DNA from: Chitinophaga vietnamensis
Lineage (GTDB): Bacteria; Bacteroidota; Bacteroidia; Chitinophagales; Chitinophagaceae
Assembly (NCBI RefSeq): GCF_902167635.1
Contig: NZ_CABHMS010000010.1
Coordinates: forward strand, 62,001-126,000
Length of the DNA stretch: 64,000 nucleotides
Reading direction: 5' to 3'
Below the pieces are notes generated by a model. The model was not told the DNA's origin and made no database searches. It saw nothing but the letters and a program-made list of their open reading frames with translations. Position 1 is the first letter of the stretch. Each line of letters begins with the position of its first letter. Made by a program: the position numbers and the translations under genes. Positions 1-64,000 of this stretch are shown here, piece by piece.

Positions 1-1026
1 CACCACATTAAAACCGTTGCCGATCTTTTGCCAGTCGTTGCCTCCGTTGAGGGAGATATCAGTGCCGGAGGTGCCGGTGCAGATGAGGATATCCTTTGTA
101 ATATAGGCTACGCCTGATTTGTAGCCGCCGGGCGCAGTATGCGGCGCGGTCCAGCTTTTGCCGCCGTTGCGGGTGAGCAGGCAGTTGCCGCTGCGGATCG
201 TATCGTTGCGGTAATCGCCGCCCACAGCAATGCCGGTCTTCGTATTGTAGAAGGCGATGGAAAACGCGCCGGTGCTGCTTTTCCCTTGGATCATAGGCAG
301 GGGAATGGATTGCCAGGTATCATCGCCGGTGAAGAAACGGGATACGGCGCCGCCGGTGGCAAAGTACACTTTGTGCCAGGGCATGGCTAAGAGGCTGGTG
401 CCGCTGGCGGCGAAGAGGGCTTCGCCTTCTGCTGCGGACGGGAGTTTCGAGGGATCATCCCGGCGCCAGCTGAGGCCACCATCGTGCGTGCGTATGATGG
501 AAAACCGCTGCTGTAGCGGATCGCCGATGGCGATACCTTCCTGGTCATCGAAGAAGTCGATGGCATCAAAGAACACGCCGTGCGTGGTGTCGGTATATAC
601 TTCCTGCCAGGATTGGCCGCCATCCTGCGTGCGGAACACATGTGCCGGCTCGCCGGCATTGATCACAATGGCCTGCTGTGCGTTGAAGGCATAGAGCGAA
701 CGCCAGTCGCAGCTATCGCAGGCGGTGATGCGCGTCCATTGCCATTCATGGCCGCCGTCTGTGCTGCGCCCTACCATGCCGCCGGTGCCGGAAGCCCACA
801 GCACATCATCGCTTACTACGCTAAGCCCGCGAATGCTTTTCACCGGTGTGGGAGATATGATATTGATATGGTATCCGCTTTGTGCCTGCGACTCCTTATC
901 GATGGCGAGCAAAGGCAGCAAACAAAAAAATAAACGGCAAAGTGACACTAAGTACCAGCGGCCTGTAATGCGGGCCTGTATTGTATTTGCGGGGAGGGAT
1001 CGGAAGGATGCGTATCGTTTGTTCAT
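1..1026 (-). CDS. YCF48/BNR-like beta-propeller secreted protein, 3' end outside window
   Basis: This minus-strand frame is open from an ATG at 1026 to the window edge, giving 342 visible residues and no stop. The N-terminus is basic followed by a hydrophobic stretch (around residues 27-43) ending near SQAQ, which suggests export. The body carries repeated Asp-box-like motifs (STDGGHEW, TQDGGQSW, THDGGLSW, TRNGGKSW and SLNGGNDW), the hallmark of BNR/YCF48 six- or seven-bladed propellers. Members of this group in Bacteroidota are often labelled oxidoreductase or sialidase-like, but I see no catalytic residues that justify an enzyme call. It is divergent from the histidine kinase that starts at 1156. 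The C-terminus, and any sorting domain, lies beyond the window. Confidence 0.85.
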   Translation of the reverse strand, partial: MNKRYASFRSLPANTIQARITGRWYLVSLCRLFFCLLPLLAIDKESQAQSGYHINIISPTPVKSIRGLSVVSDDVLWASGTGGMVGRSTDGGHEWQWTRITACDSCDWRSLYAFNAQQAIVINAGEPAHVFRTQDGGQSWQEVYTDTTHGVFFDAIDFFDDQEGIAIGDPLQQRFSIIRTHDGGLSWRRDDPSKLPSAAEGEALFAASGTSLLAMPWHKVYFATGGAVSRFFTGDDTWQSIPLPMIQGKSSTGAFSIAFYNTKTGIAVGGDYRNDTIRSGNCLLTRNGGKSWTAPHTAPGGYKSGVAYITKDILICTGTSGTDISLNGGNDWQKIGNGFNVV

Positions 1027-1101
1027 AAGTTATAAGATTTATTCCCAATCTGTTAGCGACAAGAAAATTACAAAATAGCTATAAAGTGTGATGCAGATTT
1101 A

Positions 1102-1109
1102 TATATTTG
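1102..1109 (+). promoter_or_regulatory. Putative Bacteroidota -7 box of the histidine kinase gene
   Basis: TATATTTG matches the TAnnTTTG -7 consensus of Bacteroidota sigma-ABfr promoters and lies 46 bases upstream of the kinase start. I see no good -33 TTTG at the right distance, so the call is tentative. Confidence 0.4.
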
Positions 1110-1155
1110 CAAATCAGCCTTAAACCTGCTTACTGTCATTAACACTAAATTAAGC

Positions 1156-4100
1156 GTGCATCTACCGCGTCATTTGAAAATACTTGTCCTGCACTGCCTA
1201 TGCGCCTTCTGGGGGCTAGGGTTATGTGCACAGGATAAGCCATATATTTTCGACAGCTATAGTGTCAATGAAGGCCTTTCCCAGAGCTCTGTTTCCGATA
1301 TCACGCAGGATGAGCAAGGCTTTATGTGGATCGCTACCCGCGACGGCATCAACCGCTTCGATGGCTATACTTTCAATGAATACCGTTACAAGCCCAGCTC
1401 GCAACCGCGCACCGGCGAAGGCAAAGGCGAACTGGTACCCAGGAGCACTACGGGCAACCGTGCGGTGATCAACCGTTTCGACCTCAAAGGTTATAAAGGC
1501 TATTCTTTCTTCAAAGACAGCCGCCGGCAATTGCTGCTGGCGCATAACAACGGTATCAGCATCTACGACAAATATCGCAACAGCTTCCGCTCACTGATGG
1601 AAGATACCACTTATGTGAATGCGAAAGAGCGGGATGCCAATATGAAGTTCAAGATATTGGGAGAAGATTCCGCCACCAATACCCTCTGGGTATGGCGCCC
1701 CATGAGAGGCGTGTATGTGCTGGATAAAAGCAGCCCGGAGAAAAGCAACGGGATGTATCCCACCAAACGTATCATCACCTATCCCTTGCAGTTCCAGCAA
1801 AGAGGCATCATTCCCAATGCGGTGATCAAAGACGGCGATAACATCTGGATGAACTGTGAGCCGGGAGAACTGCTGGCATTGAATATCCGCAACCTCCGCC
1901 TGTTTACCTACTGTGTGCCGGGCGTAGGCACCCGCCCCGTGATGCGCAATCTCAACAAGGATTCCATGCTCATCGTGAGCAGTGGTCACATCACCATCTT
2001 CAATAAAAAAAGAAATAAATTCAGCGATCTTGCCTTCGATATACATAATGAAAGAGAAGAACCTTTTCTGCCCTATGTAGTGGAGATGGACCAGGACGGT
2101 AATGCCTGGATCGGCGGCAACGACGGCGTGATCGTGTATTCCATCGTACGCAATGAGATCATCCGTCATATCGTGAGCTTCAACACTTTTGAAACACGTT
2201 CTTACAATGCGGTATATTATCTCTTCCGCGATGGCGCTGACAATATGTGGGTAGGCACCGACGGCGACGGTATCAAGAAATACTCTCCCCATAAAAAAGT
2301 CTTCAACCTGTACCGTTCTCCTTTCATTACGCATAACATGGTCACTGCCGTGTACAAGCACGATGATGGCAAACTCTATGTGGGCTTGCTGCGCGACGGA
2401 TTGAACATTTATGAAGATGGCGGGAAATTCCTGGAACGGATCTCCAACGAACTGTATCCCGGCCGCTTCCCATCGAATGATGTGAGCGCCATTTGCCGCG
2501 AAGATTACGAACGTCTCTGGCTGCATTTCCGTGGTATGCATATCGGCTTGTTCAATGTGCTCAATAAAAGTTATACCGACCTTACCAGGAATGTGAAAGA
2601 ACTTGGCTTGCCCGATCAACCAGACCAGTTCCCTTTCCTGTTCAAGCGCACGAATGGGCAGGTCTATTTCAATTATGGCCGTTTCCTGTTGATGTTCGAT
2701 GAAAAGCATCCCGGTTTTGCCGTATCTGTGGTGCATGATTTCGGCGAAGAACTTCTGACCACCTACTTCGAAGATTTTATGGGCAATCAGTACGTGGGCA
2801 CCAAATCATCGCTTTATATCCGGCATACCGGCAGCTCGCGTTGGAAAAATGTGCAGCTGCCCGAAGGCACCACGGTGAAATCTATCAACAAGAACCCGCA
2901 CAAAGAGCTGCTGGTGGCCACTACACGGGGCCTCTTCATCCTGGATGTGAATGATAATATCAAACAACACTATAACAGTTTTGATTATCCGCGCCTCATC
3001 AACGATTACATGTACGGCGTGTTGCTGGATGATAAAGACAAAATATGGGTGAGCCATAATAAAGGGCTGTCGCAGATCAATACGCTGACAAACGAGATCA
3101 CAACGTTCAATCATGAAGATGGTTTGCAGTCGAACGAGTTCAACAGCGGCGCCTTTTACAAGTCTATCGACGGAGAATTATTCTTCGGCGGTATCCGTGG
3201 CGTGAACGGATTCTATCCGAAAAATTTCCGTAACAATCCTTTCTATCCCAAGGTAATCATCCGCAGGATGGAAGTGCTGGACAAGCCCTATGAATCTGAT
3301 ACGGCGATATCATTGCTCAAGCGGGTAGAGCTACCTTATAATCAGAATACGATCGCTATTGAGTTTGTGCCTTTGGAGTATACGAATCCCGCAAAAAATA
3401 AAGTGCAATACAAGCTGGAAGGAGCCGATGAAGATTGGGTAGAAGGCGGTACCTTCCGCATGGCGCGTTATACCAATCTGCACCCCGGCGATTATACTTT
3501 CAAGGTGCGTGCTTCTAACAACGATGATATCTGGAACACCACGCCCACTACTTTGGAGATCGTGATCAAGATACCATTCTGGCAATCTTTGTGGTTCCGT
3601 TTTCTGTTACTGCTGTTGCTGCTTGGCATTGCGTATTATTTTTCTACCTTGTATCTCGACTATAAAATACGACATGAAAAACTGAAGCTGGAAAAAGAGC
3701 AGGCCGTAGATCAGGAGCGGGCGCGTATTTCCAGCGATATGCATGATGATCTTGGTTCGGGTTTGTCTACCATTCGTTTGTTGAGTGAGATCGCCAAGCG
3801 CAAGATCTCTGATACGAACCAGACGAGGGAGATTGAAAGAATATCGGAGACAGCGGGAGAGATGGTAGATAAAATGAGCGAGATCATCTGGGCGATGAAC
3901 TCTTCCAATGATTCGCTGGCCAACCTGATTGCGTATATGCGCAGCTTTGCCGCTGATTTTCTGGAGCATGCGCATATCACACACCAGTTCTATTTCCCGG
4001 AAACGATTCCGAACATTAAACTGAGTGGCGGCACGCGGCGAAATATTTACCTGGCGGTGAAAGAATCCCTGCATAATGTAGTGAAGCATGCAAAGGCTAC

Positions 4101-4302
4101 GGAGGTGATCATCGAAGTGAAAACGCACAAGAACATGACGATCATGATCAAAGATAACGGGAAAGGTTTCGATCAGGAGAAGGTGCGCTTGTTTGGAAAC
4201 GGCTTGAAGAATATTCAGAAGCGTATGATGGCAGTAGGCGGTAATGCAGATATTACTTCCAACAACGGGACAATAGTTTTTCTCGATATCCCGCTAAATT
4301 GA
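1156..4302 (+). CDS. Two-component propeller sensor histidine kinase
   Basis: A 1048-residue membrane sensor kinase with a GTG start. Residues 1-25 look like a signal peptide ending at LCAQ. Residues about 30-700 hold two-component-regulator propeller repeats (for example NEGLSQSSVSDI and IWVSHNKGLSQI), followed by a Y_Y_Y domain (about 740-805) and one transmembrane helix near 811-830. The cytoplasmic part has a HisKA_3 dimerisation domain with the phospho-acceptor His863 in the motif SSDMHDDLGSG, then an HATPase with N box near 962, DNGKGFD and GNGLKNIQKRM. This is the NarL/LytS-type kinase class. Unlike the classical hybrid propeller kinases of Bacteroides it carries no receiver or AraC domain. 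The partner is the response regulator 48 bases downstream. Propeller sensors usually detect glycan fragments in the periplasm, but the ligand cannot be read from the sequence. Confidence 0.93.
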   Translation: MHLPRHLKILVLHCLCAFWGLGLCAQDKPYIFDSYSVNEGLSQSSVSDITQDEQGFMWIATRDGINRFDGYTFNEYRYKPSSQPRTGEGKGELVPRSTTGNRAVINRFDLKGYKGYSFFKDSRRQLLLAHNNGISIYDKYRNSFRSLMEDTTYVNAKERDANMKFKILGEDSATNTLWVWRPMRGVYVLDKSSPEKSNGMYPTKRIITYPLQFQQRGIIPNAVIKDGDNIWMNCEPGELLALNIRNLRLFTYCVPGVGTRPVMRNLNKDSMLIVSSGHITIFNKKRNKFSDLAFDIHNEREEPFLPYVVEMDQDGNAWIGGNDGVIVYSIVRNEIIRHIVSFNTFETRSYNAVYYLFRDGADNMWVGTDGDGIKKYSPHKKVFNLYRSPFITHNMVTAVYKHDDGKLYVGLLRDGLNIYEDGGKFLERISNELYPGRFPSNDVSAICREDYERLWLHFRGMHIGLFNVLNKSYTDLTRNVKELGLPDQPDQFPFLFKRTNGQVYFNYGRFLLMFDEKHPGFAVSVVHDFGEELLTTYFEDFMGNQYVGTKSSLYIRHTGSSRWKNVQLPEGTTVKSINKNPHKELLVATTRGLFILDVNDNIKQHYNSFDYPRLINDYMYGVLLDDKDKIWVSHNKGLSQINTLTNEITTFNHEDGLQSNEFNSGAFYKSIDGELFFGGIRGVNGFYPKNFRNNPFYPKVIIRRMEVLDKPYESDTAISLLKRVELPYNQNTIAIEFVPLEYTNPAKNKVQYKLEGADEDWVEGGTFRMARYTNLHPGDYTFKVRASNNDDIWNTTPTTLEIVIKIPFWQSLWFRFLLLLLLLGIAYYFSTLYLDYKIRHEKLKLEKEQAVDQERARISSDMHDDLGSGLSTIRLLSEIAKRKISDTNQTREIERISETAGEMVDKMSEIIWAMNSSNDSLANLIAYMRSFAADFLEHAHITHQFYFPETIPNIKLSGGTRRNIYLAVKESLHNVVKHAKATEVIIEVKTHKNMTIMIKDNGKGFDQEKVRLFGNGLKNIQKRMMAVGGNADITSNNGTIVFLDIPLN

Positions 4303-4350
4303 CATACATTTGTTCTTAATAACATATAAGTGTTATAATTATTTCAAAAC

Positions 4351-5019
4351 ATGACGGTATACTCAAAGAAGAAGTCGCAGGATAACATGGATATCATCTC
4401 TATTGCGATTGTAGAAGATAACCATGACATTCGCACGGCTATGGAATTGCTGATTAATGGTTCTGATGGATATGCCTGTGTTGGCACTTTCAACAATGCA
4501 GAAACTGCACTGGAACAGATCCCTCACCTGTTGCCGAATGTAGTGCTGATGGATTTCAATTTGCCCGGTGGTATGAACGGCATTGAATGTATTGCGCGGC
4601 TGAAAGCAGAATACCAGGATATGCAGTTCATGATGCTGACAGTATATGAAGATGACGACAAGATCTTCATGGCGCTGGAAGCGGGAGCCAGCGGCTACAT
4701 CCTCAAAAAAACCTCTCCGGGAGAATTGTTGGAAGCGATCCGCGACCTGCACGAAGGTGGCTCGCCGATGAGTTCACAGATTGCAAGAAGGGTAGTGGCA
4801 TTTTTCCAAAAACAAGCCAAGCCCAATCCGGCGCTGGAAGCATTGACCACCCGTGAGAAAGAGATACTGGACCAGTTATCCAAAGGATTCCTGTACAAAG
4901 AAATTGCCAGTAACCTGTTTATCAGTATTGAAACAGTGAGAAGGCACGTTCACAACATTTACGAGAAACTGCATGTACGCAGCAGAACAGATGCTGTAAA
5001 TAAATATTACAACCGTTAA
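4351..5019 (+). CDS. NarL/LuxR-type response regulator
   Basis: This is the cognate response regulator of the kinase just upstream (48-base gap, same strand). The N-terminal receiver domain has the acidic pair in IVEDNHDI, the phospho-acceptor aspartate in VLMDFNLPG (residue 68 from this start), and the conserved lysine in ILKKTSPGE. The C-terminal LuxR/GerE helix-turn-helix begins LTTREKEILDQLSKG and ends with the HVRSRTDAV recognition region. The full frame gives 222 residues. An internal ATG at 4387 (MDIISIAIVEDN) would give the usual family length of about 210 and may be the true start. It presumably activates nearby or distant genes on signalling from the propeller kinase. No target site is evident here. 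Confidence 0.92.
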   Translation: MTVYSKKKSQDNMDIISIAIVEDNHDIRTAMELLINGSDGYACVGTFNNAETALEQIPHLLPNVVLMDFNLPGGMNGIECIARLKAEYQDMQFMMLTVYEDDDKIFMALEAGASGYILKKTSPGELLEAIRDLHEGGSPMSSQIARRVVAFFQKQAKPNPALEALTTREKEILDQLSKGFLYKEIASNLFISIETVRRHVHNIYEKLHVRSRTDAVNKYYNR

Positions 5020-5039
5020 AAGTTACTTGCACAAAAAAA

Positions 5040-5135
5040 TTAGGGATTTATTTATTTTGATATTTTGATATTTAGGATCGATGAAAATCTTCACCGCAAC
5101 TAAATACCAAAATATCAAAATAAATAAATCCCTAA
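5040..5135. repeat. AT-rich intergenic palindrome, 35-bp arms
   Basis: Arms 5040-5074 and 5101-5135 are inverted copies with a single mismatch and a 26-base loop. The arms are built from words such as TTAGGGATTTATTTA and TTTTGATATTTTGATA. The palindrome sits between the stop of the response regulator (5019) and the stop of a convergent small gene (5142), so it probably acts as a bidirectional terminator. It shares vocabulary and position with the palindromes at 11.56, 16.68 and 54.15 kb. Confidence 0.85.
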
Positions 5136-5141
5136 ATGTTT

Positions 5142-5234
5142 TTAAGCGCTCACGCGTTTGCGGATTAGGTGCACAAACAATACCACGGCGGCGATCAGCA
5201 AACATGCAAGTCTGAACAATAAACCTGTTTTCAT
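5142..5234 (-). CDS. 30-residue single-pass membrane peptide
   Basis: ATG at 5234, stop at 5142-5144. The product starts MKTGLLFRLACLL, is hydrophobic through residues 4-22 and ends in a basic tail (HLIRKRVSA). It has no recognisable family. Support comes from its composition, from the palindrome placed right behind its stop as for other genes here, and from a second small membrane peptide encoded in tandem at 5338-5487 that has the same layout (MKT start, one helix, basic tail). It could still be chance. Confidence 0.4.
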   Translation of the reverse strand: MKTGLLFRLACLLIAAVVLFVHLIRKRVSA

Positions 5235-5337
5235 AGGAATAGGGATTAAAGGTGATTTAATCGTCTATAGCCAGTCGGATGATCACAAATTGAAGTATTG
5301 TTAAGAGCCGTATGTAAAAGGATATGGTGATGGATAC

Positions 5338-5487
5338 TCAGCGCATCATTTGCCAGGAATCAAATTTCCTGATCATTTGCAGGAATTTGTTCCCGATCCG
5401 GTTGTTCTGTTCTTTTTTAATGAACCAAGTGGCGAGGATAGCGCCCACCAGCAAGATGGAAAAGATAATAAGGCAAAGTGTTTTCAT
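5338..5487 (-). CDS. 49-residue single-pass membrane peptide
   Basis: ATG at 5487. The product begins MKTLCLIIFSILLVGAI, followed by a charged tail with many K, R, N and Q residues. One transmembrane helix is predicted at residues 3-21. A longer in-frame extension to 5586 exists but is AT-rich and looks non-coding. The peptide resembles the 30-residue one encoded downstream at 5142-5234: both start MKT, have a single helix and a basic cytoplasmic tail. No family is recognised. The sequence from 5488 to 5600 is AT-rich with nothing else apparent. Confidence 0.45.
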   Translation of the reverse strand: MKTLCLIIFSILLVGAILATWFIKKEQNNRIGNKFLQMIRKFDSWQMMR

Positions 5488-5601
5488 AAGGACATAGGTT
5501 AGGATCGTTAAAATAGTTGTTAATGTAAATATATTAAAATATTTATATAAAACAATAGCCATGCAATAAAAATTTATAACGGGCACGTGAATAAATTATA
5601 C

Positions 5602-5632
5602 TTGGGATGATTGCCTGAATCCATTATTTTTG
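5602..5632 (+). promoter_or_regulatory. Promoter of the parE operon
   Basis: TTG at 5602-5604 and TATTTTTG at 5625-5632 are separated by 20 bases, which matches the Bacteroidota -33 (TTTG/TTG) and -7 (TAnnTTTG) layout. The implied leader before the parE ATG at 5725 is about 85 bases. Confidence 0.55.
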
Positions 5633-5724
5633 CCAGCATTCCGGTTTTGCTAAAAGATTTAGTAGAGACGGCAGACTGGTAATGAACCCAAATCACATAG
5701 GTATTCAGGAAACTTTAATATATT

Positions 5725-7632
5725 ATGGTAAATACGGACAAAACGGATAACAAGGATCTTTTCGCTTCCTATACGGAAGACTCCATACGGTCGCTCGACT
5801 GGCGGGAGCATATCCGCCTCCGGCCTGGTATGTACATCGGGAAGCTGGGAGACGGCTCCAGTATGGATGACGGCATTTACATCCTGCTCAAGGAGGTGAC
5901 GGACAACTGTATCGATGAACACACCATGGGCTTTGGTAAACAGATAGATATTAAAGTGACCGAGCACCACGTAACGGTACGCGACTATGGCCGCGGCATC
6001 CCGCTGGGCAAGGTAGTGGACGTAGTGAGCAAGATCAATACCGGCGCAAAGTACGACAGCAAAGCCTTTCAGAAATCGGTGGGCCTTAACGGGGTGGGTA
6101 CCAAAGCGGTGAATGCGCTATCCAGCGCTTTCCGCGTACAATCCATCCGGGACGGCCGCAGCAAGGTAGCCGAGTTCGAACGCGGCGTACTGGTGAAAGA
6201 ACATAAAGAAACAAGCACCACGGAAGAGAATGGCACCCTGGTCACCTTCACGCCGGACGATACCGTTTTCAAGAACTACCGTTACATCCCGGAGTTCCTC
6301 GAAAACCAGATATGGAACTATTGCTTCCTCAATGCAGGACTGACCATCAACTTCAACGGGAAAAAATATCTTTCGAAAAATGGCCTGCTCGACCTGCTGC
6401 AACGCAAAACCAATGAGGAAGAGCTGCGCTATCCCATCATCCATCTCAAAGGAGAGGATATAGAAGTGGCCATCACACACGAGAACCAATATGGTGAAGA
6501 ATATTATTCTTTCGTGAACGGCCAGCACACCACCCAGGGCGGTACGCACCTGGCAGCCTTCCGCGAGGCCTTCGTGAAAACGGTGCGCGACTTTTACAAG
6601 AAAGATTACGACGCTACCGATATCCGCGCTTCCATCTGCGCCGCCATCTCTGTACGTGTGCAGGAGCCGGTGTTTGAATCGCAAACCAAAACGAAACTGG
6701 GCTCGCTGACCGTATTTGAAGGCGGCCCGTCTATGAAAGCGTTTGTGCTCGACTTCCTCTCCAAACACCTCGATGATTTTCTCCACCGCAATCCCGCTGT
6801 GGCAGAGGCGATGAAAAAACGCATCGAGCAAAGTGAAAGGGAACGTAAAGAGCTGGCAGGTATCAAAAAACTGGCAAACGAAAGAGCCAAAAAAGCGAAC
6901 CTGCACAACCGCAAACTGCGCGACTGCCGCATTCACCTGAATGAAGAATACACCGGTAAAGACAAAGTGGAGAATGAAGCCCGCCGCCTAGATACCACTA
7001 TCTTCATCACCGAAGGCGACTCTGCGAGCGGTTCCATCACCAAATCGCGCAACGTGGAAACCCAGGCGGTGTTCAGCTTGCGGGGCAAGCCGCTGAACAG
7101 CTTCGGCCTCACGAAAAAGATCGTATACGAAAACGAAGAGTTTAACTTGTTACAACACGCCCTCAATATAGAAGAAGGGCTCGAAGGCCTGCGCTACAAC
7201 AACATCGTGGTGGCCACCGATGCCGATGTGGATGGAATGCACATCCGTCTGCTTCTGCTCACCTTCTTCCTGCAATTCTTCCCCGACCTGGTGAAGAACG
7301 GGCACGTATATATCCTCGAAACGCCGCTGTTCCGTGTGCGTAACAAACAGGAAACAATTTATTGTTACAGCGAAGAGGAAAAACAAAAAGCCGTGAAGAA
7401 ACTGGGTAACAAGCCCGAGATCACACGCTTTAAAGGATTGGGTGAGATATCGCCGGAAGAATTTGGCCGCTTTATCGGAGAAGATATCCGCATCGAGCCG
7501 ATCATCTTGTCGAAAGATGTACATATCCAGAAACTCCTGGAATACTATATGGGCAAGAACACCCAGGCAAGGCAGGAGTTCATCATCAACAACCTGCGGT
7601 ACGAAAAAGACATTATAGAAGAAGCAGTATAA
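5725..7632 (+). CDS. parE: DNA topoisomerase IV subunit B
   Basis: The ATPase and TOPRIM subunit of the type IIA topoisomerase that decatenates daughter chromosomes; it pairs with ParC encoded 1.4 kb downstream. The 635-residue protein has the GHKL ATPase signature [12 protein letters not shown] (catalytic Glu57, Mg-binding Asn61), DYGRGIP (87-93) and [14 protein letters not shown]. These are followed by a transducer segment with the QTKTKLGS switch motif, and then the TOPRIM motifs [11 protein letters not shown] and [25 protein letters not shown] near the end is typical of GyrB/ParE. The length fits ParE. It lacks the large insertions of gammaproteobacterial GyrB. It is the first gene of a probable parE-DUF1835-cupin-parC operon. 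Confidence 0.95.
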
Positions 7633-7682
7633 AGCTCGAAGCCCTTGAAGCGCCCGAAGCGCTTCAAGGGCTTGAAAAGCTG
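7633..7682. repeat. Hairpin behind parE, sharing its stem with the 42.1-kb palindrome
   Basis: The stem pairs GCCCTTGAAGCGC (from 7641) with GCGCTTCAAGGGC across a 4-base loop, and is extended imperfectly outward to AGCTC / AAAGCT. There is no U-tract, so attenuation or mRNA-end protection within the operon is as likely as termination. The same stem, nearly identical, is the inner hairpin of the palindrome at 41997-42249. Confidence 0.75.
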
Positions 7683-7702
7683 TAATTCGCAATTGACATT
7701 AT

Positions 7703-8599
7703 ATGAGTCTTAAGCATATTGTTTTCGGTCAGGCTTCCGTGCCGGTGCTGCAAGAAGCCATCGGTATGGATGAGAAGATGGAGGGAGAAGTACTTTGTTT
7801 TGAAGACGACCTGTCCATAGGCCCCTTGTTCATCCTGGACACAAAGGAAGGACAGGCCGGCCGCAAGCAGTGGTGGGCGCAGGTGGCAAGCGCCATGCCT
7901 GTACCTGAAGCAACAGCACAGCACCTGTTTGAAGCAGCCCCTGCACCGCCGCCGCCAGCAGAAGAAACGCCCGGCGATGAAGACCGCTTCAGGGAGCTGA
8001 AAGCCATGCTCAAAGAAGACGTAGCACTGGAGATATGGATATGGGCAGGACAGAACAGCCGTGATGTGTGCGGCTACTACTGGCTCGTGAGCCAGCTGTA
8101 TGACTTCGCCGGCCGCATTCACATCATCTACCTTAATAATCTCCCTTTCCTCAATGAGAAAGGCGCCGTATTTTATCCAACACATCTGCACCAGATATTG
8201 CCGAAAGAATTTCTGAAAGCGAAGAAACTGGCGCGCCCGGTATCACTCGCAGAATTTGAACTGGATGGCGATGAATGGCACCGCCTCATGAATGAAAATG
8301 CCGGCATACGCCTGCTTGAAGGCGGGAAAAAACTCAAAGGCGAACCAGCCACCTTTTACGATAAAGAGCTGGTGAACCAGTCGGGTAAAGAATTTGCGAA
8401 AGCGTGGCGCGTAGTGAACCAGGTAACCGGCAAGCTGAAATACGCGGTGATGGACCAGTTCCTGGGATGGCGCCTCAAAGAGCTGATCCGCGAAGGCAAA
8501 CTGGAAAGCCGCGGCGAGCTTAAAACCATCCGCGATTTTGAAGTGAAGCTGCCTGGCGAAACCACAGAAGAAACAATTGTAACAGCGCAAGCCGAATAA
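7703..8599 (+). CDS. DUF1835 / DUF3658 domain protein
   Basis: A 298-residue cytoplasmic protein without signal peptide or membrane helix. The N-terminus (KHIVFGQASVPVLQEAIG, then CFEDDLSIGPLF) is the DUF1835 signature, and the C-terminal half (from about 190) looks like DUF3658 with a Trp-rich, charged region. The function of the family is unknown. A Pro-rich insert (APAPPPPAEE, about residues 76-86) separates the two halves. It lies between parE and parC and is followed after a single base by the cupin gene, so translation is probably coupled. The association with topoisomerase IV subunits suggests co-expression, but there is no direct evidence for a role in DNA topology. Confidence 0.85.
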   Translation: MSLKHIVFGQASVPVLQEAIGMDEKMEGEVLCFEDDLSIGPLFILDTKEGQAGRKQWWAQVASAMPVPEATAQHLFEAAPAPPPPAEETPGDEDRFRELKAMLKEDVALEIWIWAGQNSRDVCGYYWLVSQLYDFAGRIHIIYLNNLPFLNEKGAVFYPTHLHQILPKEFLKAKKLARPVSLAEFELDGDEWHRLMNENAGIRLLEGGKKLKGEPATFYDKELVNQSGKEFAKAWRVVNQVTGKLKYAVMDQFLGWRLKELIREGKLESRGELKTIRDFEVKLPGETTEETIVTAQAE

Positions 8600-8600
8600 G

Positions 8601-9005
8601 ATGATCAAGGTAACACCGATAACATTACAAGGACAAGACGACAGGGGAAGCAACTACATGTGGAACTGTCAGCGCACGGGCGACTTCATGCTATGCTACC
8701 GCAATGCGGGCAGCAGCAGCGGCCAGCATTACCATGAAGGTATCAGCGCCAACAAGAACCCCGAAATCATGTACCTCTTCAGTGGTACCGCCGCCATACA
8801 CTGGTGCCCCCTCGGCGGTTCAGAGATCATCGTAACCGAAGTAAGCGCGCCTGCCAGGGTGGAAGTGCCCATCAATATATGGCACCAGCTGATCGCCGTG
8901 ACCGATTGCTGCTTTATAGAACTGAACTCCATGGAAGATGTGCAGAAAGACAGCGTGCGCGTATGGAGAGAAGATTTCGAAAATTTGATCAAAGTAAAAT
9001 CGTAG
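8601..9005 (+). CDS. Small cupin-fold protein
   Basis: A 134-residue single-domain protein with a cupin-like pattern: the first motif around GQHYHEGISANKNPEIMYLFSGTA supplies two histidines and a glutamate, and the second motif around PINIWHQLIAV supplies the last histidine. That is a plausible metal site for an RmlC-like jelly roll. No substrate can be assigned. It starts one base after the DUF1835 stop and ends 7 bases before parC, so it is certainly within the same operon. Confidence 0.8.
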   Translation: MIKVTPITLQGQDDRGSNYMWNCQRTGDFMLCYRNAGSSSGQHYHEGISANKNPEIMYLFSGTAAIHWCPLGGSEIIVTEVSAPARVEVPINIWHQLIAVTDCCFIELNSMEDVQKDSVRVWREDFENLIKVKS

Positions 9006-9012
9006 TGTAATA

Positions 9013-11550
9013 ATGGATATGGAAAATCAAACATCAGACGAATCTCTGCATAATGTAACCCATGTGGGTGGCATGTATGAGAGCTGGTTTCTGGATTATG
9101 CCTCCTATGTAATCCTGGAGCGTGCGGTGCCCAGCATCGAAGACGGGCTCAAACCCGTGCAGCGCCGTATCCTCCACGCCATGAAAGAAATGGACGATGG
9201 CCGCTTCAACAAAGTGGCTAACGTGATCGGACAAACGATGCAGTACCACCCGCACGGTGATGCTTCCATCAGCGATGCCATTGTAAACCTCGGACAAAAA
9301 GACCTGCTGATAGAAACCCAGGGTAACTGGGGCGATGTAAGAACCGGTGATGATGCAGCCGCCGCCAGGTATATCGAGGCACGCCTCTCGAAGTTCGCGC
9401 TGGACGTGGCTTTCAATAACAAAACTACTTCCTGGCAACTCAGCTACGACGGTCGTAAGAACGAGCCGCTCGTACTGCCCATGAAATTCCCGCTGCTGCT
9501 TGCACAAGGCGCAGAAGGTATCGCCGTAGGCCTCTCCACCAAAATATTACCACATAACTTCTGCGAGCTGATAGACGCTTCTATCAAATATCTCCGCGGA
9601 AAAAAATTCGAACTGTATCCCGATTTCGCCACCGCCGGTATGATAGATGTTACCAACTACAACGACGGTAAACGTGGCGGTAAAGTGAGAGTGCGCGCAC
9701 ATATCGAAGAGAAAGACAAGAAGACACTGCTGGTGAAAGATGTACCTTATGGCATCACCACCACCCAGCTGATGGAATCCATCGTGAAAGCGAACGACAG
9801 CGGCAAGATCAAGATACGCAAGGTGGTAGATAATACCGCCAAAGATGTGGAGATCGAAGTGCATCTGGCGCCGGGCATCTCGCCGGATATCACCATCGAT
9901 GCGCTCTATGCGTTTACCGATTGTGAAATATCCATCTCTCCGAATGCCTGCGTGATCGTGGAAGACAAACCTCATTTCCTCTCCGCCTCCGATCTGCTGA
10001 AAGCATCTACCGATTTCTCCAAAGACCTGCTGCGTCAGGAACTGGAGATCAGGCTGGCCGAACTCGAAGAGAAATGGCACTATACCTCCCTCGAAAAGAT
10101 CTTCTTCGAAAAAGGTATTTATAAAGAGCTGGAGCAGAAACACAAAGATTGGGAAGCCGTGATCGCCGCCATAGACAAGGCTTTTGCGCCCTATAAAAAG
10201 AATCTGAAACGGGCCATCACCCGTGAAGACATCCTGAAGCTCACCGAAAAACCGGTGCGCAGGATCTATCGCCTCGATATCAATGAACTGAATGAACAGA
10301 TCAAAGGCATCGAAGGCGACATCAAACAGGTGAAGAACGATCTCGCCAACCTCGTAGACTATGCAGTAAGCTACTACGAAGGCCTGCTTAAAAAGTATGG
10401 CAAAGGCCGCGAACGTACCACCGAAATCAAGATCTTCGATACCATCCAGGTAGCGCAGGTGGCCATCGCCAACACAAAACTGTACGTTAACCGTGCAGAT
10501 GGCTTCATCGGTACTTCGCTCAAGAAAGACGAATTTGTAGCTGATTGCTCCGACCTCGACAATATCATCATCTTCCGCCGCGATGGCAAGATGCTGGTAA
10601 CCAAGGTGGCCGACAAAACCTTTGTGGGCAAGGATATCATCCACGTGGATATATTCAGGAAGAACGACGAACGCACCACTTACAACATGATCTATGTAGA
10701 AGGTAAGACCGGCGTGAGCTATGCAAAACGCTTCAACGTTACCGGTGTTACCCGCGACAAAGAATACGATCTCGCACACAAGGGCGAGAAAAATTCCAAA
10801 GTGCATTACTTCTCCGCCAACCCTAACGGTGAAGCGGAAGTGGTGACCATCAAACTGAGCCCTAACTGCTCCGCACGTAACAAGGAGTTTGACCTGTACT
10901 TCGAGACCATCGCCATCAAAGGCCGTAACTCGATGGGTAACCAGGTAACAAAATATCCTATCCGCAGCGTGAAGTTCAAAGAGAAAGGCGTATCCACACT
11001 GGCCGGCCAGAAGATCTGGTATGATACAGAAACGGGCCGCCTTAATACGGAAGAACGTGGCGTGTACATCGGCAGCTTCGAAGGAGAAGATAAAATATTT
11101 GTAGCGTTCAAGAACGGTACCTATGAGCTCACCAATTATGAGCTCACCAACCGCTACGAATCCAATGATGTCGTCTACATCGAAAAATTCAATCCCGACA
11201 AAATTGTAACGGCTATCTATTTCGATGCCGATAAAAAGCAATTCAATGTAAAGCGCTTCCGGATTGAAACACAAACCCTGAATAACAAATTCCTCTTCAT
11301 CAAAGAAGGTGCGGGCAATTACCTGGAAATGGTAACTACGCACACACAACCGGTGGTTTTACTCAAAACCGGCAAGAAACGCAGCCCTGAAGAAGAAGAG
11401 ATCAACCTCGCTGAATTTATCGAAGTAACCGGCTGGAAAGCAGTAGGAACAAGGATCGCCGGGGATGACCTGATCAGCGCAGAGTTGTTATCTGAAGATG
11501 AAGATCCGGACCCGGAAGAGGAGTCGAATATACAAGGGGAACTATTTTAG
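9013..11550 (+). CDS. parC: DNA topoisomerase IV subunit A
   Basis: The DNA breakage-reunion subunit of topoisomerase IV (845 residues). The catalytic tyrosine is Tyr120 in AAARYIEARLS, preceded by GLKPVQRRILHAM and the winged-helix/QRDR segment YHPHGDASISDAIV (78-91). The C-terminal third (about 480-800) is a degenerate beta-pinwheel with repeated blade sequences, and the tail is very acidic. At the position equivalent to GyrA Ser83 / ParC Ser80, whose change gives fluoroquinolone resistance in Enterobacteria, this protein has alanine (Ala84). As far as I recall this is normal for Bacteroidota ParC. It pairs with ParE at 5725. The stop is followed after 8 bases by a perfect palindrome. Confidence 0.95.
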   Translation: MDMENQTSDESLHNVTHVGGMYESWFLDYASYVILERAVPSIEDGLKPVQRRILHAMKEMDDGRFNKVANVIGQTMQYHPHGDASISDAIVNLGQKDLLIETQGNWGDVRTGDDAAAARYIEARLSKFALDVAFNNKTTSWQLSYDGRKNEPLVLPMKFPLLLAQGAEGIAVGLSTKILPHNFCELIDASIKYLRGKKFELYPDFATAGMIDVTNYNDGKRGGKVRVRAHIEEKDKKTLLVKDVPYGITTTQLMESIVKANDSGKIKIRKVVDNTAKDVEIEVHLAPGISPDITIDALYAFTDCEISISPNACVIVEDKPHFLSASDLLKASTDFSKDLLRQELEIRLAELEEKWHYTSLEKIFFEKGIYKELEQKHKDWEAVIAAIDKAFAPYKKNLKRAITREDILKLTEKPVRRIYRLDINELNEQIKGIEGDIKQVKNDLANLVDYAVSYYEGLLKKYGKGRERTTEIKIFDTIQVAQVAIANTKLYVNRADGFIGTSLKKDEFVADCSDLDNIIIFRRDGKMLVTKVADKTFVGKDIIHVDIFRKNDERTTYNMIYVEGKTGVSYAKRFNVTGVTRDKEYDLAHKGEKNSKVHYFSANPNGEAEVVTIKLSPNCSARNKEFDLYFETIAIKGRNSMGNQVTKYPIRSVKFKEKGVSTLAGQKIWYDTETGRLNTEERGVYIGSFEGEDKIFVAFKNGTYELTNYELTNRYESNDVVYIEKFNPDKIVTAIYFDADKKQFNVKRFRIETQTLNNKFLFIKEGAGNYLEMVTTHTQPVVLLKTGKKRSPEEEEINLAEFIEVTGWKAVGTRIAGDDLISAELLSEDEDPDPEEESNIQGELF

Positions 11551-11558
11551 AATTGCTT

Positions 11559-11643
11559 GATTTACGGATTTTTTGATTTAATCAGAGCGGAGATGATAAC
11601 ATTGTTCATCTCCGCTCTGATTAAATCAAAAAATCCGTAAATC
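11559..11643. repeat. Perfect intergenic palindrome, 38-bp arms
   Basis: Arms 11559-11596 and 11606-11643 are exact inverted copies around a 9-base loop (TAACATTGT). The outer part is the AT-rich word GATTTACGGATTTTTTGATT, the inner part AGAGCGGAGATGA. It fills the gap between the converging stops of parC (11550) and the 11660 gene, the expected place for a bidirectional terminator. Confidence 0.9.
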
Positions 11644-11659
11644 GGGAAATCCGTAAATA

Positions 11660-12622
11660 TTACTGTTTCTTCTTCGGTGCTTCCTCTTTCTCAATATCTT
11701 CCGCACTGCGTGGCTTGGTCATGCTTTTCTTCTTCACATCTATTGGTATTGGGGCCGGTGCGCCTTTGCCCAGCGGGATGGCATCGTGGAATACTTTGTT
11801 GACATGCACCCATTTACCGGCTTTCCATTTAAAACCTTCGTAGTCCATATCCGACACATACGTATACTTTTTCCCGGGATCATTGCTTTCTGAAACGAGA
11901 TGGTCAAATACGATCATGTCCAGTTCCTTGTTGTAATTGAGCGTGGCCGTGCCTTCTTTCTTGTATTCCATCACGAAGCGGTTGCGGGTAGGCTGTGGGA
12001 TGCTGTCTTCTGCATAGCTGAAATAGGGGCCGCCAAAAACCGGTTGGCCATTCTTGAAGGTCAGCATTTCGATGATCTTCTTTTGGCTGCGCGGGTTGTT
12101 GGCATCCCAGCCGAAGAGCGTATAAAATTCCTGGTTAAAGTAATGCCGCTGGATGATGTTGTAGTACAGGCAGCCGTACCAGGATTTATTGCTGGCGATC
12201 GTATCTGTGTTGGTGAGATAGTCCGACGCATCAAAGAGCGGGAACAGCTTCAGCTGCCCGTCGGGCGTATTCATCTGGATGGCGCCATAGTGGCGGAAGA
12301 AGCCGTTTTCATGTTCCAGCGCCCAGGTGAAAATGCGGAAGGTACTATCGCCCGGATAGAGGACAGACACCGTATGCAGGGAGTCGAAAGTGTATTTGAA
12401 AGAATATTTTGTTTTCAGGGCGCGCACCAGTACGGGGATAAATTCATCGCAGGCGCGCTGGCGGCCATCGTCGCCTTTACCGGCGAAAATGTCCTGGCTC
12501 AGTTTCCGCAGGGTATCCTGGGAATGGCGCAGGGCCTTGAGTCCGGCGGCATCCGGGCGTTGCGCCAGGGCTGCGCAGCATGCCATCAATGGCAATAGTG
12601 ACAGTAGTAATTTTTTTACCAT
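11660..12622 (-). CDS. Secreted protein of unknown function
   Basis: About 320 residues from the ATG at 12622, which directly precedes a clear signal peptide (MVKKLLLSLLPLMACCAALAQ). An upstream in-frame start at 12670 would put 16 polar residues before the signal and is less likely. The mature protein has no family I can name. It is rich in aromatic residues, with segments such as GCLYYNIIQRHYF and FGWDANNPRSQKKIIEML, and ends in a Lys/Glu-rich tail (EKEEAPKKKQ). It may be the last gene of the heptose/glycosyltransferase run on this strand, 28 bases after gmhB. Nothing visible ties it to heptose metabolism. Confidence 0.8.
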   Translation of the reverse strand: MVKKLLLSLLPLMACCAALAQRPDAAGLKALRHSQDTLRKLSQDIFAGKGDDGRQRACDEFIPVLVRALKTKYSFKYTFDSLHTVSVLYPGDSTFRIFTWALEHENGFFRHYGAIQMNTPDGQLKLFPLFDASDYLTNTDTIASNKSWYGCLYYNIIQRHYFNQEFYTLFGWDANNPRSQKKIIEMLTFKNGQPVFGGPYFSYAEDSIPQPTRNRFVMEYKKEGTATLNYNKELDMIVFDHLVSESNDPGKKYTYVSDMDYEGFKWKAGKWVHVNKVFHDAIPLGKGAPAPIPIDVKKKSMTKPRSAEDIEKEEAPKKKQ

Positions 12623-12650
12623 ACCTATATAATACGGTTCCGGCTTGAAA

Positions 12651-13172
12651 TTATTGTATTTGCTGCGCAAAGGCCAGCAGGTTATTGTAACGTTGGTCTA
12701 TCAAGGGGTGCGGCATGGGCGTATCGGGCAGGGTAGAAGGGATGAACACTGTTTGCATACCCAGTTGCTTCCCGAACTGCATATCGCTGAGGGTGTTGCC
12801 TACCATGACCGACTGATGGAAGTCGATCTCGGGAAAGTCCCGCTGTGCCTGCATTGCCATACCAGATTGCGGTTTGCGGCAAGGGCTGTTGCTTTCCACA
12901 TCGGGGCAGAAATAGATGCCATCTATCCGGCCGCCATGGCGCTGGATTTCAGCCAGCATGCGGGCGTGTATCTCTTCAAGTCCGGCGGTGGTGAGCAATC
13001 CTTTGCCGATGCAACGCTGGTTGGTAACGATAACGATACGGCTGAAATGCTTTGCCAGTAAGGGCATGGCGGCCAGTACGCCATCGCTGAACCGGAACAT
13101 ATCCGGATGCAATACGTAACCGTTGTGTATCTCGTCGTTGATAACTCCGTCGCGGTCAAGAAAAAGCGTCAT
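12651..13172 (-). CDS. gmhB: D-glycero-D-manno-heptose 1,7-bisphosphate 7-phosphatase
   Basis: A HAD-IIIA phosphatase of 173 residues. It removes the 7-phosphate from heptose bisphosphate, the third step towards nucleotide-activated heptose. The catalytic DxD is Asp6/Asp8 in FLDRDGVIN, with VTNQ as motif II, CRKPQSGM as motif III and VGNTLSDMQFG as motif IV, where the first acidic residue is Asn. The zinc loop of the Escherichia coli enzyme (four Cys/His) is reduced here to the Cys of YFCPD and the Cys before RKP. The assignment is strengthened by the adjoining hddC, gmhA and hddA genes. A histidinol-phosphatase role is the alternative for the family but does not fit the neighbours. Confidence 0.88.
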   Translation of the reverse strand: MTLFLDRDGVINDEIHNGYVLHPDMFRFSDGVLAAMPLLAKHFSRIVIVTNQRCIGKGLLTTAGLEEIHARMLAEIQRHGGRIDGIYFCPDVESNSPCRKPQSGMAMQAQRDFPEIDFHQSVMVGNTLSDMQFGKQLGMQTVFIPSTLPDTPMPHPLIDQRYNNLLAFAQQIQ

Positions 13173-13176
13173 AACG

Positions 13177-13875
13177 TCAATGGCTATGTGAAAAATGTTG
13201 TTGAGCGGCGGCGTAGTCTTCCGGGATACCGATATCTATGAAATAGGTATCGCTGGTAAAACCATATATATCCCCGGCAGCGGCCTGTGGTTCCAGTACG
13301 GCTTTCTCAAAGGAAAATTGCGCTGGTAATAACAACTGATGTAAATAATCTTTATGGGTGAGATAGATACCGCCATTGATCAGCCCTGCTTCACAGAACT
13401 GTTTTTCATGGAAAGCGGTGATCTGTTGTTGTGCGTTGAGCGTAACAGTGCCGTAGCGATCGAAATGTTGCATGGGCTTCAAAGCGAGCGACAGCCGGCT
13501 TTTGCGGCTGTTGTGAAAGGCGTCGAAAGCGCGGAGGTCTACGTCAAAGTACGTATCGCCGTTTACGATGAACACTTTGTTGCCGTTTACTTTTTGCATG
13601 GCGTAAACGATGCCGCCGCCGGTGCCCAGCGGCTCCGGTTCTACGGTGAAGGATATACGAAGTGGCAGCTGTTGGCTTTCGCACCAACTGATCACTTGTT
13701 CTGATTTATACCCGAGGGAGAGGACAGCATGCGTAATGCCCTGTTGATGCAGGTAATATAATAGGTAATGCAGGAAAGGCTGGTCGCCGATAGGGGCCAT
13801 GCACTTGGGTTTGTCGGCCACTACGCTGCGGAGGCGGGTGCCGAGGCCGCCGGCGAGCACTATACATTCACTCAT
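13177..13875 (-). CDS. hddC: D-glycero-alpha-D-manno-heptose 1-phosphate guanylyltransferase
   Basis: A nucleotidyltransferase of 232 residues that begins with the nucleotide-binding loop LAGGLGTRLRSVVADKPKCM, followed by the metal-binding aspartate in IVNGDTYFDVD. In this neighbourhood (gmhA, hddA, gmhB) the expected reaction is transfer of GMP to heptose 1-phosphate to form GDP-D-glycero-alpha-D-manno-heptose. Sequence alone would not exclude another sugar-1-phosphate nucleotidyltransferase. Its start overlaps the gmhA stop by 4 bases (ATGA), and gmhB follows 4 bases after its stop. Confidence 0.88.
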   Translation of the reverse strand: MSECIVLAGGLGTRLRSVVADKPKCMAPIGDQPFLHYLLYYLHQQGITHAVLSLGYKSEQVISWCESQQLPLRISFTVEPEPLGTGGGIVYAMQKVNGNKVFIVNGDTYFDVDLRAFDAFHNSRKSRLSLALKPMQHFDRYGTVTLNAQQQITAFHEKQFCEAGLINGGIYLTHKDYLHQLLLPAQFSFEKAVLEPQAAAGDIYGFTSDTYFIDIGIPEDYAAAQQHFSHSH

Positions 13876-14450
13876 GCGCCGAACAAATTGTTTTCTACGA
13901 TCTCACAGATGATATGGCCCACGGTGATATGCGCTTCCTGGATGCGTGGCGTGTCGGCAGACGGCATATTGAGCAGGAAATCGCTGCCTTCTTTCATCTT
14001 GCCGCCGGTTTGACCGGTCATGCTCACAATCGTCATACCCTGTGCCTTGGCCACTTTCATGGCTTCGAGGATATTGGCGGAGTTGCCGGAGGTGGAGATG
14101 CCTACGAGTACATCGCCGGCCTGCCCGATGCCGCGCAGGATACGGGCATACACCTGGTCATAGCCATAGTCGTTGCCCACGGCTGTCATATACGAAGAGT
14201 TGCAATGCAAAGCTTCGGCATAGAGTGGTGTGCGGTCTTTATAAAATCTTCCGGAAAATTCAGCTGCAAGATGTTGCGCGTCGGCAGCACTGCCGCCATT
14301 GCCGCAGAAGAGGACCTTGTGGCCATCTTTGAGGCTTTGGGTGATCACCTCGGCCACCTGTGCAATGGTGTGCAGGAGCTGTTCGTCCTGGCAGATGGCC
14401 TCCTTTACGTTGATGCTGGCGCGTATGGTATTCGCTATTTGTTGCTTCAT
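13872..14450 (-). CDS. gmhA: Sedoheptulose 7-phosphate isomerase
   Basis: A SIS-domain protein of 192 residues that converts sedoheptulose 7-phosphate to D-glycero-D-manno-heptose 7-phosphate, the entry step of the pathway. The motif CGNGGSAADAQHLAAEFSGRF (phosphosugar binding, metal/catalytic residues) and GISTSGNSANI are diagnostic of GmhA. It overlaps hddC by 4 bases and lies 14 bases after hddA, all on the minus strand. Confidence 0.93.
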   Translation of the reverse strand: MKQQIANTIRASINVKEAICQDEQLLHTIAQVAEVITQSLKDGHKVLFCGNGGSAADAQHLAAEFSGRFYKDRTPLYAEALHCNSSYMTAVGNDYGYDQVYARILRGIGQAGDVLVGISTSGNSANILEAMKVAKAQGMTIVSMTGQTGGKMKEGSDFLLNMPSADTPRIQEAHITVGHIICEIVENNLFGA

Positions 14451-14464
14451 GTGTTAAAGATAAA

Positions 14465-15487
14465 TCAGATGCTCCACGTTTGAACACCGTTGTTGGTAAA
14501 ATGGTAGCGCTTCACATCGCCGCCAAAGCGGCTGAGGGCGTCCACTACAGCGAAGCGGGTATTTTTCGGGCAGTAGAAGATCATGAATCCGCCGCCGCCG
14601 GCGCCGGATATCTTGCCGCCGCTGGCGCCCGCCTGTCGGGCCGCTTCGTAGATCTCATCCAGTTGCGGGTTGGAGATACCTTTGGCCATCTGCTTCTTGT
14701 GTTCAAAGCCGTAGTTGAGGATATCGCCGATCAGGTCTATGCTGCCGCGCAACAAGGCTTCTTTCATCATCACCGCCTGTTCTTTCAGGTGGTGCATCGC
14801 TGCGATGGAGTCATCGTTTTTATCGGTTACATTTTTTTGTTGTTCAGAGATGATGGTGGAAGATAAACGGCTGGTAGAGGTGTAGAAGAGCACGAGATTA
14901 TTTTCCAGTTCATGCAGGTACACTTCCTTGATGCGCAGCGGGTTTACGATCACTTTGTCGCCTTTATAGAACTCCATGAAGTTCACACCGCCGAAGGTAG
15001 CCGCGTATTGATCCTGCTTGCCGCCGGCCTGTTGGAGGTCTTCTCTTTCCACGGAGTAGGCGAGGTGTGCAAGGTCGTATTCACCGAGGGGCAGTTTGAG
15101 CCATTCGGCGAAAGCGCCCAGTACGGCCACTACCAGGGTGGAGGAGGTGCCAAGCCCGGAGCCGGGAGGGGCATCCACATAGGTGGTCAGCTTGAAGCCG
15201 GAAGGCAGCTGGCCATAGTCTTTATGAATACGGTTCACTACACCTTTGAGGATATCCAGTTTACCATCTAACGGTAAGGGATATACGGCGTCGTAGCTCA
15301 GTGTTTCCTTTCTGTCGGCAGATTCAAAAATAACTTTCCCGTTTGTGAGCGGTTCGATAGAAGCGCGCGCATACAGGGAGATGGTAGCATTGAGGATGGC
15401 GCCGCCATAGAGGTCCGAATACGGGCTCACGTCTGTGCCGCCACCGGCAAGGCCTATACGAAGAGGTGCTTTACTTCTGTAGATCAT
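14465..15487 (-). CDS. hddA: D-glycero-alpha-D-manno-heptose 7-phosphate kinase
   Basis: A GHMP-family kinase of 340 residues. Motif 1 is APLRIGLAGGGTDVSPY near the N-terminus, the phosphate loop is PPGSGLGTSSTLVVA, and the C-terminal glycine motif is GGKISGAGGGGFMIF. The N-terminal RIGLAGGGTD form is typical of HddA and the related fucokinase-like sugar kinases. Together with HddC it marks the GDP-heptose branch (heptose 1,7-bisphosphate formed with alpha configuration at C1) rather than the bifunctional HldE route to ADP-heptose. GDP-heptose is used for S-layer glycans, capsules or O-antigens. Confidence 0.92.
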   Translation of the reverse strand: MIYRSKAPLRIGLAGGGTDVSPYSDLYGGAILNATISLYARASIEPLTNGKVIFESADRKETLSYDAVYPLPLDGKLDILKGVVNRIHKDYGQLPSGFKLTTYVDAPPGSGLGTSSTLVVAVLGAFAEWLKLPLGEYDLAHLAYSVEREDLQQAGGKQDQYAATFGGVNFMEFYKGDKVIVNPLRIKEVYLHELENNLVLFYTSTSRLSSTIISEQQKNVTDKNDDSIAAMHHLKEQAVMMKEALLRGSIDLIGDILNYGFEHKKQMAKGISNPQLDEIYEAARQAGASGGKISGAGGGGFMIFYCPKNTRFAVVDALSRFGGDVKRYHFTNNGVQTWSI

Positions 15488-15531
15488 ATCTTGAGTTTGG
15501 CATATGACATTATCTGCTGCTATGCAGGGTT

Positions 15532-16665
15532 TCAGTCTGCCGCTAATTTATGGATTTCTTTTGCCAGTCGCGCCCAGGAGTACTGTAATTTTTCCACGCG
15601 GAGGGCGGCCACCATATCGGCTTCGCGGTTATCTGCGAAATATTTTTCGATGGCGGCAGCGATGGCGGCGGGTTCGGGCTCGCATTGGAAGCCTACTTTC
15701 CCGTCGGGCACCATTTCGGTGAGGCCGCCTACATTGGTAACGACCATCGGTTTTTCAAAATGGTAGGCGATCTGTGAAATGCCGCTCTGGGTGGCGCTTT
15801 TATAAGGTTGTACCACCAGGTCGGCGGCACAGAAATAATTTTTTACTGCTTCGTTCGGGATGAAGTCGGTGTGCATCAGCACACGGTCGCCCAGCTGTAG
15901 CTCCTGTAACAGTTGCAGGTAGGGCGTGGCATCTTCATAAAATTCACCCGCTACGATCGCATGTATATCCATTTTTTTCATGCGCTCGTCGGCCATAGCT
16001 TTCAGCAGGAGGTCGAGCCCTTTATACTGCCGGATGAAACCGAAGAAGAGGATATAGCGTTTGTTGGGATCAAGCTGAAGATGAGCCCTGGCAGCCTCTT
16101 TGGAGATGAGGGCGCCATAGTTGTCGTAGATGGGGTGCGGTATCAGCGACGCTTTTTTGTTGGGCTCAAATACGCGCAGGTCGTTGAGCACCGATTGGCT
16201 CATCGCGATGAAAGCATCTACCGGTTTGAGGAAATACCTGGTGAAAGCCACGTCGCCGGGGCGTTTTTCATGTGGCACTACATTGTCCAGCACGGCGATC
16301 ACTTTAGTATTACGGCTTTTGCCGAGGCGCAGCAAGGTGCCCAAAGCCGGGCCCATAAAGGGCAGCCAGTATTTGCTGATAATGATATCAGGCTGCATGC
16401 GGCGTATCTTGCGGCCGGTGACCCACCAGTTGAGCGGGTTCACGGCATTGATCAGGCGGCGGATGCGCAGGTGCGCGGGCGCCGGGTCAGTAGAGTATTG
16501 GCTTTTGCCGGGGAAGAGAAAGTTAGGATACTGAACGGTAAAGGTAAATATCTCTACATCGTCCGTCAGTTGCAGTTCTTCGGCCAGGCGTTCATTATAA
16601 GCAGCCAGCCCACCCCTGTAAGGGTAGGCTGTGCCGAGGATCAATATCTTTTTTCTAGGTGCCAT
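15532..16665 (-). CDS. GT4-type glycosyltransferase
   Basis: A 377-residue GT-B fold glycosyltransferase. The N-terminal domain starts with ILILGTAYPYRGGLAAYNERL (acceptor side). The C-terminal group-1 domain has FFGFIRQYKGLDLLLKAM, and the nucleotide-sugar-binding segment is QSGISQIAYHFEKPMVVTNVGG, where the usual E-x7-E is partly replaced. No membrane helices. It lies 44 bases upstream of hddA in the same orientation, so it may transfer heptose or act on the same surface polymer, but donor and acceptor cannot be told from the sequence. Confidence 0.88.
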   Translation of the reverse strand: MAPRKKILILGTAYPYRGGLAAYNERLAEELQLTDDVEIFTFTVQYPNFLFPGKSQYSTDPAPAHLRIRRLINAVNPLNWWVTGRKIRRMQPDIIISKYWLPFMGPALGTLLRLGKSRNTKVIAVLDNVVPHEKRPGDVAFTRYFLKPVDAFIAMSQSVLNDLRVFEPNKKASLIPHPIYDNYGALISKEAARAHLQLDPNKRYILFFGFIRQYKGLDLLLKAMADERMKKMDIHAIVAGEFYEDATPYLQLLQELQLGDRVLMHTDFIPNEAVKNYFCAADLVVQPYKSATQSGISQIAYHFEKPMVVTNVGGLTEMVPDGKVGFQCEPEPAAIAAAIEKYFADNREADMVAALRVEKLQYSWARLAKEIHKLAAD

Positions 16666-16679
16666 TATTAAGAATTACG

Positions 16680-16729
16680 AATTACGAATTAAGAATTACG
16701 GACTAATTCGTAATTCTTAATTCGTAATT
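16680..16729. repeat. AT-rich palindrome, 21-bp arms, inside the glycosyltransferase run
   Basis: Arms 16680-16700 and 16709-16729 are exact inverted copies (AATTACGAATTAAGAATTACG) around an 8-base loop. The repeat word AAGAATTACGAATT recurs on both sides, so several register-shifted hairpins are possible. It touches the stop of the GT2 gene (16731) and precedes the start of the GT4 gene (16665). Here it lies between two co-directional genes rather than convergent ones, so it may divide the operon. Confidence 0.85.
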
Positions 16730-16730
16730 C

Positions 16731-17684
16731 TTAATTAGAGTTATCCATTCTTTCTTCTACCAGGTATGCATTGCGTTCGGCGGAATTGCGGGTTACCAGT
16801 TCACCGATGAAGCCGGTGAGGAACAGCTGAGAACCAATGATCATGAACAGGAGCGCCAGGAAAAAGATAGGCCTGTCGGTCATGTTATATTTGTCGTAGA
16901 AGAATTTGGCAAAGGTAAGATAGAAGGCAATGCAGAAGCCGAGGAAGAACGACAGTACGCCCAGTGCGCCAAAGAGGTGCATGGGGCGTTTGCCGAATTT
17001 GCCGATGAACATGATGGAGGCGAGGTCGAGGAAGCCGTTGATGAAGCGTTCCAGCCCGAACTTGCTCACGCCGTATTTGCGGGCGCGATGTTCCACCACT
17101 TTTTCACCGATGTTACGGAAGCCGTTCCACTTGGCGATCACCGGTATGTAGCGGTGCATTTCGCCATATACTTCTATTGATTTCACCACTTTCCGGCTGT
17201 AGGATTTGAGGCCGCAGTTCATATCATGCAGCTTCACGCCGCTCATGCGGGTGGTGGTGTAGTTGTACAGTTTGGAGGGCAGGTTTTTGGTCACGGCGTT
17301 GTCGTAACGTTTTTTCTTCCAGCCACTCACCAGGTCGTATCCGTCTTCCACGATCATGCGGTAGAGTTCCGGTATTTCATCAGGACTGTCTTGCAGGTCA
17401 GCGTCCATGGTGATCACCACGTCGCCCTGCGCTGCCGCGAAGCCTTCGTTGAGGGCGGCCGACTTACCATAATTACGTTGGAATTTGATGCCTTTGATAC
17501 ATGGATTTTCAACGCCGAGTTGTTGAATCACCTGCCATGAGTTGTCGGTGCTGCCATCATCCACCATCCATACTTCGTAGGTGAAATGGTGGGCCTGCAT
17601 CACGCGTGCGATCCAGGCAGACAGTTCTGGCAATGATTCTTCTTCGTTTTTTAAAGGAACGATGACGGATATGTTTAAACTCAT
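16731..17684 (-). CDS. Membrane-anchored GT2 glycosyltransferase (polyprenyl-phosphate type)
   Basis: 317 residues. The GT-A catalytic domain contains SVIVPLKNEEESLPEL, the DDGSTDNSW donor loop and the DADLQDSPDEIPEL metal-binding motif. Two C-terminal transmembrane helices (about 237-257 and 272-295) follow. This architecture is that of dolichyl/undecaprenyl-phosphate mannose or glucose synthases (DPM1/GtrB/ArnC group), which load a sugar onto a lipid carrier at the inner membrane. It follows DUF4199 by 25 bases. The order dihydroorotase-like, DUF4199, GT2 recurs, to my recollection, in other Bacteroidota. Confidence 0.92.
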   Translation of the reverse strand: MSLNISVIVPLKNEEESLPELSAWIARVMQAHHFTYEVWMVDDGSTDNSWQVIQQLGVENPCIKGIKFQRNYGKSAALNEGFAAAQGDVVITMDADLQDSPDEIPELYRMIVEDGYDLVSGWKKKRYDNAVTKNLPSKLYNYTTTRMSGVKLHDMNCGLKSYSRKVVKSIEVYGEMHRYIPVIAKWNGFRNIGEKVVEHRARKYGVSKFGLERFINGFLDLASIMFIGKFGKRPMHLFGALGVLSFFLGFCIAFYLTFAKFFYDKYNMTDRPIFFLALLFMIIGSQLFLTGFIGELVTRNSAERNAYLVEERMDNSN

Positions 17685-17709
17685 TACAGTTTTTGCTTGG
17701 TATATAATT

Positions 17710-18210
17710 TTATTGAACGGGTGGTTGTCCGGGTTTCGCTTTCCTGGCTACTGCAGCGCCGATCAGGGCAGCGATAGCGCCGAAGAACACATTGGAAAGG
17801 AGCGAGCCGCCGATCACGAACGGAATGAACATCTTTTTGGTGATCTCTAAAGCCTTCTCGATCGTTTCTTCCGACTGGTGCTGGGCTTCCATTTTCTGTC
17901 TGGCCGCTTCCAGCGCCTGGTCTTTTACATCCGGGAAGATGGTGATAAACAAGATGGTAAAGAGCACGCTCAATACGGTGATCACGGCGGTGGTGCGGAA
18001 ACCGTTCGCAAAAATGTTGCCGAAGGTAAGTCCTTCGTTATTTTTACCGTAGTCGATGCAGGAAAGTATCACCCCTGCCATCAGCACCACCAGGCTGATC
18101 CAGCCGGCCCATGATTGCTGGTTGAGTTTAGTGACATAGAGTACAATAGAGATGAGGATCAGCGCAATGCCGGTAATGATCCCGTACAGGAGATGATTCT
18201 TTTTTGTCAT
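17710..18210 (-). CDS. DUF4199 membrane protein
   Basis: 166 residues with about four transmembrane helices (HLLYGIITGIALILISIVLY, WISLVVLMAGVILSC, TAVITVLSVLFTILFITIF, and a Gly/Ala-rich helix near the C-terminus). The layout, including the conserved YG.NN.GLTFG segment between helices 2 and 3, identifies DUF4199. A charged coiled segment (QALEAARQKMEAQHQSEE) separates helices 3 and 4. Function unknown. It sits between the dihydroorotase-like gene and the GT2 gene on the same strand. Confidence 0.88.
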   Translation of the reverse strand: MTKKNHLLYGIITGIALILISIVLYVTKLNQQSWAGWISLVVLMAGVILSCIDYGKNNEGLTFGNIFANGFRTTAVITVLSVLFTILFITIFPDVKDQALEAARQKMEAQHQSEETIEKALEITKKMFIPFVIGGSLLSNVFFGAIAALIGAAVARKAKPGQPPVQ

Positions 18211-18258
18211 AGTAACAAATTTTGAATGATAGGAATAAACACAGTGTGGGCCGGATGT

Positions 18259-19518
18259 TTATTTAAATACCTGCCCGTTATTGATCACAGCTACCGGTTT
18301 CCCTTTGAGCTGCGCGCCAATATACGCTGAATTTTTGGACCTGGATGCAATGTGCCCGGTTTCGAACTGCCATTCCATATCCGGGTCGAATACGGTGAGG
18401 TTGGCCATGGCGCCTTCCTGCAGGGAAGGTTTGCTGAGGCCGAATATCTGCCTCGGGTGTTCCGTGAGCATGGTGATCAACTGATCCAGCGCGATTTCCG
18501 GGAGATGTTTGCGGAGTACGCCAAAGCAGCTCTCCAATCCTATCATGCCATTTCTGGCGTATTCAAATTCCAGTTGTTTCGCGTCCCAGTCCTGCGGCAG
18601 GTGATGGGTGGCGAAGCAATCGATGATGCCGTGTTTCACCGCGTCCTGCAAGGCTTGCACATCGTCGGCGTTGCGCAGGGGCGGATTTACTTTCAGGTTG
18701 GTATCGTAGTTCACCAGCTGAGCGTCGGTGAGGGAGAGGTGATACGGTGTTACGGAGCAGGTGACTTTGATGCCGGCAGCTTTGGCAGCAGCGATGAGCT
18801 CCACGGATTTGCGGGTGCTGATGCCGGTGATATGCAGGCGGGAGTCGGTGTATTTGGCCAGCTCCAGATCGCGTTGTATGATGAGTTCCTCTGCCAGCGC
18901 GGGTTTGCCGGGCATGCCCAGCAAGGTGGAGTGGATGCCTTCATTCATCAGGCCATGTGCGGAAATACTGGTATCGTCGGGCAGTTGTATCAGCGTACCG
19001 TTGAAAGCTTTGATATATTGCAGGGCCTTGAGCAGGAGGCCGGGGGATTGTACCGGTTTCCAGCCGTCGGAGAAGGCTACAGCGCCGGCTTGCTGCATTT
19101 CGTACATTTCGGCGAGGCCGGCGCCTTCGGCGTTTTTGGTGGCGGCGCCGATAGGCAGCACAGTAACCGCAGCATGGCGTGTGCGGCTCAATACGTATTC
19201 GATCTGGGGTTTGGTATGCAGGGCCGGTTGGGTGTTCGGCACGATCATTACCGTTGTGAAGCCACCGGTAGCAGCAGCTTTGATACCGCTATACAGGTCT
19301 TCTTTGTGCTCCTGGCCGGGATCGCAGAAATGCGAGAAGATATCCATCCAGCCTGCAGATACATGCAGATTGTTACCGGAAATCACCGTGGCATGGCCAT
19401 CTTCGAGTTGGTCCGCTACCTGCTGGATAATACCGTTCTGAATGGAAATGTCTTTTTGCTGCCCGTGGAAGGGAGAGGAAGGCGCTATAATCTTTACGTT
19501 TTTGAGTAATATGTGCAT
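18259..19518 (-). CDS. Dihydroorotase-like protein lacking the metal ligands
   Basis: 419 residues with the overall amidohydrolase/dihydroorotase fold pattern (GGFTTVMIVPNTQPALHTK, the NPPLRNADDVQAL segment, and IGLESCFGVL). The catalytic residues are eroded. The DxHxHxRxPG motif reads DIFSHFCDPG at 59-68 (first His is Phe, Arg is Cys), the FSDDG motif is FSDGW, the LHxxHxS histidine is Gly (LHITGIST), and the IATDHAPH motif is FATHHLPQ (Asp to His). Such pseudo-dihydroorotases are known as partners of aspartate carbamoyltransferase in some bacteria, and Bacteroidota carry a comparable degenerate form. I therefore doubt activity as PyrC and leave the gene symbol empty. Its stop is 48 bases before the DUF4199 start. 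Confidence 0.85.
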   Translation of the reverse strand: MHILLKNVKIIAPSSPFHGQQKDISIQNGIIQQVADQLEDGHATVISGNNLHVSAGWMDIFSHFCDPGQEHKEDLYSGIKAAATGGFTTVMIVPNTQPALHTKPQIEYVLSRTRHAAVTVLPIGAATKNAEGAGLAEMYEMQQAGAVAFSDGWKPVQSPGLLLKALQYIKAFNGTLIQLPDDTSISAHGLMNEGIHSTLLGMPGKPALAEELIIQRDLELAKYTDSRLHITGISTRKSVELIAAAKAAGIKVTCSVTPYHLSLTDAQLVNYDTNLKVNPPLRNADDVQALQDAVKHGIIDCFATHHLPQDWDAKQLEFEYARNGMIGLESCFGVLRKHLPEIALDQLITMLTEHPRQIFGLSKPSLQEGAMANLTVFDPDMEWQFETGHIASRSKNSAYIGAQLKGKPVAVINNGQVFK

Positions 19519-19681
19519 GCTTTACGTTCTATTCAAATATCAAAACCTGTCCGAAAATACAGGGGCAAATGTAATATAAAACTGTTAATTGAAACAACCC
19601 GTCCGCAGCCTCTTTTGCGGGTATATGATCAGGTTGGTATGATAATTGAAAATGCAGGGGTAGCAGATCAAAATAACAAAG

Positions 19682-20635
19682 ATGATTGACTATCTCACAA
19701 ATCTTGTCACACGGATATGCGACCGCTCGGATCAGCTGAACGACTCCCAAACATTGAGCTGGCAGGCGCTCCGCGAAGCGGAGCAAATTGCTAACCATGC
19801 TTATATTCCCATTCTGACCCAATACATCGGACAAGAGCCCGATAAAGAAAAGAGAAGAGCAGCAGGCTATATTCTGACACAAGTATCCAGGAACACGAAC
19901 GACCCCGAGGTAATCCGTTTTATGATGGACCGCCTGCGTATGGAGCAGGATGCCGATATGATCACCGCCATCCAGCAGGATCTGGAGCGCGGGCTGCCCA
20001 TTCCGAGCTATATCAATATCGAGCCCCTGCTGCAAAATACCCTCTCGGTTAATAATAATGTCCGTAGATCCGCCCTGCTGGCCCTTCGCGGCACCAATAA
20101 CCCCGCGGTGGAAGATTGGGCGCTCAATCTGCTCAAACGTACAGTCAATGAGTACGACGTATATTATATCACGCTGCTGCTGCATAAAACAGGCTCCCAG
20201 CGCAGCCTTCCGGCATTGCGCCGCCTGCTCGACCACCCGCGCCAGGATGTGAAAAGCCTCGCTTTCGCCACCATCGCCGATATCGAAAAAGAAAAGGAAT
20301 CCATGTTCTATACCCGCTGCCTGCTGCGCGGCCAGCTGAAGTACGAAGCCATGGAAGCCATCTATAAATATGCCGACGAAAACGCCGTACAGGCAGTGAT
20401 CACCAGGATTACAGAACTGCTATCAAAAAGGCGCTCCAGCACCCGCCTGACCATCGAAACATTCAAGAATGGCTTCACTGACCTGATGTTGGGCATGGAG
20501 TTTCTCTCCCGGTTCCGCAGCGCCAAAGCAGAAGTAAAAAAGATCTTCTCCTGGATCACTGAAAAAAGAGCCGACTATCTCCTCCCGGAAGAAAGGGAAT
20601 GGATTCAACGCAACCTGCTCACCAGCACTTCGTAG
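19682..20635 (+). CDS. HEAT-repeat protein
   Basis: 317 residues, all helical, no signal or membrane segment. Repeated helix pairs such as KRRAAGYILTQVSRNTNDPE, VRRSALLALRGTNNPAVEDW and LPALRRLLDHPRQDVKSLAF fit HEAT or PBS-lyase-like repeats. The family normally mediates protein-protein contacts and no enzymatic motif is visible. It starts 163 bases after the divergent dihydroorotase-like gene and is followed 38 bases later by the DPP-IV-type peptidase, which has its own signal peptide. Confidence 0.75.
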   Translation: MIDYLTNLVTRICDRSDQLNDSQTLSWQALREAEQIANHAYIPILTQYIGQEPDKEKRRAAGYILTQVSRNTNDPEVIRFMMDRLRMEQDADMITAIQQDLERGLPIPSYINIEPLLQNTLSVNNNVRRSALLALRGTNNPAVEDWALNLLKRTVNEYDVYYITLLLHKTGSQRSLPALRRLLDHPRQDVKSLAFATIADIEKEKESMFYTRCLLRGQLKYEAMEAIYKYADENAVQAVITRITELLSKRRSSTRLTIETFKNGFTDLMLGMEFLSRFRSAKAEVKKIFSWITEKRADYLLPEEREWIQRNLLTSTS

Positions 20636-20673
20636 TTCAATTTACTATATTCGCATCCTAAAAAAGATCAAGG

Positions 20674-22824
20674 ATGAAAAAAGCGTTCTTAGTGCTTTTG
20701 ACAGGATGTGTGATGAGCGGGCTGCAATTTTCGTATGCCCAGCAGCGTATGTTTACCATGTCTGAAGCGGTTAACGGGCTTCGCATGGAGCTGGCGCCCG
20801 AACGGGTGAAACAGTTTGAATGGCTGCCCGGCGAAACAGCCTTTACCCGCGTGGTGAACGGAGCATGGATAAAATATACGGTGCCTGCCCTCAAGGCCGA
20901 TACCTTACTCACCGCTGCTACCCTCAACCAGCAGCTCTTTTCCGCAAAACCCCTGCGTGGTCTTCCGCCCCTGCACTGGCTTTCAGACAATACCGCCTGG
21001 TTTGCTATCGCTAATAATCTTTACACCGTCAATATCACGAACGGACAAGCCCAATGCGCCAGCTGGTGCACTTTGCCGCTGGATGCAGAGAATATCACTG
21101 TGCAGCCGCAAAGCCGCCAGATCGCCTTTACATCGAAGAACAATCTCTTTATACGCAGCGCCAATGGCGATGTACAGCCGGTGACCAATGATGAGGATAT
21201 CAATATCGTGAATGGCAAGAGCGTGCATCGCGAAGAATTTGGTATCGACAAAGGCATCTTCTTTTCTCCGAAAGGCGACCTGCTGGCCTTCTACCGCATG
21301 GACCAGCGCATGGTAAACGATTATCCCCTTATCAACTGGGCCGTAACGCCCGCCCATGCGGATATCATCAAGTACCCCATGGCCGGCGGGAAATCCCATG
21401 AAGTAACATTGGGCATCTATCAGCCATCTACCCGTAAAACCGTGTTCCTGAAAACAGAAGGCCCCGCAGATCATTATCTCACCTGCGTTACCTGGGCGCC
21501 TGATCAGCAATCTGTTTATATCGCGCTGCTGAACCGTGAGCAGAACCACCTCTGGTTAAACCAGTATGATGTGAACAGCGGCGCGCTGATCAAAACATTA
21601 TTTGAAGAAACAGACAGCAAATATGTACATCCGTCGCACCCGCTGACCTTTGTGCCGGGCAAGCCCGATCAGTTCATCTGGTATAGCGACCGTGACGGAT
21701 ACACGCATCTCTACCTTTACAATACCAACGGCCAGTTGCAACGCCAGTTAACCAAAGGTGCATGGGTGGTGAATGAGCTTAGCGGTTTCCACACGGCGGC
21801 AAACGAAGTGGTGATCACCGCAGCGAAAGAGAGCCCGATGGAAAAACATGCGTATGCCGTGAACCTGAAGAACAGCGCTATCCGCAGGCTGGATCAGGCG
21901 CCGGGCTGGCATGATATAATGCTCAGCGGCGATGGCGGCTATCTTTATGATGCTTATAGCGCTGCGGAAACCCCATCGGCCGCGGATATTATTGCGTTGA
22001 AAGGGAGCTGGAAACAAAATATCGTGAGCAGCGCCAACCCGCTGAGAGATTTCAAACGTCCGCAGGTTCGCCAGGTGACGCTGAAAGCAGCGGATGGCAC
22101 GTCGCTCTATGGTAAATTGATCCTCCCTGTTGATTTTGACTCCACCCGTAAATACCCGGTGATCGTCTATCTTTATAACGGTCCCAATGTGCAGCTGATC
22201 CGCAATACTTTCCCGTATAGCGGTAATCTCTGGTATGAGTATATGGCGCAACATGGCTATGTGATATTCACGATGGACGGCCGTGGTAGCGCTAATCGCG
22301 GGATGGCCTTTGAGCAGGCTACTTTCCGTCATCTGGGTACGGTGGAGATGGACGACCAGTTGCAAGGTGTGGCCTATCTGAAATCATTGCCTTTTGTGAA
22401 TGCAGATAAAATGGGCGTACATGGCTGGAGCTTCGGCGGTTTTATGACCACTTCCCTGATGTTGCGCCACCCTGGCGTGTTCCAGGCGGCGGTAGCCGGC
22501 GGGCCGGTGATCGACTGGAGCATGTATGAAGTGATGTACACCGAACGTTATATGGACACGCCGCAGGAGAATCCGGAGGGGTATGAAGAAGCAAACCTGC
22601 TTAGCAAAACGGGCAACCTCAAAGGCCATCTCATGCTGATACATGGCACCAATGACGACGTAGTGGTGTGGCAGCATTCCATCAAATTTCTGAAAGCCTG
22701 CGTGGATACGCAAACGCAGGTGGACTATTTCGTATATCCGGGGCACCCGCATAATGTGATCGGGAAAGACCGGGTACACCTGATGCAAAAGGTGACGGAT
22801 TATTTCGACAGTTATCTCAAGTAA
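20674..22824 (+). CDS. S9 prolyl oligopeptidase family, DPP-IV-type secreted peptidase
   Basis: 716 residues with a signal peptide (MKKAFLVLLTGCVM... ending near YAQQ). The N-terminal half is the DPP-IV beta-propeller, with a glutamate-containing helix (HREEFGIDKGIFFSPKG) and FYRMDQ. The C-terminal alpha/beta hydrolase carries the nucleophile Ser586 in GWSFGG, the aspartate in HGTNDDVV (about 660) and the histidine in PGHPHNV (about 691). The family removes X-Pro dipeptides from peptide N-termini in the periplasm. The stop is followed at once by a hairpin that separates it from the convergent DUF1349 gene. Confidence 0.92.
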   Translation: MKKAFLVLLTGCVMSGLQFSYAQQRMFTMSEAVNGLRMELAPERVKQFEWLPGETAFTRVVNGAWIKYTVPALKADTLLTAATLNQQLFSAKPLRGLPPLHWLSDNTAWFAIANNLYTVNITNGQAQCASWCTLPLDAENITVQPQSRQIAFTSKNNLFIRSANGDVQPVTNDEDINIVNGKSVHREEFGIDKGIFFSPKGDLLAFYRMDQRMVNDYPLINWAVTPAHADIIKYPMAGGKSHEVTLGIYQPSTRKTVFLKTEGPADHYLTCVTWAPDQQSVYIALLNREQNHLWLNQYDVNSGALIKTLFEETDSKYVHPSHPLTFVPGKPDQFIWYSDRDGYTHLYLYNTNGQLQRQLTKGAWVVNELSGFHTAANEVVITAAKESPMEKHAYAVNLKNSAIRRLDQAPGWHDIMLSGDGGYLYDAYSAAETPSAADIIALKGSWKQNIVSSANPLRDFKRPQVRQVTLKAADGTSLYGKLILPVDFDSTRKYPVIVYLYNGPNVQLIRNTFPYSGNLWYEYMAQHGYVIFTMDGRGSANRGMAFEQATFRHLGTVEMDDQLQGVAYLKSLPFVNADKMGVHGWSFGGFMTTSLMLRHPGVFQAAVAGGPVIDWSMYEVMYTERYMDTPQENPEGYEEANLLSKTGNLKGHLMLIHGTNDDVVVWQHSIKFLKACVDTQTQVDYFVYPGHPHNVIGKDRVHLMQKVTDYFDSYLK

Positions 22825-22825
22825 T

Positions 22826-22859
22826 ATTTACGGCCCCGCCTTTTGGCGAGGCCGTAAAT
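22826..22859. terminator. Bidirectional terminator hairpin
   Basis: ATTTACGGCCCCGCC pairs with GGCGAGGCCGTAAAT (one mismatch) around a TTTT loop, directly between the convergent stops of the peptidase (22824) and the DUF1349 gene (22863). Confidence 0.8.
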
Positions 22860-22862
22860 TTA

Positions 22863-23516
22863 TCACTTCGCGCCGGCGGAATAGCGAATGTCGCTGAAGG
22901 CGCCCGTACAGGAAGTACCCAGCGGCGATTGCGACGAGAAACCCAGCAGCAGCCTGCCTTTCGGCTGAAAGAATACCTGCCTTGCCACTTTCCATTTCTT
23001 TCCATCCACCGAATAATACAAGCTTAGTAAATTACCCGCTTTGGTGATGCGGTAATACATTTCATTCGTATAGGCGATGGCGTTATTGCTATCGTCCGTA
23101 TAAATATTCGTGACGCCGGAGCATACGGATAAAGGGCCATCGTGGCTCTTTTCGAACAGGAATTTGATGTATTGGGTAGAATCGGTGAGCACGAAAAGCG
23201 CGGCGCCGTCGAAGGTTTTCCGGAAATCCACTTTGATCTTTGCGGTGAGGGAAAAATCGGGATCCGGTGGCGTGAAGGCGAGGATAGGCGCTGTGGAGGT
23301 GTTGTAGCCGCCGCCGGGATAATGGTAGTAGTCTGTGTGAGGGCCTGCGGTGATGCTAAGGCTGTTAGGCCCTGTAACGCGGAAAGACTGCGGTGCGTTG
23401 ATCCACTGGCAGGGGGACGGGACGGCGCTGATATGCACCGTATCGCCGGGAGTGGCTGCCATGGCGGGGATGCAAGTTATCAGCCAGATAAAAAGAAATG
23501 ATAGTCTGTTTTTCAT
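22863..23516 (-). CDS. Secreted DUF1349 (concanavalin-like) protein
   Basis: 217 residues with a signal peptide (MKNRLSFLFIWLITCIPAMA). The mature part matches the DUF1349 pattern: DFSLTAKIKVDFRKTFDGAALFV, SHDGPLSVCSGVTN, MYYRITKAGNLLSLYYSVDGKKW and GFSSQSPLG. This is a beta-sandwich family related to LamG/concanavalin folds and often found with carbohydrate-related genes. The substrate is unknown. Two LacI-type operators lie 24-60 bases upstream of the start and the LacI-family regulator is encoded just beyond, so the gene is probably its direct target. Confidence 0.88.
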   Translation of the reverse strand: MKNRLSFLFIWLITCIPAMAATPGDTVHISAVPSPCQWINAPQSFRVTGPNSLSITAGPHTDYYHYPGGGYNTSTAPILAFTPPDPDFSLTAKIKVDFRKTFDGAALFVLTDSTQYIKFLFEKSHDGPLSVCSGVTNIYTDDSNNAIAYTNEMYYRITKAGNLLSLYYSVDGKKWKVARQVFFQPKGRLLLGFSSQSPLGTSCTGAFSDIRYSAGAK

Positions 23517-23539
23517 TATGATAGTTTTTCAAGCGGGTT

Positions 23540-23555
23540 ACGCAAACGCTTGCGT
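23540..23555. promoter_or_regulatory. LacI-family operator O1
   Basis: ACGCAAACGCTTGCGT is a 16-bp palindrome (arms ACGCAA/TTGCGT) of the PurR-like CGCAAACG class, 24 bases upstream of the DUF1349 start codon. It is the exact reverse complement of the second site. Confidence 0.8.
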
Positions 23556-23560
23556 GGTTA

Positions 23561-23576
23561 ACGCAAGCGTTTGCGT
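23561..23576. promoter_or_regulatory. LacI-family operator O2
   Basis: ACGCAAGCGTTTGCGT, the exact reverse complement of the site at 23540-23555. The centre-to-centre spacing is 21 bp, two helical turns, so two dimers could sit on the same DNA face. Confidence 0.8.
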
Positions 23577-23740
23577 ACACAGAATGTAAAAAGATTTGTT
23601 TAAACTCGTAGTGCAATTAATCAGGAAAATAGTTTTAGGCTTGAAAAGCAGCCATTTTTAGAACAGCGAACAATGAGTCCGAAACCTTTGCCACGGTTCC
23701 CAGCTGTGGCAAGGTTGTCGGGAGAAGCCCCACCATCACA

Positions 23741-24760
23741 TTAGTGGATCACGAGCTGTGATTCCATGATCATCTGTTGATAATCATTTAAGGCGTGTTC
23801 TCCGCTGAGGAGCGACATCAGCATGTTGGTAGCTGCCTGTCCCTGTTCGTAGGGAAATTGTTCTACCGAGGCTACCGGTGGGAAAGCGGTATAGCTGCTT
23901 ACCGGTGTGTTGGCGTAAGATACAAAAGTTATGTCTTTATTTATTTCAAGATTTTGTTTGCGGGCGTATTGTACGGCGTCCATGGCTACGTAGTCGTTGA
24001 AAGTGACGACTGCCGTTACTTTGCGGCGGAGCGACAGGAGATATTTCATGGCATTGCCGGTGCCGGCAACGGTGAGGTCGGAGTTGACGATCAGTTCCGG
24101 ATCGTATTTGAGGCGGTGTTTGCGCAATGCTTTGATATAGCCGGCGGCTCTTTCTTTGCTGGCGACCAGTTGTTCCGGCCCGTTGATCATGCCGATCACG
24201 CGGTGTCCTTTTTTCAGCAGGAAATCCACGGCTTGTACGGTGCCTGATTCGAGGTTGCAGGATACCGAATGGATATTGGGCAGATCGGGCACACGGTCGA
24301 AGAATACCACGGGTATTCTGGCCTGTTGCAGCATTTCAAAGTGTTCGTAGTTACTGGTATTTTTTCCGATAGACACGATGCAGCCATCTACCCGGTGATG
24401 TTTCATGCTCTGGATGATCTGTTTCTCACGGGCCTCGTCGTCGTGCGACTGTCCCAGTAACACGGTGTAATTGTTGCTGTATGCCGCATCTTCGATACCA
24501 CTGATCGCGCTGGAGAAAAAGGCTTCCGATAATTCCGGCAGGAGTATACCTATTGTAAATGTTTTGCCCTGCTGAAAGAAGATGGCCGTTTGATTACGTT
24601 CATAGCCCATTTCTGCTGCCAGTTGCTGTACCCTCATCTTGGTCCTCAATCCAATACTGTGATGATCGTGCAGCGCTCTTGATACCGTAGATACAGAGAT
24701 ATTCAGCCTTTTTGCAATTTCCTTTATTGTTGGTTGACCCGAAGAAACCACCTTTCTCAT
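23741..24760 (-). CDS. LacI-family transcriptional regulator
   Basis: 339 residues from the ATG at 24760. A TTG four codons further out is less likely. The N-terminal helix-turn-helix is TIKEIAKRLNISVSTVSRAL with the hinge helix LAAEMGYERN, followed by the periplasmic-binding-protein-like sensor domain (TIGILLPELSEAFFSSAISG, IPVVFFDRVPD and VTAVVTFNDYVAMDA). LacI regulators of this kind normally repress sugar catabolism genes and release DNA on binding a sugar. The two palindromic operators at 23540-23576 lie in the intergenic space directly downstream, in front of the DUF1349 gene. The gap 23577-23740 holds no other feature that I can see. Confidence 0.93.
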   Translation of the reverse strand: MRKVVSSGQPTIKEIAKRLNISVSTVSRALHDHHSIGLRTKMRVQQLAAEMGYERNQTAIFFQQGKTFTIGILLPELSEAFFSSAISGIEDAAYSNNYTVLLGQSHDDEAREKQIIQSMKHHRVDGCIVSIGKNTSNYEHFEMLQQARIPVVFFDRVPDLPNIHSVSCNLESGTVQAVDFLLKKGHRVIGMINGPEQLVASKERAAGYIKALRKHRLKYDPELIVNSDLTVAGTGNAMKYLLSLRRKVTAVVTFNDYVAMDAVQYARKQNLEINKDITFVSYANTPVSSYTAFPPVASVEQFPYEQGQAATNMLMSLLSGEHALNDYQQMIMESQLVIH

Positions 24761-24972
24761 ACATTTCAGCAATTAATGGAAAATAGTAACAGCATAAGCT
24801 GGCGGGTAAGTTACTTAGATATTAAATAATATCAGCTATTTTTTTATGGTTACAGGTGAATGTACAACATCTTTTTAATAATTTATTAAAATTAATATAT
24901 GTTCGTTAACGTCTGCTACACAATTTTAAATGTGGTATGATGGAACTTGAATCACCATCAAACTTTTACATC

Positions 24973-25179
24973 ATGCAGACTTTTTACGCTTTCCGTTATT
25001 GCCTTATGCTGGCAGGTTTTGGGGTGTTGGCGGCCTGTGGTACTACGCAGCGTTTAACACCTGCTGAGGTGCGTCGTAATGTGCGCTATGAAGAAGAAGC
25101 GAGGAAGATAGATGCTTACCGGAGCACACATCCTTTGATGCAAACAACTGATGCGCCGCTGCATGTGGCAGCGAATTAA
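24973..25179 (+). CDS. Small lipoprotein, 68 residues
   Basis: The start at 24973 (MQTFYAFRYCLML) gives a short signal peptide ending in the lipobox LAAC, with the lipid-modified cysteine around residue 20. The longer frame from 24937 would bury the signal. The mature part is about 48 residues, charged (VRRNVRYEEEARKID), with no known family. It is followed by a strong terminator. The 210 bases upstream are AT-rich without a clear promoter. Confidence 0.7.
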   Translation: MQTFYAFRYCLMLAGFGVLAACGTTQRLTPAEVRRNVRYEEEARKIDAYRSTHPLMQTTDAPLHVAAN

Positions 25180-25210
25180 TGAGTTCATGTTTACTGCATA
25201 TACGATTGGT

Positions 25211-25246
25211 AAAAACAGGCCCCGCTTCAGCGGGGCTTGTTTTTTA
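25211..25246 (+). terminator. Rho-independent terminator
   Basis: Stem ACAGGCCCCGC / GCGGGGCTTGT with loop TTCA, followed by TTTTTT. It lies 32 bases after the small lipoprotein stop and before the OmpA-family gene. Confidence 0.88.
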
Positions 25247-25384
25247 TAATCTCTTCCTAATCTTCCATAACTATTTGTTAAAAGCGGTGTATTCAGGCGT
25301 GCTATTTGCAGCGGCTGTGTTAACTTGCCCATTGTTCCGTTAGCACATTTATAATTTTTATCAGATCATTAAAAAACGTATAGT

Positions 25385-26245
25385 ATGAAACCAGAACGAT
25401 TGGCCTTGCCGGTACTCCTGGTCGCGGTTTTTGCGTCCTGTTCCGCACCGCGGAAACTGAGGGAGTCGGAAGCGAGGAATGCACGTCTCGACAGTCTTTA
25501 CCGTAACACGACAGCCCAGTTAAGAAGATGTGAGGAAGATGCTGCGCGTGCTGCTGCCGCTTACAAAGACCGGATGGAGAACATGCAGGAACAGCAAACG
25601 CAACTCAAGAACAACAACTCGCAGATGTTGGAGCATCTGAAGGAGTTATCTGTGATCTCTAACGCACAGGCAGAAAGTATCAAGAAGTCGTTGGATAATA
25701 TCGGCGCGAAAGACGCCTATATCAAAGACCTTCAGGGAGCGATTGCCCGTAAAGACTCGCTGAATATGCAGCTGGTATTGAATCTGAAAGGCGCTATCGG
25801 CAACCTGGATGATAAGGACATCAATATCAAAGTGGAGAAAGGCGTAGTGTATATCGATATTTCCGACAAGCTGCTGTTCAAGAGCGGTAGCTATGAAGTA
25901 ACAGACCGTGCGAAAGAAGTGCTGGGTAAAGTGGCCAAGGTGTTGCTCAATCAGCCGGATATCGAGTTTATGGTGGAAGGCCATACGGATAATGTGCCTT
26001 ACCGTCCGAATGTGTTGCTCGACAACTGGGATCTGAGTGTGAAGAGAGCTACCTCTGTGGTGCGCATCTTGCAGAACCAGTATAATATTCCGCCTGCCCG
26101 CATGACGGCTGCCGGCCGCAGCGAGTTCCTGCCGGTATCGTCTAACGATACGCCGGAAGGCCGCGCTGCCAACCGCAGAACGAGGATTGTGATCCTGCCG
26201 CAGCTGGATCAGTTCTTCAAACTGCTGGAAAAGCCAGCCAGCTGA
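25385..26245 (+). CDS. OmpA-family lipoprotein
   Basis: 286 residues. The signal peptide ends in a lipobox (VFASCS, Cys19). Residues 25-115 are a charged coiled coil (AARAAAAYKDRMENMQEQQ). The C-terminal OmpA/MotB domain (about 145-270) carries the peptidoglycan-binding signature VEGHTDNVPY, NWDLSVKRATSVVRIL, AAGRSEFLPV and ANRRTRIVI. The product is expected to tether the outer membrane to peptidoglycan. It is monocistronic: terminators stand before and after the gene. Confidence 0.92.
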   Translation: MKPERLALPVLLVAVFASCSAPRKLRESEARNARLDSLYRNTTAQLRRCEEDAARAAAAYKDRMENMQEQQTQLKNNNSQMLEHLKELSVISNAQAESIKKSLDNIGAKDAYIKDLQGAIARKDSLNMQLVLNLKGAIGNLDDKDINIKVEKGVVYIDISDKLLFKSGSYEVTDRAKEVLGKVAKVLLNQPDIEFMVEGHTDNVPYRPNVLLDNWDLSVKRATSVVRILQNQYNIPPARMTAAGRSEFLPVSSNDTPEGRAANRRTRIVILPQLDQFFKLLEKPAS

Positions 26246-26269
26246 TAGCAATAAGTTTAATGATGGAGC

Positions 26270-26300
26270 GTCCGGTCTTTACAAAGGCCGGACACTTTTT
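26270..26300 (+). terminator. Rho-independent terminator
   Basis: GTCCGGTCTTT pairs with AAAGGCCGGAC across ACA (one G-T pair), followed by CTTTTT. It serves the OmpA-family gene. Its T-tract overlaps the last codons of the convergent outer-membrane gene. Confidence 0.85.
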
Positions 26301-28953
26301 ATTTCCGGTCGGGGCCTTTTTTTCCGAGGTAGTAGATGAGGCTGAACATGAAGTAGCGGGAAAGGACGTTAGCAGTGGTGTTTTCTATATAAGTTTCGTT
26401 TTGTACGCGGCGTATGGATTGGTTTTCTTTTAGCAGGTCGAAAGCATAGAGTTTGGCCACCATGCTTTTGTTTTTCAGGAAGGTTTTGGATAGTGAGGCA
26501 TTGAGCAGGGTAAAGTGTTGTTGTGAACCGGTGTTGATCTGGGTGTTCACAGCGGTGCTGACGGTGAAATTGAGTGGAAGGTAAACGGCGCAGTTGAAGA
26601 AGAAGAGGTATTGGATATAGTCGTAGTAAGTATTCTGGATTGAGTATTTATTGCCTGTGTACACCATGGTGGTGTTAGATGTTAATTCAAATAGTTTTTT
26701 CGTATAAGAAATAGTAAGTGCGTGTTTGGTTGTATAGTCTATGGTCTTGCTTTCCACGTTGTTGATGTAAGACAGGCGGCTGCCGGAAAATATCCCGCCC
26801 TCATAGTTAACGCTAATTCCACATCTTTTGAAATACTTTCCCAGAGAGCTTTCCAGCGAGTAGTGATACGCATCGCCAGCATTTACAGGCTTGCTTGTTT
26901 GCTTGCCAGTACCATCTGTTATAACAGCTATGCCAAAGGCATTTTTTATAACGGTGCCTGTTAATGTTAGATTAAAATTAAGGCCGTTGATACTGGTGGA
27001 ACTATAAACGAACCGGCCCATATGAGTGAACGATGTTTTAAGGTTGGGGTTCCCCAATTGCGTATATATTGGATCGGCTGTGCTATTTATGGGTGCCAGC
27101 ATTGTTATTTGTATAATACCGGGAGAGCTTGAATAAAGGAAGCTGAGATTCTTGAACTTATTGAACGCATAATTCAAATTGAAAACAGGTGAGAAGGTAT
27201 AAGCTGGTTGTTTAAAGAAATAGCCTTTTGTGATATTGTGGCTCTGTATATTGTTGATATTGAAAGTTCCACCGCAAATAAGTCTTAGCTTATCTGCGCT
27301 GATGTCAATATTGGTCTGCAATGATTGATTTAATTGCATATTGTGAGTATCATTTGACAGCGAGTCGTCTGGAATATTGTAGCATTGTTTGACCGGGTTA
27401 AAATTTCGTGTTTCACGGTCGTTATTGGAATTCTGTTTAGAAAGATTGTAGGCGATGGCAAATCTAACGAAATCAGAGAACTGGTCGTTATAGCTCACGT
27501 TTGCGTTAATAGTCCGCGTGTTTACATACTGACTAACATCTTGATCAATAGAATCATGGCTCCCCGACTGAAAATAGCTGATGGATTTGTTTAATTGTTG
27601 CTCGTTTTGTATTTCGCTGACATATCCTGCAGATACCCCCAAGGTCCTACCTTGTTTTTCGAATTGGTGAATATATTGTACGGTTGCATTATAGCTGATG
27701 TTACTTAATCTGTCGTTATTATTTGTAGCTCCGTGATTCAAGGTATCATTCTTACTGATAGTGGAGAATGAGCTATTGCTTAAACTCCGTTGATTGCTTT
27801 GTCTTACGAACCCACCAACCGTTATTTTGCTGTGGGGATCTACAGTAGCAGTTAGGTTGATGGCCCCCGCTTTATTATCAACAGTGCTTTGTGTATGCTG
27901 AGCAGATGAGTAGAAGGTATTATCTCCGGGAAGAATGTTTTGCCGTTGATCTTGATTGTCGCCTGTTTGTGATACAAATATCTGATTAATATAAGACGAT
28001 CCATTCAGTTTTTTTGAGAAGTCTTTGTTAAGACTGCCATCTAAGGTGGTCGTTTTCATCAGGCCCGGAGGGCTCAAGCCGATGGGGTTTTCATCACTAG
28101 AGCCGGGAGCCCTGTTGCCATTGATATTATTGTGTTGCAGCACCAAATAAAACTGCCTGTCATCTCGCAATATGTTAGCATTGGCCGCCGCCTGTTTAGT
28201 ATCATCAGTACCGTAACCCGCCGTGATAGCGCCTTTCACGCCTTGCTTCTGCTCCTTTTTGATAACCAGGTTGATAACCTTTTCATTGTTCGCGGGATCA
28301 GTAACGCCAACGAAATTCTTTTTATCCGTCAGTTGAATTTTATCTACAAGGTTTGCGGTGAGCAATTGTGCTACCTGGTTGGGAGAGGAAGAAGTGTTAG
28401 GCCCTTGCTGGAACAATGGTCTGCCATCTACGTACAGCTCTTTGATGGGTTTTCCCATGTAGGTGAAATTGCCTTCCATATCAACGGATAATCCCGGTAT
28501 TTTTTGCAAGAGATTTTTCAGTGAAGCATTTTCATGAACCGTGAACTGCCCGGCGTCAAATTCAATGGTATCTTTGCGCACCGTATACAAGGGCCGCTCC
28601 GCCTTGATCTCTACTTTGTTGAGGGTAATACCATATTTTGCGAGAGAGATATTGCCCAGGAACAAAGTAGACTTCCTATCGGTGACGGTTATACGTTTAT
28701 GATCACCCTGATAACCGAGATAGTTGATCACCATGTTGAAGTCGCCTTTGGGCGGTTTGGCAATCACAAAGTTTCCGGATTCATCCGACAGCGCCTGCGC
28801 CTTGATAACGGAATGATCGTTGTAAAGCAGGATACTGGCGCCAATCAGCGGTTGATGGGTATCCCGGTCGTATAGCTTACCTTTGATCTCCGTTTGTGCA
28901 GATGATTGCAGGAAAGTAAATAACAGTATGGTTAACAGTAAAGGTTTTATCAT
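26299..28953 (-). CDS. Outer-membrane beta-barrel protein, TonB-receptor-like
   Basis: 884 residues with signal peptide MIKPLLLTILLFTFLQ. A carboxypeptidase-regulatory-like domain follows (about 22-105; IKGKLYDRDTHQPLIGASI), then a plug-like region (KNLLQKIPGLSVDMEGNFTY, YVDGRPLF; about 135-225) and a long barrel ending in aromatic beta strands (FMFSLIYYLGKK). This is the 'outer membrane beta-barrel family' close to TonB-dependent receptors, though I see no TonB box and no SusD partner. The barrel region is visibly AT-richer than its neighbours, which may indicate transfer or relaxed composition. The ligand is unknown. The 207 bases upstream (28954-29160) hold only the promoter of the next gene. 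Confidence 0.85.
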   Translation of the reverse strand: MIKPLLLTILLFTFLQSSAQTEIKGKLYDRDTHQPLIGASILLYNDHSVIKAQALSDESGNFVIAKPPKGDFNMVINYLGYQGDHKRITVTDRKSTLFLGNISLAKYGITLNKVEIKAERPLYTVRKDTIEFDAGQFTVHENASLKNLLQKIPGLSVDMEGNFTYMGKPIKELYVDGRPLFQQGPNTSSSPNQVAQLLTANLVDKIQLTDKKNFVGVTDPANNEKVINLVIKKEQKQGVKGAITAGYGTDDTKQAAANANILRDDRQFYLVLQHNNINGNRAPGSSDENPIGLSPPGLMKTTTLDGSLNKDFSKKLNGSSYINQIFVSQTGDNQDQRQNILPGDNTFYSSAQHTQSTVDNKAGAINLTATVDPHSKITVGGFVRQSNQRSLSNSSFSTISKNDTLNHGATNNNDRLSNISYNATVQYIHQFEKQGRTLGVSAGYVSEIQNEQQLNKSISYFQSGSHDSIDQDVSQYVNTRTINANVSYNDQFSDFVRFAIAYNLSKQNSNNDRETRNFNPVKQCYNIPDDSLSNDTHNMQLNQSLQTNIDISADKLRLICGGTFNINNIQSHNITKGYFFKQPAYTFSPVFNLNYAFNKFKNLSFLYSSSPGIIQITMLAPINSTADPIYTQLGNPNLKTSFTHMGRFVYSSTSINGLNFNLTLTGTVIKNAFGIAVITDGTGKQTSKPVNAGDAYHYSLESSLGKYFKRCGISVNYEGGIFSGSRLSYINNVESKTIDYTTKHALTISYTKKLFELTSNTTMVYTGNKYSIQNTYYDYIQYLFFFNCAVYLPLNFTVSTAVNTQINTGSQQHFTLLNASLSKTFLKNKSMVAKLYAFDLLKENQSIRRVQNETYIENTTANVLSRYFMFSLIYYLGKKGPDRK

Positions 28954-29113
28954 TACAGCGATGGTTATACTGTAATATTATTATTTATAAAACCTGTTTA
29001 ACTGAAATGCATCTTAATGTGATTAATTTGGGGGAAAATAAATCATTGTGAAAATTGAATTCTCATAAATAGAAAGCCAGCTAGATATATAATATTTTAT
29101 ATCTTAATGTAAG

Positions 29114-29121
29114 TATCTTTG
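29114..29121 (+). promoter_or_regulatory. Bacteroidota -7 box of the DinB-fold gene
   Basis: TATCTTTG is an exact TAnnTTTG match 39 bases before the ATG at 29161. A TTG that could serve as an upstream start lies inside this box, which argues for the ATG as the true start. Confidence 0.55.
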
Positions 29122-29160
29122 TTTAATTGTTATGCATTTGTTATCAAACAAAATTTCTAC

Positions 29161-29637
29161 ATGAAAGACCAGACTGCCATCATTCACACACTGAAAGAGC
29201 TACTGCTCAAAGCTAATGCCCACGTGACTTTCGCCGATGCCGTAAAAAATGTACCAACCCATCTGCGTGGTGTGGTGCCACCTCATATGCCATATAGTAT
29301 CTGGCAACTTGTGGAGCATATCCGCATCACGCAATATGATATCCTGGAGTTTTCACGTAACCCTGATTATGAATCCCCATCATGGCCGGAAGGTTACTGG
29401 ACCAAAGCCACAGCGCCCGCCAGTGAAGAAGAATGGAAACAAAGCATTGCGCGCATCAAAAGCGATACACAGGCATTCATTGACCTGCTGGAAGCGCCCG
29501 GTGCGCAACTGTTTGAGCCATTCCCACATGGCGATGGCCAGCATCTTTTCCGGGAAGCGGTACTGATCGCGGACCATACAGCTTATCATACCGGCGAGAT
29601 CGTGGCACTGCGCCGCATGCTGGGGGCCTGGCATTAA
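29161..29637 (+). CDS. DinB-family four-helix-bundle protein
   Basis: 158 residues from the ATG at 29161. The protein has the DinB/YfiT pattern of three metal-binding histidines: His in WQLVEHIRI, and the pair in ADHTAYHTGEI near the C-terminus. DinB-superfamily proteins are often thiol-dependent transferases or hydrolases. This is notable because the gene overlaps by 4 bases, tail to tail, the last gene of the ergothioneine run, and EgtB carries the same fold. No substrate is evident. Confidence 0.85.
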   Translation: MKDQTAIIHTLKELLLKANAHVTFADAVKNVPTHLRGVVPPHMPYSIWQLVEHIRITQYDILEFSRNPDYESPSWPEGYWTKATAPASEEEWKQSIARIKSDTQAFIDLLEAPGAQLFEPFPHGDGQHLFREAVLIADHTAYHTGEIVALRRMLGAWH

Positions 29638-30629
29638 ATGCATTTCCACAAGCAATCGGCGAACCAGTGCCGCTGATCAAGGAAGCGCGCCACCGGCTTA
29701 AATCCGCTGCGGGCGGCCAGTTCGTCGGTTTCATCCAGATCATACTTCTGGGATATCTCCATATATAAAGGTTCATTTTCGCGGAAACGTATCGTCACGT
29801 CCTGACCGATGTGCACTTCCTGCTCCACAAGGCTGATCAGATAACTTTTGCAGGCGCCGCTCATCGGATCGTAAGTAGGGTAATGCTCGAATTTCGAAAT
29901 ATCGAAATCAGCTTGTAGCTCCCGGTTGATGCGCTGCAGCAGGTTAAAGTTGAATGCCTTGGTAATACCGCTGCTATCATTATAGGCGTTCAATATCAGC
30001 TGCGGATGCTTTTTCAGATCGAAGCCGATGAGCAACAGATCGCCAGATTGCAGCAAACGGCGCAGCTGCTGGCAGAAGGCCGTGGCCGCCACCGTACTGA
30101 AATTGCCGATATTGGCGCCCATCAGCAGCACTACTTTCTTTTTATCACTTAGCGTATTTACTTCTTTCAACATCTCAAAGTACTCCCCGTTCAACCCATG
30201 TACCTGCAATGCCGGCAAGCGTTGTGGTAATTCTTCCTGCAACTGCCGGATCACGTTAGCGGAAATATCCACCGGGAAATACGTATAGGCGACACCGTTA
30301 TCCAGTAGTTGCCGCAGCAGGTGCACAGATTTGGTGGCATCGCCGGCGCCCAGTTCTATGATGTCGTAATCACCGGCAAAACGGCTGAAAGCCTGAGCAA
30401 TATCCGCCGATTGCGTGGTCAGTATCTCCATCTCGCAATCAGTAAGATAATATTCATGACATTGCATGATCTGCTGAAAGAGCGCGTCGCCATTGGCGTC
30501 GTAAAAATATTTGGGATCGAGGTACTTCTGGGGGGCGGTGAGACCTTTTACTACATCCTGGTAGAAAAGGTCTGTTTGCCGGTTCCGCCGGCCAGCGACC
30601 AGTGTGGAAATTACAGTGTTGATGCTCAT
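29634..30629 (-). CDS. egtD: L-histidine N-alpha-methyltransferase (ergothioneine synthesis)
   Basis: 331 residues of the EgtD/DUF2260 SAM-dependent family. It adds three methyl groups to histidine to give hercynine. Visible landmarks are the N-terminal substrate segment YFYDANGDALFQQIM followed by EYYLTDCEMEIL, the SAM-binding glycine loop IELGAGDATKS, GANIGNFS, and the C-terminal YMEISQKYD, whose Glu-x-Ser fits the imidazole-binding pair known from mycobacterial EgtD. The usual ELGSG loop is ELGAG here, so this is a divergent branch. It lies 24 bases after egtB on the same strand and is the last gene of the run. Confidence 0.9.
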   Translation of the reverse strand: MSINTVISTLVAGRRNRQTDLFYQDVVKGLTAPQKYLDPKYFYDANGDALFQQIMQCHEYYLTDCEMEILTTQSADIAQAFSRFAGDYDIIELGAGDATKSVHLLRQLLDNGVAYTYFPVDISANVIRQLQEELPQRLPALQVHGLNGEYFEMLKEVNTLSDKKKVVLLMGANIGNFSTVAATAFCQQLRRLLQSGDLLLIGFDLKKHPQLILNAYNDSSGITKAFNFNLLQRINRELQADFDISKFEHYPTYDPMSGACKSYLISLVEQEVHIGQDVTIRFRENEPLYMEISQKYDLDETDELAARSGFKPVARFLDQRHWFADCLWKCI

Positions 30630-30653
30630 AACTCGTGGTTGTGTGAATGAAAC

Positions 30654-31805
30654 TTATCCTTTTGCCAATCTGATACCCGTAAATTGCCATCGCAGGTAAG
30701 GATGAAAGAAATTGCGGTAAGTGATACGGCTGTGATGCGGCGGCGTTACCTCCGAGCCGCCTCTGAGCACCATCTGGCTTACCATAAATTTACCATTGTA
30801 TTCGCCGATAGCGCCCGGGGCCTTGGTGAATCCGGGATAGGGGAGATAAGCGCTCTCCGTCCATTCCCAGCGCAGGCCCCAATTAAGTTGCGCCGCCGCC
30901 GCTTCCCATTCAAATTCGGTAGGCAGCCGCAGGCCTTTCCAGGCGGCGTATGCGGCCGCTTCATAATAATTGATATGACAAACAGGCGCTTCCGGCGCCA
31001 GTGGCTGTAAGCCCTGCCAGGTGTATTGCATCCACTGGCCATCGATATGATACCAGTACATGGGTGCTGCGACCTGATTATTTTTAACCCAATCCCAGCC
31101 TTCTGCATGCCAATGCCTGAAATCGCGGTAGCCGCCGGCGTTTATGAAGGCAAGGTATTCGCTATTGGTGACCAGCGTGTGGCTGATCTGATAATCGCCC
31201 AGGTATACTTTATGTCTGCCCAGCTCATTATCAAAACAAAATCCATCTCCCTGAAATCCTATCTCATACATCCCTGCGGGCATGGACAGCCAACCGCTTT
31301 TCGCGGTATCATTGGCAGGAGGCGTTTTGTGCGGATCGTAGGCCGGCATCAGTGGATTGTGGCCCAGGATATATTTGATATCTGTATATAACAGCTCCTG
31401 GTGCTGCTCTTCATGGTTAAGACCGAGTACCAGCAGCGCCTGAAGATCGGCTGGCAGTTCCTGGTTCAGGAAGATGAGCATAGCTTCATCCACATATCTG
31501 CGGTAGCGCATGATATCGGCTACAGCCGGGCGGCTCAGGTTGCCCCGGTCGGTGCGGATCACACGCGTGCCAACGGATTCATAGTAGCTGTTGAATACAA
31601 AATTATATTGCGGGTCAAATTCCGTATAGCCTTTGGCGTTAGGGCTGAGCAAAAAGGTCTCAAAAAACCAGGTGGTATGCCCGAGGTGCCATTTCGGTGG
31701 GCTCACATCCACTACTGGCTGCACTACATAGTCTTCCGTTTTAAGCGGAGCGCAAATGTCTTCCGATCTTTTTCTGATGGTAATATATTTTTCCCGAAGG
31801 TCCAT
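30654..31805 (-). CDS. egtB: Ergothioneine sulfoxide synthase EgtB
   Basis: 383 residues. A DinB-type N-terminal domain supplies the iron ligands His43 (KWHLGHTTWFFE), His131 and His135 (NHEEQHQELLYTD). The C-terminal FGE-sulfatase (SUMF1) domain has GMYEIGFQGDGFCFDNEL, LPTEFEWEAAAAQ, WEWTESAYLPYPG and RGGSEVTPPHHSRITYRNFF. EgtB is a non-heme iron enzyme that couples hercynine to a thiol with oxygen. No egtC (amidohydrolase) or egtA (glutamate-cysteine ligase) lies nearby, so the enzyme probably uses cysteine directly, as known for some bacterial EgtBs, rather than gamma-glutamylcysteine. It starts 4 bases after the transporter gene stop. It is not OvoA, because there is no C-terminal methyltransferase domain. 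Confidence 0.92.
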   Translation of the reverse strand: MDLREKYITIRKRSEDICAPLKTEDYVVQPVVDVSPPKWHLGHTTWFFETFLLSPNAKGYTEFDPQYNFVFNSYYESVGTRVIRTDRGNLSRPAVADIMRYRRYVDEAMLIFLNQELPADLQALLVLGLNHEEQHQELLYTDIKYILGHNPLMPAYDPHKTPPANDTAKSGWLSMPAGMYEIGFQGDGFCFDNELGRHKVYLGDYQISHTLVTNSEYLAFINAGGYRDFRHWHAEGWDWVKNNQVAAPMYWYHIDGQWMQYTWQGLQPLAPEAPVCHINYYEAAAYAAWKGLRLPTEFEWEAAAAQLNWGLRWEWTESAYLPYPGFTKAPGAIGEYNGKFMVSQMVLRGGSEVTPPHHSRITYRNFFHPYLRWQFTGIRLAKG

Positions 31806-31809
31806 ATGA

Positions 31810-33378
31810 TTATTGTTGTCCGATATATTCCTTGAGCGATGAGATACTGTTGATATGCAGCCGGGTGGCTTGTTCCCGGCGCATCATCAGGGCGTAGGTA
31901 TTGTTAAATCCGATGGGTTTCATCCATTTGATCCGGTATTGTTGTTCGAATGCCTGGCTTACATAGTCATATACTTTTTTGTTGTCGCTGATGATGGAAT
32001 CGGTTACGGTGGCGGGCGCCTGTAGTATGACGAGCAGCCCGGTGCCGCTATATTCCGGATACATATCTATTTCACCGTTGTTGAGGGCATCAAAACATAT
32101 TTTGGTGCCGCCCAGTCCTGTTTTGGTAACCACTGCGAGGTCGGTATTGCCTTCGATCAGGTAGCGGTACATATTGGCGAGGATGTATCCGTCGCCGAAT
32201 ATTTTGGAGCCAATGCGGATCGTGCCTTTTTTGCCGTTGCGCGCAGGCTTCCACAGACGCATGGCTACGAGATAATCGCGGGCCACTTTTTCCGGGCTTT
32301 CTTTCAGAAAATCCACACGGTAATTGAGGACCGTCATAGTGCTATCATTAATTGTACCAGCCAATATATTGAGGACGTTTTCGAGTTCCGGATATTGTTG
32401 CAAGGTAGCCATTCTTACGATCGGTGCAGCATAATAAGGGGGGAAGATGTGCTTGTCGTCTTCCAGTACGGTAAGATCAAATGCTTTCACACGCCCGTCG
32501 GTGCTGCTTCCGCTGATCACGTCGATCTTTTTTTCATATGCTGCTTTGTACATGATCATGTCGCTGATCACCAGGGTGCGCATATGCAGGCCGTATACGG
32601 ATTGCAGCCCTACGTCGCCATCTCTGCGGCCCATGAATTCTGGCGTGAAGCCCGCTGTGAGCCGGGCGCCGCCACCTGTTGGTAACAGGTAAAATGAGGA
32701 GAGCAACAGCAATATGAACGGTAAAGTGTACAAAATGGATTTAGAACGTTTGATATTTATATGTTGGAGGCGCGACAGGAGCCAGTCGAAGAGGATGGCC
32801 AGCAAAGCCGCCGGTATGGCGCCTGCAAGCAGCATGTTCGTATTGTTAAGTGCGATACCGCCAAAAATAAATTCTCCCAGTCCGCCTGCTGCAATATACG
32901 CCGCCAGCGTAGCCACGCCTACGTTGATAACGGTGGCGGTGCGGATGCCGGCCATGATCACGGGCAGTGCGAGCGGCAATTGTACTTTGAACAATAATTG
33001 CGACGGGGTCATGCCCATGCCGGTGGCGGCTTCCATTACTACGGGGTCCACGCCATTGATGCCGGTATAGGTATTGCGTATCACGGGGAGCAGTCCATAA
33101 AGAAAAAGCGCTACGATGGCGGGTTTGGCGCCGATGCCCAGCAGGGGTATCATAAATCCCAGCAGTGCGATGCTGGGAATGGTTTGCATGATGCCGGCAA
33201 ATCCCAGCACCAGCCCCGCGAGGCCTTGCCGCCGGGTGATGAGGATACCGAGCGGTACGCCGATGATGATGGCCAGCAATACCGAGATGAAGGTAAGCCC
33301 GGTGTGGGTAAGGGTTTGCTCCAGCAGTTTGTTAGACTGTTGCTGCATGAAGGCGAACAGGTTTGTTGCTGTTTCCAT
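31810..33378 (-). CDS. Fused ABC permease/substrate-binding protein, EgtU-like, with permuted binding domain
   Basis: 522 residues. The first 230 form an OpuB/ProW-type permease with about six helices and the cytoplasmic coupling motif EAATGMGMTPSQLLFKVQLPLALP (115-138). The rest is a periplasmic OpuCC/EgtU-type binding domain. Segments that in OpuCC come last (PEFMGRRDGDVGLQSVYGL, STDGRVKAFDL, FFPPYY-like IFPPYYAAPI, LNYRVD; 240-372) come first here. Segments that normally come first (TIRIGSKIFGDGYILANMY, GLGGTKICFDALNNGEID, GFNNTYALMMRRE; 386-517) follow. The domain is therefore circularly permuted. EgtU of Helicobacter and Streptococcus is also a permease-binding fusion that imports ergothioneine. 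Its position next to egtB supports that ligand over glycine betaine or choline, but this is inference. Confidence 0.85.
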   Translation of the reverse strand: METATNLFAFMQQQSNKLLEQTLTHTGLTFISVLLAIIIGVPLGILITRRQGLAGLVLGFAGIMQTIPSIALLGFMIPLLGIGAKPAIVALFLYGLLPVIRNTYTGINGVDPVVMEAATGMGMTPSQLLFKVQLPLALPVIMAGIRTATVINVGVATLAAYIAAGGLGEFIFGGIALNNTNMLLAGAIPAALLAILFDWLLSRLQHINIKRSKSILYTLPFILLLLSSFYLLPTGGGARLTAGFTPEFMGRRDGDVGLQSVYGLHMRTLVISDMIMYKAAYEKKIDVISGSSTDGRVKAFDLTVLEDDKHIFPPYYAAPIVRMATLQQYPELENVLNILAGTINDSTMTVLNYRVDFLKESPEKVARDYLVAMRLWKPARNGKKGTIRIGSKIFGDGYILANMYRYLIEGNTDLAVVTKTGLGGTKICFDALNNGEIDMYPEYSGTGLLVILQAPATVTDSIISDNKKVYDYVSQAFEQQYRIKWMKPIGFNNTYALMMRREQATRLHINSISSLKEYIGQQ

Positions 33379-34320
33379 TTACTGTTTTTTATAGGTGGCG
33401 ATGGCCTCCATCACATTATTTCCGTTGAGTTGTTTTGTTGTTTGCTGGTATTCCACTGATACCTGCCCCTTGGTGAGAGCTGCCAGCGCTTCCCAGCAGG
33501 TGGCGCTGACGGGCAGGGTAGCGGCGCTGTTGCCGTTGCCGCTGCTCAGGAACGGCCAGATATCCTGCAATACCAGGGATTTGAGCTCCAGTTGCAGGCG
33601 TTGTGGTTCCAGGAAATGTTGCACGACGCTGTTAGCCGGTTTGAACAGCAGTTCCGTTCCTTTGCCTATCTGCTGGATGCGTCCTTCGTTCATCAGGCAG
33701 ATGCGATCGCCGAGTTCGAAGGCTTCTTCCACATCATGCGTGACGAGGATGATAGTTTTGCTTTTAAGTTCATCCAGCGACAGGAACTCTTTTCGTACGC
33801 TCGTGCGGGTGAGCGGGTCGAGGGCGCCGAAGGGCTCGTCCATCAGCAGTACGGGCGGATCGGCTGCCAGCGCGCGTGCCAGGCCTACGCGCTGCTGCTG
33901 GCCGCCGCTGAGCTGTTGCGGGTACATGGCGGCGTAGGTATCGGCAGGTAAATGCAGTTTATCCATGAGCGTTAGGATGCGTTCACGGATCTGTTGTTTG
34001 TTCCATCGCAGAAGTTCCGGTACGATGGCAATGTTCTCCTGCACGCTATAGTGCGGGAAGAGGCCATTGTTTTGCAGCACGTAGCCGATGTTGCGCCGGA
34101 GGGCGGCAACATCCTGTTGCTGAATATCCTGTCCGTTTACGTATATGCGTCCGCTGCTGGCGTCGAGCAGGCGGTTGATCATGCGCAGGGTAGTGGTTTT
34201 GCCGCAGCCGCTGGTGCCGAGCAGCACGAGGGTTTCTCCTTGTGGCACTTCAAAGGATATATCGTCTACCGCTTTTTTTTCCGGTCCAAAAAATTTACTT
34301 ACGTGCTCAACTTTTATCAT
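33379..34320 (-). CDS. ABC transporter ATP-binding protein, EgtV/OpuCA-like
   Basis: 313 residues. Walker A GTSGCGKTT (35-43), signature LSGGQ (137-141), Walker B VLLMDEPF and the H-loop VTHDVEEAF are intact. The family signature of the betaine/choline/ergothioneine transporter ATPases is seen in EVPQGETLVLLG and in LLDASSGRIYVNGQDI. The C-terminal regulatory part after residue 235 is short and does not contain a full pair of CBS domains, so ionic-strength gating of the OpuA type is unlikely. Its stop codon abuts the start codon of the fused permease gene without a gap. A flavin oxidoreductase gene ends 42 bases upstream. Confidence 0.88.
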   Translation of the reverse strand: MIKVEHVSKFFGPEKKAVDDISFEVPQGETLVLLGTSGCGKTTTLRMINRLLDASSGRIYVNGQDIQQQDVAALRRNIGYVLQNNGLFPHYSVQENIAIVPELLRWNKQQIRERILTLMDKLHLPADTYAAMYPQQLSGGQQQRVGLARALAADPPVLLMDEPFGALDPLTRTSVRKEFLSLDELKSKTIILVTHDVEEAFELGDRICLMNEGRIQQIGKGTELLFKPANSVVQHFLEPQRLQLELKSLVLQDIWPFLSSGNGNSAATLPVSATCWEALAALTKGQVSVEYQQTTKQLNGNNVMEAIATYKKQ

Positions 34321-34362
34321 TCGATATCAAAATTAATGGGGAATTATTTACTCATATTGCCC

Positions 34363-35748
34363 CTATTTATCCAGTGTCATAAAAAGATTGTTCAGTGATT
34401 CGGCATACAGTGGATGTGCGAAAACCATATCGCGCAATTGCGATGCGGTGATGCCGGCGGCCATGGCCATTTGTATCAGCGACATCAGTTCACCGCCTTC
34501 TTCTCCTACGACGGCGGCGCCCAGTATCTTTCCGGTGGCGGCATGTACCACGGCCTTCAGGAAGCCGCTGGTATGGCCCGTTTCGATGGCGCGCGCTACT
34601 TTGTCCATGCCGAGGTGCGCTACCTGTATGGGATACCCCTGCCTTACGGCTTCTTTCTCTGAAAGCCCGATACGCCCGAGTTGCGGATCGGTGAACATAC
34701 AATAAGGCACCTGCCGGGTCTTGACAGTCATATTACCCTGTTCAAACAGGTTGCGGTATACGATAAGATGATCATGATAGGCGATGTGTGTAAATGCCGG
34801 GCCGCCTTTCACATCACCCAGCGCAAAGATGCCGGGGGCGCTGGTTTCGAGCTTGTCGTCCACTTGAATGAATCCGTGTTCGTCGGTGGTAACATTGGCT
34901 TTACTCAGCTGTAAGGTGGCGGTTTGCGGTTTACGGCCCGTAGCTACCAGTATATGCGTGCACGTCAGGGTGCGCCTGCCGGTGCCGGTGATGATATCCA
35001 AAGATAATCCGGCAGCGGTTCTGGTGATCTTGTCGGCCTTCGAAGAGGTATATATCTTCATGCCTTCATCTTCCAAAATATTCCTGATCACAGCGGCTAC
35101 GTCTTCATCTTCGTGCGACATCAATTGCGGCGAACTTTCGATGATACTAACGTTACTGCCTAAACGCTGAAATAGCTGTCCCAGTTCAAGGCCAACATAG
35201 CTGCCGCCCAGCACCAGCAGCTCAGGTGGTACGATGGTTTCATCGAGCAGGGTGGTGGAGGTGTAATAGGGCAGGGTAGATAGTCCGGGAATATCGGGGA
35301 TGAGCGGCGTTGTGCCGGTATTGATGAATATCTTTTCTGCGCTGAGGGTGCGTACATTTCCGCCTGCGGCCTCCACCAGCAAGGTTTTGGGGCTGGTGAA
35401 CGCGGCGCTGCCATAGATGATGTTCAGCCCCGGTTGCGCTTCCAGTCCTTTTTGTACGCCATAGCGGAAGCGTTGTACGATCTCATTTTTGCGGGCAACG
35501 ATAAAAGGCAGATCGATATCATGGTGGCCAGTGATGCGCACGCCCCAGGAGATACTGTTAGCCACGGTGTGGGCTACGCGGGCGCAGGCGATCATGGCTT
35601 TGGTGGGAGTGCATCCGTCGTTGATGCAGGTGCCACCCAGGAGGCGTTGTTCGATGACAGCAGTTTTATAGCCTTTGGCCGCCAGTTTCCTGGCGAGCGG
35701 ATTACCGGCCTGTCCGGAGCCGATAATAATGGCATCAAACTTTTCCAT
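34363..35748 (-). CDS. Flavin-dependent pyridine nucleotide-disulfide oxidoreductase
   Basis: 461 residues of the dihydrolipoamide dehydrogenase/mercuric reductase class. FAD-binding GSGQAG (10-15), redox-active disulfide Cys41/Cys46 in GGTCINDGCTPTK, NAD(P)-binding LVLGGSYVGLELG (about 179-191), second FAD motif GIFALGDV, and the C-terminal acid-base motif AHPLYAES with His445 and Glu450. It lacks the N-terminal heavy-metal domain and the C-terminal Cys pair of true mercuric reductases, so the substrate is likely a small disulfide. As first gene of the run with the ergothioneine transporter and synthesis genes, it could regenerate reduced ergothioneine or another thiol. That is an inference. 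A degenerate -7 box (AATATTTG, minus strand, 35774-35781) lies 26 bases upstream. Confidence 0.88.
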   Translation of the reverse strand: MEKFDAIIIGSGQAGNPLARKLAAKGYKTAVIEQRLLGGTCINDGCTPTKAMIACARVAHTVANSISWGVRITGHHDIDLPFIVARKNEIVQRFRYGVQKGLEAQPGLNIIYGSAAFTSPKTLLVEAAGGNVRTLSAEKIFINTGTTPLIPDIPGLSTLPYYTSTTLLDETIVPPELLVLGGSYVGLELGQLFQRLGSNVSIIESSPQLMSHEDEDVAAVIRNILEDEGMKIYTSSKADKITRTAAGLSLDIITGTGRRTLTCTHILVATGRKPQTATLQLSKANVTTDEHGFIQVDDKLETSAPGIFALGDVKGGPAFTHIAYHDHLIVYRNLFEQGNMTVKTRQVPYCMFTDPQLGRIGLSEKEAVRQGYPIQVAHLGMDKVARAIETGHTSGFLKAVVHAATGKILGAAVVGEEGGELMSLIQMAMAAGITASQLRDMVFAHPLYAESLNNLFMTLDK

Positions 35749-35852
35749 ACGGGTGAATTTGCAGTGAGCGGGCCAAATATTATACCACGACAGTCATTAA
35801 AATTAAAGTAATTATTGATACGAAATTGAAATGCATTTCGCCGGTTTTGAAG

Positions 35853-35860
35853 TATCTTTG
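35853..35860 (+). promoter_or_regulatory. Bacteroidota -7 box of dusB
   Basis: TATCTTTG matches TAnnTTTG exactly. It lies inside the reading frame that begins at the upstream ATG (35831), which shows that the real start is downstream, at TTG 35885. Confidence 0.5.
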
Positions 35861-35884
35861 CGGTTTCCAGAAAACAATTGCGAG

Positions 35885-36922
35885 TTGGTTAAGATCGATA
35901 ATATCATATTGCCTGATTTTCCGCTGCTGCTGGCGCCCATGGAAGACGTGAGCGATCCGCCGTTCCGTGTGGTGTGCAAAGATGCCGGCGCTGACCTGAT
36001 GTACACGGAGTTCATCTCCAGCGAAGGTCTCATCCGCGACGCCATCAAATGCCGGCGTAAGCTGGATATCTTCGATTATGAGCGCCCGATCGGCATACAG
36101 ATATTTGGCGGCGATGAAGACAGCATGGCCATGGCTGCGCAGATCGTTGAAACCACCAATCCCGACCTGCTCGATATCAATTTCGGCTGCCCGGTGAAGA
36201 AGGTGGCTGGAAGAGGCGCCGGCGCCGGCGTGCTCAAAGACATTGACCTGATGGTGCGCCTCACCGAAGCCTGTGTGAAAGCCACCAAACTGCCCGTTAC
36301 CGTGAAAACCCGCCTCGGGTGGGACGATGGCAGCAAAAATATTGAAGAAGTAGCAGAACGTTTGCAGGATGTTGGCATCAAAGCGCTGGCTATACATGGC
36401 CGCACGCGCTGCCAGATGTACAAAGGAGAGGCCGACTGGACCCTCATCGGCAAAGTGAAAAATAATCCGCGTATCCATATTCCCATCTTCGGCAACGGCG
36501 ATATCAACAGCCCGCAGAAAGCACTGGAATATAAAAACCGCTACGGCGTTGACGGCATCATGATCGGCCGCGCCGCCATCGGCTACCCCTGGATATTCCG
36601 GGAGATCAAACATTATGTGCAAACCGGAGAGCTGATGCACGGCCCTACTTTGGAAGAGCGCATCGCCGTTAGTAAAAAGCATCTCGTGGAATCCGTGAAG
36701 TGGAAGGGCCCTGTTGCCGGCATCAACGAAATGCGCGGTTGCTACGCCAATTATCTCAAAGGCCTGCCGGATATCAAACAGTTCCGCAGCCGCCTCGTCA
36801 CGCTGAAAACAGTGGAAGAGGTGAGCGCTGTGCTCGACGAGATCGAAGCCTATTACAAAGGCATCGAGCTGGAACACGCACCCATTGAGCTGATCGACTA
36901 TCATCAGAACTGTCCGCTCTAA
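35885..36922 (+). CDS. dusB: tRNA-dihydrouridine synthase
   Basis: About 345 residues. The flavoenzyme reduces uridine in tRNA D-loops with NADPH. Landmarks are LLLAPMEDVSDPPFR at the N-terminus, the active-site cysteine in INFGCPVKKVAGRGAG, the FMN/substrate residues in VTVKTRLGW and AIHGRTR, and the GIMIGRAAIGYPWIF phosphate loop. I chose the TTG at 35885, which yields the family-typical start MVKIDNIILPDFP. The ATG at 35831 would add 18 residues that match nothing and overlap the promoter box. It is divergent from the ergothioneine run. Confidence 0.9.
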   Translation: MVKIDNIILPDFPLLLAPMEDVSDPPFRVVCKDAGADLMYTEFISSEGLIRDAIKCRRKLDIFDYERPIGIQIFGGDEDSMAMAAQIVETTNPDLLDINFGCPVKKVAGRGAGAGVLKDIDLMVRLTEACVKATKLPVTVKTRLGWDDGSKNIEEVAERLQDVGIKALAIHGRTRCQMYKGEADWTLIGKVKNNPRIHIPIFGNGDINSPQKALEYKNRYGVDGIMIGRAAIGYPWIFREIKHYVQTGELMHGPTLEERIAVSKKHLVESVKWKGPVAGINEMRGCYANYLKGLPDIKQFRSRLVTLKTVEEVSAVLDEIEAYYKGIELEHAPIELIDYHQNCPL

Positions 36923-37005
36923 AATCACGTTTGTTCATACAGCAAATTTTCAGGATATTCGTTGACGTTGTACATGTGCGTTTTGTTCACCGTAAAATCC
37001 CCTGT

Positions 37006-37593
37006 ATGCTCAGACTTCCCCTTGTTACAGCCATCATTGCGCTGATGATCATCGCTTGCAACGACGCATCCAAACACGAAAAAACACTTACTCACAGCAG
37101 CACGCCGCCCGACAGCGCCACCGCTCATGCCGATATCCGCTACCGCGATCAGCAACAGATCGAGAAAGTAGTGCTGGGATTTTGTGAGCACTTCGACAAC
37201 GGCACGCTCACGCAATGTATGAACTTCATGGACGACAGCATCCGTGGAGAGATCGACGGCGTAAGGCTGCGCGGCAAAAAGAATTTCGAAGCTAAAATTG
37301 AACAGCTGATCGCCAGCACCAGGAACACACATTATCAGCCCCGGCACCTGCTCACCAACATGCAGTTTACGCCGGGTACCAACGATACAGTAAAGCTCAG
37401 CTGCTATTCTTCCATGTTCTGGACAGACCTGCAAACCGGCCAGATACAGCTGATGTCCATCGGTTATTATAAAGGGAAGGTGGTCAGGAAAGAAGATGGT
37501 AAATGGTATATCACCGTGCTGAATTCATTGCCCGACAGCCGGCTGGTGAAAGAATTCTATCACGACATACCTGAAGATGCAGCCAAGCTGTAA
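37006..37593 (+). CDS. Lipoprotein of unknown function
   Basis: 195 residues from the ATG at 37006. The signal peptide MLRLPLVTAIIALMIIACND ends in a lipobox (IIAC). The mature domain (IRYRDQQQIEKVVLGFCEHF, NFMDDSIRGEIDGVRLRGK, FEAKIEQLIAST, KWYITVLNSLPDS) has the helix plus curved-sheet rhythm of an NTF2/SnoaL-like domain, but this is a weak resemblance. An earlier in-frame start at 36931 is unlikely because it would mask the signal peptide. It stands 27 bases before the aldo/keto reductase, possibly co-transcribed. Confidence 0.75.
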   Translation: MLRLPLVTAIIALMIIACNDASKHEKTLTHSSTPPDSATAHADIRYRDQQQIEKVVLGFCEHFDNGTLTQCMNFMDDSIRGEIDGVRLRGKKNFEAKIEQLIASTRNTHYQPRHLLTNMQFTPGTNDTVKLSCYSSMFWTDLQTGQIQLMSIGYYKGKVVRKEDGKWYITVLNSLPDSRLVKEFYHDIPEDAAKL

Positions 37594-37620
37594 TTTTGTT
37601 TAAAAGTAAAAACATCGTGT

Positions 37621-38454
37621 ATGAAGATTACAGACATTAAAGGAACAGTGACATTAGCAAACGGCGTACAAATGCCCTATTTCGGATTAGGGGTTTGGAG
37701 ATCCAACGAAGGACAGGAAGTGATCGATGCGGTTACATACGCACTGGATGCGGGCTACCGGCATATCGACACTGCCGCGATCTATCAGAATGAAGAAGGT
37801 GTAGGCCAGGCTGTTGCCAGGCATGCAGTAGACAGGAAAGATATCTTCATCACCAGCAAAGTCTGGAATGCCGACCAGGGCTATGACAGCACCTTAAAGG
37901 CTTTGGATACCTCGCTCGCCAAACTCGGTACTGACTATCTCGATCTGTACCTTATCCACTGGCCGGTAAAAGGCAAATACAAAGAAACCTGGCGCGCATT
38001 GGAAACACTTTATGCAGAAGGCCGTGTGAAGGCCATTGGCGTAAGCAATTTCCTGCAACATCATCTCGAAGATGTGCTGCAATCCGCCAAGGTAGCGCCG
38101 ATGGTGGATCAGCTGGAGTTTCATCCCCGTCTCGTACAGCCGTCGCTGTTACAGTTCTGTCAGCAGCACGGCATCCAGTACGAAGCCTGGAGCCCGCTCA
38201 TGCAAGGCCAGGTATTCGATATCCCCGAGCTGAAAACACTTGCCGCCAAATACCAGGTTTCCGTTGCGCAGCTCGTACTCCGCTGGGATCTGCAAAAGGG
38301 CGTTGTCACCATCCCCAAAAGCGTGCAACAAAAAAGGATCGTTGACAATGCCAACATCTTCCACTTCAACATCAGCGCCGAAGACATCGCCCTGATCGAC
38401 GCCCTGGATCAAGGTTTGCGCGTAGGACCCGATCCGGATAAATTTGACTTTTAG
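37621..38454 (+). CDS. Aldo/keto reductase
   Basis: 277 residues, a TIM-barrel NADPH-dependent carbonyl reductase. The catalytic tetrad is intact: Asp50 and Tyr55 (GYRHIDTAAIYQNE), Lys80 (ITSKVW) and His113 (LYLIHWP). The cofactor segment VTIPKSVQQKRIVDNANIF (with the Lys-Ser-x4-Arg pattern) is typical of the 2,5-diketo-gluconate reductase / AKR5 group. The physiological substrate is not evident. The stop is 7 bases before the 192-bp palindrome. Confidence 0.93.
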   Translation: MKITDIKGTVTLANGVQMPYFGLGVWRSNEGQEVIDAVTYALDAGYRHIDTAAIYQNEEGVGQAVARHAVDRKDIFITSKVWNADQGYDSTLKALDTSLAKLGTDYLDLYLIHWPVKGKYKETWRALETLYAEGRVKAIGVSNFLQHHLEDVLQSAKVAPMVDQLEFHPRLVQPSLLQFCQQHGIQYEAWSPLMQGQVFDIPELKTLAAKYQVSVAQLVLRWDLQKGVVTIPKSVQQKRIVDNANIFHFNISAEDIALIDALDQGLRVGPDPDKFDF

Positions 38455-38461
38455 CACGCGA

Positions 38462-38653
38462 AGGTTGTCTTACTCAGGATTATACTGATTGAAAGGATTA
38501 CCAGGATTTTTTTACCAGAATTAATAAAGATTAAAAAAGATTCGCGAAGATCAGTTCGAATTGATCTTTGCGAATCTTTTTTAATCTTTATTAATTCTGG
38601 TAAAAAAATCCTGGTAATCCTTTCAATCAGTATAATCCTGAGTAAGACAACCT
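38462..38653. repeat. 192-bp near-perfect palindrome, family A copy 1
   Basis: The two 96-base halves are inverted copies with essentially two mismatched positions, centred on TTCGAA at 38555-38560. The outer 40 bases contain CTCAGGATTATACTGATT and GAAAGGATTACCAGGATTTT, and the inner part contains TTAATAAAGATTAAAAAAG. It spans the gap between the aldo/keto reductase (stop 38454) and the convergent aminotransferase. The right arm extends about 30 bases into the aminotransferase coding sequence. A second copy lies at 41997-42249. Confidence 0.93.
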
Positions 38654-39753
38654 AGCAGTGTATCCACGTCTTTTCTATTATTATAAAAGTTCAATCCGAT
38701 TGTGAGCTGCTTGTTTTTGTAGCGGGCTACGATGTTTCTTTTTTCTATGTTGGCGAATTGCTCGGGCGTAATATCCAGGCGCTGGATGGCGGAAAGGTGC
38801 TGCGCCGGGAAGTTGGAAAGGATGCGGATGTTGTGTTTGGCGGCTTGTTCGTGCAGGTAACGGATCAGCGTGTGTACGTAAGCGTTAATATGATCAAGGC
38901 CGATGTTGTTGAGGTATTCGAGGGTATGCTTCAACATCAGGATGTTGAAGTAGGGCAGGGTGCCGCCTTCAAATACCTGGGCATTCTTTTTAGGATGGAA
39001 CACGGTATGGTCTTGCACGGAGTGGAAATCAGGTTGCGAGTATTCCACATTGTACCAGCCCATCACCTGCGGAGGATATTGATCGAGGATCTTTTGAGAG
39101 ATATACATGCCGCCGATGCCGTAGCCCCCTGTTACCCATTTGTAGGCATGGAAGAAATAAATATCGACATGACAGGCCTGTACATCCACCGGCTCTACGC
39201 CAAAGGATTGTGTGGCATCTACGATATGGATCAGGTCATGTTTTTTGCATAGCTCGCCTATTTTTTTGAGGTCTTGTTTGAAGCCGGTGCGGAACATGAC
39301 ATGACTGGTGATGAGTAGGCGGGTGGCAGGTGTGATTTGCTTTTCAATATCTTCGATACTGATCACGCCATTGCCCGAATGCCCTACCAGGTGCACTTTG
39401 TAGCCGTTATGCATCCAGTTGACGAAGCTGGTGGGAAATTCATCGTGCATGGTAATGATCTCGTAATGTTTCGGGAACATACCATGCAGGTTGGTGATAC
39501 CTTGTGCAGTATTGGTGATGAAGGCGATCTCTGAGGGGCTGGCATTGATCATACGTGCCAGCAGCGCACGGGCCTCGCTGGTCTGGCTATCCCAGGAGGG
39601 CATTACCAGCCGGCCTTTACGGCTTTGCTCTTCCAGCAGGGCGGTGGCATGCGCTACATACGAACGGCTCACAGGGCCGCCACCATTGGTGCCCAGATAG
39701 ATATAATTTTCTGATGCCGGGTAATCTTCCCTTATTTTTTCCCAATTGATCAT
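38623..39753 (-). CDS. Class V aminotransferase (PLP-dependent)
   Basis: 376 residues of the cysteine desulfurase/isopenicillin-N epimerase-like fold. The PLP lysine is in FFHAYKWVTGGYGIGG, preceded by the PLP-ring aspartate in HIVDATQSFGVEPV and the phosphate-binding FITNTAQGITNLHG. There is no catalytic cysteine loop of the IscS/SufS type, so an epimerase, lyase or aminotransferase is more likely than a desulfurase. The last residues (TQDYTD and stop) are encoded inside the arm of the 38.46-kb palindrome, so the present C-terminus was probably set by that element. It is divergent from the GH3 gene. Confidence 0.9.
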   Translation of the reverse strand: MINWEKIREDYPASENYIYLGTNGGGPVSRSYVAHATALLEEQSRKGRLVMPSWDSQTSEARALLARMINASPSEIAFITNTAQGITNLHGMFPKHYEIITMHDEFPTSFVNWMHNGYKVHLVGHSGNGVISIEDIEKQITPATRLLITSHVMFRTGFKQDLKKIGELCKKHDLIHIVDATQSFGVEPVDVQACHVDIYFFHAYKWVTGGYGIGGMYISQKILDQYPPQVMGWYNVEYSQPDFHSVQDHTVFHPKKNAQVFEGGTLPYFNILMLKHTLEYLNNIGLDHINAYVHTLIRYLHEQAAKHNIRILSNFPAQHLSAIQRLDITPEQFANIEKRNIVARYKNKQLTIGLNFYNNRKDVDTLLGCLTQDYTD

Positions 39754-39839
39754 AGTCGCTGCTTTATATTGACAATATTAAATGATAACTTGCGAACCTG
39801 CAATGACATCTTTCATACATATTTCAAGGATTTTTTAGC

Positions 39840-41996
39840 ATGTTGAGGAAACGGAGCCTGTTATTTTTTTCGATCATTTTATTTTCAGGACAGCGACTGG
39901 CAGCACAGGAGCGGCCGCTGTTCCGCCAGCAGGACGCGCCGCTGGAAGCGCGCGTCAATGACCTGTTGCATACCCTTACCCTGGAAGAAAAAATTTCGCT
40001 GCTGGGGTATAACAGTCCTGCCGTACAGCGTTTGAATATTCCTGCCTACAACTGGTGGAATGAGGCGTTGCATGGCATCGCAAGGGGAGGCGAAGCCACG
40101 GTATATCCGCAGGCGATTGGTTTGTCGGCCACTTTCAATGCGCCACTTGCGAAAGAAGTGGCTACCACCATTTCTACAGAGGCCCGCGCTAAATACAATA
40201 TGGCGGTGCAGGCTGGCCGCCATGTACAGTACATGGGGCTTAACTTCTGGACGCCTAATATCAATATCTTCCGCGATCCGCGCTGGGGCCGCGGACAAGA
40301 AACTTACGGCGAAGATCCTTTCCTGACGGCCACTATGGCGGGCGCTTTCGTCCGCGGCTTACAAGGCGATGATCCTGCCGCACTGAAGACTGCCGCCTGT
40401 GCCAAGCACTTCGCGGTGCACAGCGGCCCGGAAGCGGACCGCCATAGTTTCAATGCCATTATTGACGAGAAAGACCTGAGAGAAACCTATCTCTATGCTT
40501 TTAAGAAGATGGTAGATGGCGGCGTGGAATCGATCATGTGCGCCTATAACCGTGTGAACAGCCAGCCTTGCTGTACCGGTAACACGCTGCTGCAGGACAT
40601 CCTGCGGCATGAATGGCAATTCCATGGGCAGGTGGTGACGGATTGCTGGGCGCTGGATGATATCTGGCTGCGCCACAAAGCCATCCCTACCCGCGAAGAA
40701 GTAGCTGCCGCCGCGGTGAAAGCCGGCGTGAACCTCGACTGCGCCAATATCCTGCAGGACGATGTGCTGAAAGCCATCAGGAATGGCCGGCTCAAAGCTG
40801 CTGATGTAGACAGCGCGCTCGTGGCCTCTCTGCGCACACAAATGAAACTGGGCTTGTATAATGATCCTGCCAGTAGTCGTTATGCAGGTTATGCCGCCGA
40901 CAGCGTCAATAACAGCTATCACGCGCAACTCGCGCGGGAGGCGGCCCGGCAGAGCATGGTGCTGTTGAAGAATGACGGCATCCTTCCCCTGCAAAAAGAT
41001 AAATATGCTTCTATGTTGGTGGCGGGCTCCAACTCCGCCTCGCTGGAAGCCTTGATGGGCAACTATCACGGCGTATCCGGTAATATGGTCACTTTTGCTG
41101 CCGGCCTTGGTAAAGCCGCCGGCCCGGGCATGGCCATGCAATATGACCAAGGCTGCGATTTCACTGATACCACGCATTTCGGTGGCATCTGGGCTTCGCA
41201 GAACTGCGATGTAACGGTGGCCGTGATCGGCCTCACACCGCTGCTGGAAGGTGAAGAAGGCGATGCATTCCTCTCGCCCTCCGGTGGCGACAAGAACACC
41301 CTGAGCCTCCCGCGTTCGCAGGTGCTGTTCATGCAGAAGCTGCGCGCCGCACACAAGAAGCCCATCATTGCCGTGGTAACCGCCGGCAGCGCGGTAGATA
41401 TCAAAGCCATCGAGCCTTATGCAGACGCTGTCATCCTCGCCTGGTACCCCGGCGAACAAGGCGGGAATGCGCTCGCAGATATCATCTTCGGCGATTATTC
41501 CCCCGCCGGCCGACTGCCTGTAACCTTCTACAACTCACTGAACGACCTGCCCGACTATAAAAGCTATAGCATGCAAAACCGCACCTATCGCTATTTTCCG
41601 GGCAAGGTAGCCTATCCTTTTGGTTTCGGCATGAGCTATACCAGTTTCCACTACAGCTGGAAACAAGCGCCATCAGACAGCTACACCCTCAAAGATACCA
41701 TTCGTATATCCGTTGACGTTACCAATACCGGCGCATACGACGGCGACGAAGTAGTACAGGCCTACATCAGCTATCCCGGCATAGAACGAATGCCCCTGAA
41801 AGAGCTGAAAGCATTCCAGCGCACCCACATCAAAAAAGGCAATACCAACACCATCGAGCTCAGTATCCCCGTTGCCGAACTACAAAAATGGGACCTGCAA
41901 AAGCACCAGTGGAAATTATACAAAGGAACCTACAAGGTCCAGCTGGGGCCGGATTCAGAGCATTTCGCACTGACGAAGGAGTTAACGGTGAAGTAG
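39840..41996 (+). CDS. Glycoside hydrolase family 3, beta-xylosidase/glucosidase-like
   Basis: 718 residues with a signal peptide (cleavage near LAAQ). The GH3 N-terminal barrel shows YNWWNEALHGIARGG, FWTPNINIFRDPRWGRGQE, AKHFAVHSGPE and the nucleophile Asp268 in VVTDCWALDD. The C-terminal domain has LLKNDGILPLQ, and a fibronectin-III-like domain lies at the end (VTNTGAYDGDEVVQAYI, about 610-690). The WNE and TDCWAL forms resemble the beta-xylosidase/alpha-arabinofuranosidase branch (plant BXL-like) rather than beta-N-acetylglucosaminidases. It probably acts in the periplasm on xylo- or gluco-oligosaccharides. A GH9 enzyme is encoded 1.6 kb downstream. Confidence 0.92.
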   Translation: MLRKRSLLFFSIILFSGQRLAAQERPLFRQQDAPLEARVNDLLHTLTLEEKISLLGYNSPAVQRLNIPAYNWWNEALHGIARGGEATVYPQAIGLSATFNAPLAKEVATTISTEARAKYNMAVQAGRHVQYMGLNFWTPNINIFRDPRWGRGQETYGEDPFLTATMAGAFVRGLQGDDPAALKTAACAKHFAVHSGPEADRHSFNAIIDEKDLRETYLYAFKKMVDGGVESIMCAYNRVNSQPCCTGNTLLQDILRHEWQFHGQVVTDCWALDDIWLRHKAIPTREEVAAAAVKAGVNLDCANILQDDVLKAIRNGRLKAADVDSALVASLRTQMKLGLYNDPASSRYAGYAADSVNNSYHAQLAREAARQSMVLLKNDGILPLQKDKYASMLVAGSNSASLEALMGNYHGVSGNMVTFAAGLGKAAGPGMAMQYDQGCDFTDTTHFGGIWASQNCDVTVAVIGLTPLLEGEEGDAFLSPSGGDKNTLSLPRSQVLFMQKLRAAHKKPIIAVVTAGSAVDIKAIEPYADAVILAWYPGEQGGNALADIIFGDYSPAGRLPVTFYNSLNDLPDYKSYSMQNRTYRYFPGKVAYPFGFGMSYTSFHYSWKQAPSDSYTLKDTIRISVDVTNTGAYDGDEVVQAYISYPGIERMPLKELKAFQRTHIKKGNTNTIELSIPVAELQKWDLQKHQWKLYKGTYKVQLGPDSEHFALTKELTVK

Positions 41997-42249
41997 GCGG
42001 ATGTTGTCTTTGCTCAGGATTATACTGATTGAAAGGATTAACAGGATTTTTTTATAAGGATTAATAAAGATTAAAAAAAGGATTTGCGAAGATTTTCGCG
42101 AAGGTAGCCCTTGAAGCGCTCAAAGCGCTTCAAGGGCTGGAACCTCGTTACTCTTCTCGCAAATCCTTTTTTTAATCTTTATTAATCCTTATAAAAAAAT
42201 CCTGTTAATCCTTTCAATCAGTATAATCCTGAGCAAAGACAACATCCGC
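41997..42249. repeat. 253-bp nested palindrome, family A copy 2
   Basis: The outer arms, about 90 bases each (41997-42090 and 42156-42249), are inverted copies. Their sequence matches the arms of the 38462-38653 palindrome along most of their length (CTCAGGATTATACTGATT, GAAAGGATTAACAGGATTTT, AATAAAGATTAAAAAA). Inside lies a second hairpin, AGCCCTTGAAGCGCT / AGCGCTTCAAGGGCT (42106-42138), nearly identical to the hairpin behind parE at 7633-7682. The element fills the gap between the GH3 stop (41996) and the antiporter stop (42250) exactly. Confidence 0.93.
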
Positions 42250-43482
42250 TTAGCTCAATGCATTCACCACGCGTTTGAGCGTCAGGCCCTGAACGATGAT
42301 GGAGAAGAGTACGACGAAGTAGCTTGCAGATAAGATCAGCTCTCTGTAAGGAGATTCCGGCAGCGACAAGGCCAACGCTACGGAGATGCCGCCTCTGAGG
42401 CCGGCCCAAACGAGTATGGTAATACTTTTGTAGTTGGTGCGCAGGTTACGGCGCAGCAACCACGCGGGGATGGTGATACTGAGGGCGCGTGCAATGATCA
42501 CGAAGATGGCAGAGAGGATGCCCGTGAGCCAATAGTTGGAAAGGAAAGGCATCACCACTATTTGCAGGCCTATCATCACGAAGAGGATAGTGTTCAGCAG
42601 TTCGTCGATCAGGCTCCAGATATTGTGGAAGTAGCGCTGCATATCGGCGGATTGCCCGGCGCCGAGAGAAGTGTTGCCCAGTATTAATCCGGCGGAAACC
42701 GCGGCCAGCGGGATGGATACGTGCAGCAGATGCCCCACTACGGATATCACCATCACCATGGAAAGTGATACCAGCACAATGATCTGGAAATCGTCAACGC
42801 GTTTCATCGTGCGGTAGGCTACGATGCCGGATACAATGCCGAGCAATATGCCGCCCAGCACTTCTTGTGAGAAAAGTGCTGCAGCATGCGCAAAGGTGAT
42901 GTGCGCATTGCTTTTATCTGCGATCTCTTTGAGGAGTATGAATAAGAGGATGCCGGTACCGTCATTCAACAGCGATTCGCCACCGATGATGGTTTCCAGC
43001 GCAGGTGGCACTTTCGATTTACGGAGCACAGATAATACCGCCACCGGATCAGTAGGAGAGATGAGCGCGCCGAAGAGCAGGCAATAGATCAGCGGCAGGT
43101 CGATCCCTAACAGGCGGGTAGCGCCGTATAACAGCAACCCGAAAATAAAAGTAGAGCCTACTACGCCCACCGTGCTTAGTATCAGCACCGGGTAACGTTG
43201 CGCTTTCAGCTGGTTGAGGTCAACATGCAGGGCGCTGGCAAATAGCAGGAATCCTAACATAATATCAAGCAGGGCGCCTGTAAAATCAATGCTCAGCGTG
43301 AGATCGCGGATGAACTGATGCGCACCCGGAAAAATTTTGCCCGTGAACAGGATCGCCATCGACAGGAACAGGGATACCACAATCACGCCGATAGTGCCCG
43401 GCAGCTTGATATAACGGTGATTAATAAACGAAATAAGCGCACTGATGGTGATTAAAGCCGTAATGATAGTAAAAGTGTCCAT
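42250..43482 (-). CDS. Na+/H+ antiporter, CPA1 (NhaP-like)
   Basis: 410 residues from the ATG at 43482; an upstream TTG at 43488 is less likely. About 12-13 transmembrane helices. The CPA1 signature is intact: GALISPTDPVAVLSVL on one helix and GGESLLNDGTGILLF with the ion-binding Asn-Asp pair on the next, plus ILVWAGLRGGISVALAL. It exchanges Na+ or K+ for protons across the inner membrane. There is no cytoplasmic regulatory tail. It is convergent with the GH3 gene, with the nested palindrome between them, and divergent from the GH9 gene. Confidence 0.92.
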   Translation of the reverse strand: MDTFTIITALITISALISFINHRYIKLPGTIGVIVVSLFLSMAILFTGKIFPGAHQFIRDLTLSIDFTGALLDIMLGFLLFASALHVDLNQLKAQRYPVLILSTVGVVGSTFIFGLLLYGATRLLGIDLPLIYCLLFGALISPTDPVAVLSVLRKSKVPPALETIIGGESLLNDGTGILLFILLKEIADKSNAHITFAHAAALFSQEVLGGILLGIVSGIVAYRTMKRVDDFQIIVLVSLSMVMVISVVGHLLHVSIPLAAVSAGLILGNTSLGAGQSADMQRYFHNIWSLIDELLNTILFVMIGLQIVVMPFLSNYWLTGILSAIFVIIARALSITIPAWLLRRNLRTNYKSITILVWAGLRGGISVALALSLPESPYRELILSASYFVVLFSIIVQGLTLKRVVNALS

Positions 43483-43624
43483 AAGCAAGAAATTAAAGCC
43501 ATTAAATGATCAGGGGCGGCTTTAAAGATATGGAATACTTGGGAAATGCTGATCTACCTCTCATCTCATCAAAATTAACAGCAGAAAATAAAGCCGCTGC
43601 TTTATCTTTAGTAAAAGCCCTCTT

Positions 43625-45463
43625 ATGTCATCTTTATCATTAAAGAAGAGGTGGTTACTTCCATGCGCCCTTCTCCCTTGCTTAGCCATTGCGCAAACCA
43701 CAAAAATAGCTACGAACCATGTAGGATACGAACAGCAACGCAGCAAACAGGCCATCATGGTGGCTGCTACGGAATTAAAGCCTACAGCCTTCGAGCTGGT
43801 GGACCTTAGCAATAACAAGCCCGTACTAACGGGAACGCCTGTATTTAAAGGTACTGTAGGAAAATGGTCCGGTAAATATTTCTGGGTGCTGGACTTCAGC
43901 AAATGCAGCACTGCCGGGCAATACAAGCTGGTGGTAAAATTGCCTTCGCAGGAAGTACAATCCTTTCCATTCCGCATCGGACAGCATCTGCTCGAACAGC
44001 AAACGCTGTCGGATGTGATCTATTATTTCAAAGGACAACGCAGCTCCGGGCTGCTGGATCAGGCGGATCACCACCTGCCGCTGGCTGGCAGGCCCGGCGA
44101 TACCGCTGATGCACATGGCGGCTGGTACGATGCCACCGGTGATTACGGTAAACATCTCTCTCATCTTTCTTTCTCTACTTACTTCAATCCGCAACAGTTA
44201 TCGCTGACGGTATGGAGCCTGATCAACAGCTACGATCTGCTGATCAGGCGCAGCGGTACAGACTACCGGCAGTTCAACCGCCGCCTGCTCGATGAAGCGA
44301 TGTATGGCGCGGATTATCTCACCCGCACGCTGGCTCCCGATGGTTCATTATATCGATCCATAGCGGCGCCAGGGCCGGGCAAGAAAGCGGTAGACCGCAT
44401 CATCGCACCGGAAGATAAAGGCTACATCATTAAAAAGAGTAAGGACCAGACGCTCAGGGGAGATGCGAATACAACGTATAGCCGACACAGTTATCAATCC
44501 AGCTACCGCGCGGGCGGCGGCATTGCTATCGCAGCCCTGGCCAAAGCCGCTACCTTTGATACCTGCGGCGAATACAGCAATGCCGATTATCTCCACGCAG
44601 CGGAAAACGCTTTTGCTTTTCTCGAAAAGAATAATGTGAAGATGACCAATGATGGTAAAGAGAATATTGTAGATGACTATTGCGCCTTGAGTGCCGCCAC
44701 CGAATTATACAAAGCCACGCACAAGCCGGAATACGCTGCTGCGGCGCAACGCAGGGCATCGCAATTAATAGCGCGCCTGCATTCTTGGAAGGGATATCAT
44801 CATTACTGGCGTGCCGATGAGCAGGACCGCCCGTTCTTTCACCCGTCTGATGCGGGTTTGCCGGTGGTAAGTCTGCTTACTTATTACCCCGTGGCGGATG
44901 CTGCGCAGCAGGCGGCTATCCGCAAGGCTGTGCGTGAATCGTTTGAATTTGAACTGGCCATCACACATGAAGTGAACAACCCTTTCGGCTACAGCCGCCA
45001 GCTGGTGCAGGATACGACAGGACGCCGCTATAGCGCTTTCTTCTTTCCGCATGGCAGCGAAGCTGCGCCGTGGTGGCAGGGAGAGAATGCGCGACTGGCA
45101 TCTATGGCTACTGCTGCGAGGATGGCGGCGCCGCTGTTCCGCCACGACCGGCCTTTTGCCGACAGCCTGCTGCAATTTGCAGCCGATCAGCTCAACTGGA
45201 TACTGGGCCTCAATCCATTCGATGCCTGTATGATGCAGGGCACGGGGCATAACAATCCCGCCTATGGCTTCTTTGGTACATTTGAATATACCAATGCGCC
45301 CGGCGGCATTGTGAATGGCATCACCTCCGGTGTGGAGGATGAAGAAGATATCGCTTTCAATATCCCTTATGCCACTACTGGTAAAGATTACGACTGGCGC
45401 TGGGCCGAGCAGTGGCTGCCACATGCAGCCTGGTATCTCTGGGCCGTGGCAACAGGCGAATAA
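43625..45463 (+). CDS. Glycoside hydrolase family 9 protein
   Basis: 612 residues with a signal peptide (WLLPCALLPCLAIAQ). An N-terminal Ig-like CelD_N domain (about 27-125; NHVGYEQQRSKQAIM) precedes the (alpha/alpha)6 catalytic domain. The nucleophile/base aspartates lie in GGWYDATGDYGKH, one residue longer than the usual DAGDYGK form, and the acid Glu595 in RWAEQWLPHAAWYLW. GH9 enzymes are mostly endo-glucanases acting on beta-1,4-glucans; some are exo-glucosaminidases or glucosidases. A possible -7 box TATCTTTA lies at 43603-43610. The stop abuts the stop of the convergent permease gene with no base between. Confidence 0.9.
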   Translation: MSSLSLKKRWLLPCALLPCLAIAQTTKIATNHVGYEQQRSKQAIMVAATELKPTAFELVDLSNNKPVLTGTPVFKGTVGKWSGKYFWVLDFSKCSTAGQYKLVVKLPSQEVQSFPFRIGQHLLEQQTLSDVIYYFKGQRSSGLLDQADHHLPLAGRPGDTADAHGGWYDATGDYGKHLSHLSFSTYFNPQQLSLTVWSLINSYDLLIRRSGTDYRQFNRRLLDEAMYGADYLTRTLAPDGSLYRSIAAPGPGKKAVDRIIAPEDKGYIIKKSKDQTLRGDANTTYSRHSYQSSYRAGGGIAIAALAKAATFDTCGEYSNADYLHAAENAFAFLEKNNVKMTNDGKENIVDDYCALSAATELYKATHKPEYAAAAQRRASQLIARLHSWKGYHHYWRADEQDRPFFHPSDAGLPVVSLLTYYPVADAAQQAAIRKAVRESFEFELAITHEVNNPFGYSRQLVQDTTGRRYSAFFFPHGSEAAPWWQGENARLASMATAARMAAPLFRHDRPFADSLLQFAADQLNWILGLNPFDACMMQGTGHNNPAYGFFGTFEYTNAPGGIVNGITSGVEDEEDIAFNIPYATTGKDYDWRWAEQWLPHAAWYLWAVATGE

Positions 45464-47842
45464 CTATTCTGTTTTCAGACTTTTTACAGGATCCGTCAAC
45501 GCTGCTCTGATGGATTGATAACTAATGGTAAGGAGCGTGATGATGATCGCCAGTATGCCTGCCAGCAGGAACACCCACATATGTATCTGCGTACGGTAGG
45601 GGTATTGTTGCAGCCAGCGGCTCATGGCCCACCATGCCAGCGGAAAAGCGATCAGCATGGAGAAGCATACGAGCTTCAGGAAATCTGCTGACAGCATCGC
45701 GGTGATATTGGCTACGCTGGCGCCCAGTGTTTTGCGGATACCTATTTCTTTGGTGCGGCGCTCGGCGGTATAGGCCGCCAGTCCGAACAGTCCGAGGCAA
45801 CTGATGATGATAGTCAATCCCGCAAAGATGCGCGATAATTTATCTATCAGCATTTCGTCCTGGAATAAGTGGTTGAACTGATCATCCACAAATGCATAGG
45901 TGAAGGGGTAGTCGGGATTATCTCTCTGCATCACTTCACCTATTTTCTTTACTGCCTCGTCCAGCGGTATGCCGGGCTTGATGCGCGCATAGATCTTGTT
46001 GGTTTCTCCCAATATAGGAAAGAACACAACCGGCGAAGGTGTGCCATACATATTTCCGTATACATAATCCTTCACGACACCGGCTATACGAAGTGTGAGC
46101 ATACCTTGGCCATAGGGGCTGGCTATTTCCAGGTTTTCGCCTATCACACTGCCTTTGCTGATAATTTTCGCGAATGATTCCGTGACGATCACGGTGGAAG
46201 TATCATTATCGTTGTGCGGCTGGAAGTCGCTGCCATCAATGATTTGCAAGCCTGCGGTACGCATGTACTCATGGCTTACCATCCTGATAGATACCAGTAC
46301 ATTGCTGTTGGCGGGTTTGCCTTTCCAGCGGAAGCCGCTGGTGCTATTGCCGGCATAAAGCGCGGAGTAGTCGGTCAGCGCTGCATTTGAAACGATGTTG
46401 GTGTTCAAGAGCTCCTGCTTGATCATGGGGAAATGCGCTACGGCATCTCCCTTGATGTCTATCGATAACAAGCGGTCTTTATTGAATCCCAGGTCCCTGC
46501 TTTTTACGTGTTGTATTTGTTGGTAGATGATCACCGTGGCGATGATCAATATGATAGATACGCTGAATTGCGCGATCACCAGGCCTTTGCGGATCATGGT
46601 GGCGCTACCGTTTTTCAGCTTGAAGCCTTTGAGGATGGCAATGGGTTGGAAAGAAGAAAGATACATGGCAGGATAGCTGCCGGCGATGAGGCCACAGATA
46701 ATCGTGAGGGCCAGCAGCCCGGCAATATGCGTTGGGCGGTCGAGCCCCAGCGACAGATGTTTTTCTGTAAGGGTATTGAAAACCGGCATCAGCAAAGTGA
46801 TGATGAGCACGGCGAGCATCGTGGCCAGCAAAGACATGATCATGGATTCGCCGATGAACTGCGTAACGAGTTTCCCTTTGCCGGCGCCTAATACTTTCCT
46901 CACGCCTACTTCGCGGGCGCGCTGTTCGCTGCGCGCAGTGGCCAGGTTCATGAAGTTGATGCAAGCCACCAGCAGGATGATCCAGGCGATGGTACTGAAC
47001 AATTTCACGAAAGTGATCCTGCCGCCGGTTTGTACGCCATCGACGAAGTTGTCGCGCAGGCGCCAGTCGTTCATCGGGAACAGGAAGGCATGGTTAACGG
47101 CCTTGGGTACACGTTGTTGGATATAGTTGAAAAGTGTCCGGTCAATTTTGGCTACATCGGCGGTGGGAGAGAGCTCTACGAAGGTGTTGATACCATTGCT
47201 GCTCCAGTCGTCCAGTGAATTGTTGAACTGGCGGTAGCCGTCAAATGGCGCCATCCAGTCCATGCGCATGGATGAGTTCTCGGGGAGATCTTTCATCAGT
47301 CCTGTTACCGTATAGGCGTACTTGTTATCCATCGTCAAGGTTCTGCCTACTACCTGGTGGTCGGTGCCAAAGATCTTTTTAGCGCCTGTTTGCGAAAGCA
47401 CGATAGAGTTGACCTGTTGAAAAGCTGTATGGGGATTGCCTTCCAGGAAAGGCAGGGTGAACATGCTGAATACGGAGCTGTCGATGAAACGTCCGTTGGC
47501 GTATTGCCGGTCTTTGCCATTGGCGAAGAGCATGCCGAGATTGTATTCGTTGCTGCGGCAGGTATTGACTACGCCGGGTATCTCGGCTCTCATGGCGGCG
47601 GCCATCGGTCCGCAGGTGGAGGAGAATGTGCTCTTGCTGCCATCGAAGAACCAATGCGCCTGCACTAAATATAGATGATCTTTTTTGAGATGGTTGTTGT
47701 TGAACGTCACTTCATCTTCTACCCATAACAATACCATGGCTGCGCATACGATACCGATAGACAGGCCAAAGATATTGAGGAAGCTGTAGGATTTGTTTTT
47801 CCAGAGATTTCTGAAGGTAGTTTTAAAATAGTTCCTGAACAT
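45464..47842 (-). CDS. FtsX/MacB-type ABC transporter permease
   Basis: 792 residues from the ATG at 47842 (MFRNYFKTTFRNLWKNKSYS, the usual start of this family); a longer frame to 47875 exists. Layout: one helix near the N-terminus (FLNIFGLSIGIVCAAMVLLW), a MacB periplasmic core domain, three helices with the FtsX motif AREVGVRKVLGAGKG, a second periplasmic domain, and a last FtsX block with RRTKEIGIRKTLGASVANI. This two-FtsX layout is abundant in Chitinophaga, where many copies follow two-component systems. No ATPase gene adjoins. It probably acts in mechanotransmission, lipoprotein or peptide export; the substrate is unknown. Confidence 0.9.
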   Translation of the reverse strand: MFRNYFKTTFRNLWKNKSYSFLNIFGLSIGIVCAAMVLLWVEDEVTFNNNHLKKDHLYLVQAHWFFDGSKSTFSSTCGPMAAAMRAEIPGVVNTCRSNEYNLGMLFANGKDRQYANGRFIDSSVFSMFTLPFLEGNPHTAFQQVNSIVLSQTGAKKIFGTDHQVVGRTLTMDNKYAYTVTGLMKDLPENSSMRMDWMAPFDGYRQFNNSLDDWSSNGINTFVELSPTADVAKIDRTLFNYIQQRVPKAVNHAFLFPMNDWRLRDNFVDGVQTGGRITFVKLFSTIAWIILLVACINFMNLATARSEQRAREVGVRKVLGAGKGKLVTQFIGESMIMSLLATMLAVLIITLLMPVFNTLTEKHLSLGLDRPTHIAGLLALTIICGLIAGSYPAMYLSSFQPIAILKGFKLKNGSATMIRKGLVIAQFSVSIILIIATVIIYQQIQHVKSRDLGFNKDRLLSIDIKGDAVAHFPMIKQELLNTNIVSNAALTDYSALYAGNSTSGFRWKGKPANSNVLVSIRMVSHEYMRTAGLQIIDGSDFQPHNDNDTSTVIVTESFAKIISKGSVIGENLEIASPYGQGMLTLRIAGVVKDYVYGNMYGTPSPVVFFPILGETNKIYARIKPGIPLDEAVKKIGEVMQRDNPDYPFTYAFVDDQFNHLFQDEMLIDKLSRIFAGLTIIISCLGLFGLAAYTAERRTKEIGIRKTLGASVANITAMLSADFLKLVCFSMLIAFPLAWWAMSRWLQQYPYRTQIHMWVFLLAGILAIIITLLTISYQSIRAALTDPVKSLKTE

Positions 47843-47888
47843 TGTTGCCGGATTTTGGAAGAGATGGACCAACACAATGCCACGATAT

Positions 47889-47933
47889 CCACCTGCTGAT
47901 AATAAGCAAGTTAGCTTTTTTTTCAGCAGGTGG
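47889..47933 (-). terminator. Hairpin behind the MFS gene
   Basis: CCACCTGCTGA (47889-47899) pairs exactly with TCAGCAGGTGG (47923-47933) around a 23-base loop. It lies in the gap downstream of the MFS stop (47976) and before the permease start. The long loop makes it an atypical terminator. Confidence 0.5.
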
Positions 47934-47975
47934 AATGTTCGTTTTCAATGCAATACTGTTCGATTATGGACAGCT

Positions 47976-49214
47976 TTAATGCAATACGCCGGCGGCAGCG
48001 CTGCTTTGCGTTACGGCGCCGCGGATGTTGCGGCGGCCGGTAAACAGGATCAATGTTGCCAGCAGTGCGGAACCCGCCATGGTGGCCGAGAGCGGCAGTG
48101 CGGTAGGCGTATCGAAATAGCTCACAAATGCAGAGGTCAATGCGCCAAGGCCCAGTTGCAATGCGCCCATGAGCGCGGAGGCGCTGCCTGCATTGCGCTC
48201 GAAAGGTGCGAGCGACAAGGCCGCTGCATTCGGGTTCACCAATCCCAGGCAGCACAGGTATAAGAACAGCAAGGCAATCAGGCCATACATCCCGATGATA
48301 TTATTCATCGTGCCCAACACCATCAGGACGCCGAAAAGCAATTGCCCGCAAAGCGCCACGGGTATGATGTCCTGGCTGCGGAACCTGCGCAGCAGCAAGC
48401 TATTCACCTGGCTGGAGCCAATGAAGCCCATGGCGAGCAGCGCGAAGATCCAGCCATAGGTTTTGTCGTTCACATGATAGATCTTCATGAACACCTGTGG
48501 AGAACCGGATACATAAGCCAGCAATGAAGAGAAAGCCACACCGCCGGTAAAGGCATAGGTGTAGAATTGCGGTTCTCTCACCACCGATAAAAAGTTGTTG
48601 ATGATCGGTTTGGGTTTCAGCGACATCATAGTATCCGGTTCATAACTTTCCGGCAGCCACAGGATACAGCTGAGTAACAATACCGCGCCCATGATGGTGA
48701 GGATGAGGAATACAGAGGCCCATCCGAAGGCGCTGGTCACGTAACCGCCCACAGTAGGTGCGATCATGGGAGAGGCGCCTACCACCAGCAGGAGCAGGGA
48801 AAATACTTTGGCATTGTCCTTCACGGGGAAGAGGTCGCGCACCATGGCCATCGCCGCTACAGTGGCGGCACAGCTGCCGATGGCTTGTATAAAGCGCACA
48901 ATGATCAATGTATTGATTGTATGCGCATACATACATCCGATGCTGGCCAGGATATACAAGGCCAGCCCGATGAACAGCGGCCGCTTGCGGCCGAAACGGT
49001 CCAGCAGCGGGCCATAGAGCAATTGTCCCGCAGATATGCCGATGAAGAAAGAAGTGAGCGAAAAGCCCACCGCCGCCACATCAGTGCCGAAATCTTTGGC
49101 CATGGCCGGAAAGCCCGGCAGATACATATCTATGGAGAACGGCCCCAATGCCGTGAGTGAACCCAGGATTAAAATGAGGAAGAAATACCTCGATGGTGTG
49201 ATCGTCTTTTCCAA
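47976..49214 (-). CDS. Bcr/CflA-type MFS drug efflux transporter
   Basis: 412 residues with 12 transmembrane helices. The DHA1 motifs are LGPFSIDMYLPGFPAM at helix 1 (the Bcr/CflA hallmark), GPLLDRFGRKRPLFIG between helices 2 and 3 (motif A), RFIQAIGSCAATV and the helix-5 motif GASPMIAPTVGGYV. The family exports bicyclomycin, chloramphenicol, sulfonamides or cysteine-type compounds; the natural substrate here is unknown. No regulator lies next to it. Confidence 0.9.
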   Translation of the reverse strand: MEKTITPSRYFFLILILGSLTALGPFSIDMYLPGFPAMAKDFGTDVAAVGFSLTSFFIGISAGQLLYGPLLDRFGRKRPLFIGLALYILASIGCMYAHTINTLIIVRFIQAIGSCAATVAAMAMVRDLFPVKDNAKVFSLLLLVVGASPMIAPTVGGYVTSAFGWASVFLILTIMGAVLLLSCILWLPESYEPDTMMSLKPKPIINNFLSVVREPQFYTYAFTGGVAFSSLLAYVSGSPQVFMKIYHVNDKTYGWIFALLAMGFIGSSQVNSLLLRRFRSQDIIPVALCGQLLFGVLMVLGTMNNIIGMYGLIALLFLYLCCLGLVNPNAAALSLAPFERNAGSASALMGALQLGLGALTSAFVSYFDTPTALPLSATMAGSALLATLILFTGRRNIRGAVTQSSAAAGVLH

Positions 49215-49404
49215 GCTAAATGATTTAATGTTGATCGTAATGTGTGTGAAGACGCAAAGGTAAAATGAATCCGCTCAGCATACTATCAGCAAAATCTATC
49301 CGGCTATTAATTTTTCTTTATCAGATAAATTTAATTTAATATATCTTCGTGCGGTTCAATGAGCAAGTCGAATCCCCTTACGCCTTACTATGCCATCGGT
49401 TTAT

Positions 49405-52400
49405 ATGAGGAACCTGTTAGTGATCTTTTTATGTCTTTCTTGTCATGCCTTGCATGCACAGGTATTTAGTTCCATACAAGTGAGGCCTTGCGGCTCAGAT
49501 GTGCTACAGCAGCGGCTGCGCAAGGATCCGGCCTATGTGGCGCGGGAAGCGGCCATCGAGCGCGCTATCCTCGCCAGGAGCTATCACACCGCCCCGTTTT
49601 CAGTTATCGCACCGCCGCCTATCGTTACCTTGCCGGTAGTTTTCCATATTATAGATGATGGTACCGGCAGCATCACCGACGCCAATGTGATACAGGCTTT
49701 GAATGATCTGAATGATGCCTATGGCGCTACCGGCGCGTTTACCGGCGCCCGCACGGATACGCGTATACGTTTTTGCCTCGCTAAAACTGCACCTGATGGC
49801 AGCCGTACTAACGGCATCGTACGTACGAAATCATACCTCAGCGATTTTGATGTGGACATGGAGGGTGGCGAACTCCTGAAGCTGGGCCGCTGGCCTGGCG
49901 ATCGCTATATCAATATCTGGGTGGTACAGGGGATTAAATCGGAGTACATGCAGGACTTTGAATGCGGCAACTGGACGCGCCTGCACATGGGCGGCTATGC
50001 CAGCGCCGGCGGAGATATAGTGGTAGCGGGCCTCGGCGTAGGACTGGTAGCACATGAGATGGGGCATTATCTCAACCTCTTGCATACGTTTGCCAACAGG
50101 GATTGTAAGAATGATGATTGTACGGTAGATGGAGACAAGGTATGCGACACGCCGCCGGAGAGAAGCATCACCGGCGGGTACGCCTGCAGCAGCCCGCCCA
50201 ATACCTGCCATACCGATACCCTCTCCGGTTTCACTACTGATGTTCCCGACCTGCCGGATAATTTCATGGACTACGGCCAGGGCGCCGGCTGCATCCTCTC
50301 TTTTACCGCAGGCCAGGCCCAGCGCATGCAGAACTTCATTGCAGCGGCACTGGGCAGCCTGGTAGCCAGCGCCGTTTGCAACGATCCCTGTACTGCCGCC
50401 ATCACCGCGGGTTTCACGCGCAGCATCGATTATCCCGTGATCGGCGATGTGATCAACTTTACCAATACCTCCACCGGCGCAGATACTTATCAGTGGATCG
50501 TAGATGGCGTGCCGCAAGCTACCACTACCAACTTTTCACTCACCGTCACCGAAAAAAGAAACTATACGGTATGGCTGCGCGCTACCAATACCGCGGCGCA
50601 TTGCAGCGCCACGCTCACTGATGTGATCACGGTGGGCTGCGGCGTAACGGCGCGCTTCTATCCCGACAAACGGAAGATCGCTTCCAAAGCGGGCTTCTCG
50701 CTCGATAGCGTACAGTTCACCAATCGTTCCCGCAATGCCACGGCCTGGACCTGGCTTATGAGCAATGATGCAGGCATGGCCGAAACGGCCATCAGCAGCA
50801 GCCAGCAGCTCACTTATGTATTCACACAGCCAGCTACCTATAATGTGCGCCTTGTGGCCACCGACGGGCATTGTTACGACACTACCAATGTGGTGCATAT
50901 TGTGGTAGATGATCCAAGGCCCAACGGCGCCGTATTTGTTCCGGATATCCAATGCTATGATAAAGACAAGCTGCGGGTGAGCCTCTACTTTTATAACTAC
51001 GGCTACGATACCATTCCGAAAAATACCCCGGTGGCCTTCTATGATGCCGATCCGCGCAAACCCGGCGCACACCGGGTGGGAGGGCTGTACCAGCTGCCGT
51101 CTGCATTGCCCGGTAAATGCGCCTCTGCCCTGTACACCTTTATCCTGGATGCCGGCCGCGCTGACATCGACACGCTGGTAGCCGTATTCAATGACAACGG
51201 TACTACCTTGCCACTGGCCTTACCGAATACTTCCCTGATAGAAAGCGATTATAATAATAACATCAGTTCGCACAAGAATTTCCAGTTCCATGTGAAGCTG
51301 ACGCCGGCCGATTATACGCTCGCGCCGCAACAGCAGATCACGCTGAAACCATTGTCCAGTGGCGGTGTGATCGATCATGCCAGCTGGCAGGTTTCGCCCT
51401 GGCTCGATTGCAGCAACTGTATCAATAGCACCTTCACAGCGCCCTACCGCCAGGACAGCGTGGTGAAAGAACAAGTGATGGCCTTTAGTAAATATGGTTG
51501 TGTAGACAGTACCACTGCTACGATCCATCTGCCACCGGCAGACGACTATACCGTGAAGACCGATCAGGCAGATTGCGCAGCAGGCGATAGCCTTCATCTC
51601 GCCTTTACTATCTGTAACGCCTACACGAAAGGAAATATTCCGTCTCGGCTGTCGGTGGACTTTTATGATGCACCACCCGCCAGTGGCGGCGCTACGGCAT
51701 TGGGAACTACTTTCGTCACGCTGGCGCAGAGCGCCGGCGCCTGTGAGCATTATGAGCAGTTCATTAAAAGACCTGTCAGTGGCAGCGTATATGCACTCGT
51801 GAACAAAGCCGCCCTCACCACCACCTTCCCCCCCGGCAGTGGTTTGAATGAAGCCAATTATGCCAATAATACCAGCGGCTATGATTACCACGCGCCGGTA
51901 TTGTCCGTATTCCCGCTGGATACGACGGTATACCGGAAAGCGCCATTCCCGCTGTATTACAGCGTTCCCGGCTTCTCTCCGGTACAAATTGCCTGGCAAC
52001 ACGGTGACGGCTATACGTTAAGTTGTTACAATTGCGCTTCGCCGCAGGCGACCATGCGTGATAGCGCGGCTATTGGCCTGCAAGTCACGAATCAGTATGG
52101 TTGTACCTTGCAGGGGCAAAACTATGTACACCTCTTTCCGCCGGACATGACCGTGGAACTGCTGGAAGTACATTGTTTCGATAATAGCCATATCACTGCG
52201 CGCTTCAGGATATGTATGTCTAACGGCTACGATAGCGTATTTGCGCAGGTACCGGTATCTTTCTATGATGGCGACCCGGGTAACGACAACACGCATCTGT
52301 TATCGCCGGCCTATGCTACGCCTTTAATAGCACCGGGCGCCTGTGCGGAATATACGCATATACTGGCCGCAAGGGATCTCACCAGCCTGGTAGCGGTGGT

Positions 52401-53004
52401 GAACCAGCCCGCAAAGTTCAACGAAACCAATTATCTCAATAACCGCGCAGATATAGATTATACGCCATTCCGTGTAAGCGTGGACCCGCCTTATGAGGAA
52501 TTATACCGGCCGGCTTCCATATGGTTGCATAGTACCGTTGCGGGCGATCATCCCATCAGCTATGCCTGGGAACCCGCGCTGGGTCTGTCTTGTACCAGCT
52601 GTGCAGCGCCTGTGGCATCGGTCACCTCGTCTATGAAATACACGGTGCTGGTGAAGAATGAATATTTCTGTACCGACACTGCTGCGGCTGTCATCAAAAC
52701 CTTCACCGGTGTGAGTACCAGTATGCCCAATGCTTTCACGCCCAATGGCGACGGGCACAATGATATTTTTTATGTGATCGGCAGCCGCGATATCAAGCTG
52801 GTAAGGGATTTCAACATCTTCGACCGCTGGGGTGGCCGGGTGTTTGAAGCACACAATACGCCGGCCAACGATCGCGCCTATGGTTGGGATGGTAGCGTCA
52901 ATGGCCGGGAAGCGGCTGCAGGGCCATATGTGTATTTCGCCACACTGGAATTTATGGATGGCACGGTACAGATGATAAAAGGCTCGCTGGTGCTGGTGAG
53001 ATAG
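49405..53004 (+). CDS. Large secreted M43-type metalloprotease with repeat modules and T9SS type B domain
   Basis: 1199 residues from the ATG at 49405 (signal MRNLLVIFLCLSCHALHAQ); an ATG 15 bases upstream is the alternative. The catalytic domain has HEMGHYLNLLHTF (HExxHxxxxxH, around residue 217), the Met-turn NFMDYG, and paired cysteines as in the pappalysin/M43B family. A PKD domain and three copies of a CARDB-like module follow, each with FYD...P and a closing N-E-x-N-Y-x-N-N. Two of them are followed by an Ig-like unit containing L-x-C-x-x-C. The end (PNAFTPNGDGHNDIF, FDRWGGRVFE, GPYVYFATLEF, GSLVLVR) is the gliding-motility C-terminal domain, a type IX type B sorting signal. A -7-like box TATCTTCG lies at 49342-49349. 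Confidence 0.9.
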   Translation: MRNLLVIFLCLSCHALHAQVFSSIQVRPCGSDVLQQRLRKDPAYVAREAAIERAILARSYHTAPFSVIAPPPIVTLPVVFHIIDDGTGSITDANVIQALNDLNDAYGATGAFTGARTDTRIRFCLAKTAPDGSRTNGIVRTKSYLSDFDVDMEGGELLKLGRWPGDRYINIWVVQGIKSEYMQDFECGNWTRLHMGGYASAGGDIVVAGLGVGLVAHEMGHYLNLLHTFANRDCKNDDCTVDGDKVCDTPPERSITGGYACSSPPNTCHTDTLSGFTTDVPDLPDNFMDYGQGAGCILSFTAGQAQRMQNFIAAALGSLVASAVCNDPCTAAITAGFTRSIDYPVIGDVINFTNTSTGADTYQWIVDGVPQATTTNFSLTVTEKRNYTVWLRATNTAAHCSATLTDVITVGCGVTARFYPDKRKIASKAGFSLDSVQFTNRSRNATAWTWLMSNDAGMAETAISSSQQLTYVFTQPATYNVRLVATDGHCYDTTNVVHIVVDDPRPNGAVFVPDIQCYDKDKLRVSLYFYNYGYDTIPKNTPVAFYDADPRKPGAHRVGGLYQLPSALPGKCASALYTFILDAGRADIDTLVAVFNDNGTTLPLALPNTSLIESDYNNNISSHKNFQFHVKLTPADYTLAPQQQITLKPLSSGGVIDHASWQVSPWLDCSNCINSTFTAPYRQDSVVKEQVMAFSKYGCVDSTTATIHLPPADDYTVKTDQADCAAGDSLHLAFTICNAYTKGNIPSRLSVDFYDAPPASGGATALGTTFVTLAQSAGACEHYEQFIKRPVSGSVYALVNKAALTTTFPPGSGLNEANYANNTSGYDYHAPVLSVFPLDTTVYRKAPFPLYYSVPGFSPVQIAWQHGDGYTLSCYNCASPQATMRDSAAIGLQVTNQYGCTLQGQNYVHLFPPDMTVELLEVHCFDNSHITARFRICMSNGYDSVFAQVPVSFYDGDPGNDNTHLLSPAYATPLIAPGACAEYTHILAARDLTSLVAVVNQPAKFNETNYLNNRADIDYTPFRVSVDPPYEELYRPASIWLHSTVAGDHPISYAWEPALGLSCTSCAAPVASVTSSMKYTVLVKNEYFCTDTAAAVIKTFTGVSTSMPNAFTPNGDGHNDIFYVIGSRDIKLVRDFNIFDRWGGRVFEAHNTPANDRAYGWDGSVNGREAAAGPYVYFATLEFMDGTVQMIKGSLVLVR

Positions 53005-53144
53005 ATGTATATTAAACAATCATTCTACGTTTCTATTTTAAAGTCATAGCAAGATATCTTCCTGTCATTTTCTTTTTTTGTTATGATGAATTTTGGGTTT
53101 ATCATTGGGGCGTGAAACACCGACCTACTCAAAAAAACGAAGTA

Positions 53145-53609
53145 ATGAAAACAGTGACCTACCTACGGACCAACAACGAGCAGGAAGATTTCAATGCCTT
53201 AATGACTGCGCTGGACAACGACCTGAAAGAAAGGTACCAGGATACCCGCGGACTTTACGACACACATGAGGTGATCGAAGCGATGGACACTGCGCTGGTG
53301 GCCTATATGGGCGATACGGCGGTGGGCTGCATCAGTTTCAGTGTGTTCAACGATCATACCATCGAGATCAGGAACCTGTTCGTGGTGCCCGAGCAAAGAG
53401 GGCAGGGCATTGCGGCCGGTATGCTGCAGGAACTGGAGCAATGGGCAAAGGAACTGCATTACAGCTATGCCATCCTGGAAACGGGCCGCCGCCAGCCCGA
53501 GGCGATCAGCCTCTATGAAAAGAACGGCTATACGCAGATGGATAACTATGGCCCTTATATCGGGCAGGAGAACAGCATCTGCATGCGCAAACGATTGATC
53601 CTCTCCTGA
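53145..53609 (+). CDS. GNAT-family N-acetyltransferase
   Basis: 154 residues from the ATG at 53145. A GTG at 53112 would add 11 unrelated residues. The acetyl-CoA-binding motif A is NLFVVPEQRGQGIAAGMLQEL, and the C-terminal motif B is ETGRRQPEAISLYEKNGYT. The substrate is unknown, as for most small GNATs. It is followed 3 bases later by a strong terminator. Confidence 0.9.
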   Translation: MKTVTYLRTNNEQEDFNALMTALDNDLKERYQDTRGLYDTHEVIEAMDTALVAYMGDTAVGCISFSVFNDHTIEIRNLFVVPEQRGQGIAAGMLQELEQWAKELHYSYAILETGRRQPEAISLYEKNGYTQMDNYGPYIGQENSICMRKRLILS

Positions 53610-53612
53610 TAC

Positions 53613-53646
53613 AAAAAAGCCCCACGCGCTGGCGTGGGGCTTTTTT
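53613..53646 (+). terminator. Rho-independent terminator
   Basis: AAAAAAGCCCCACGC pairs with GCGTGGGGCTTTTTT across GCTG. Poly-A before and poly-T after make it functional in both directions. Confidence 0.92.
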
Positions 53647-53726
53647 TGTCTTACCGCAACATATTTTGCCATCTGACTGTTATAGTCGAGGCATTATTAA
53701 TGATCATTTTAAATTTCATCAAGAAC

Positions 53727-54140
53727 ATGAAGAAAGTTTTTCTGCTTGCAGCTGTTACTGTTTGTTTTACTACAATGAGCGTGAAAGCGCAAAGCATCCT
53801 TGACCAGGCCAAAAAAGCGGCTACCTCGGAAAGCCCGCTGGGCAATAGCGGTGGTATCGCCAGCAGTATCCTGGGCCAGCTGACGCCGGCGCTGTCACTC
53901 ACACAAACACAGCAACCCAAAGTATTGAACCTGGTGAGCAGCTTCCTCACCAAAAAAGCCAGCATCCTGCCTTTGCAGCAATCTAACCCTGCCGCCTATA
54001 CGTCAAAATTCGGCGGTCTGCAAAAAGGACTGTTCGGTAAACTACAAACACTGCTCACCGTAGCACAGTACACCAAGTTCCTCGGGCTGAAACCCAAAGC
54101 CAACGACGCCGCCAACGTACTGTCACAATTATTTTTTTAA
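53727..54140 (+). CDS. Small secreted helical protein
   Basis: 137 residues from the ATG at 53727, directly before a signal peptide (MKKVFLLAAVTVCFTTMS ending VKAQ). A longer frame from 53634 would run through the terminator and is rejected. The mature protein is helical with two L-T/S-x-x-Q-like segments (LSLTQTQQPKVLNLVSSFL and LLTVAQYTKFLGL), a rhythm reminiscent of Spy/CpxP-type periplasmic chaperones. The resemblance is weak and the function open. It is followed by a long AT-rich palindrome. Confidence 0.75.
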   Translation: MKKVFLLAAVTVCFTTMSVKAQSILDQAKKAATSESPLGNSGGIASSILGQLTPALSLTQTQQPKVLNLVSSFLTKKASILPLQQSNPAAYTSKFGGLQKGLFGKLQTLLTVAQYTKFLGLKPKANDAANVLSQLFF

Positions 54141-54144
54141 TTGA

Positions 54145-54284
54145 CGGATTTAGGGATTTACGGATTTACGAATTTAGGGATTTACGGATTTATTGATTTA
54201 TGGAGCATTTCCCCAAATCCCTAAATTCGTAAATCCCTAAATTCGTAAATCCCTAAATCCGTAAATCAATAAATCCGTAAATCC
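54145..54284. repeat. AT-rich multi-register palindrome, about 140 bp
   Basis: Left half is built of GGATTTAGGGATTTACGG, GATTTACGAATTTAGGG and GGATTTATTGATTTA. The right half holds the inverted forms of the same words in shuffled order, so several alternative long hairpins are possible. It separates the secreted protein (stop 54140) from the nuclease gene (start 54316) and ends 5 bases before a -7-like box. Confidence 0.85.
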
Positions 54285-54288
54285 TCAC

Positions 54289-54296
54289 TATCTTCG
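54289..54296 (+). promoter_or_regulatory. Possible -7 box of the nuclease gene
   Basis: TATCTTCG differs from TAnnTTTG at one position and lies 20 bases before the nuclease ATG, immediately after the palindrome. Confidence 0.35.
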
Positions 54297-54315
54297 CGCG
54301 CTCGTAACCTGCGCC

Positions 54316-55743
54316 ATGCCGAAGAAAAAAAAGAAGAGCGATGATAATTCGCTTTCCCTCATTATAGTATTGATAGTGATCGCCCTGATCGTTACTTTCT
54401 GTTCCCGTAAATTTAATACGGACGCACCGCAAAAAGAACTTCCGAAGAAATCTCATCATAAGAAAAAAACTGCCCGGCGCCATGCGCCGAAAGCCTTGCT
54501 CCTGGAGGATTTTGAACAAGGGTCGAAAACCAATTATAATTCCGGAGACGTTGACCTCGGCAGCGGTTCATGGGAATTTAAAGATGCTGTAACCGGTGGG
54601 GGAGAACTGGATCATAAGCAGGGCAGTCAGGCCCTGCGCATTCGTGCAAACGGCAGCGCTGCCATGAATTTTGATATCGTGGTGAATGGCACGGTAACGG
54701 TTACACTAAAACATGCTTTATACGGCAAAGATACCACTGCCGCCGAATGGGAGTTATGGGCTTCGGTAAATAAAGGCCAGCGCTATTTTAAGGCAGGCAA
54801 CACCGTTAGTACCGGCAGCCGGCAACTGCAAACTGCTACCTTTTCCGTTAGCACCACAAATACGATCCGCTTCCAGATACGCAAAACAGAACGGGATGAC
54901 GCCCGCCTCAATTTCGACGCTTTTGTAGTAAGATATGCCGGCCCTGCGCCTGAACGCAATGACATGCCCGCCGGTGACGCCGTAGCCGGCGACGATGATC
55001 ATCTGCTGCTCGGTAATCCCAGCAATGCCAGCGCTTCGCTGGCCATGGCCAACAATTACCTTATGGATAAAGGCTACTATAAATTATCGTATAACCGTGA
55101 CCGTGGTACGCCTAACTGGGTGTGCTGGCATATTTCCCGCCGCGACCTGGGCAATATGAACCGTGCGAATGATTTCCGCGCAGATATGGACCTGCCCTCC
55201 ACATGGTACGCCGTAGCCCAGACCAGCTACATCGGCAGCGGCTTCGACCGGGGCCATAACTGCCCCTCCGGCGACCGTACCAATACCCGCGATGCCAACG
55301 AAGCCACCTTCCTCATGACCAACATGATTCCGCAGGCGCCCATGCATAACCAGCATCTCTGGGCTTACCTGGAAGATTATACCCGCGGCCTGGTGAAAAA
55401 AGGCAATGAAGTGTATGTGATCATGGGCAGCTACGGCGTTGGCGGTACCGGCAGCAAAGGTTTCCGGGAGAAGATAGACCACGACCGCATCACCGTACCG
55501 GACCATATCTGGAAAGTGATCTTAGTGCTGCCGGAGGGCAATAACGATTTGAAACGTATCAATAAAAATACGCGCATCATTGCTGTGAACACCCCTAACA
55601 GTAATGACGTGAACACAAGTTGGTCTGCCTATCTGACCTCTATTGCCGAGATAGAACAGGCCACCCACCTGAAATTACTGAGCAAAGTGCCGGAAGCAGT
55701 AAGGCAGGAGCTGGTGAAGAAGATCGATCATGCGGAATACTAA
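54316..55743 (+). CDS. DNA/RNA non-specific endonuclease (NUC1 family), membrane-anchored
   Basis: 475 residues. A lysine-rich N-terminus (MPKKKKKSDD) precedes a transmembrane helix (about residues 13-29; LSLIIVLIVIALIVTF), then a basic linker, a beta-sandwich-like domain (about 60-205) and the beta-beta-alpha-metal nuclease domain (about 240-470). The catalytic motif is GFDRGHNCPSGDRT with His314, and the metal-binding asparagine is in MIPQAPMHNQHLW. The family cuts DNA and RNA without sequence preference, and in Bacteroidota it is often exported for nutrient acquisition. Its last 4 bases overlap the stop of the convergent membrane-protein gene. Confidence 0.92.
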   Translation: MPKKKKKSDDNSLSLIIVLIVIALIVTFCSRKFNTDAPQKELPKKSHHKKKTARRHAPKALLLEDFEQGSKTNYNSGDVDLGSGSWEFKDAVTGGGELDHKQGSQALRIRANGSAAMNFDIVVNGTVTVTLKHALYGKDTTAAEWELWASVNKGQRYFKAGNTVSTGSRQLQTATFSVSTTNTIRFQIRKTERDDARLNFDAFVVRYAGPAPERNDMPAGDAVAGDDDHLLLGNPSNASASLAMANNYLMDKGYYKLSYNRDRGTPNWVCWHISRRDLGNMNRANDFRADMDLPSTWYAVAQTSYIGSGFDRGHNCPSGDRTNTRDANEATFLMTNMIPQAPMHNQHLWAYLEDYTRGLVKKGNEVYVIMGSYGVGGTGSKGFREKIDHDRITVPDHIWKVILVLPEGNNDLKRINKNTRIIAVNTPNSNDVNTSWSAYLTSIAEIEQATHLKLLSKVPEAVRQELVKKIDHAEY

Positions 55744-57020
55744 TGCCGGTTAAATGTTTTCATCACAAACCGGCTGGTATCTACCTGGTATTTCAACAGC
55801 AATTTGTTCAAAGCCTGTACGGATTGAGCAAAAAGCTGGCTGCTCACGCTGTCTTGCTGGCGCGCAGCGAGATAAAAACAAAAGCCCGGCCGCAGGCGTA
55901 TCTGGCTCAGCATCATGTTCATGCCAGGTATGCTGCTGTTGATCGCTTTGCTGATAGCGGTGGTATCTGCCAGGGAAATGCTCCATACCACATCAAAAAC
56001 CGTTGAGTCGTTGACGTTAGGATCGCCGTGTGAAGGTTTGATGTAATGGGATGGATCATAAGCCCGCGCATAAAGTACTTTTTCACTGCTGTCGCTGAAA
56101 CGGTTAATGCCTTTGTTCAATTGCCGCAGAACGCTGTCGCCACTGGCCACATAGAGGAGGAGCGGCACGGAATCAGGATGCGCGAGGAAGGCTTCCATGG
56201 CTTTATTTGCGGAGGCATATTTCATCAGGGGAAGATGATCATCGCCGGGTGGAGGGACATCGGGCAGTAACTTCACGAAAGCGGCGGTATCATTGGTGTA
56301 GAGATACCATTCGCCGGCGGTAGTCATTTTTTCGTCGAGCACTTTTCTTACTTCCACGAGGTGGTGATTGAACGTTTCCAGTGAGGCCTCTGTGAGCTCA
56401 TATAAATCAGGGCTGTGGTGAAACCAGGAACCGGCGCAGCTTCTGACGAGGATGACCGCACCCACGGCCAGCCCTACAGGAATGGCGAACTGCGGTTTCG
56501 TAATTTTATTACGGGCCTCTTCCAATTGCGTGGAAACTGGTTGTGCGGATGTAGCTACCGTTTTCTTTTCGTAGGTGCTTCTCCGTTGTGCCAAGGTTTC
56601 CACTAATTGCGCAAATGCATCAAGCTCTTCGGCCTTGTTCGACACAAATCCTTTTGAGTTGTTGTTGAGATGCCAGGTCACCGCGCGGCGGTTCCTGATC
56701 TTCAGCCGCAGCGATGGCTGGGTGCCCCAGAAAGAACGGGATACGCCGATAATATCTTCCAATGCAAATGTGCCATATAAGGCAGAGCATACAAAGTGAT
56801 CATCTACCGTGACTGTCTCATTCCGTACAATCCATCGTGTTGACAATATCAATCCTGTCATAATTACTGTTACAAAGATGGCTATCATCCAACCTACGCT
56901 CGGCCTGAGTTCAAAGTTGACGATAATACAGGCTAATATCCATACGAACAATAACAACATTATCCAGCCGGTACGGCCGGCATCGAAGATCCGGAATTGA
57001 TAAATGACTTCACGAGACAT
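55740..57020 (-). CDS. Membrane protein of unknown function
   Basis: 426 residues from the ATG at 57020; the frame can extend to 57047. Two transmembrane helices close to the N-terminus (IMLLLFVWILACIIVNF and WMIAIFVTVIMTGLILS) are followed by a cytoplasmic PH-like segment (EDIIGVSRSFWGTQPSLRLKI). A third helix (FAIPVGLAVGAVILV, about 200) precedes a large extracytoplasmic C-terminal domain with no recognisable family. No operon partner. Confidence 0.78.
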   Translation of the reverse strand: MSREVIYQFRIFDAGRTGWIMLLLFVWILACIIVNFELRPSVGWMIAIFVTVIMTGLILSTRWIVRNETVTVDDHFVCSALYGTFALEDIIGVSRSFWGTQPSLRLKIRNRRAVTWHLNNNSKGFVSNKAEELDAFAQLVETLAQRRSTYEKKTVATSAQPVSTQLEEARNKITKPQFAIPVGLAVGAVILVRSCAGSWFHHSPDLYELTEASLETFNHHLVEVRKVLDEKMTTAGEWYLYTNDTAAFVKLLPDVPPPGDDHLPLMKYASANKAMEAFLAHPDSVPLLLYVASGDSVLRQLNKGINRFSDSSEKVLYARAYDPSHYIKPSHGDPNVNDSTVFDVVWSISLADTTAISKAINSSIPGMNMMLSQIRLRPGFCFYLAARQQDSVSSQLFAQSVQALNKLLLKYQVDTSRFVMKTFNRH

Positions 57021-57102
57021 GCGGGTTACCTCTTTTAGAAGGTGCAAAAATAACCAAAATCCCGCCGTATATTGGTCGCTGTCGTTATGAAAATGCTTAT
57101 CG

Positions 57103-58245
57103 ATGAAGACGCGCAGCCAGTTATTATTACCGCTATTGCTTTTCCCGTTCGTATTGTTTGCACAGCAAACGAAAGCACCGGTATTTACCGCCGGTACAGA
57201 AGGATATGCGAGTTACCGTATCCCGGCTTTGATACGCTTGCCCGACGGGCAGCTGCTGGCTTTTGCAGAAGGACGTTTGCACAATGCAGCGGATTTTGGT
57301 GATATTGATATTGTGCTGAAGCGCAGTAAAGACAATGGCCGCAGCTGGCAGCCCCTTGAAAAAGTGGTGGACAACGATTCCTTGCAGGCCGGCAATCCGG
57401 CGCCGGTAGTGGATCTTACCGATCCTGATTATCCTGGCGGCAGGATCTTCCTCTTTTATAATACCGGTAATAATCATGAAGGAGAGGTGCGTAAGGGCAA
57501 AGGTTTGCGTGAAGTATGGTATATCACTTCCTCCGATGGCGGCCAACATTGGTCGGCGCCCGTGAATATTACGGCGCAGGTGCACCGGCCGCATCAGCCG
57601 GAAGACTGGCGCAGCTACGCCAATACGCCCGGTCACGCTCTACAGTTTTCCCGCGGGCAATACCGGGGACGCCTATACGTAGCAGCCAATCACTCGCAAG
57701 GCAATCCGCAGCCACATTTTAAGGACTATTGTTCGCATGGTTATTACACTGATGATCATGGCAAAACTTTTCATCTTGCACAATCCTTGCCTGTGCCCGG
57801 CAGCAATGAATGTATGGCGGCCGAACTGGCCAACGGCGCACTGATGCTGAATGCCCGTAACCAGCAGGGTAACGTAAAAGCGCGCATTGTAGCCATCAGC
57901 AAGGATGGCGGCGCTACCTGGGATCAGTACAGTTATGACCCGCAATTGCCCGATCCTGTGAACCAGGGCAGCCTGCTCAATATCGCCTGGAAAAAAGGAC
58001 AGCCAGTGCTGGCCTGCTGCAATGCGGCAGATACCTTACAACGCAATCACCTCACCCTGCGCATCAGCGAGCCTGGCGGCCGCCACTGGCGCAGGTCTTA
58101 CGAGATAGAGGCCAGCAACGACAAGAAAGGGGACTATGCCGCCTATTCTGATATAGCCAATATCTCCCGGCAACAGATCGGCATCCTGTACGAACGTAAA
58201 GGATATAAAGAGATTGTATTTACAGTAGTGAACTGGACGAAGTAA
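57103..58245 (+). CDS. Exo-alpha-sialidase, GH33
   Basis: 380 residues with a signal peptide (ending LFAQQ). Six-bladed propeller features of bacterial neuraminidases are all visible: SYRIPALIRL (first arginine of the triad), AEGRLHNAADFGDIDIVL (acid/base aspartate region), Asp boxes SKDNGRSW, SSDGGQHW and SKDGGATW, the glutamate segment NECMAAELANGALMLNARN, and YAAYSDIANISRQQIGILYER with the nucleophile tyrosine and final arginine region. It releases terminal sialic acids from glycoproteins or glycolipids, presumably in the periplasm or at the cell surface. The stop abuts the stop of the sigma factor gene. With the adjoining SusC/SusD system it suggests a sialoglycan-utilisation locus. Confidence 0.92.
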   Translation: MKTRSQLLLPLLLFPFVLFAQQTKAPVFTAGTEGYASYRIPALIRLPDGQLLAFAEGRLHNAADFGDIDIVLKRSKDNGRSWQPLEKVVDNDSLQAGNPAPVVDLTDPDYPGGRIFLFYNTGNNHEGEVRKGKGLREVWYITSSDGGQHWSAPVNITAQVHRPHQPEDWRSYANTPGHALQFSRGQYRGRLYVAANHSQGNPQPHFKDYCSHGYYTDDHGKTFHLAQSLPVPGSNECMAAELANGALMLNARNQQGNVKARIVAISKDGGATWDQYSYDPQLPDPVNQGSLLNIAWKKGQPVLACCNAADTLQRNHLTLRISEPGGRHWRRSYEIEASNDKKGDYAAYSDIANISRQQIGILYERKGYKEIVFTVVNWTK

Positions 58246-58809
58246 TTATTCCGCCAGCTGCTTCCGCAGCGCATGCAGGGCTTTTACAATGTGTTTTTCT
58301 ACTGTGCTCACGGAAATATTCATACGGGAAGCAATGGCCTGATGGGAGAGGTATTGCACGCGGCTCAGCAGGAAGGCTTCCTTACATTTCTCCGGCAACT
58401 GGTTGATCACCTGTTGTATCTTTTCTTCCAGTTTTTTACTATCGATATACTGATCGCTGCGGGCTTCGGTGTGGGATTGCACCTGCTCGCGGATAGCAGC
58501 GTATTGCTTTTGCTGCACCAGTTTCTGCCGGAAACGGTCGATGATGCCGTTCTTTAGTAAGGTGTGGAGATAAGCGAACAGGTAGGTGGTATGTTCTATC
58601 CTTTCACGATTGGCATGCAGCCGGATGAACACATCCTGTACCACTTCCAGCGCATCTTCCCTGTTCTCCATCCGTTTGTAGGCCATGTTGAGCAGGCTGA
58701 TAAAGTACCGGTCATAGATCGCCTCAAAGGCACGCGGGTCCCCTTCTTTCAATAACTGGAACAGATCGCTGTCGGTAGCGTTTGCATATGATAACTTCAT
58801 TTTCTGCAT
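58246..58809 (-). CDS. ECF sigma factor, Bacteroidota FecI-like
   Basis: 187 residues. Region 2 (FEAIYDRYFISLLNMAYKRMENREDALEVVQDVFIRLHANRE with the -10-recognition helix) and region 4 (INQLPEKCKEAFLLSRVQYLSHQAIASRMNISVSTVEKHI) are complete. It belongs to the sigma-70 family expanded in Bacteroidota, paired with FecR anti-sigma factors that sense TonB-receptor occupancy. The likely partner is the FecR at 59244, which is divergent here instead of co-directional. A second ATG at 58800 is possible. Its 3' end abuts the sialidase stop. Confidence 0.93.
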   Translation of the reverse strand: MQKMKLSYANATDSDLFQLLKEGDPRAFEAIYDRYFISLLNMAYKRMENREDALEVVQDVFIRLHANRERIEHTTYLFAYLHTLLKNGIIDRFRQKLVQQKQYAAIREQVQSHTEARSDQYIDSKKLEEKIQQVINQLPEKCKEAFLLSRVQYLSHQAIASRMNISVSTVEKHIVKALHALRKQLAE

Positions 58810-59243
58810 GCAAATGGCGAATAAAAAAACTAAAAAAAAGTTAGAAATACAATAGCGGTACTTTTCTTTTTGCCCGTTTATAAAGAGGTAAAAAGATCGG
58901 GATATAATCTACCGCCCCTACGGGGCGCAATGTTATTGAACGAACGCGGCTACCGATATATCGCCCCTATGGGGCGGCATATTGATAGATGTATCGCCTG
59001 CTACCAATATGTCGCTCCTACGGAGCGCGATGTTGTTGGACAAACGTGGCTACCAATATATCGCCCCTACGGGGCGGCATATTGGTAGATATATCGCCTG
59101 CTATAACATATCGCCCCGTAGGGGCGAAAGCCCGGTAGATATTGCGCAGGTTACGCCGCATTCAGCTCCGTAGGAGCGAACGCCCGGTAGCGATAGCCCG
59201 GTAGACCCGGGTGGAACCCGGGGCCGGCCGGGCCGACAGATTT
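58810..59243. repeat. Intergenic repeat region: 100-bp tandem duplication and six CGCCCC-type hairpins
   Basis: 58913-59012 and 59013-59112 are two copies of a 100-bp unit, about 87% alike. Each begins with a hairpin and has a second hairpin 49 bases later: CGCCCCTACGGGGCG (58913), CGCCCCTATGGGGCG (58962), CGCTCCTACGGAGCG (59013), CGCCCCTACGGGGCG (59062). Two further hairpins follow: CGCCCCGTAGGGGCG at 59112 and GCTCCGTAGGAGC at 59165. Between them stand words such as GGTAGATATATCGCC and CCCGGTAG. The last 45 bases before fecR are very GC-rich. No gene is credible here; frames across the repeats merely translate the hairpins. Promoters of the divergent sigma and fecR genes must lie in or beside the array. 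Confidence 0.88.
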
Positions 59244-60401
59244 ATGGAACAACACAATTTCGACATACGGCTTTTAGAAAGATACCTGGCAGGCACAGCT
59301 TCTCCGGAGGAAGTGCAGCAGGTAGAAGATTGGCTCGCTGCCAGCGAGGCGAATGCGCCGTTATTTGATGATGAACATTCCACGGAGGCGATCAGGTTTA
59401 AAGACAAGGCAAAGGCAGCGCTACTGGGGAAAATGAATGCTGACCCGGACGCTGCCGGCGCTTTCCCCCGCCGCCGTATCACGATGATGCGATGGGCTGC
59501 TGCGGCGGCTATGGCAGGAATCCTGATCACCGCGTGGGTGTTTCATGCCCGGCATATCACCCCTACGGATAAACGGAAAGCGATATCGTTAAAGGAAACC
59601 ATGTCTTCCGGCGCCGGCCACAAAGCCCTGCTGCATTTGTCCGGCGGCCGCGACATTGCCCTGGACACTGTTCCGGTGAACGCTGTGATCACCGATGGAA
59701 ACGTTCGCATTACCAAAACGAACGGCCATGAAATTGAATATGCAGCAGGGGGTAATATAACGGCCACGCATACACTCAGTTTGCCCAAGGCATCGCGCTA
59801 TACCGTAGTGCTGCCCGATGGCAGCAAGGTATGGCTCAATGCTCTGTCGGCCATCACTTTCCCGGCGGCATTCACCAGCGCTGCACGCCAGGTGAGCATC
59901 CGCGGCGAGGCCTATTTTGAAGTGGCCAAGCGAACGTTTGCAGGCGCGCGCCAGCCCTTTGTCGTGCAGGCGGGAGCCGCCACCATACAGGTACTGGGCA
60001 CGCATTTCAATATCAATGCCTATGAAAATGAGCCTGTCATCAAAACCACGCTACTGGAAGGAAGCGTACAAGTGAACGTGAAAGGTAAACATACGCTGAT
60101 CCAGCCCGGACAACAGGCCCGCGCTACCCGCCACGGGAACCTGAGCGTTGTACAACCAGATATAGACGAAGTAATGGCCTGGAAAAAAGGCTACCTGCAA
60201 TTCGACAACACGCCACTGGAAGAAGTATTTCGCCAGATCGCACGCTGGTATGACGTTGAAGTGCGTTTCGCCGGAAATGCCCACCAGGGAGCTTTCCACG
60301 GGAAGATATACCCGAACATGCAACTGTCCGAAATCCTCAGCGGCCTCAAAGCCAATGGAGCACGCTTTTCCACCAAAGGAAATATCATTATTGTTGAATA
60401 A
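59244..60401 (+). CDS. FecR-family anti-sigma factor
   Basis: 385 residues from the ATG at 59244. The longer frame from 59211 lies in GC-rich repeat sequence. The N-terminal cytoplasmic sigma-binding part (FDIRLLERYLAGTASPEEVQQVEDWL) is followed by a transmembrane helix (about 82-100), the periplasmic FecR domain (SRYTVVLPDGSKVWLNALSAITFP, FEVAKRTF, VLGTHFNINAY) and a C-terminal DUF4974 module (GYLQFDNTPLEEVFRQIARWYDVEV). It transmits the state of the SusC-type receptor to the ECF sigma factor. The partner sigma gene at 58246 is on the opposite strand and susC begins 70 bases downstream. Confidence 0.92.
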   Translation: MEQHNFDIRLLERYLAGTASPEEVQQVEDWLAASEANAPLFDDEHSTEAIRFKDKAKAALLGKMNADPDAAGAFPRRRITMMRWAAAAAMAGILITAWVFHARHITPTDKRKAISLKETMSSGAGHKALLHLSGGRDIALDTVPVNAVITDGNVRITKTNGHEIEYAAGGNITATHTLSLPKASRYTVVLPDGSKVWLNALSAITFPAAFTSAARQVSIRGEAYFEVAKRTFAGARQPFVVQAGAATIQVLGTHFNINAYENEPVIKTTLLEGSVQVNVKGKHTLIQPGQQARATRHGNLSVVQPDIDEVMAWKKGYLQFDNTPLEEVFRQIARWYDVEVRFAGNAHQGAFHGKIYPNMQLSEILSGLKANGARFSTKGNIIIVE

Positions 60402-60470
60402 AACCTGACACGCGGATTCTCTTGCCTGTTATCAAGCATCTACCATTTTAACAACCTAAAAATCGTATGT

Positions 60471-63400
60471 ATGAGGTTACCTTTAAAAAGAACCCTTGCA
60501 CGCCGGCGTTATGCCCGGAAAACCTTGCTACTGCTACTATCCAGCCTGTTGCTGTGCTGGAGCCACGCGTATGCCGATCGCCAATCACAAAAGGTAAGTC
60601 TGGACGTGACCAACCAGCCCCTGGAAAAGATCTTCAAAAAAATGGAAGAAAAAACCGGCTATGTTTTTTGGTATAAAATGGATGTACTGAAAAAAGCCAG
60701 ACCCGTTACCATCAAAGCGATCAATGAAGATGTGCTGGTAGTAGTGGATCAGATCTTCAAATCACAACCGCTTACCTATAGCGTGGTAAACAATATCATT
60801 GCTATCAAGGAAAAGGAGAGCGATGCCAAACCCGCCATGCTGGCGGATGCGCCGCCGATAGTGGTAAAAGGTAAAGTGGTCAATGAAAGCGGCGAACCGC
60901 TGATCGGCGTTACCATCAAAACAAAAGATAACAAAGCCTTCGCCACCACCAACGAAAATGGCGAGTTCTCCATCAAGGCGGCGCCGGGCGATGTGCTGGT
61001 ACTTTCCTATATCGGCTTTCAGACTACGGAAGTGGCTATACGTTCTGAAGACGCTTTGAGTATTACGCTGAAATCAGCTGCCGACAAGCTTTCCGAAGTA
61101 GTGGTAGTTGGCTACGGCACACAGAAGCGCGCTAACCTCACCGGCGCAGTGGCTACGGTGAACTACGATAAAGTGATGGAAAGCAGGCCTATCACCAATC
61201 CCAGCCAGGCGTTGGCTGGTAAGGTGTCTGGTGTTTTTGTAAGCCAGAACTCCGGCTCTCCCGGCAGCGATGGCGCTACCATCCGCGTACGTGGCTATGG
61301 TACGCTCAATAACACCGATCCGCTGGTACTTATTGATGGTATTGAAGGCCGCCTCGCAGAACTCAATCCTGCCGATATCGCCAGCATCACCATCCTGAAA
61401 GATGCGGCTTCAGCCTCCATCTATGGCTCCCGCGCAGCTAATGGCATCGTGTTGGTTACCACTAAAAAAGGAAGCTACAATTCAGAGCCGGTGATCTCCT
61501 ACAACGGCTATTACGGTTTCCAGCAGCTCGGCCGCAAATACGACCGCATCAACAATAGCGTGGAATTTATGAACCTCTGGAACAGCGCGGTAGTCAACAG
61601 CGGTGGCGATCCGCTCTTCCCGGCGAATGTGATCGACAGCTTCTCCAAACATAATGATCCTTATCTCTACCCCAACACTGATTTTTATAAACAGATATTC
61701 CGTACTGCACCGATCACTGAACACAACATCTCCGTAAGAGGAGGTTCTGCGAAACAGAATTTTTTTCTCTCCGCCAATTATCTCTCCCAGGATGGTATCA
61801 TCAAACAAACCAACAGCAAACGTTATGGCGTCAACTTTTCTTTGAACAATAAAATAAAAGACTGGCTGGAAGTGGGCGGCCGCGTGCAGATCACGCGTAA
61901 AGTCACTAACAGCCCTTACAATGGTATCGACCGCATCTACTACATCCTGTCCAATGGCGGCTATCCCTTCATTGCGCCTTATACCAGCGATGGCCGCTTC
62001 GGCGCTACACAGGCACTCAAGCCGGATGGCTCGCCCATCGTGGATTCCCGCAACCCGCTGCCCGATCTGTATAATGGCAACAGCCAGTATGTGAATACTT
62101 TTTTCCGGGCCAACCTGAACGCTACGGCTAACATCACGAAAGACCTTACTTTCAAAACAATGTTCACCGGGCAATCAAACAACAATCGTCAGGATCGATA
62201 CAATCAGCTCAACTACGTATATACGTCCACGGGGCTGCAAGGCAAAGTGCTCGATTACCCTTCCCAGGTTACGCCATACAGGAGCAATAATGAAGAGTTC
62301 TATTGGGTATTCTATAACACGCTCAACTATACGAAATCCATCAACAACGTACATAACTTTTCCGCGATATTGGGTACGCAGGCAGAGTCGTACCAGCTCA
62401 AGAACATGTCGGCGCAAAAGTCCGACCCGCCTAAGTCCGGCCTGAATGAAGTAGATGCAGGTACCAGTAATGTGCAGGCTTCCGGCAATACTACTGAATG
62501 GAGCATGCTCTCTTATTTCGGTCGTGTGAACTATAATTACCGCGAAAAATACCTGTTGGAAGGCAACCTGCGTGCGGATGCTTCTTCCCGTTTCCGGCAG
62601 GGCAACCGCTGGGGCTATTTTCCATCTGTATCAGTAGGCTGGGCGATGGAGAAAGAAAATTTCATCAAACGTTTGCCTGCGATCAGTCAGCTGAAATTAC
62701 GCGCCTCCTGGGGCCAGCTGGGCAACCAGAATATCGACAACAACTATCCGTACATCGGTGCAGTGACGCAAACTAACGGTACCAGCTATACGGTGGGCGG
62801 CCAGCTGGCGCCCGGCGCCGCCATCACGCAACTGGTGGATCGCAATATCAGCTGGGAAACCACTACCAGCGCAGATGTGGGATTAGACCTCGGCTTCTTC
62901 GATAATGCCCTTTCTTTCGAGCTCGACTACTTCAATAAAAATACCGACAAGATATTGGTGCAATTGCCTATCTCCAGCACTTTGGGAGAAGTGAGCGCAC
63001 CGATACAGAATATTGGTAAGATGAATAACAAAGGCTTTGAATTTGCGGTGAACTACCGTTCGCCGGAATATAAGTCGGGCTTCAGTTACGCCATCGGCGC
63101 CAACGTCTCCTATATCAAAAATATGGTCACCAGATTCCGCGAAGATGCGCCGGACCAGCTATGGCTGATCCGCGAAGGACAGCCTTACAAAATGCTGTAT
63201 GGTTTCAAGGCCATCGGTATTTTCCAGACAGACAAAGAAGCGTCTCAATACATGTATGCCAATGGCTATGTGCCGAAGGCGGGAGATATCAAATATGAAG
63301 ATGTGAACGGCGATGGCAAACTCGATTACAAAGACAAGCAAGCCCTTGGAAACACGCTGCCATCCTGGACTTACGGCTTCACCATCAATGTCAATTACAA

Positions 63401-63842
63401 ACGTTGGAGCCTGAACGTAGTAACGCAGGGTATGGCCGGCGTATATGGTTATAACCAGAGTGCCTGGACCACGCCGCTGGGCATTTCCGGAGGCACCTTG
63501 CTGACCCGCTGGCGCGACGCCTGGACGCCGGAGAACCACAGCGCCACACTGCCAAGGATCGTGGTGAACGATACCTGGAACCGTTACGAATCTTCTTTCT
63601 GGGTGCAAAATATGAGCTATCTGAAGATCAAGAATATCCAGCTCTCCTACCAGCTGCCCGAAGCCTGGATGAAGACTATCCGCTTCAGAAGCGCGAATGT
63701 GTATGCCAACGTACAAAACCTGCCATCCTTTACCAGCAAGGGTTACATTGGTTTTGATCCGGAGCAGAACACGTTCGGTAACGGCGCAACCATCTATCCC
63801 ACGCCGGTGATCACATCTTTTGGTATCAATGTGCAACTTTAA
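60471..63842 (+). CDS. SusC/RagA-family TonB-linked outer-membrane transporter with STN domain
   Basis: 1123 residues. After a long basic signal peptide (ending around AYAD) comes a secretin/TonB short N-terminal (STN) domain (about 42-108; LDVTNQPLEKIFKKMEE), which talks to FecR. A carboxypeptidase-regulatory-like domain (about 131-205; VVKGKVVNESGEPLIGVTI), the TonB plug with VVVVGYGTQKRANLTGAVA and RVRGYGTLNNTDPLVLIDGI, and the 22-strand barrel follow. The STN domain explains regulation by the sigma/FecR pair. It imports oligosaccharides together with the SusD lipoprotein, whose gene starts 6 bases downstream. The substrate is likely a sialylated or related glycan, judging from the sialidase, but this is inference. 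Confidence 0.95.
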   Translation: MRLPLKRTLARRRYARKTLLLLLSSLLLCWSHAYADRQSQKVSLDVTNQPLEKIFKKMEEKTGYVFWYKMDVLKKARPVTIKAINEDVLVVVDQIFKSQPLTYSVVNNIIAIKEKESDAKPAMLADAPPIVVKGKVVNESGEPLIGVTIKTKDNKAFATTNENGEFSIKAAPGDVLVLSYIGFQTTEVAIRSEDALSITLKSAADKLSEVVVVGYGTQKRANLTGAVATVNYDKVMESRPITNPSQALAGKVSGVFVSQNSGSPGSDGATIRVRGYGTLNNTDPLVLIDGIEGRLAELNPADIASITILKDAASASIYGSRAANGIVLVTTKKGSYNSEPVISYNGYYGFQQLGRKYDRINNSVEFMNLWNSAVVNSGGDPLFPANVIDSFSKHNDPYLYPNTDFYKQIFRTAPITEHNISVRGGSAKQNFFLSANYLSQDGIIKQTNSKRYGVNFSLNNKIKDWLEVGGRVQITRKVTNSPYNGIDRIYYILSNGGYPFIAPYTSDGRFGATQALKPDGSPIVDSRNPLPDLYNGNSQYVNTFFRANLNATANITKDLTFKTMFTGQSNNNRQDRYNQLNYVYTSTGLQGKVLDYPSQVTPYRSNNEEFYWVFYNTLNYTKSINNVHNFSAILGTQAESYQLKNMSAQKSDPPKSGLNEVDAGTSNVQASGNTTEWSMLSYFGRVNYNYREKYLLEGNLRADASSRFRQGNRWGYFPSVSVGWAMEKENFIKRLPAISQLKLRASWGQLGNQNIDNNYPYIGAVTQTNGTSYTVGGQLAPGAAITQLVDRNISWETTTSADVGLDLGFFDNALSFELDYFNKNTDKILVQLPISSTLGEVSAPIQNIGKMNNKGFEFAVNYRSPEYKSGFSYAIGANVSYIKNMVTRFREDAPDQLWLIREGQPYKMLYGFKAIGIFQTDKEASQYMYANGYVPKAGDIKYEDVNGDGKLDYKDKQALGNTLPSWTYGFTINVNYKRWSLNVVTQGMAGVYGYNQSAWTTPLGISGGTLLTRWRDAWTPENHSATLPRIVVNDTWNRYESSFWVQNMSYLKIKNIQLSYQLPEAWMKTIRFRSANVYANVQNLPSFTSKGYIGFDPEQNTFGNGATIYPTPVITSFGINVQL

Positions 63843-63848
63843 AAAGAA

Positions 63849-64000
63849 ATGACTATGCGATATATATGTTTTTTGATGATGGCCCTGATGTTGTTGGTCA
63901 GCAGCTGCTCTAAATCATTCCTCGATAAAAAGCCCGACGACCGCATCACTACAGAAAATTTCTGGCAGAATGAATCCGATGCCTTGCTGGCTTTGTACGG
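63849..64000 (+). CDS. SusD/RagB-family glycan-binding lipoprotein, 3' end outside window
   Basis: The first 50 residues are visible. ATG at 63849 (a second at 63855) begins a signal peptide with lipobox LLVSSC, followed by KSFLDKKPDDRITTENFWQN, the standard SusD N-terminus. It caps the SusC barrel and binds the oligosaccharide at the cell surface. The gene is cut by the end of the window. Confidence 0.9.
   Translation, partial: MTMRYICFLMMALMLLVSSCSKSFLDKKPDDRITTENFWQNESDALLALY

Follow-up and report, generated by a model that had tools for sequence, protein, structure and literature searches.

We identified, in the 64,000-nucleotide stretch of Chitinophaga vietnamensis DNA analysed here (hereafter the window), five genes that probably act as one conserved unit to make and retain the antioxidant ergothioneine. 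The run carries egtD, egtB, a permease/substrate-binding fusion of the EgtU-like family, its ATPase and a flavin disulfide reductase; the genes are linked in relatives as they are here, and the binding domain of the fusion is circularly permuted at the level of sequence. The five ORFs, all on the minus strand, lie where the original prediction had placed them, are separated by gaps of 24, 4, 0 and 42 bases, and are presumably co-transcribed.

29634..30629, minus strand: egtD, L-histidine N-alpha-methyltransferase, 331 aa (TIGR03438, PF10017)
30654..31805, minus strand: egtB, iron-dependent sulfoxide synthase (DinB_2 and FGE-sulfatase domains), 383 aa (TIGR03440)
31810..33378, minus strand: EgtU-like permease/substrate-binding fusion with circularly permuted binding domain, 522 aa (OpuAC and BPD_transp_1)
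32689..33378, minus strand: permease part of the fusion, residues 1-230 (PF00528; match to the 7ahc OpuA permease)
32254..32664, minus strand: half of the binding domain corresponding to the C-terminal half of EgtUC; residues 239-375, matching EgtUC chain 138-274 (45% identity)
31816..32229, minus strand: half of the binding domain corresponding to the N-terminal half of EgtUC; residues 384-521, matching EgtUC chain 5-138 (35% identity)
33379..34320, minus strand: ABC importer ATPase of the betaine/proline/choline type, 313 aa (PF00005, ABC_tran)
34363..35748, minus strand: flavin disulfide reductase with C41-x4-C46, H445 and E450, 461 aa (Pyr_redox_2 and Pyr_redox_dim)

As had been proposed, we searched the gene neighbourhood among relatives and found it conserved. 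The search covered the 80 best-matching named loci, the nearest relatives picked by similarity, and 68 of them had room on both sides. The order reductase-ATPase-fusion-egtB-egtD recurs in 60 of these 68 fully visible loci, indicating that the arrangement is more than chance, and the other 8 lack the reductase only and keep the four remaining genes. Such retention of the run in near relatives suggests that the five genes form one working unit. In the wider samples, egtD was detected in 55 of 248 genomes (order sample) and 127 of 395 (phylum sample), and it was present in every genome with the transporter (12/12 and 24/24, respectively); counted by genus, the co-occurrence gave p ~5e-6 and ~3e-6, values that ignore phylogeny. 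The transporter lay within 8 kb of egtD in 6 of the 12 order genomes and 18 of the 24 phylum genomes, and was not near it in the other 6 of each. The linked genes appeared in varied orders, namely egtD-egtB-ATPase-fusion, egtD-ATPase-fusion-egtB, or with egtD some kb upstream, and in two genomes egtB/egtD were linked with a non-permuted fusion. Thus, the linkage outlasts rearrangement. A quick ORF pattern scan of a Gemmatirosa plasmid match found nothing. Promoter-like sites (10 vs 8.9 in shuffles) and terminator-like sites (7 vs 7.6) were not in excess; a TAnnTTTG box, which we take to be a promoter consensus of the Bacteroidota type, lies 15 bases ahead of the ATPase start, and none was seen ahead of the other four genes. 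Among the papers listed in our literature search, none joined ergothioneine synthesis, import and a reductase.

The two synthesis genes exceed their curated cut-offs, EgtD narrowly (TIGR03438, 294.0 bits against 290.9) and EgtB clearly (TIGR03440, 545.3 bits against 360), so their assignment in the original prediction stands. EgtD, which scored 330.6 bits with PF10017 and is the sole match to that family in the genome, retains, when aligned with the mycobacterial EgtD 4pim, the residues at the positions presumed to line the histidine pocket. Of 93 sequences compared for EgtB, at least 97% keep H43, H131 and H135, which we take to be the iron-binding histidines. Assignments of EgtB as the selenoneine synthase SenA (NF041186, 356.6 bits, cut-off 420) or as OvoA (109.7 bits, cut-off 400) were rejected. 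The solved structure nearest EgtB is Chloracidobacterium thermophilum EgtB (407 bits), followed by SenA (134) and EgtB 4x8b (127), and the C. thermophilum enzyme is reported to prefer cysteine (PMC10903977). Judged from this neighbour, the EgtB in the window may well use cysteine directly, as had been supposed when egtA and egtC were seen to be missing; the EgtA model TIGR03444 is without a match in the genome.

The C-S lyase of the EgtE step had been expected to lie outside the run, and all that we found is a weak candidate elsewhere in the genome. The EgtE model TIGR04343 had no match above its cut-off there, and in all 14 control genomes it likewise gave matches that stayed below cut-off. 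The candidate (G000:C7:235414-236649) scored 108.1 bits against a cut-off of 400 and matched the SufS model better (141.7 bits, also below its cut-off). It carries the stretch RKFLRGPRG, compared by motif rather than by residue-by-residue alignment with the Arg-Lys pair of EgtE, which in the M. smegmatis enzyme is reported as R202-K203 at the PLP lysine (PMC10805701). Its identification as the lyase is tentative, somewhat short of an even chance. A class-V enzyme at 38623-39753 of the window, 25% identical to the candidate, was rejected as EgtE (TIGR04343, 56.2 bits, no Arg-Lys motif).

The importer consists of the fusion and a separate partner ATPase, as in EgtU-type systems. It had been described as sharing the fusion architecture of EgtU, and this proved incorrect because the two halves of the binding domain are swapped: the order is permease, C-half, N-half, as against permease, N-half, C-half in EgtU. 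The permuted order was seen in 110 of 112 loci examined (one species being counted twice), and an E. faecalis homologue has the normal, non-permuted order. The AlphaFold model follows the chain order of OpuAC. The best-scoring solved relatives of the binding domain are EgtUC structures (189.7 bits), almost equalled by the acetylcholine-sensor precursor binding protein (178.9 bits). The ATPase scored 292.4 bits with TIGR01186, below the cut-off of 326.6.

G244, F293 and Y337 of EgtU are reported to mark high-affinity ergothioneine binding (PMC9732360); the corresponding positions here are F394, Y443 and F491, and F, Y and F were found in 91 of 91 sequences. The same set occurs, as far as these three positions are compared, in the glycine betaine-binding AfProX, and a G244F change in EgtUC is reported to weaken binding ~100-fold, although it also destabilised the protein (PMC9732360). 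The cage and carboxylate contacts K242, T296, N339, Y341, R379 and Y443 are kept, and Y419 is replaced by a serine (291). Most of these contacts recur in homologues that have no known tie to ergothioneine, and so do not discriminate; K242, T296, E375 and R379, kept in homologues of other phyla, were discarded as evidence for ergothioneine. The serine is shared by 31 of the 91 sequences (the window and 30 others), nearly all from Chitinophaga; a tie between it and the presence of the reductase, perfect in 11 sequences, was dropped, since 36 reductase-bearing sequences of the 91 have tyrosine. Since the EgtU signature is absent, the case for ergothioneine import, which the original prediction had made, is carried by gene context. 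On that basis we consider it likely that the substrate is ergothioneine or hercynine, and put ergothioneine itself at about an even chance; hercynine or another betaine is possible. The AfProX-like pocket, together with contacts that do not point to ergothioneine and with betaine/choline systems as the best-scoring curated models (all below cut-off), would also suit a glycine betaine/choline-type transporter of osmolytes or methyl donors, placed beside egtD by chance or because betaine feeds the methyl pool for the three methylations. We regard this as unlikely, because egtD accompanies the transporter in every sampled genome that has one and is linked to it in several gene orders, and because the genome has another, non-permuted binding protein of the OpuAC family. 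Slightly less probable still is an importer that takes in hercynine or similar precursors and feeds EgtB directly, by-passing EgtD. Hercynine is both the product of EgtD and the substrate of EgtB, it would fit the same betaine cage, and the thione-selective set of EgtU is absent; however, a by-pass would not need the egtD that every transporter genome sampled retains, and pneumococcal EgtUC is reported to discriminate against hercynine (PMC9732360).

Of 73 sequences compared for the reductase, at least 97% keep its C-x4-C and C-terminal His-Glu. Its best model, NF004992, gave 484.7 bits (cut-off 629), and the curated RclA, lipoamide dehydrogenase and MerA models gave 369, 361 and 359 bits, all below cut-off. 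The nearest solved relatives are 6kgy (283.8 bits), which we take to be E. coli RclA, and then mercuric reductase (255.3 bits). Of 74 named loci that could be assessed, 64 have the gene directly upstream and 10 lack it; in 8 of these 10 the other four genes are retained and fully visible. That oxidised ergothioneine is its substrate is a guess, which we hold with less than even confidence. The scores, the solved relatives and the loci without the gene would suit an oxidant or metal reductase like RclA or MerA that belongs to an egt stress regulon and does not act on ergothioneine; we give this reading a little under an even chance, as the usual position directly upstream and the retained catalytic residues argue against it. 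No bacterial ergothioneine-disulfide reductase was described among the papers listed in our literature search.

In the scheme that we favour, EgtD would trimethylate histidine to hercynine, EgtB would join hercynine and cysteine into the sulfoxide, and a PLP lyase encoded outside the run would release ergothioneine. The ABC importer would recapture ergothioneine, or the betaine precursor hercynine, from the periplasm by means of its membrane-tethered, circularly permuted binding domain, and the flavin reductase may regenerate the thione from an oxidised form of ergothioneine, most likely from the disulfide. A stronger version is rather doubtful: a closed redox cycle in these Bacteroidota of synthesis, recapture (of the thione, perhaps the disulfide) and re-reduction, with pocket chemistry unlike that of EgtU, with a reductase that would be the first in bacteria dedicated to ergothioneine disulfide, and with ergothioneine as a main, actively maintained small thiol. 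Pneumococcal EgtU is reported to serve a bacterium unable to make ergothioneine (PMC9732360); why a bacterium that makes ergothioneine should keep an importer encoded alongside the synthesis genes is a question open to direct test. Should the pocket prove to bind ergothioneine although it lacks the EgtU signature, ergothioneine importers are being predicted by too narrow a rule. The reductase is a specific candidate for an enzyme that regenerates oxidised ergothioneine in bacterial cells, and the permuted domain offers a natural experiment in binding-protein evolution.

The run resembles the aerobic pathway with a C. thermophilum-type EgtB in its EgtD and EgtB, the latter nearest the cysteine-preferring enzyme, but here a transporter and a reductase are added and EgtA has no match. 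The reductase shares domains, FAD/NAD fold and C-x4-C centre with RclA- and MerA-type enzymes; unlike them, it is a partner in the presumed egt operon and falls below each curated cut-off given above. Like EgtU of S. pneumoniae, reported almost exclusively in Firmicutes (PMC9732360), the importer joins a permease to a quaternary-amine binding domain of related sequence and uses a separate ATPase, whereas its swapped halves, its lack of the G244/F293/Y337 signature and its place beside egtB/egtD in an ergothioneine producer set it apart. Identity to OpuAC of the OpuA systems of L. lactis and B. subtilis is only 16%, and the sequence places the domain with the EgtUC/ProX type; we found no passage on permutation in the OpuA paper PMC2861598. 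Circular permutation among glycine betaine-binding proteins has already been described (1SW1, 1R9L and 2B4L; CPSARST, PMC2395249), but here the permuted protein is a membrane fusion that belongs by sequence to the EgtUC/ProX-type family and is linked to ergothioneine genes.

The gene run set out in the original prediction is confirmed: five open reading frames lie on the minus strand of the window with gaps of 24, 4, 0 and 42 bases between them.

29634-30629 (-), egtD
30654-31805 (-), egtB
31810-33378 (-), fusion of a permease and an OpuAC-type substrate-binding domain
33379-34320 (-), transporter ATPase
34363-35748 (-), flavin disulfide reductase
29155-29637 (+), DinB-like gene, convergent to egtD and overlapping it by 4 bases

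Curated profile searches assigned EgtD (TIGR03438, 294.0 bits, cut-off 290.9) and EgtB (TIGR03440, 545.3 bits, cut-off 360), and EgtB stayed below the curated SenA and OvoA cut-offs. A domain search identified BPD_transp_1 and OpuAC in the fusion, an ABC ATPase in the adjoining gene and a flavin disulfide reductase in the last. Because the DinB-like gene is convergent and a tRNA-dihydrouridine synthase gene beyond the reductase is divergent, the same-strand run comprises exactly five genes. All 25 loci L032-L056 likewise have a DinB-like gene, 60-72% identical and convergent to egtD, close to the operon, and EgtB itself contains a DinB_2 domain.

A gene-neighbourhood search showed strong conservation of this arrangement among near relatives. 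Using 11 aligned permuted fusions (binding-domain halves swapped in order relative to EgtUC, the binding domain of the Streptococcus pneumoniae ergothioneine importer EgtU) as the query, we searched GTDB species genomes and analyzed the best 80 of at least 587 relatives, mainly from Chitinophaga, Mucilaginibacter, Pedobacter, Segetibacter and other Bacteroidota; the counts therefore describe near relatives. Among these best 80, 68 loci had room on both sides of the fusion, and they carried either all five genes in order (60/68) or all but the reductase (8/68), with egtB or egtD missing from none. Over the same 80, egtB lies downstream in 79 and egtD in 78 (one cut), the ATPase upstream in 77 (the other three are short contigs) and the reductase upstream in 64 (absent in 10, not visible in 6). 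The exception is L077, a short MAG contig with egtD and egtB on the opposite strand and no ATPase match. One locus without a flavin disulfide reductase beside the run has an old-yellow-enzyme NADPH dehydrogenase 11 bases after egtD (L019:11083-12153, +). The run was also found on L104 (JADCRZ010000075.1), which bears the name of an actinobacterium, Williamsia sp., and is probably a misnamed or misbinned MAG.

The association extends to more distant genomes. Within the order the transporter occurs in 12 of 248 sampled genomes (11 permuted and full length, one non-permuted), all 12 with egtB and egtD, compared with egtD in 55/248 overall; within the phylum it occurs in 24 of 395 (22 full length, two matched in the permease only), all with egtD (127/395 overall). 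Tested at genus level, the enrichment gave p values of about 5e-6 (order) and 3e-6 (phylum), uncorrected for phylogeny, and most egtD-bearing genomes in both samples lack the transporter. By coordinates, egtD lies within 8 kb of it in 18/24 phylum genomes and 6/12 order genomes, the latter being 6/6 of the window's family and 0/6 of family f18. We fetched 22 of the 24 phylum places, G377 being left out and the place in the host genome being the window itself. All five genes are present at 7/7 places in family f23, while the order is egtD-egtB-ATPase-fusion in f24 (2/2) and egtD-ATPase-fusion-egtB in one of three f30 places, the other two showing no linkage. In f44, egtD is upstream in 4/4 and ends 1.4-5.3 kb short of the fusion, and egtB was matched at two of these four places; linkage was seen in 0/3 fetched places of f29 and 0/1 of f54. 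In f67 a non-permuted fusion with the binding domain first sits beside egtB and egtD (2/2). The best support for a role of the transporter in the ergothioneine pathway is this linkage, which persists through rearrangement and is common to permuted and non-permuted fusions. On the basis of linkage, we consider it likely that the unit makes and takes up ergothioneine. What were open questions can now be put to simple assays.

For synthesis, the nearest solved EgtB is that of Chloracidobacterium thermophilum (407 bits), followed by SenA (134) and the mycobacterial EgtB 4x8b (127). The C. thermophilum enzyme prefers cysteine, according to PMC10903977, which supports the proposal that EgtB uses cysteine directly; the predicted absence of egtA also held, as the EgtA model TIGR03444 had no match in the whole genome. 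Compared with the C. thermophilum enzyme, the window's EgtB lacks a loop of about 22 residues at positions 307-308; against the five f18 genomes with split matches, the gap amounts to about 30 codons.

The C-S lyase (EgtE step) was expected outside the run. The EgtE cut-off was exceeded by no gene in the genome. The highest-scoring of four matches, a class-V PLP enzyme at C7:235414-236649 (C7, a contig of the host genome), reached 108.1 bits against a cut-off of 400, a score that by itself says little because the model matches in all 14 control genomes. Against this candidate, the SufS model scores higher (141.7 bits) and cysteine desulfurase structures outscore EgtE (114.6 and 54.4 bits). In its favour, an enzyme encoded convergently next to egtD in C. 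tropicalis, Chitinophaga sp. CF118, Flexibacter sp. ATCC 35208 and C. silvisoli (four species) shares 46-49% identity with it, and another, roughly 2 kb away from egtD in one Mucilaginibacter and one Bacteroidetes MAG, shares 36%; such relatives occur at 7 of 96 loci searched, one species twice. It also has an Arg-Lys pair resembling that described for mycobacterial EgtE in PMC10805701. At E 1e-40 it was detected in 11/23 egtD-bearing and 2/20 egtD-lacking hand-picked genomes (p 0.008), but all 20 of the latter come from the window's family, within which the contrast is just 2/7 and 2/20. It is absent from 4/11 permuted-fusion genomes, which must therefore use another lyase. We regard it as a possible, somewhat doubtful, EgtE-step lyase. 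The class-V aminotransferase-like PLP enzyme encoded at 38623-39753 (-), 3 kb away from the operon, is not the EgtE candidate and falls below every curated cut-off shown.

The closest solved relative of the reductase is 6kgy (E. coli RclA), followed by mercuric reductases and dihydrolipoamide dehydrogenases, and the protein is below all curated cut-offs shown. At least 97% of 73 sequences, chosen at 45% identity or more, keep C41, C46, H445 and E450, which makes a disulfide-type reaction plausible. Gene position is the sole ground for proposing ergothioneine disulfide as its substrate, and re-reduction of ergothioneine by the run is likewise hypothetical.

On contig C7, the stretches 28315-32037 and 92780-96502 (L002, L003) match each other exactly as reverse complements over at least 3.7 kb. 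They are separated by about 64 kb, and each encodes one OpuAC-family binding protein; they are either a biological repeat or an assembly artefact.

The architecture is a new variant. At the positions that mark EgtU, the fusion's binding pocket carries other residues. As described in PMC9732360, the EgtU determinants are G244 and a Y-to-F switch (F293, Y337), missing in homologues of other clusters; G244F weakens EgtUC binding about 100-fold, the variant also being less stable, and glycine betaine-binding AfProX has F, Y, F at these positions. We compared 91 fusions (the window, 10 order relatives and 80 named, the best 80 of at least 587): none carries the EgtU signature and all have F, Y, F, as do Comamonas, Synechocystis and Fusobacteria homologues, with Rhizobium and Paracoccus homologues sharing the first two. 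K242, T296, N339, Y341, E375, R379 and Y443 are retained in 91/91 fusions, but because homologues from these five outside groups mostly keep them too, the contacts indicate only a betaine-type ligand. The equivalent of Y419, one cage wall (fusion residue 291), is tyrosine in 60 fusions and serine in the window and 30 others (31/91, nearly all Chitinophaga); serine here could mark a shifted ligand. In overall sequence EgtUC (189.7 bits) is slightly ahead of an acetylcholine-sensor precursor (178.9 bits). The missing signature thus weakens the ergothioneine reading yet leaves room for it, because in Helicobacter pylori some transporters outside the signature group still aid ergothioneine uptake, at lower affinity, as reported in PMC9732360.
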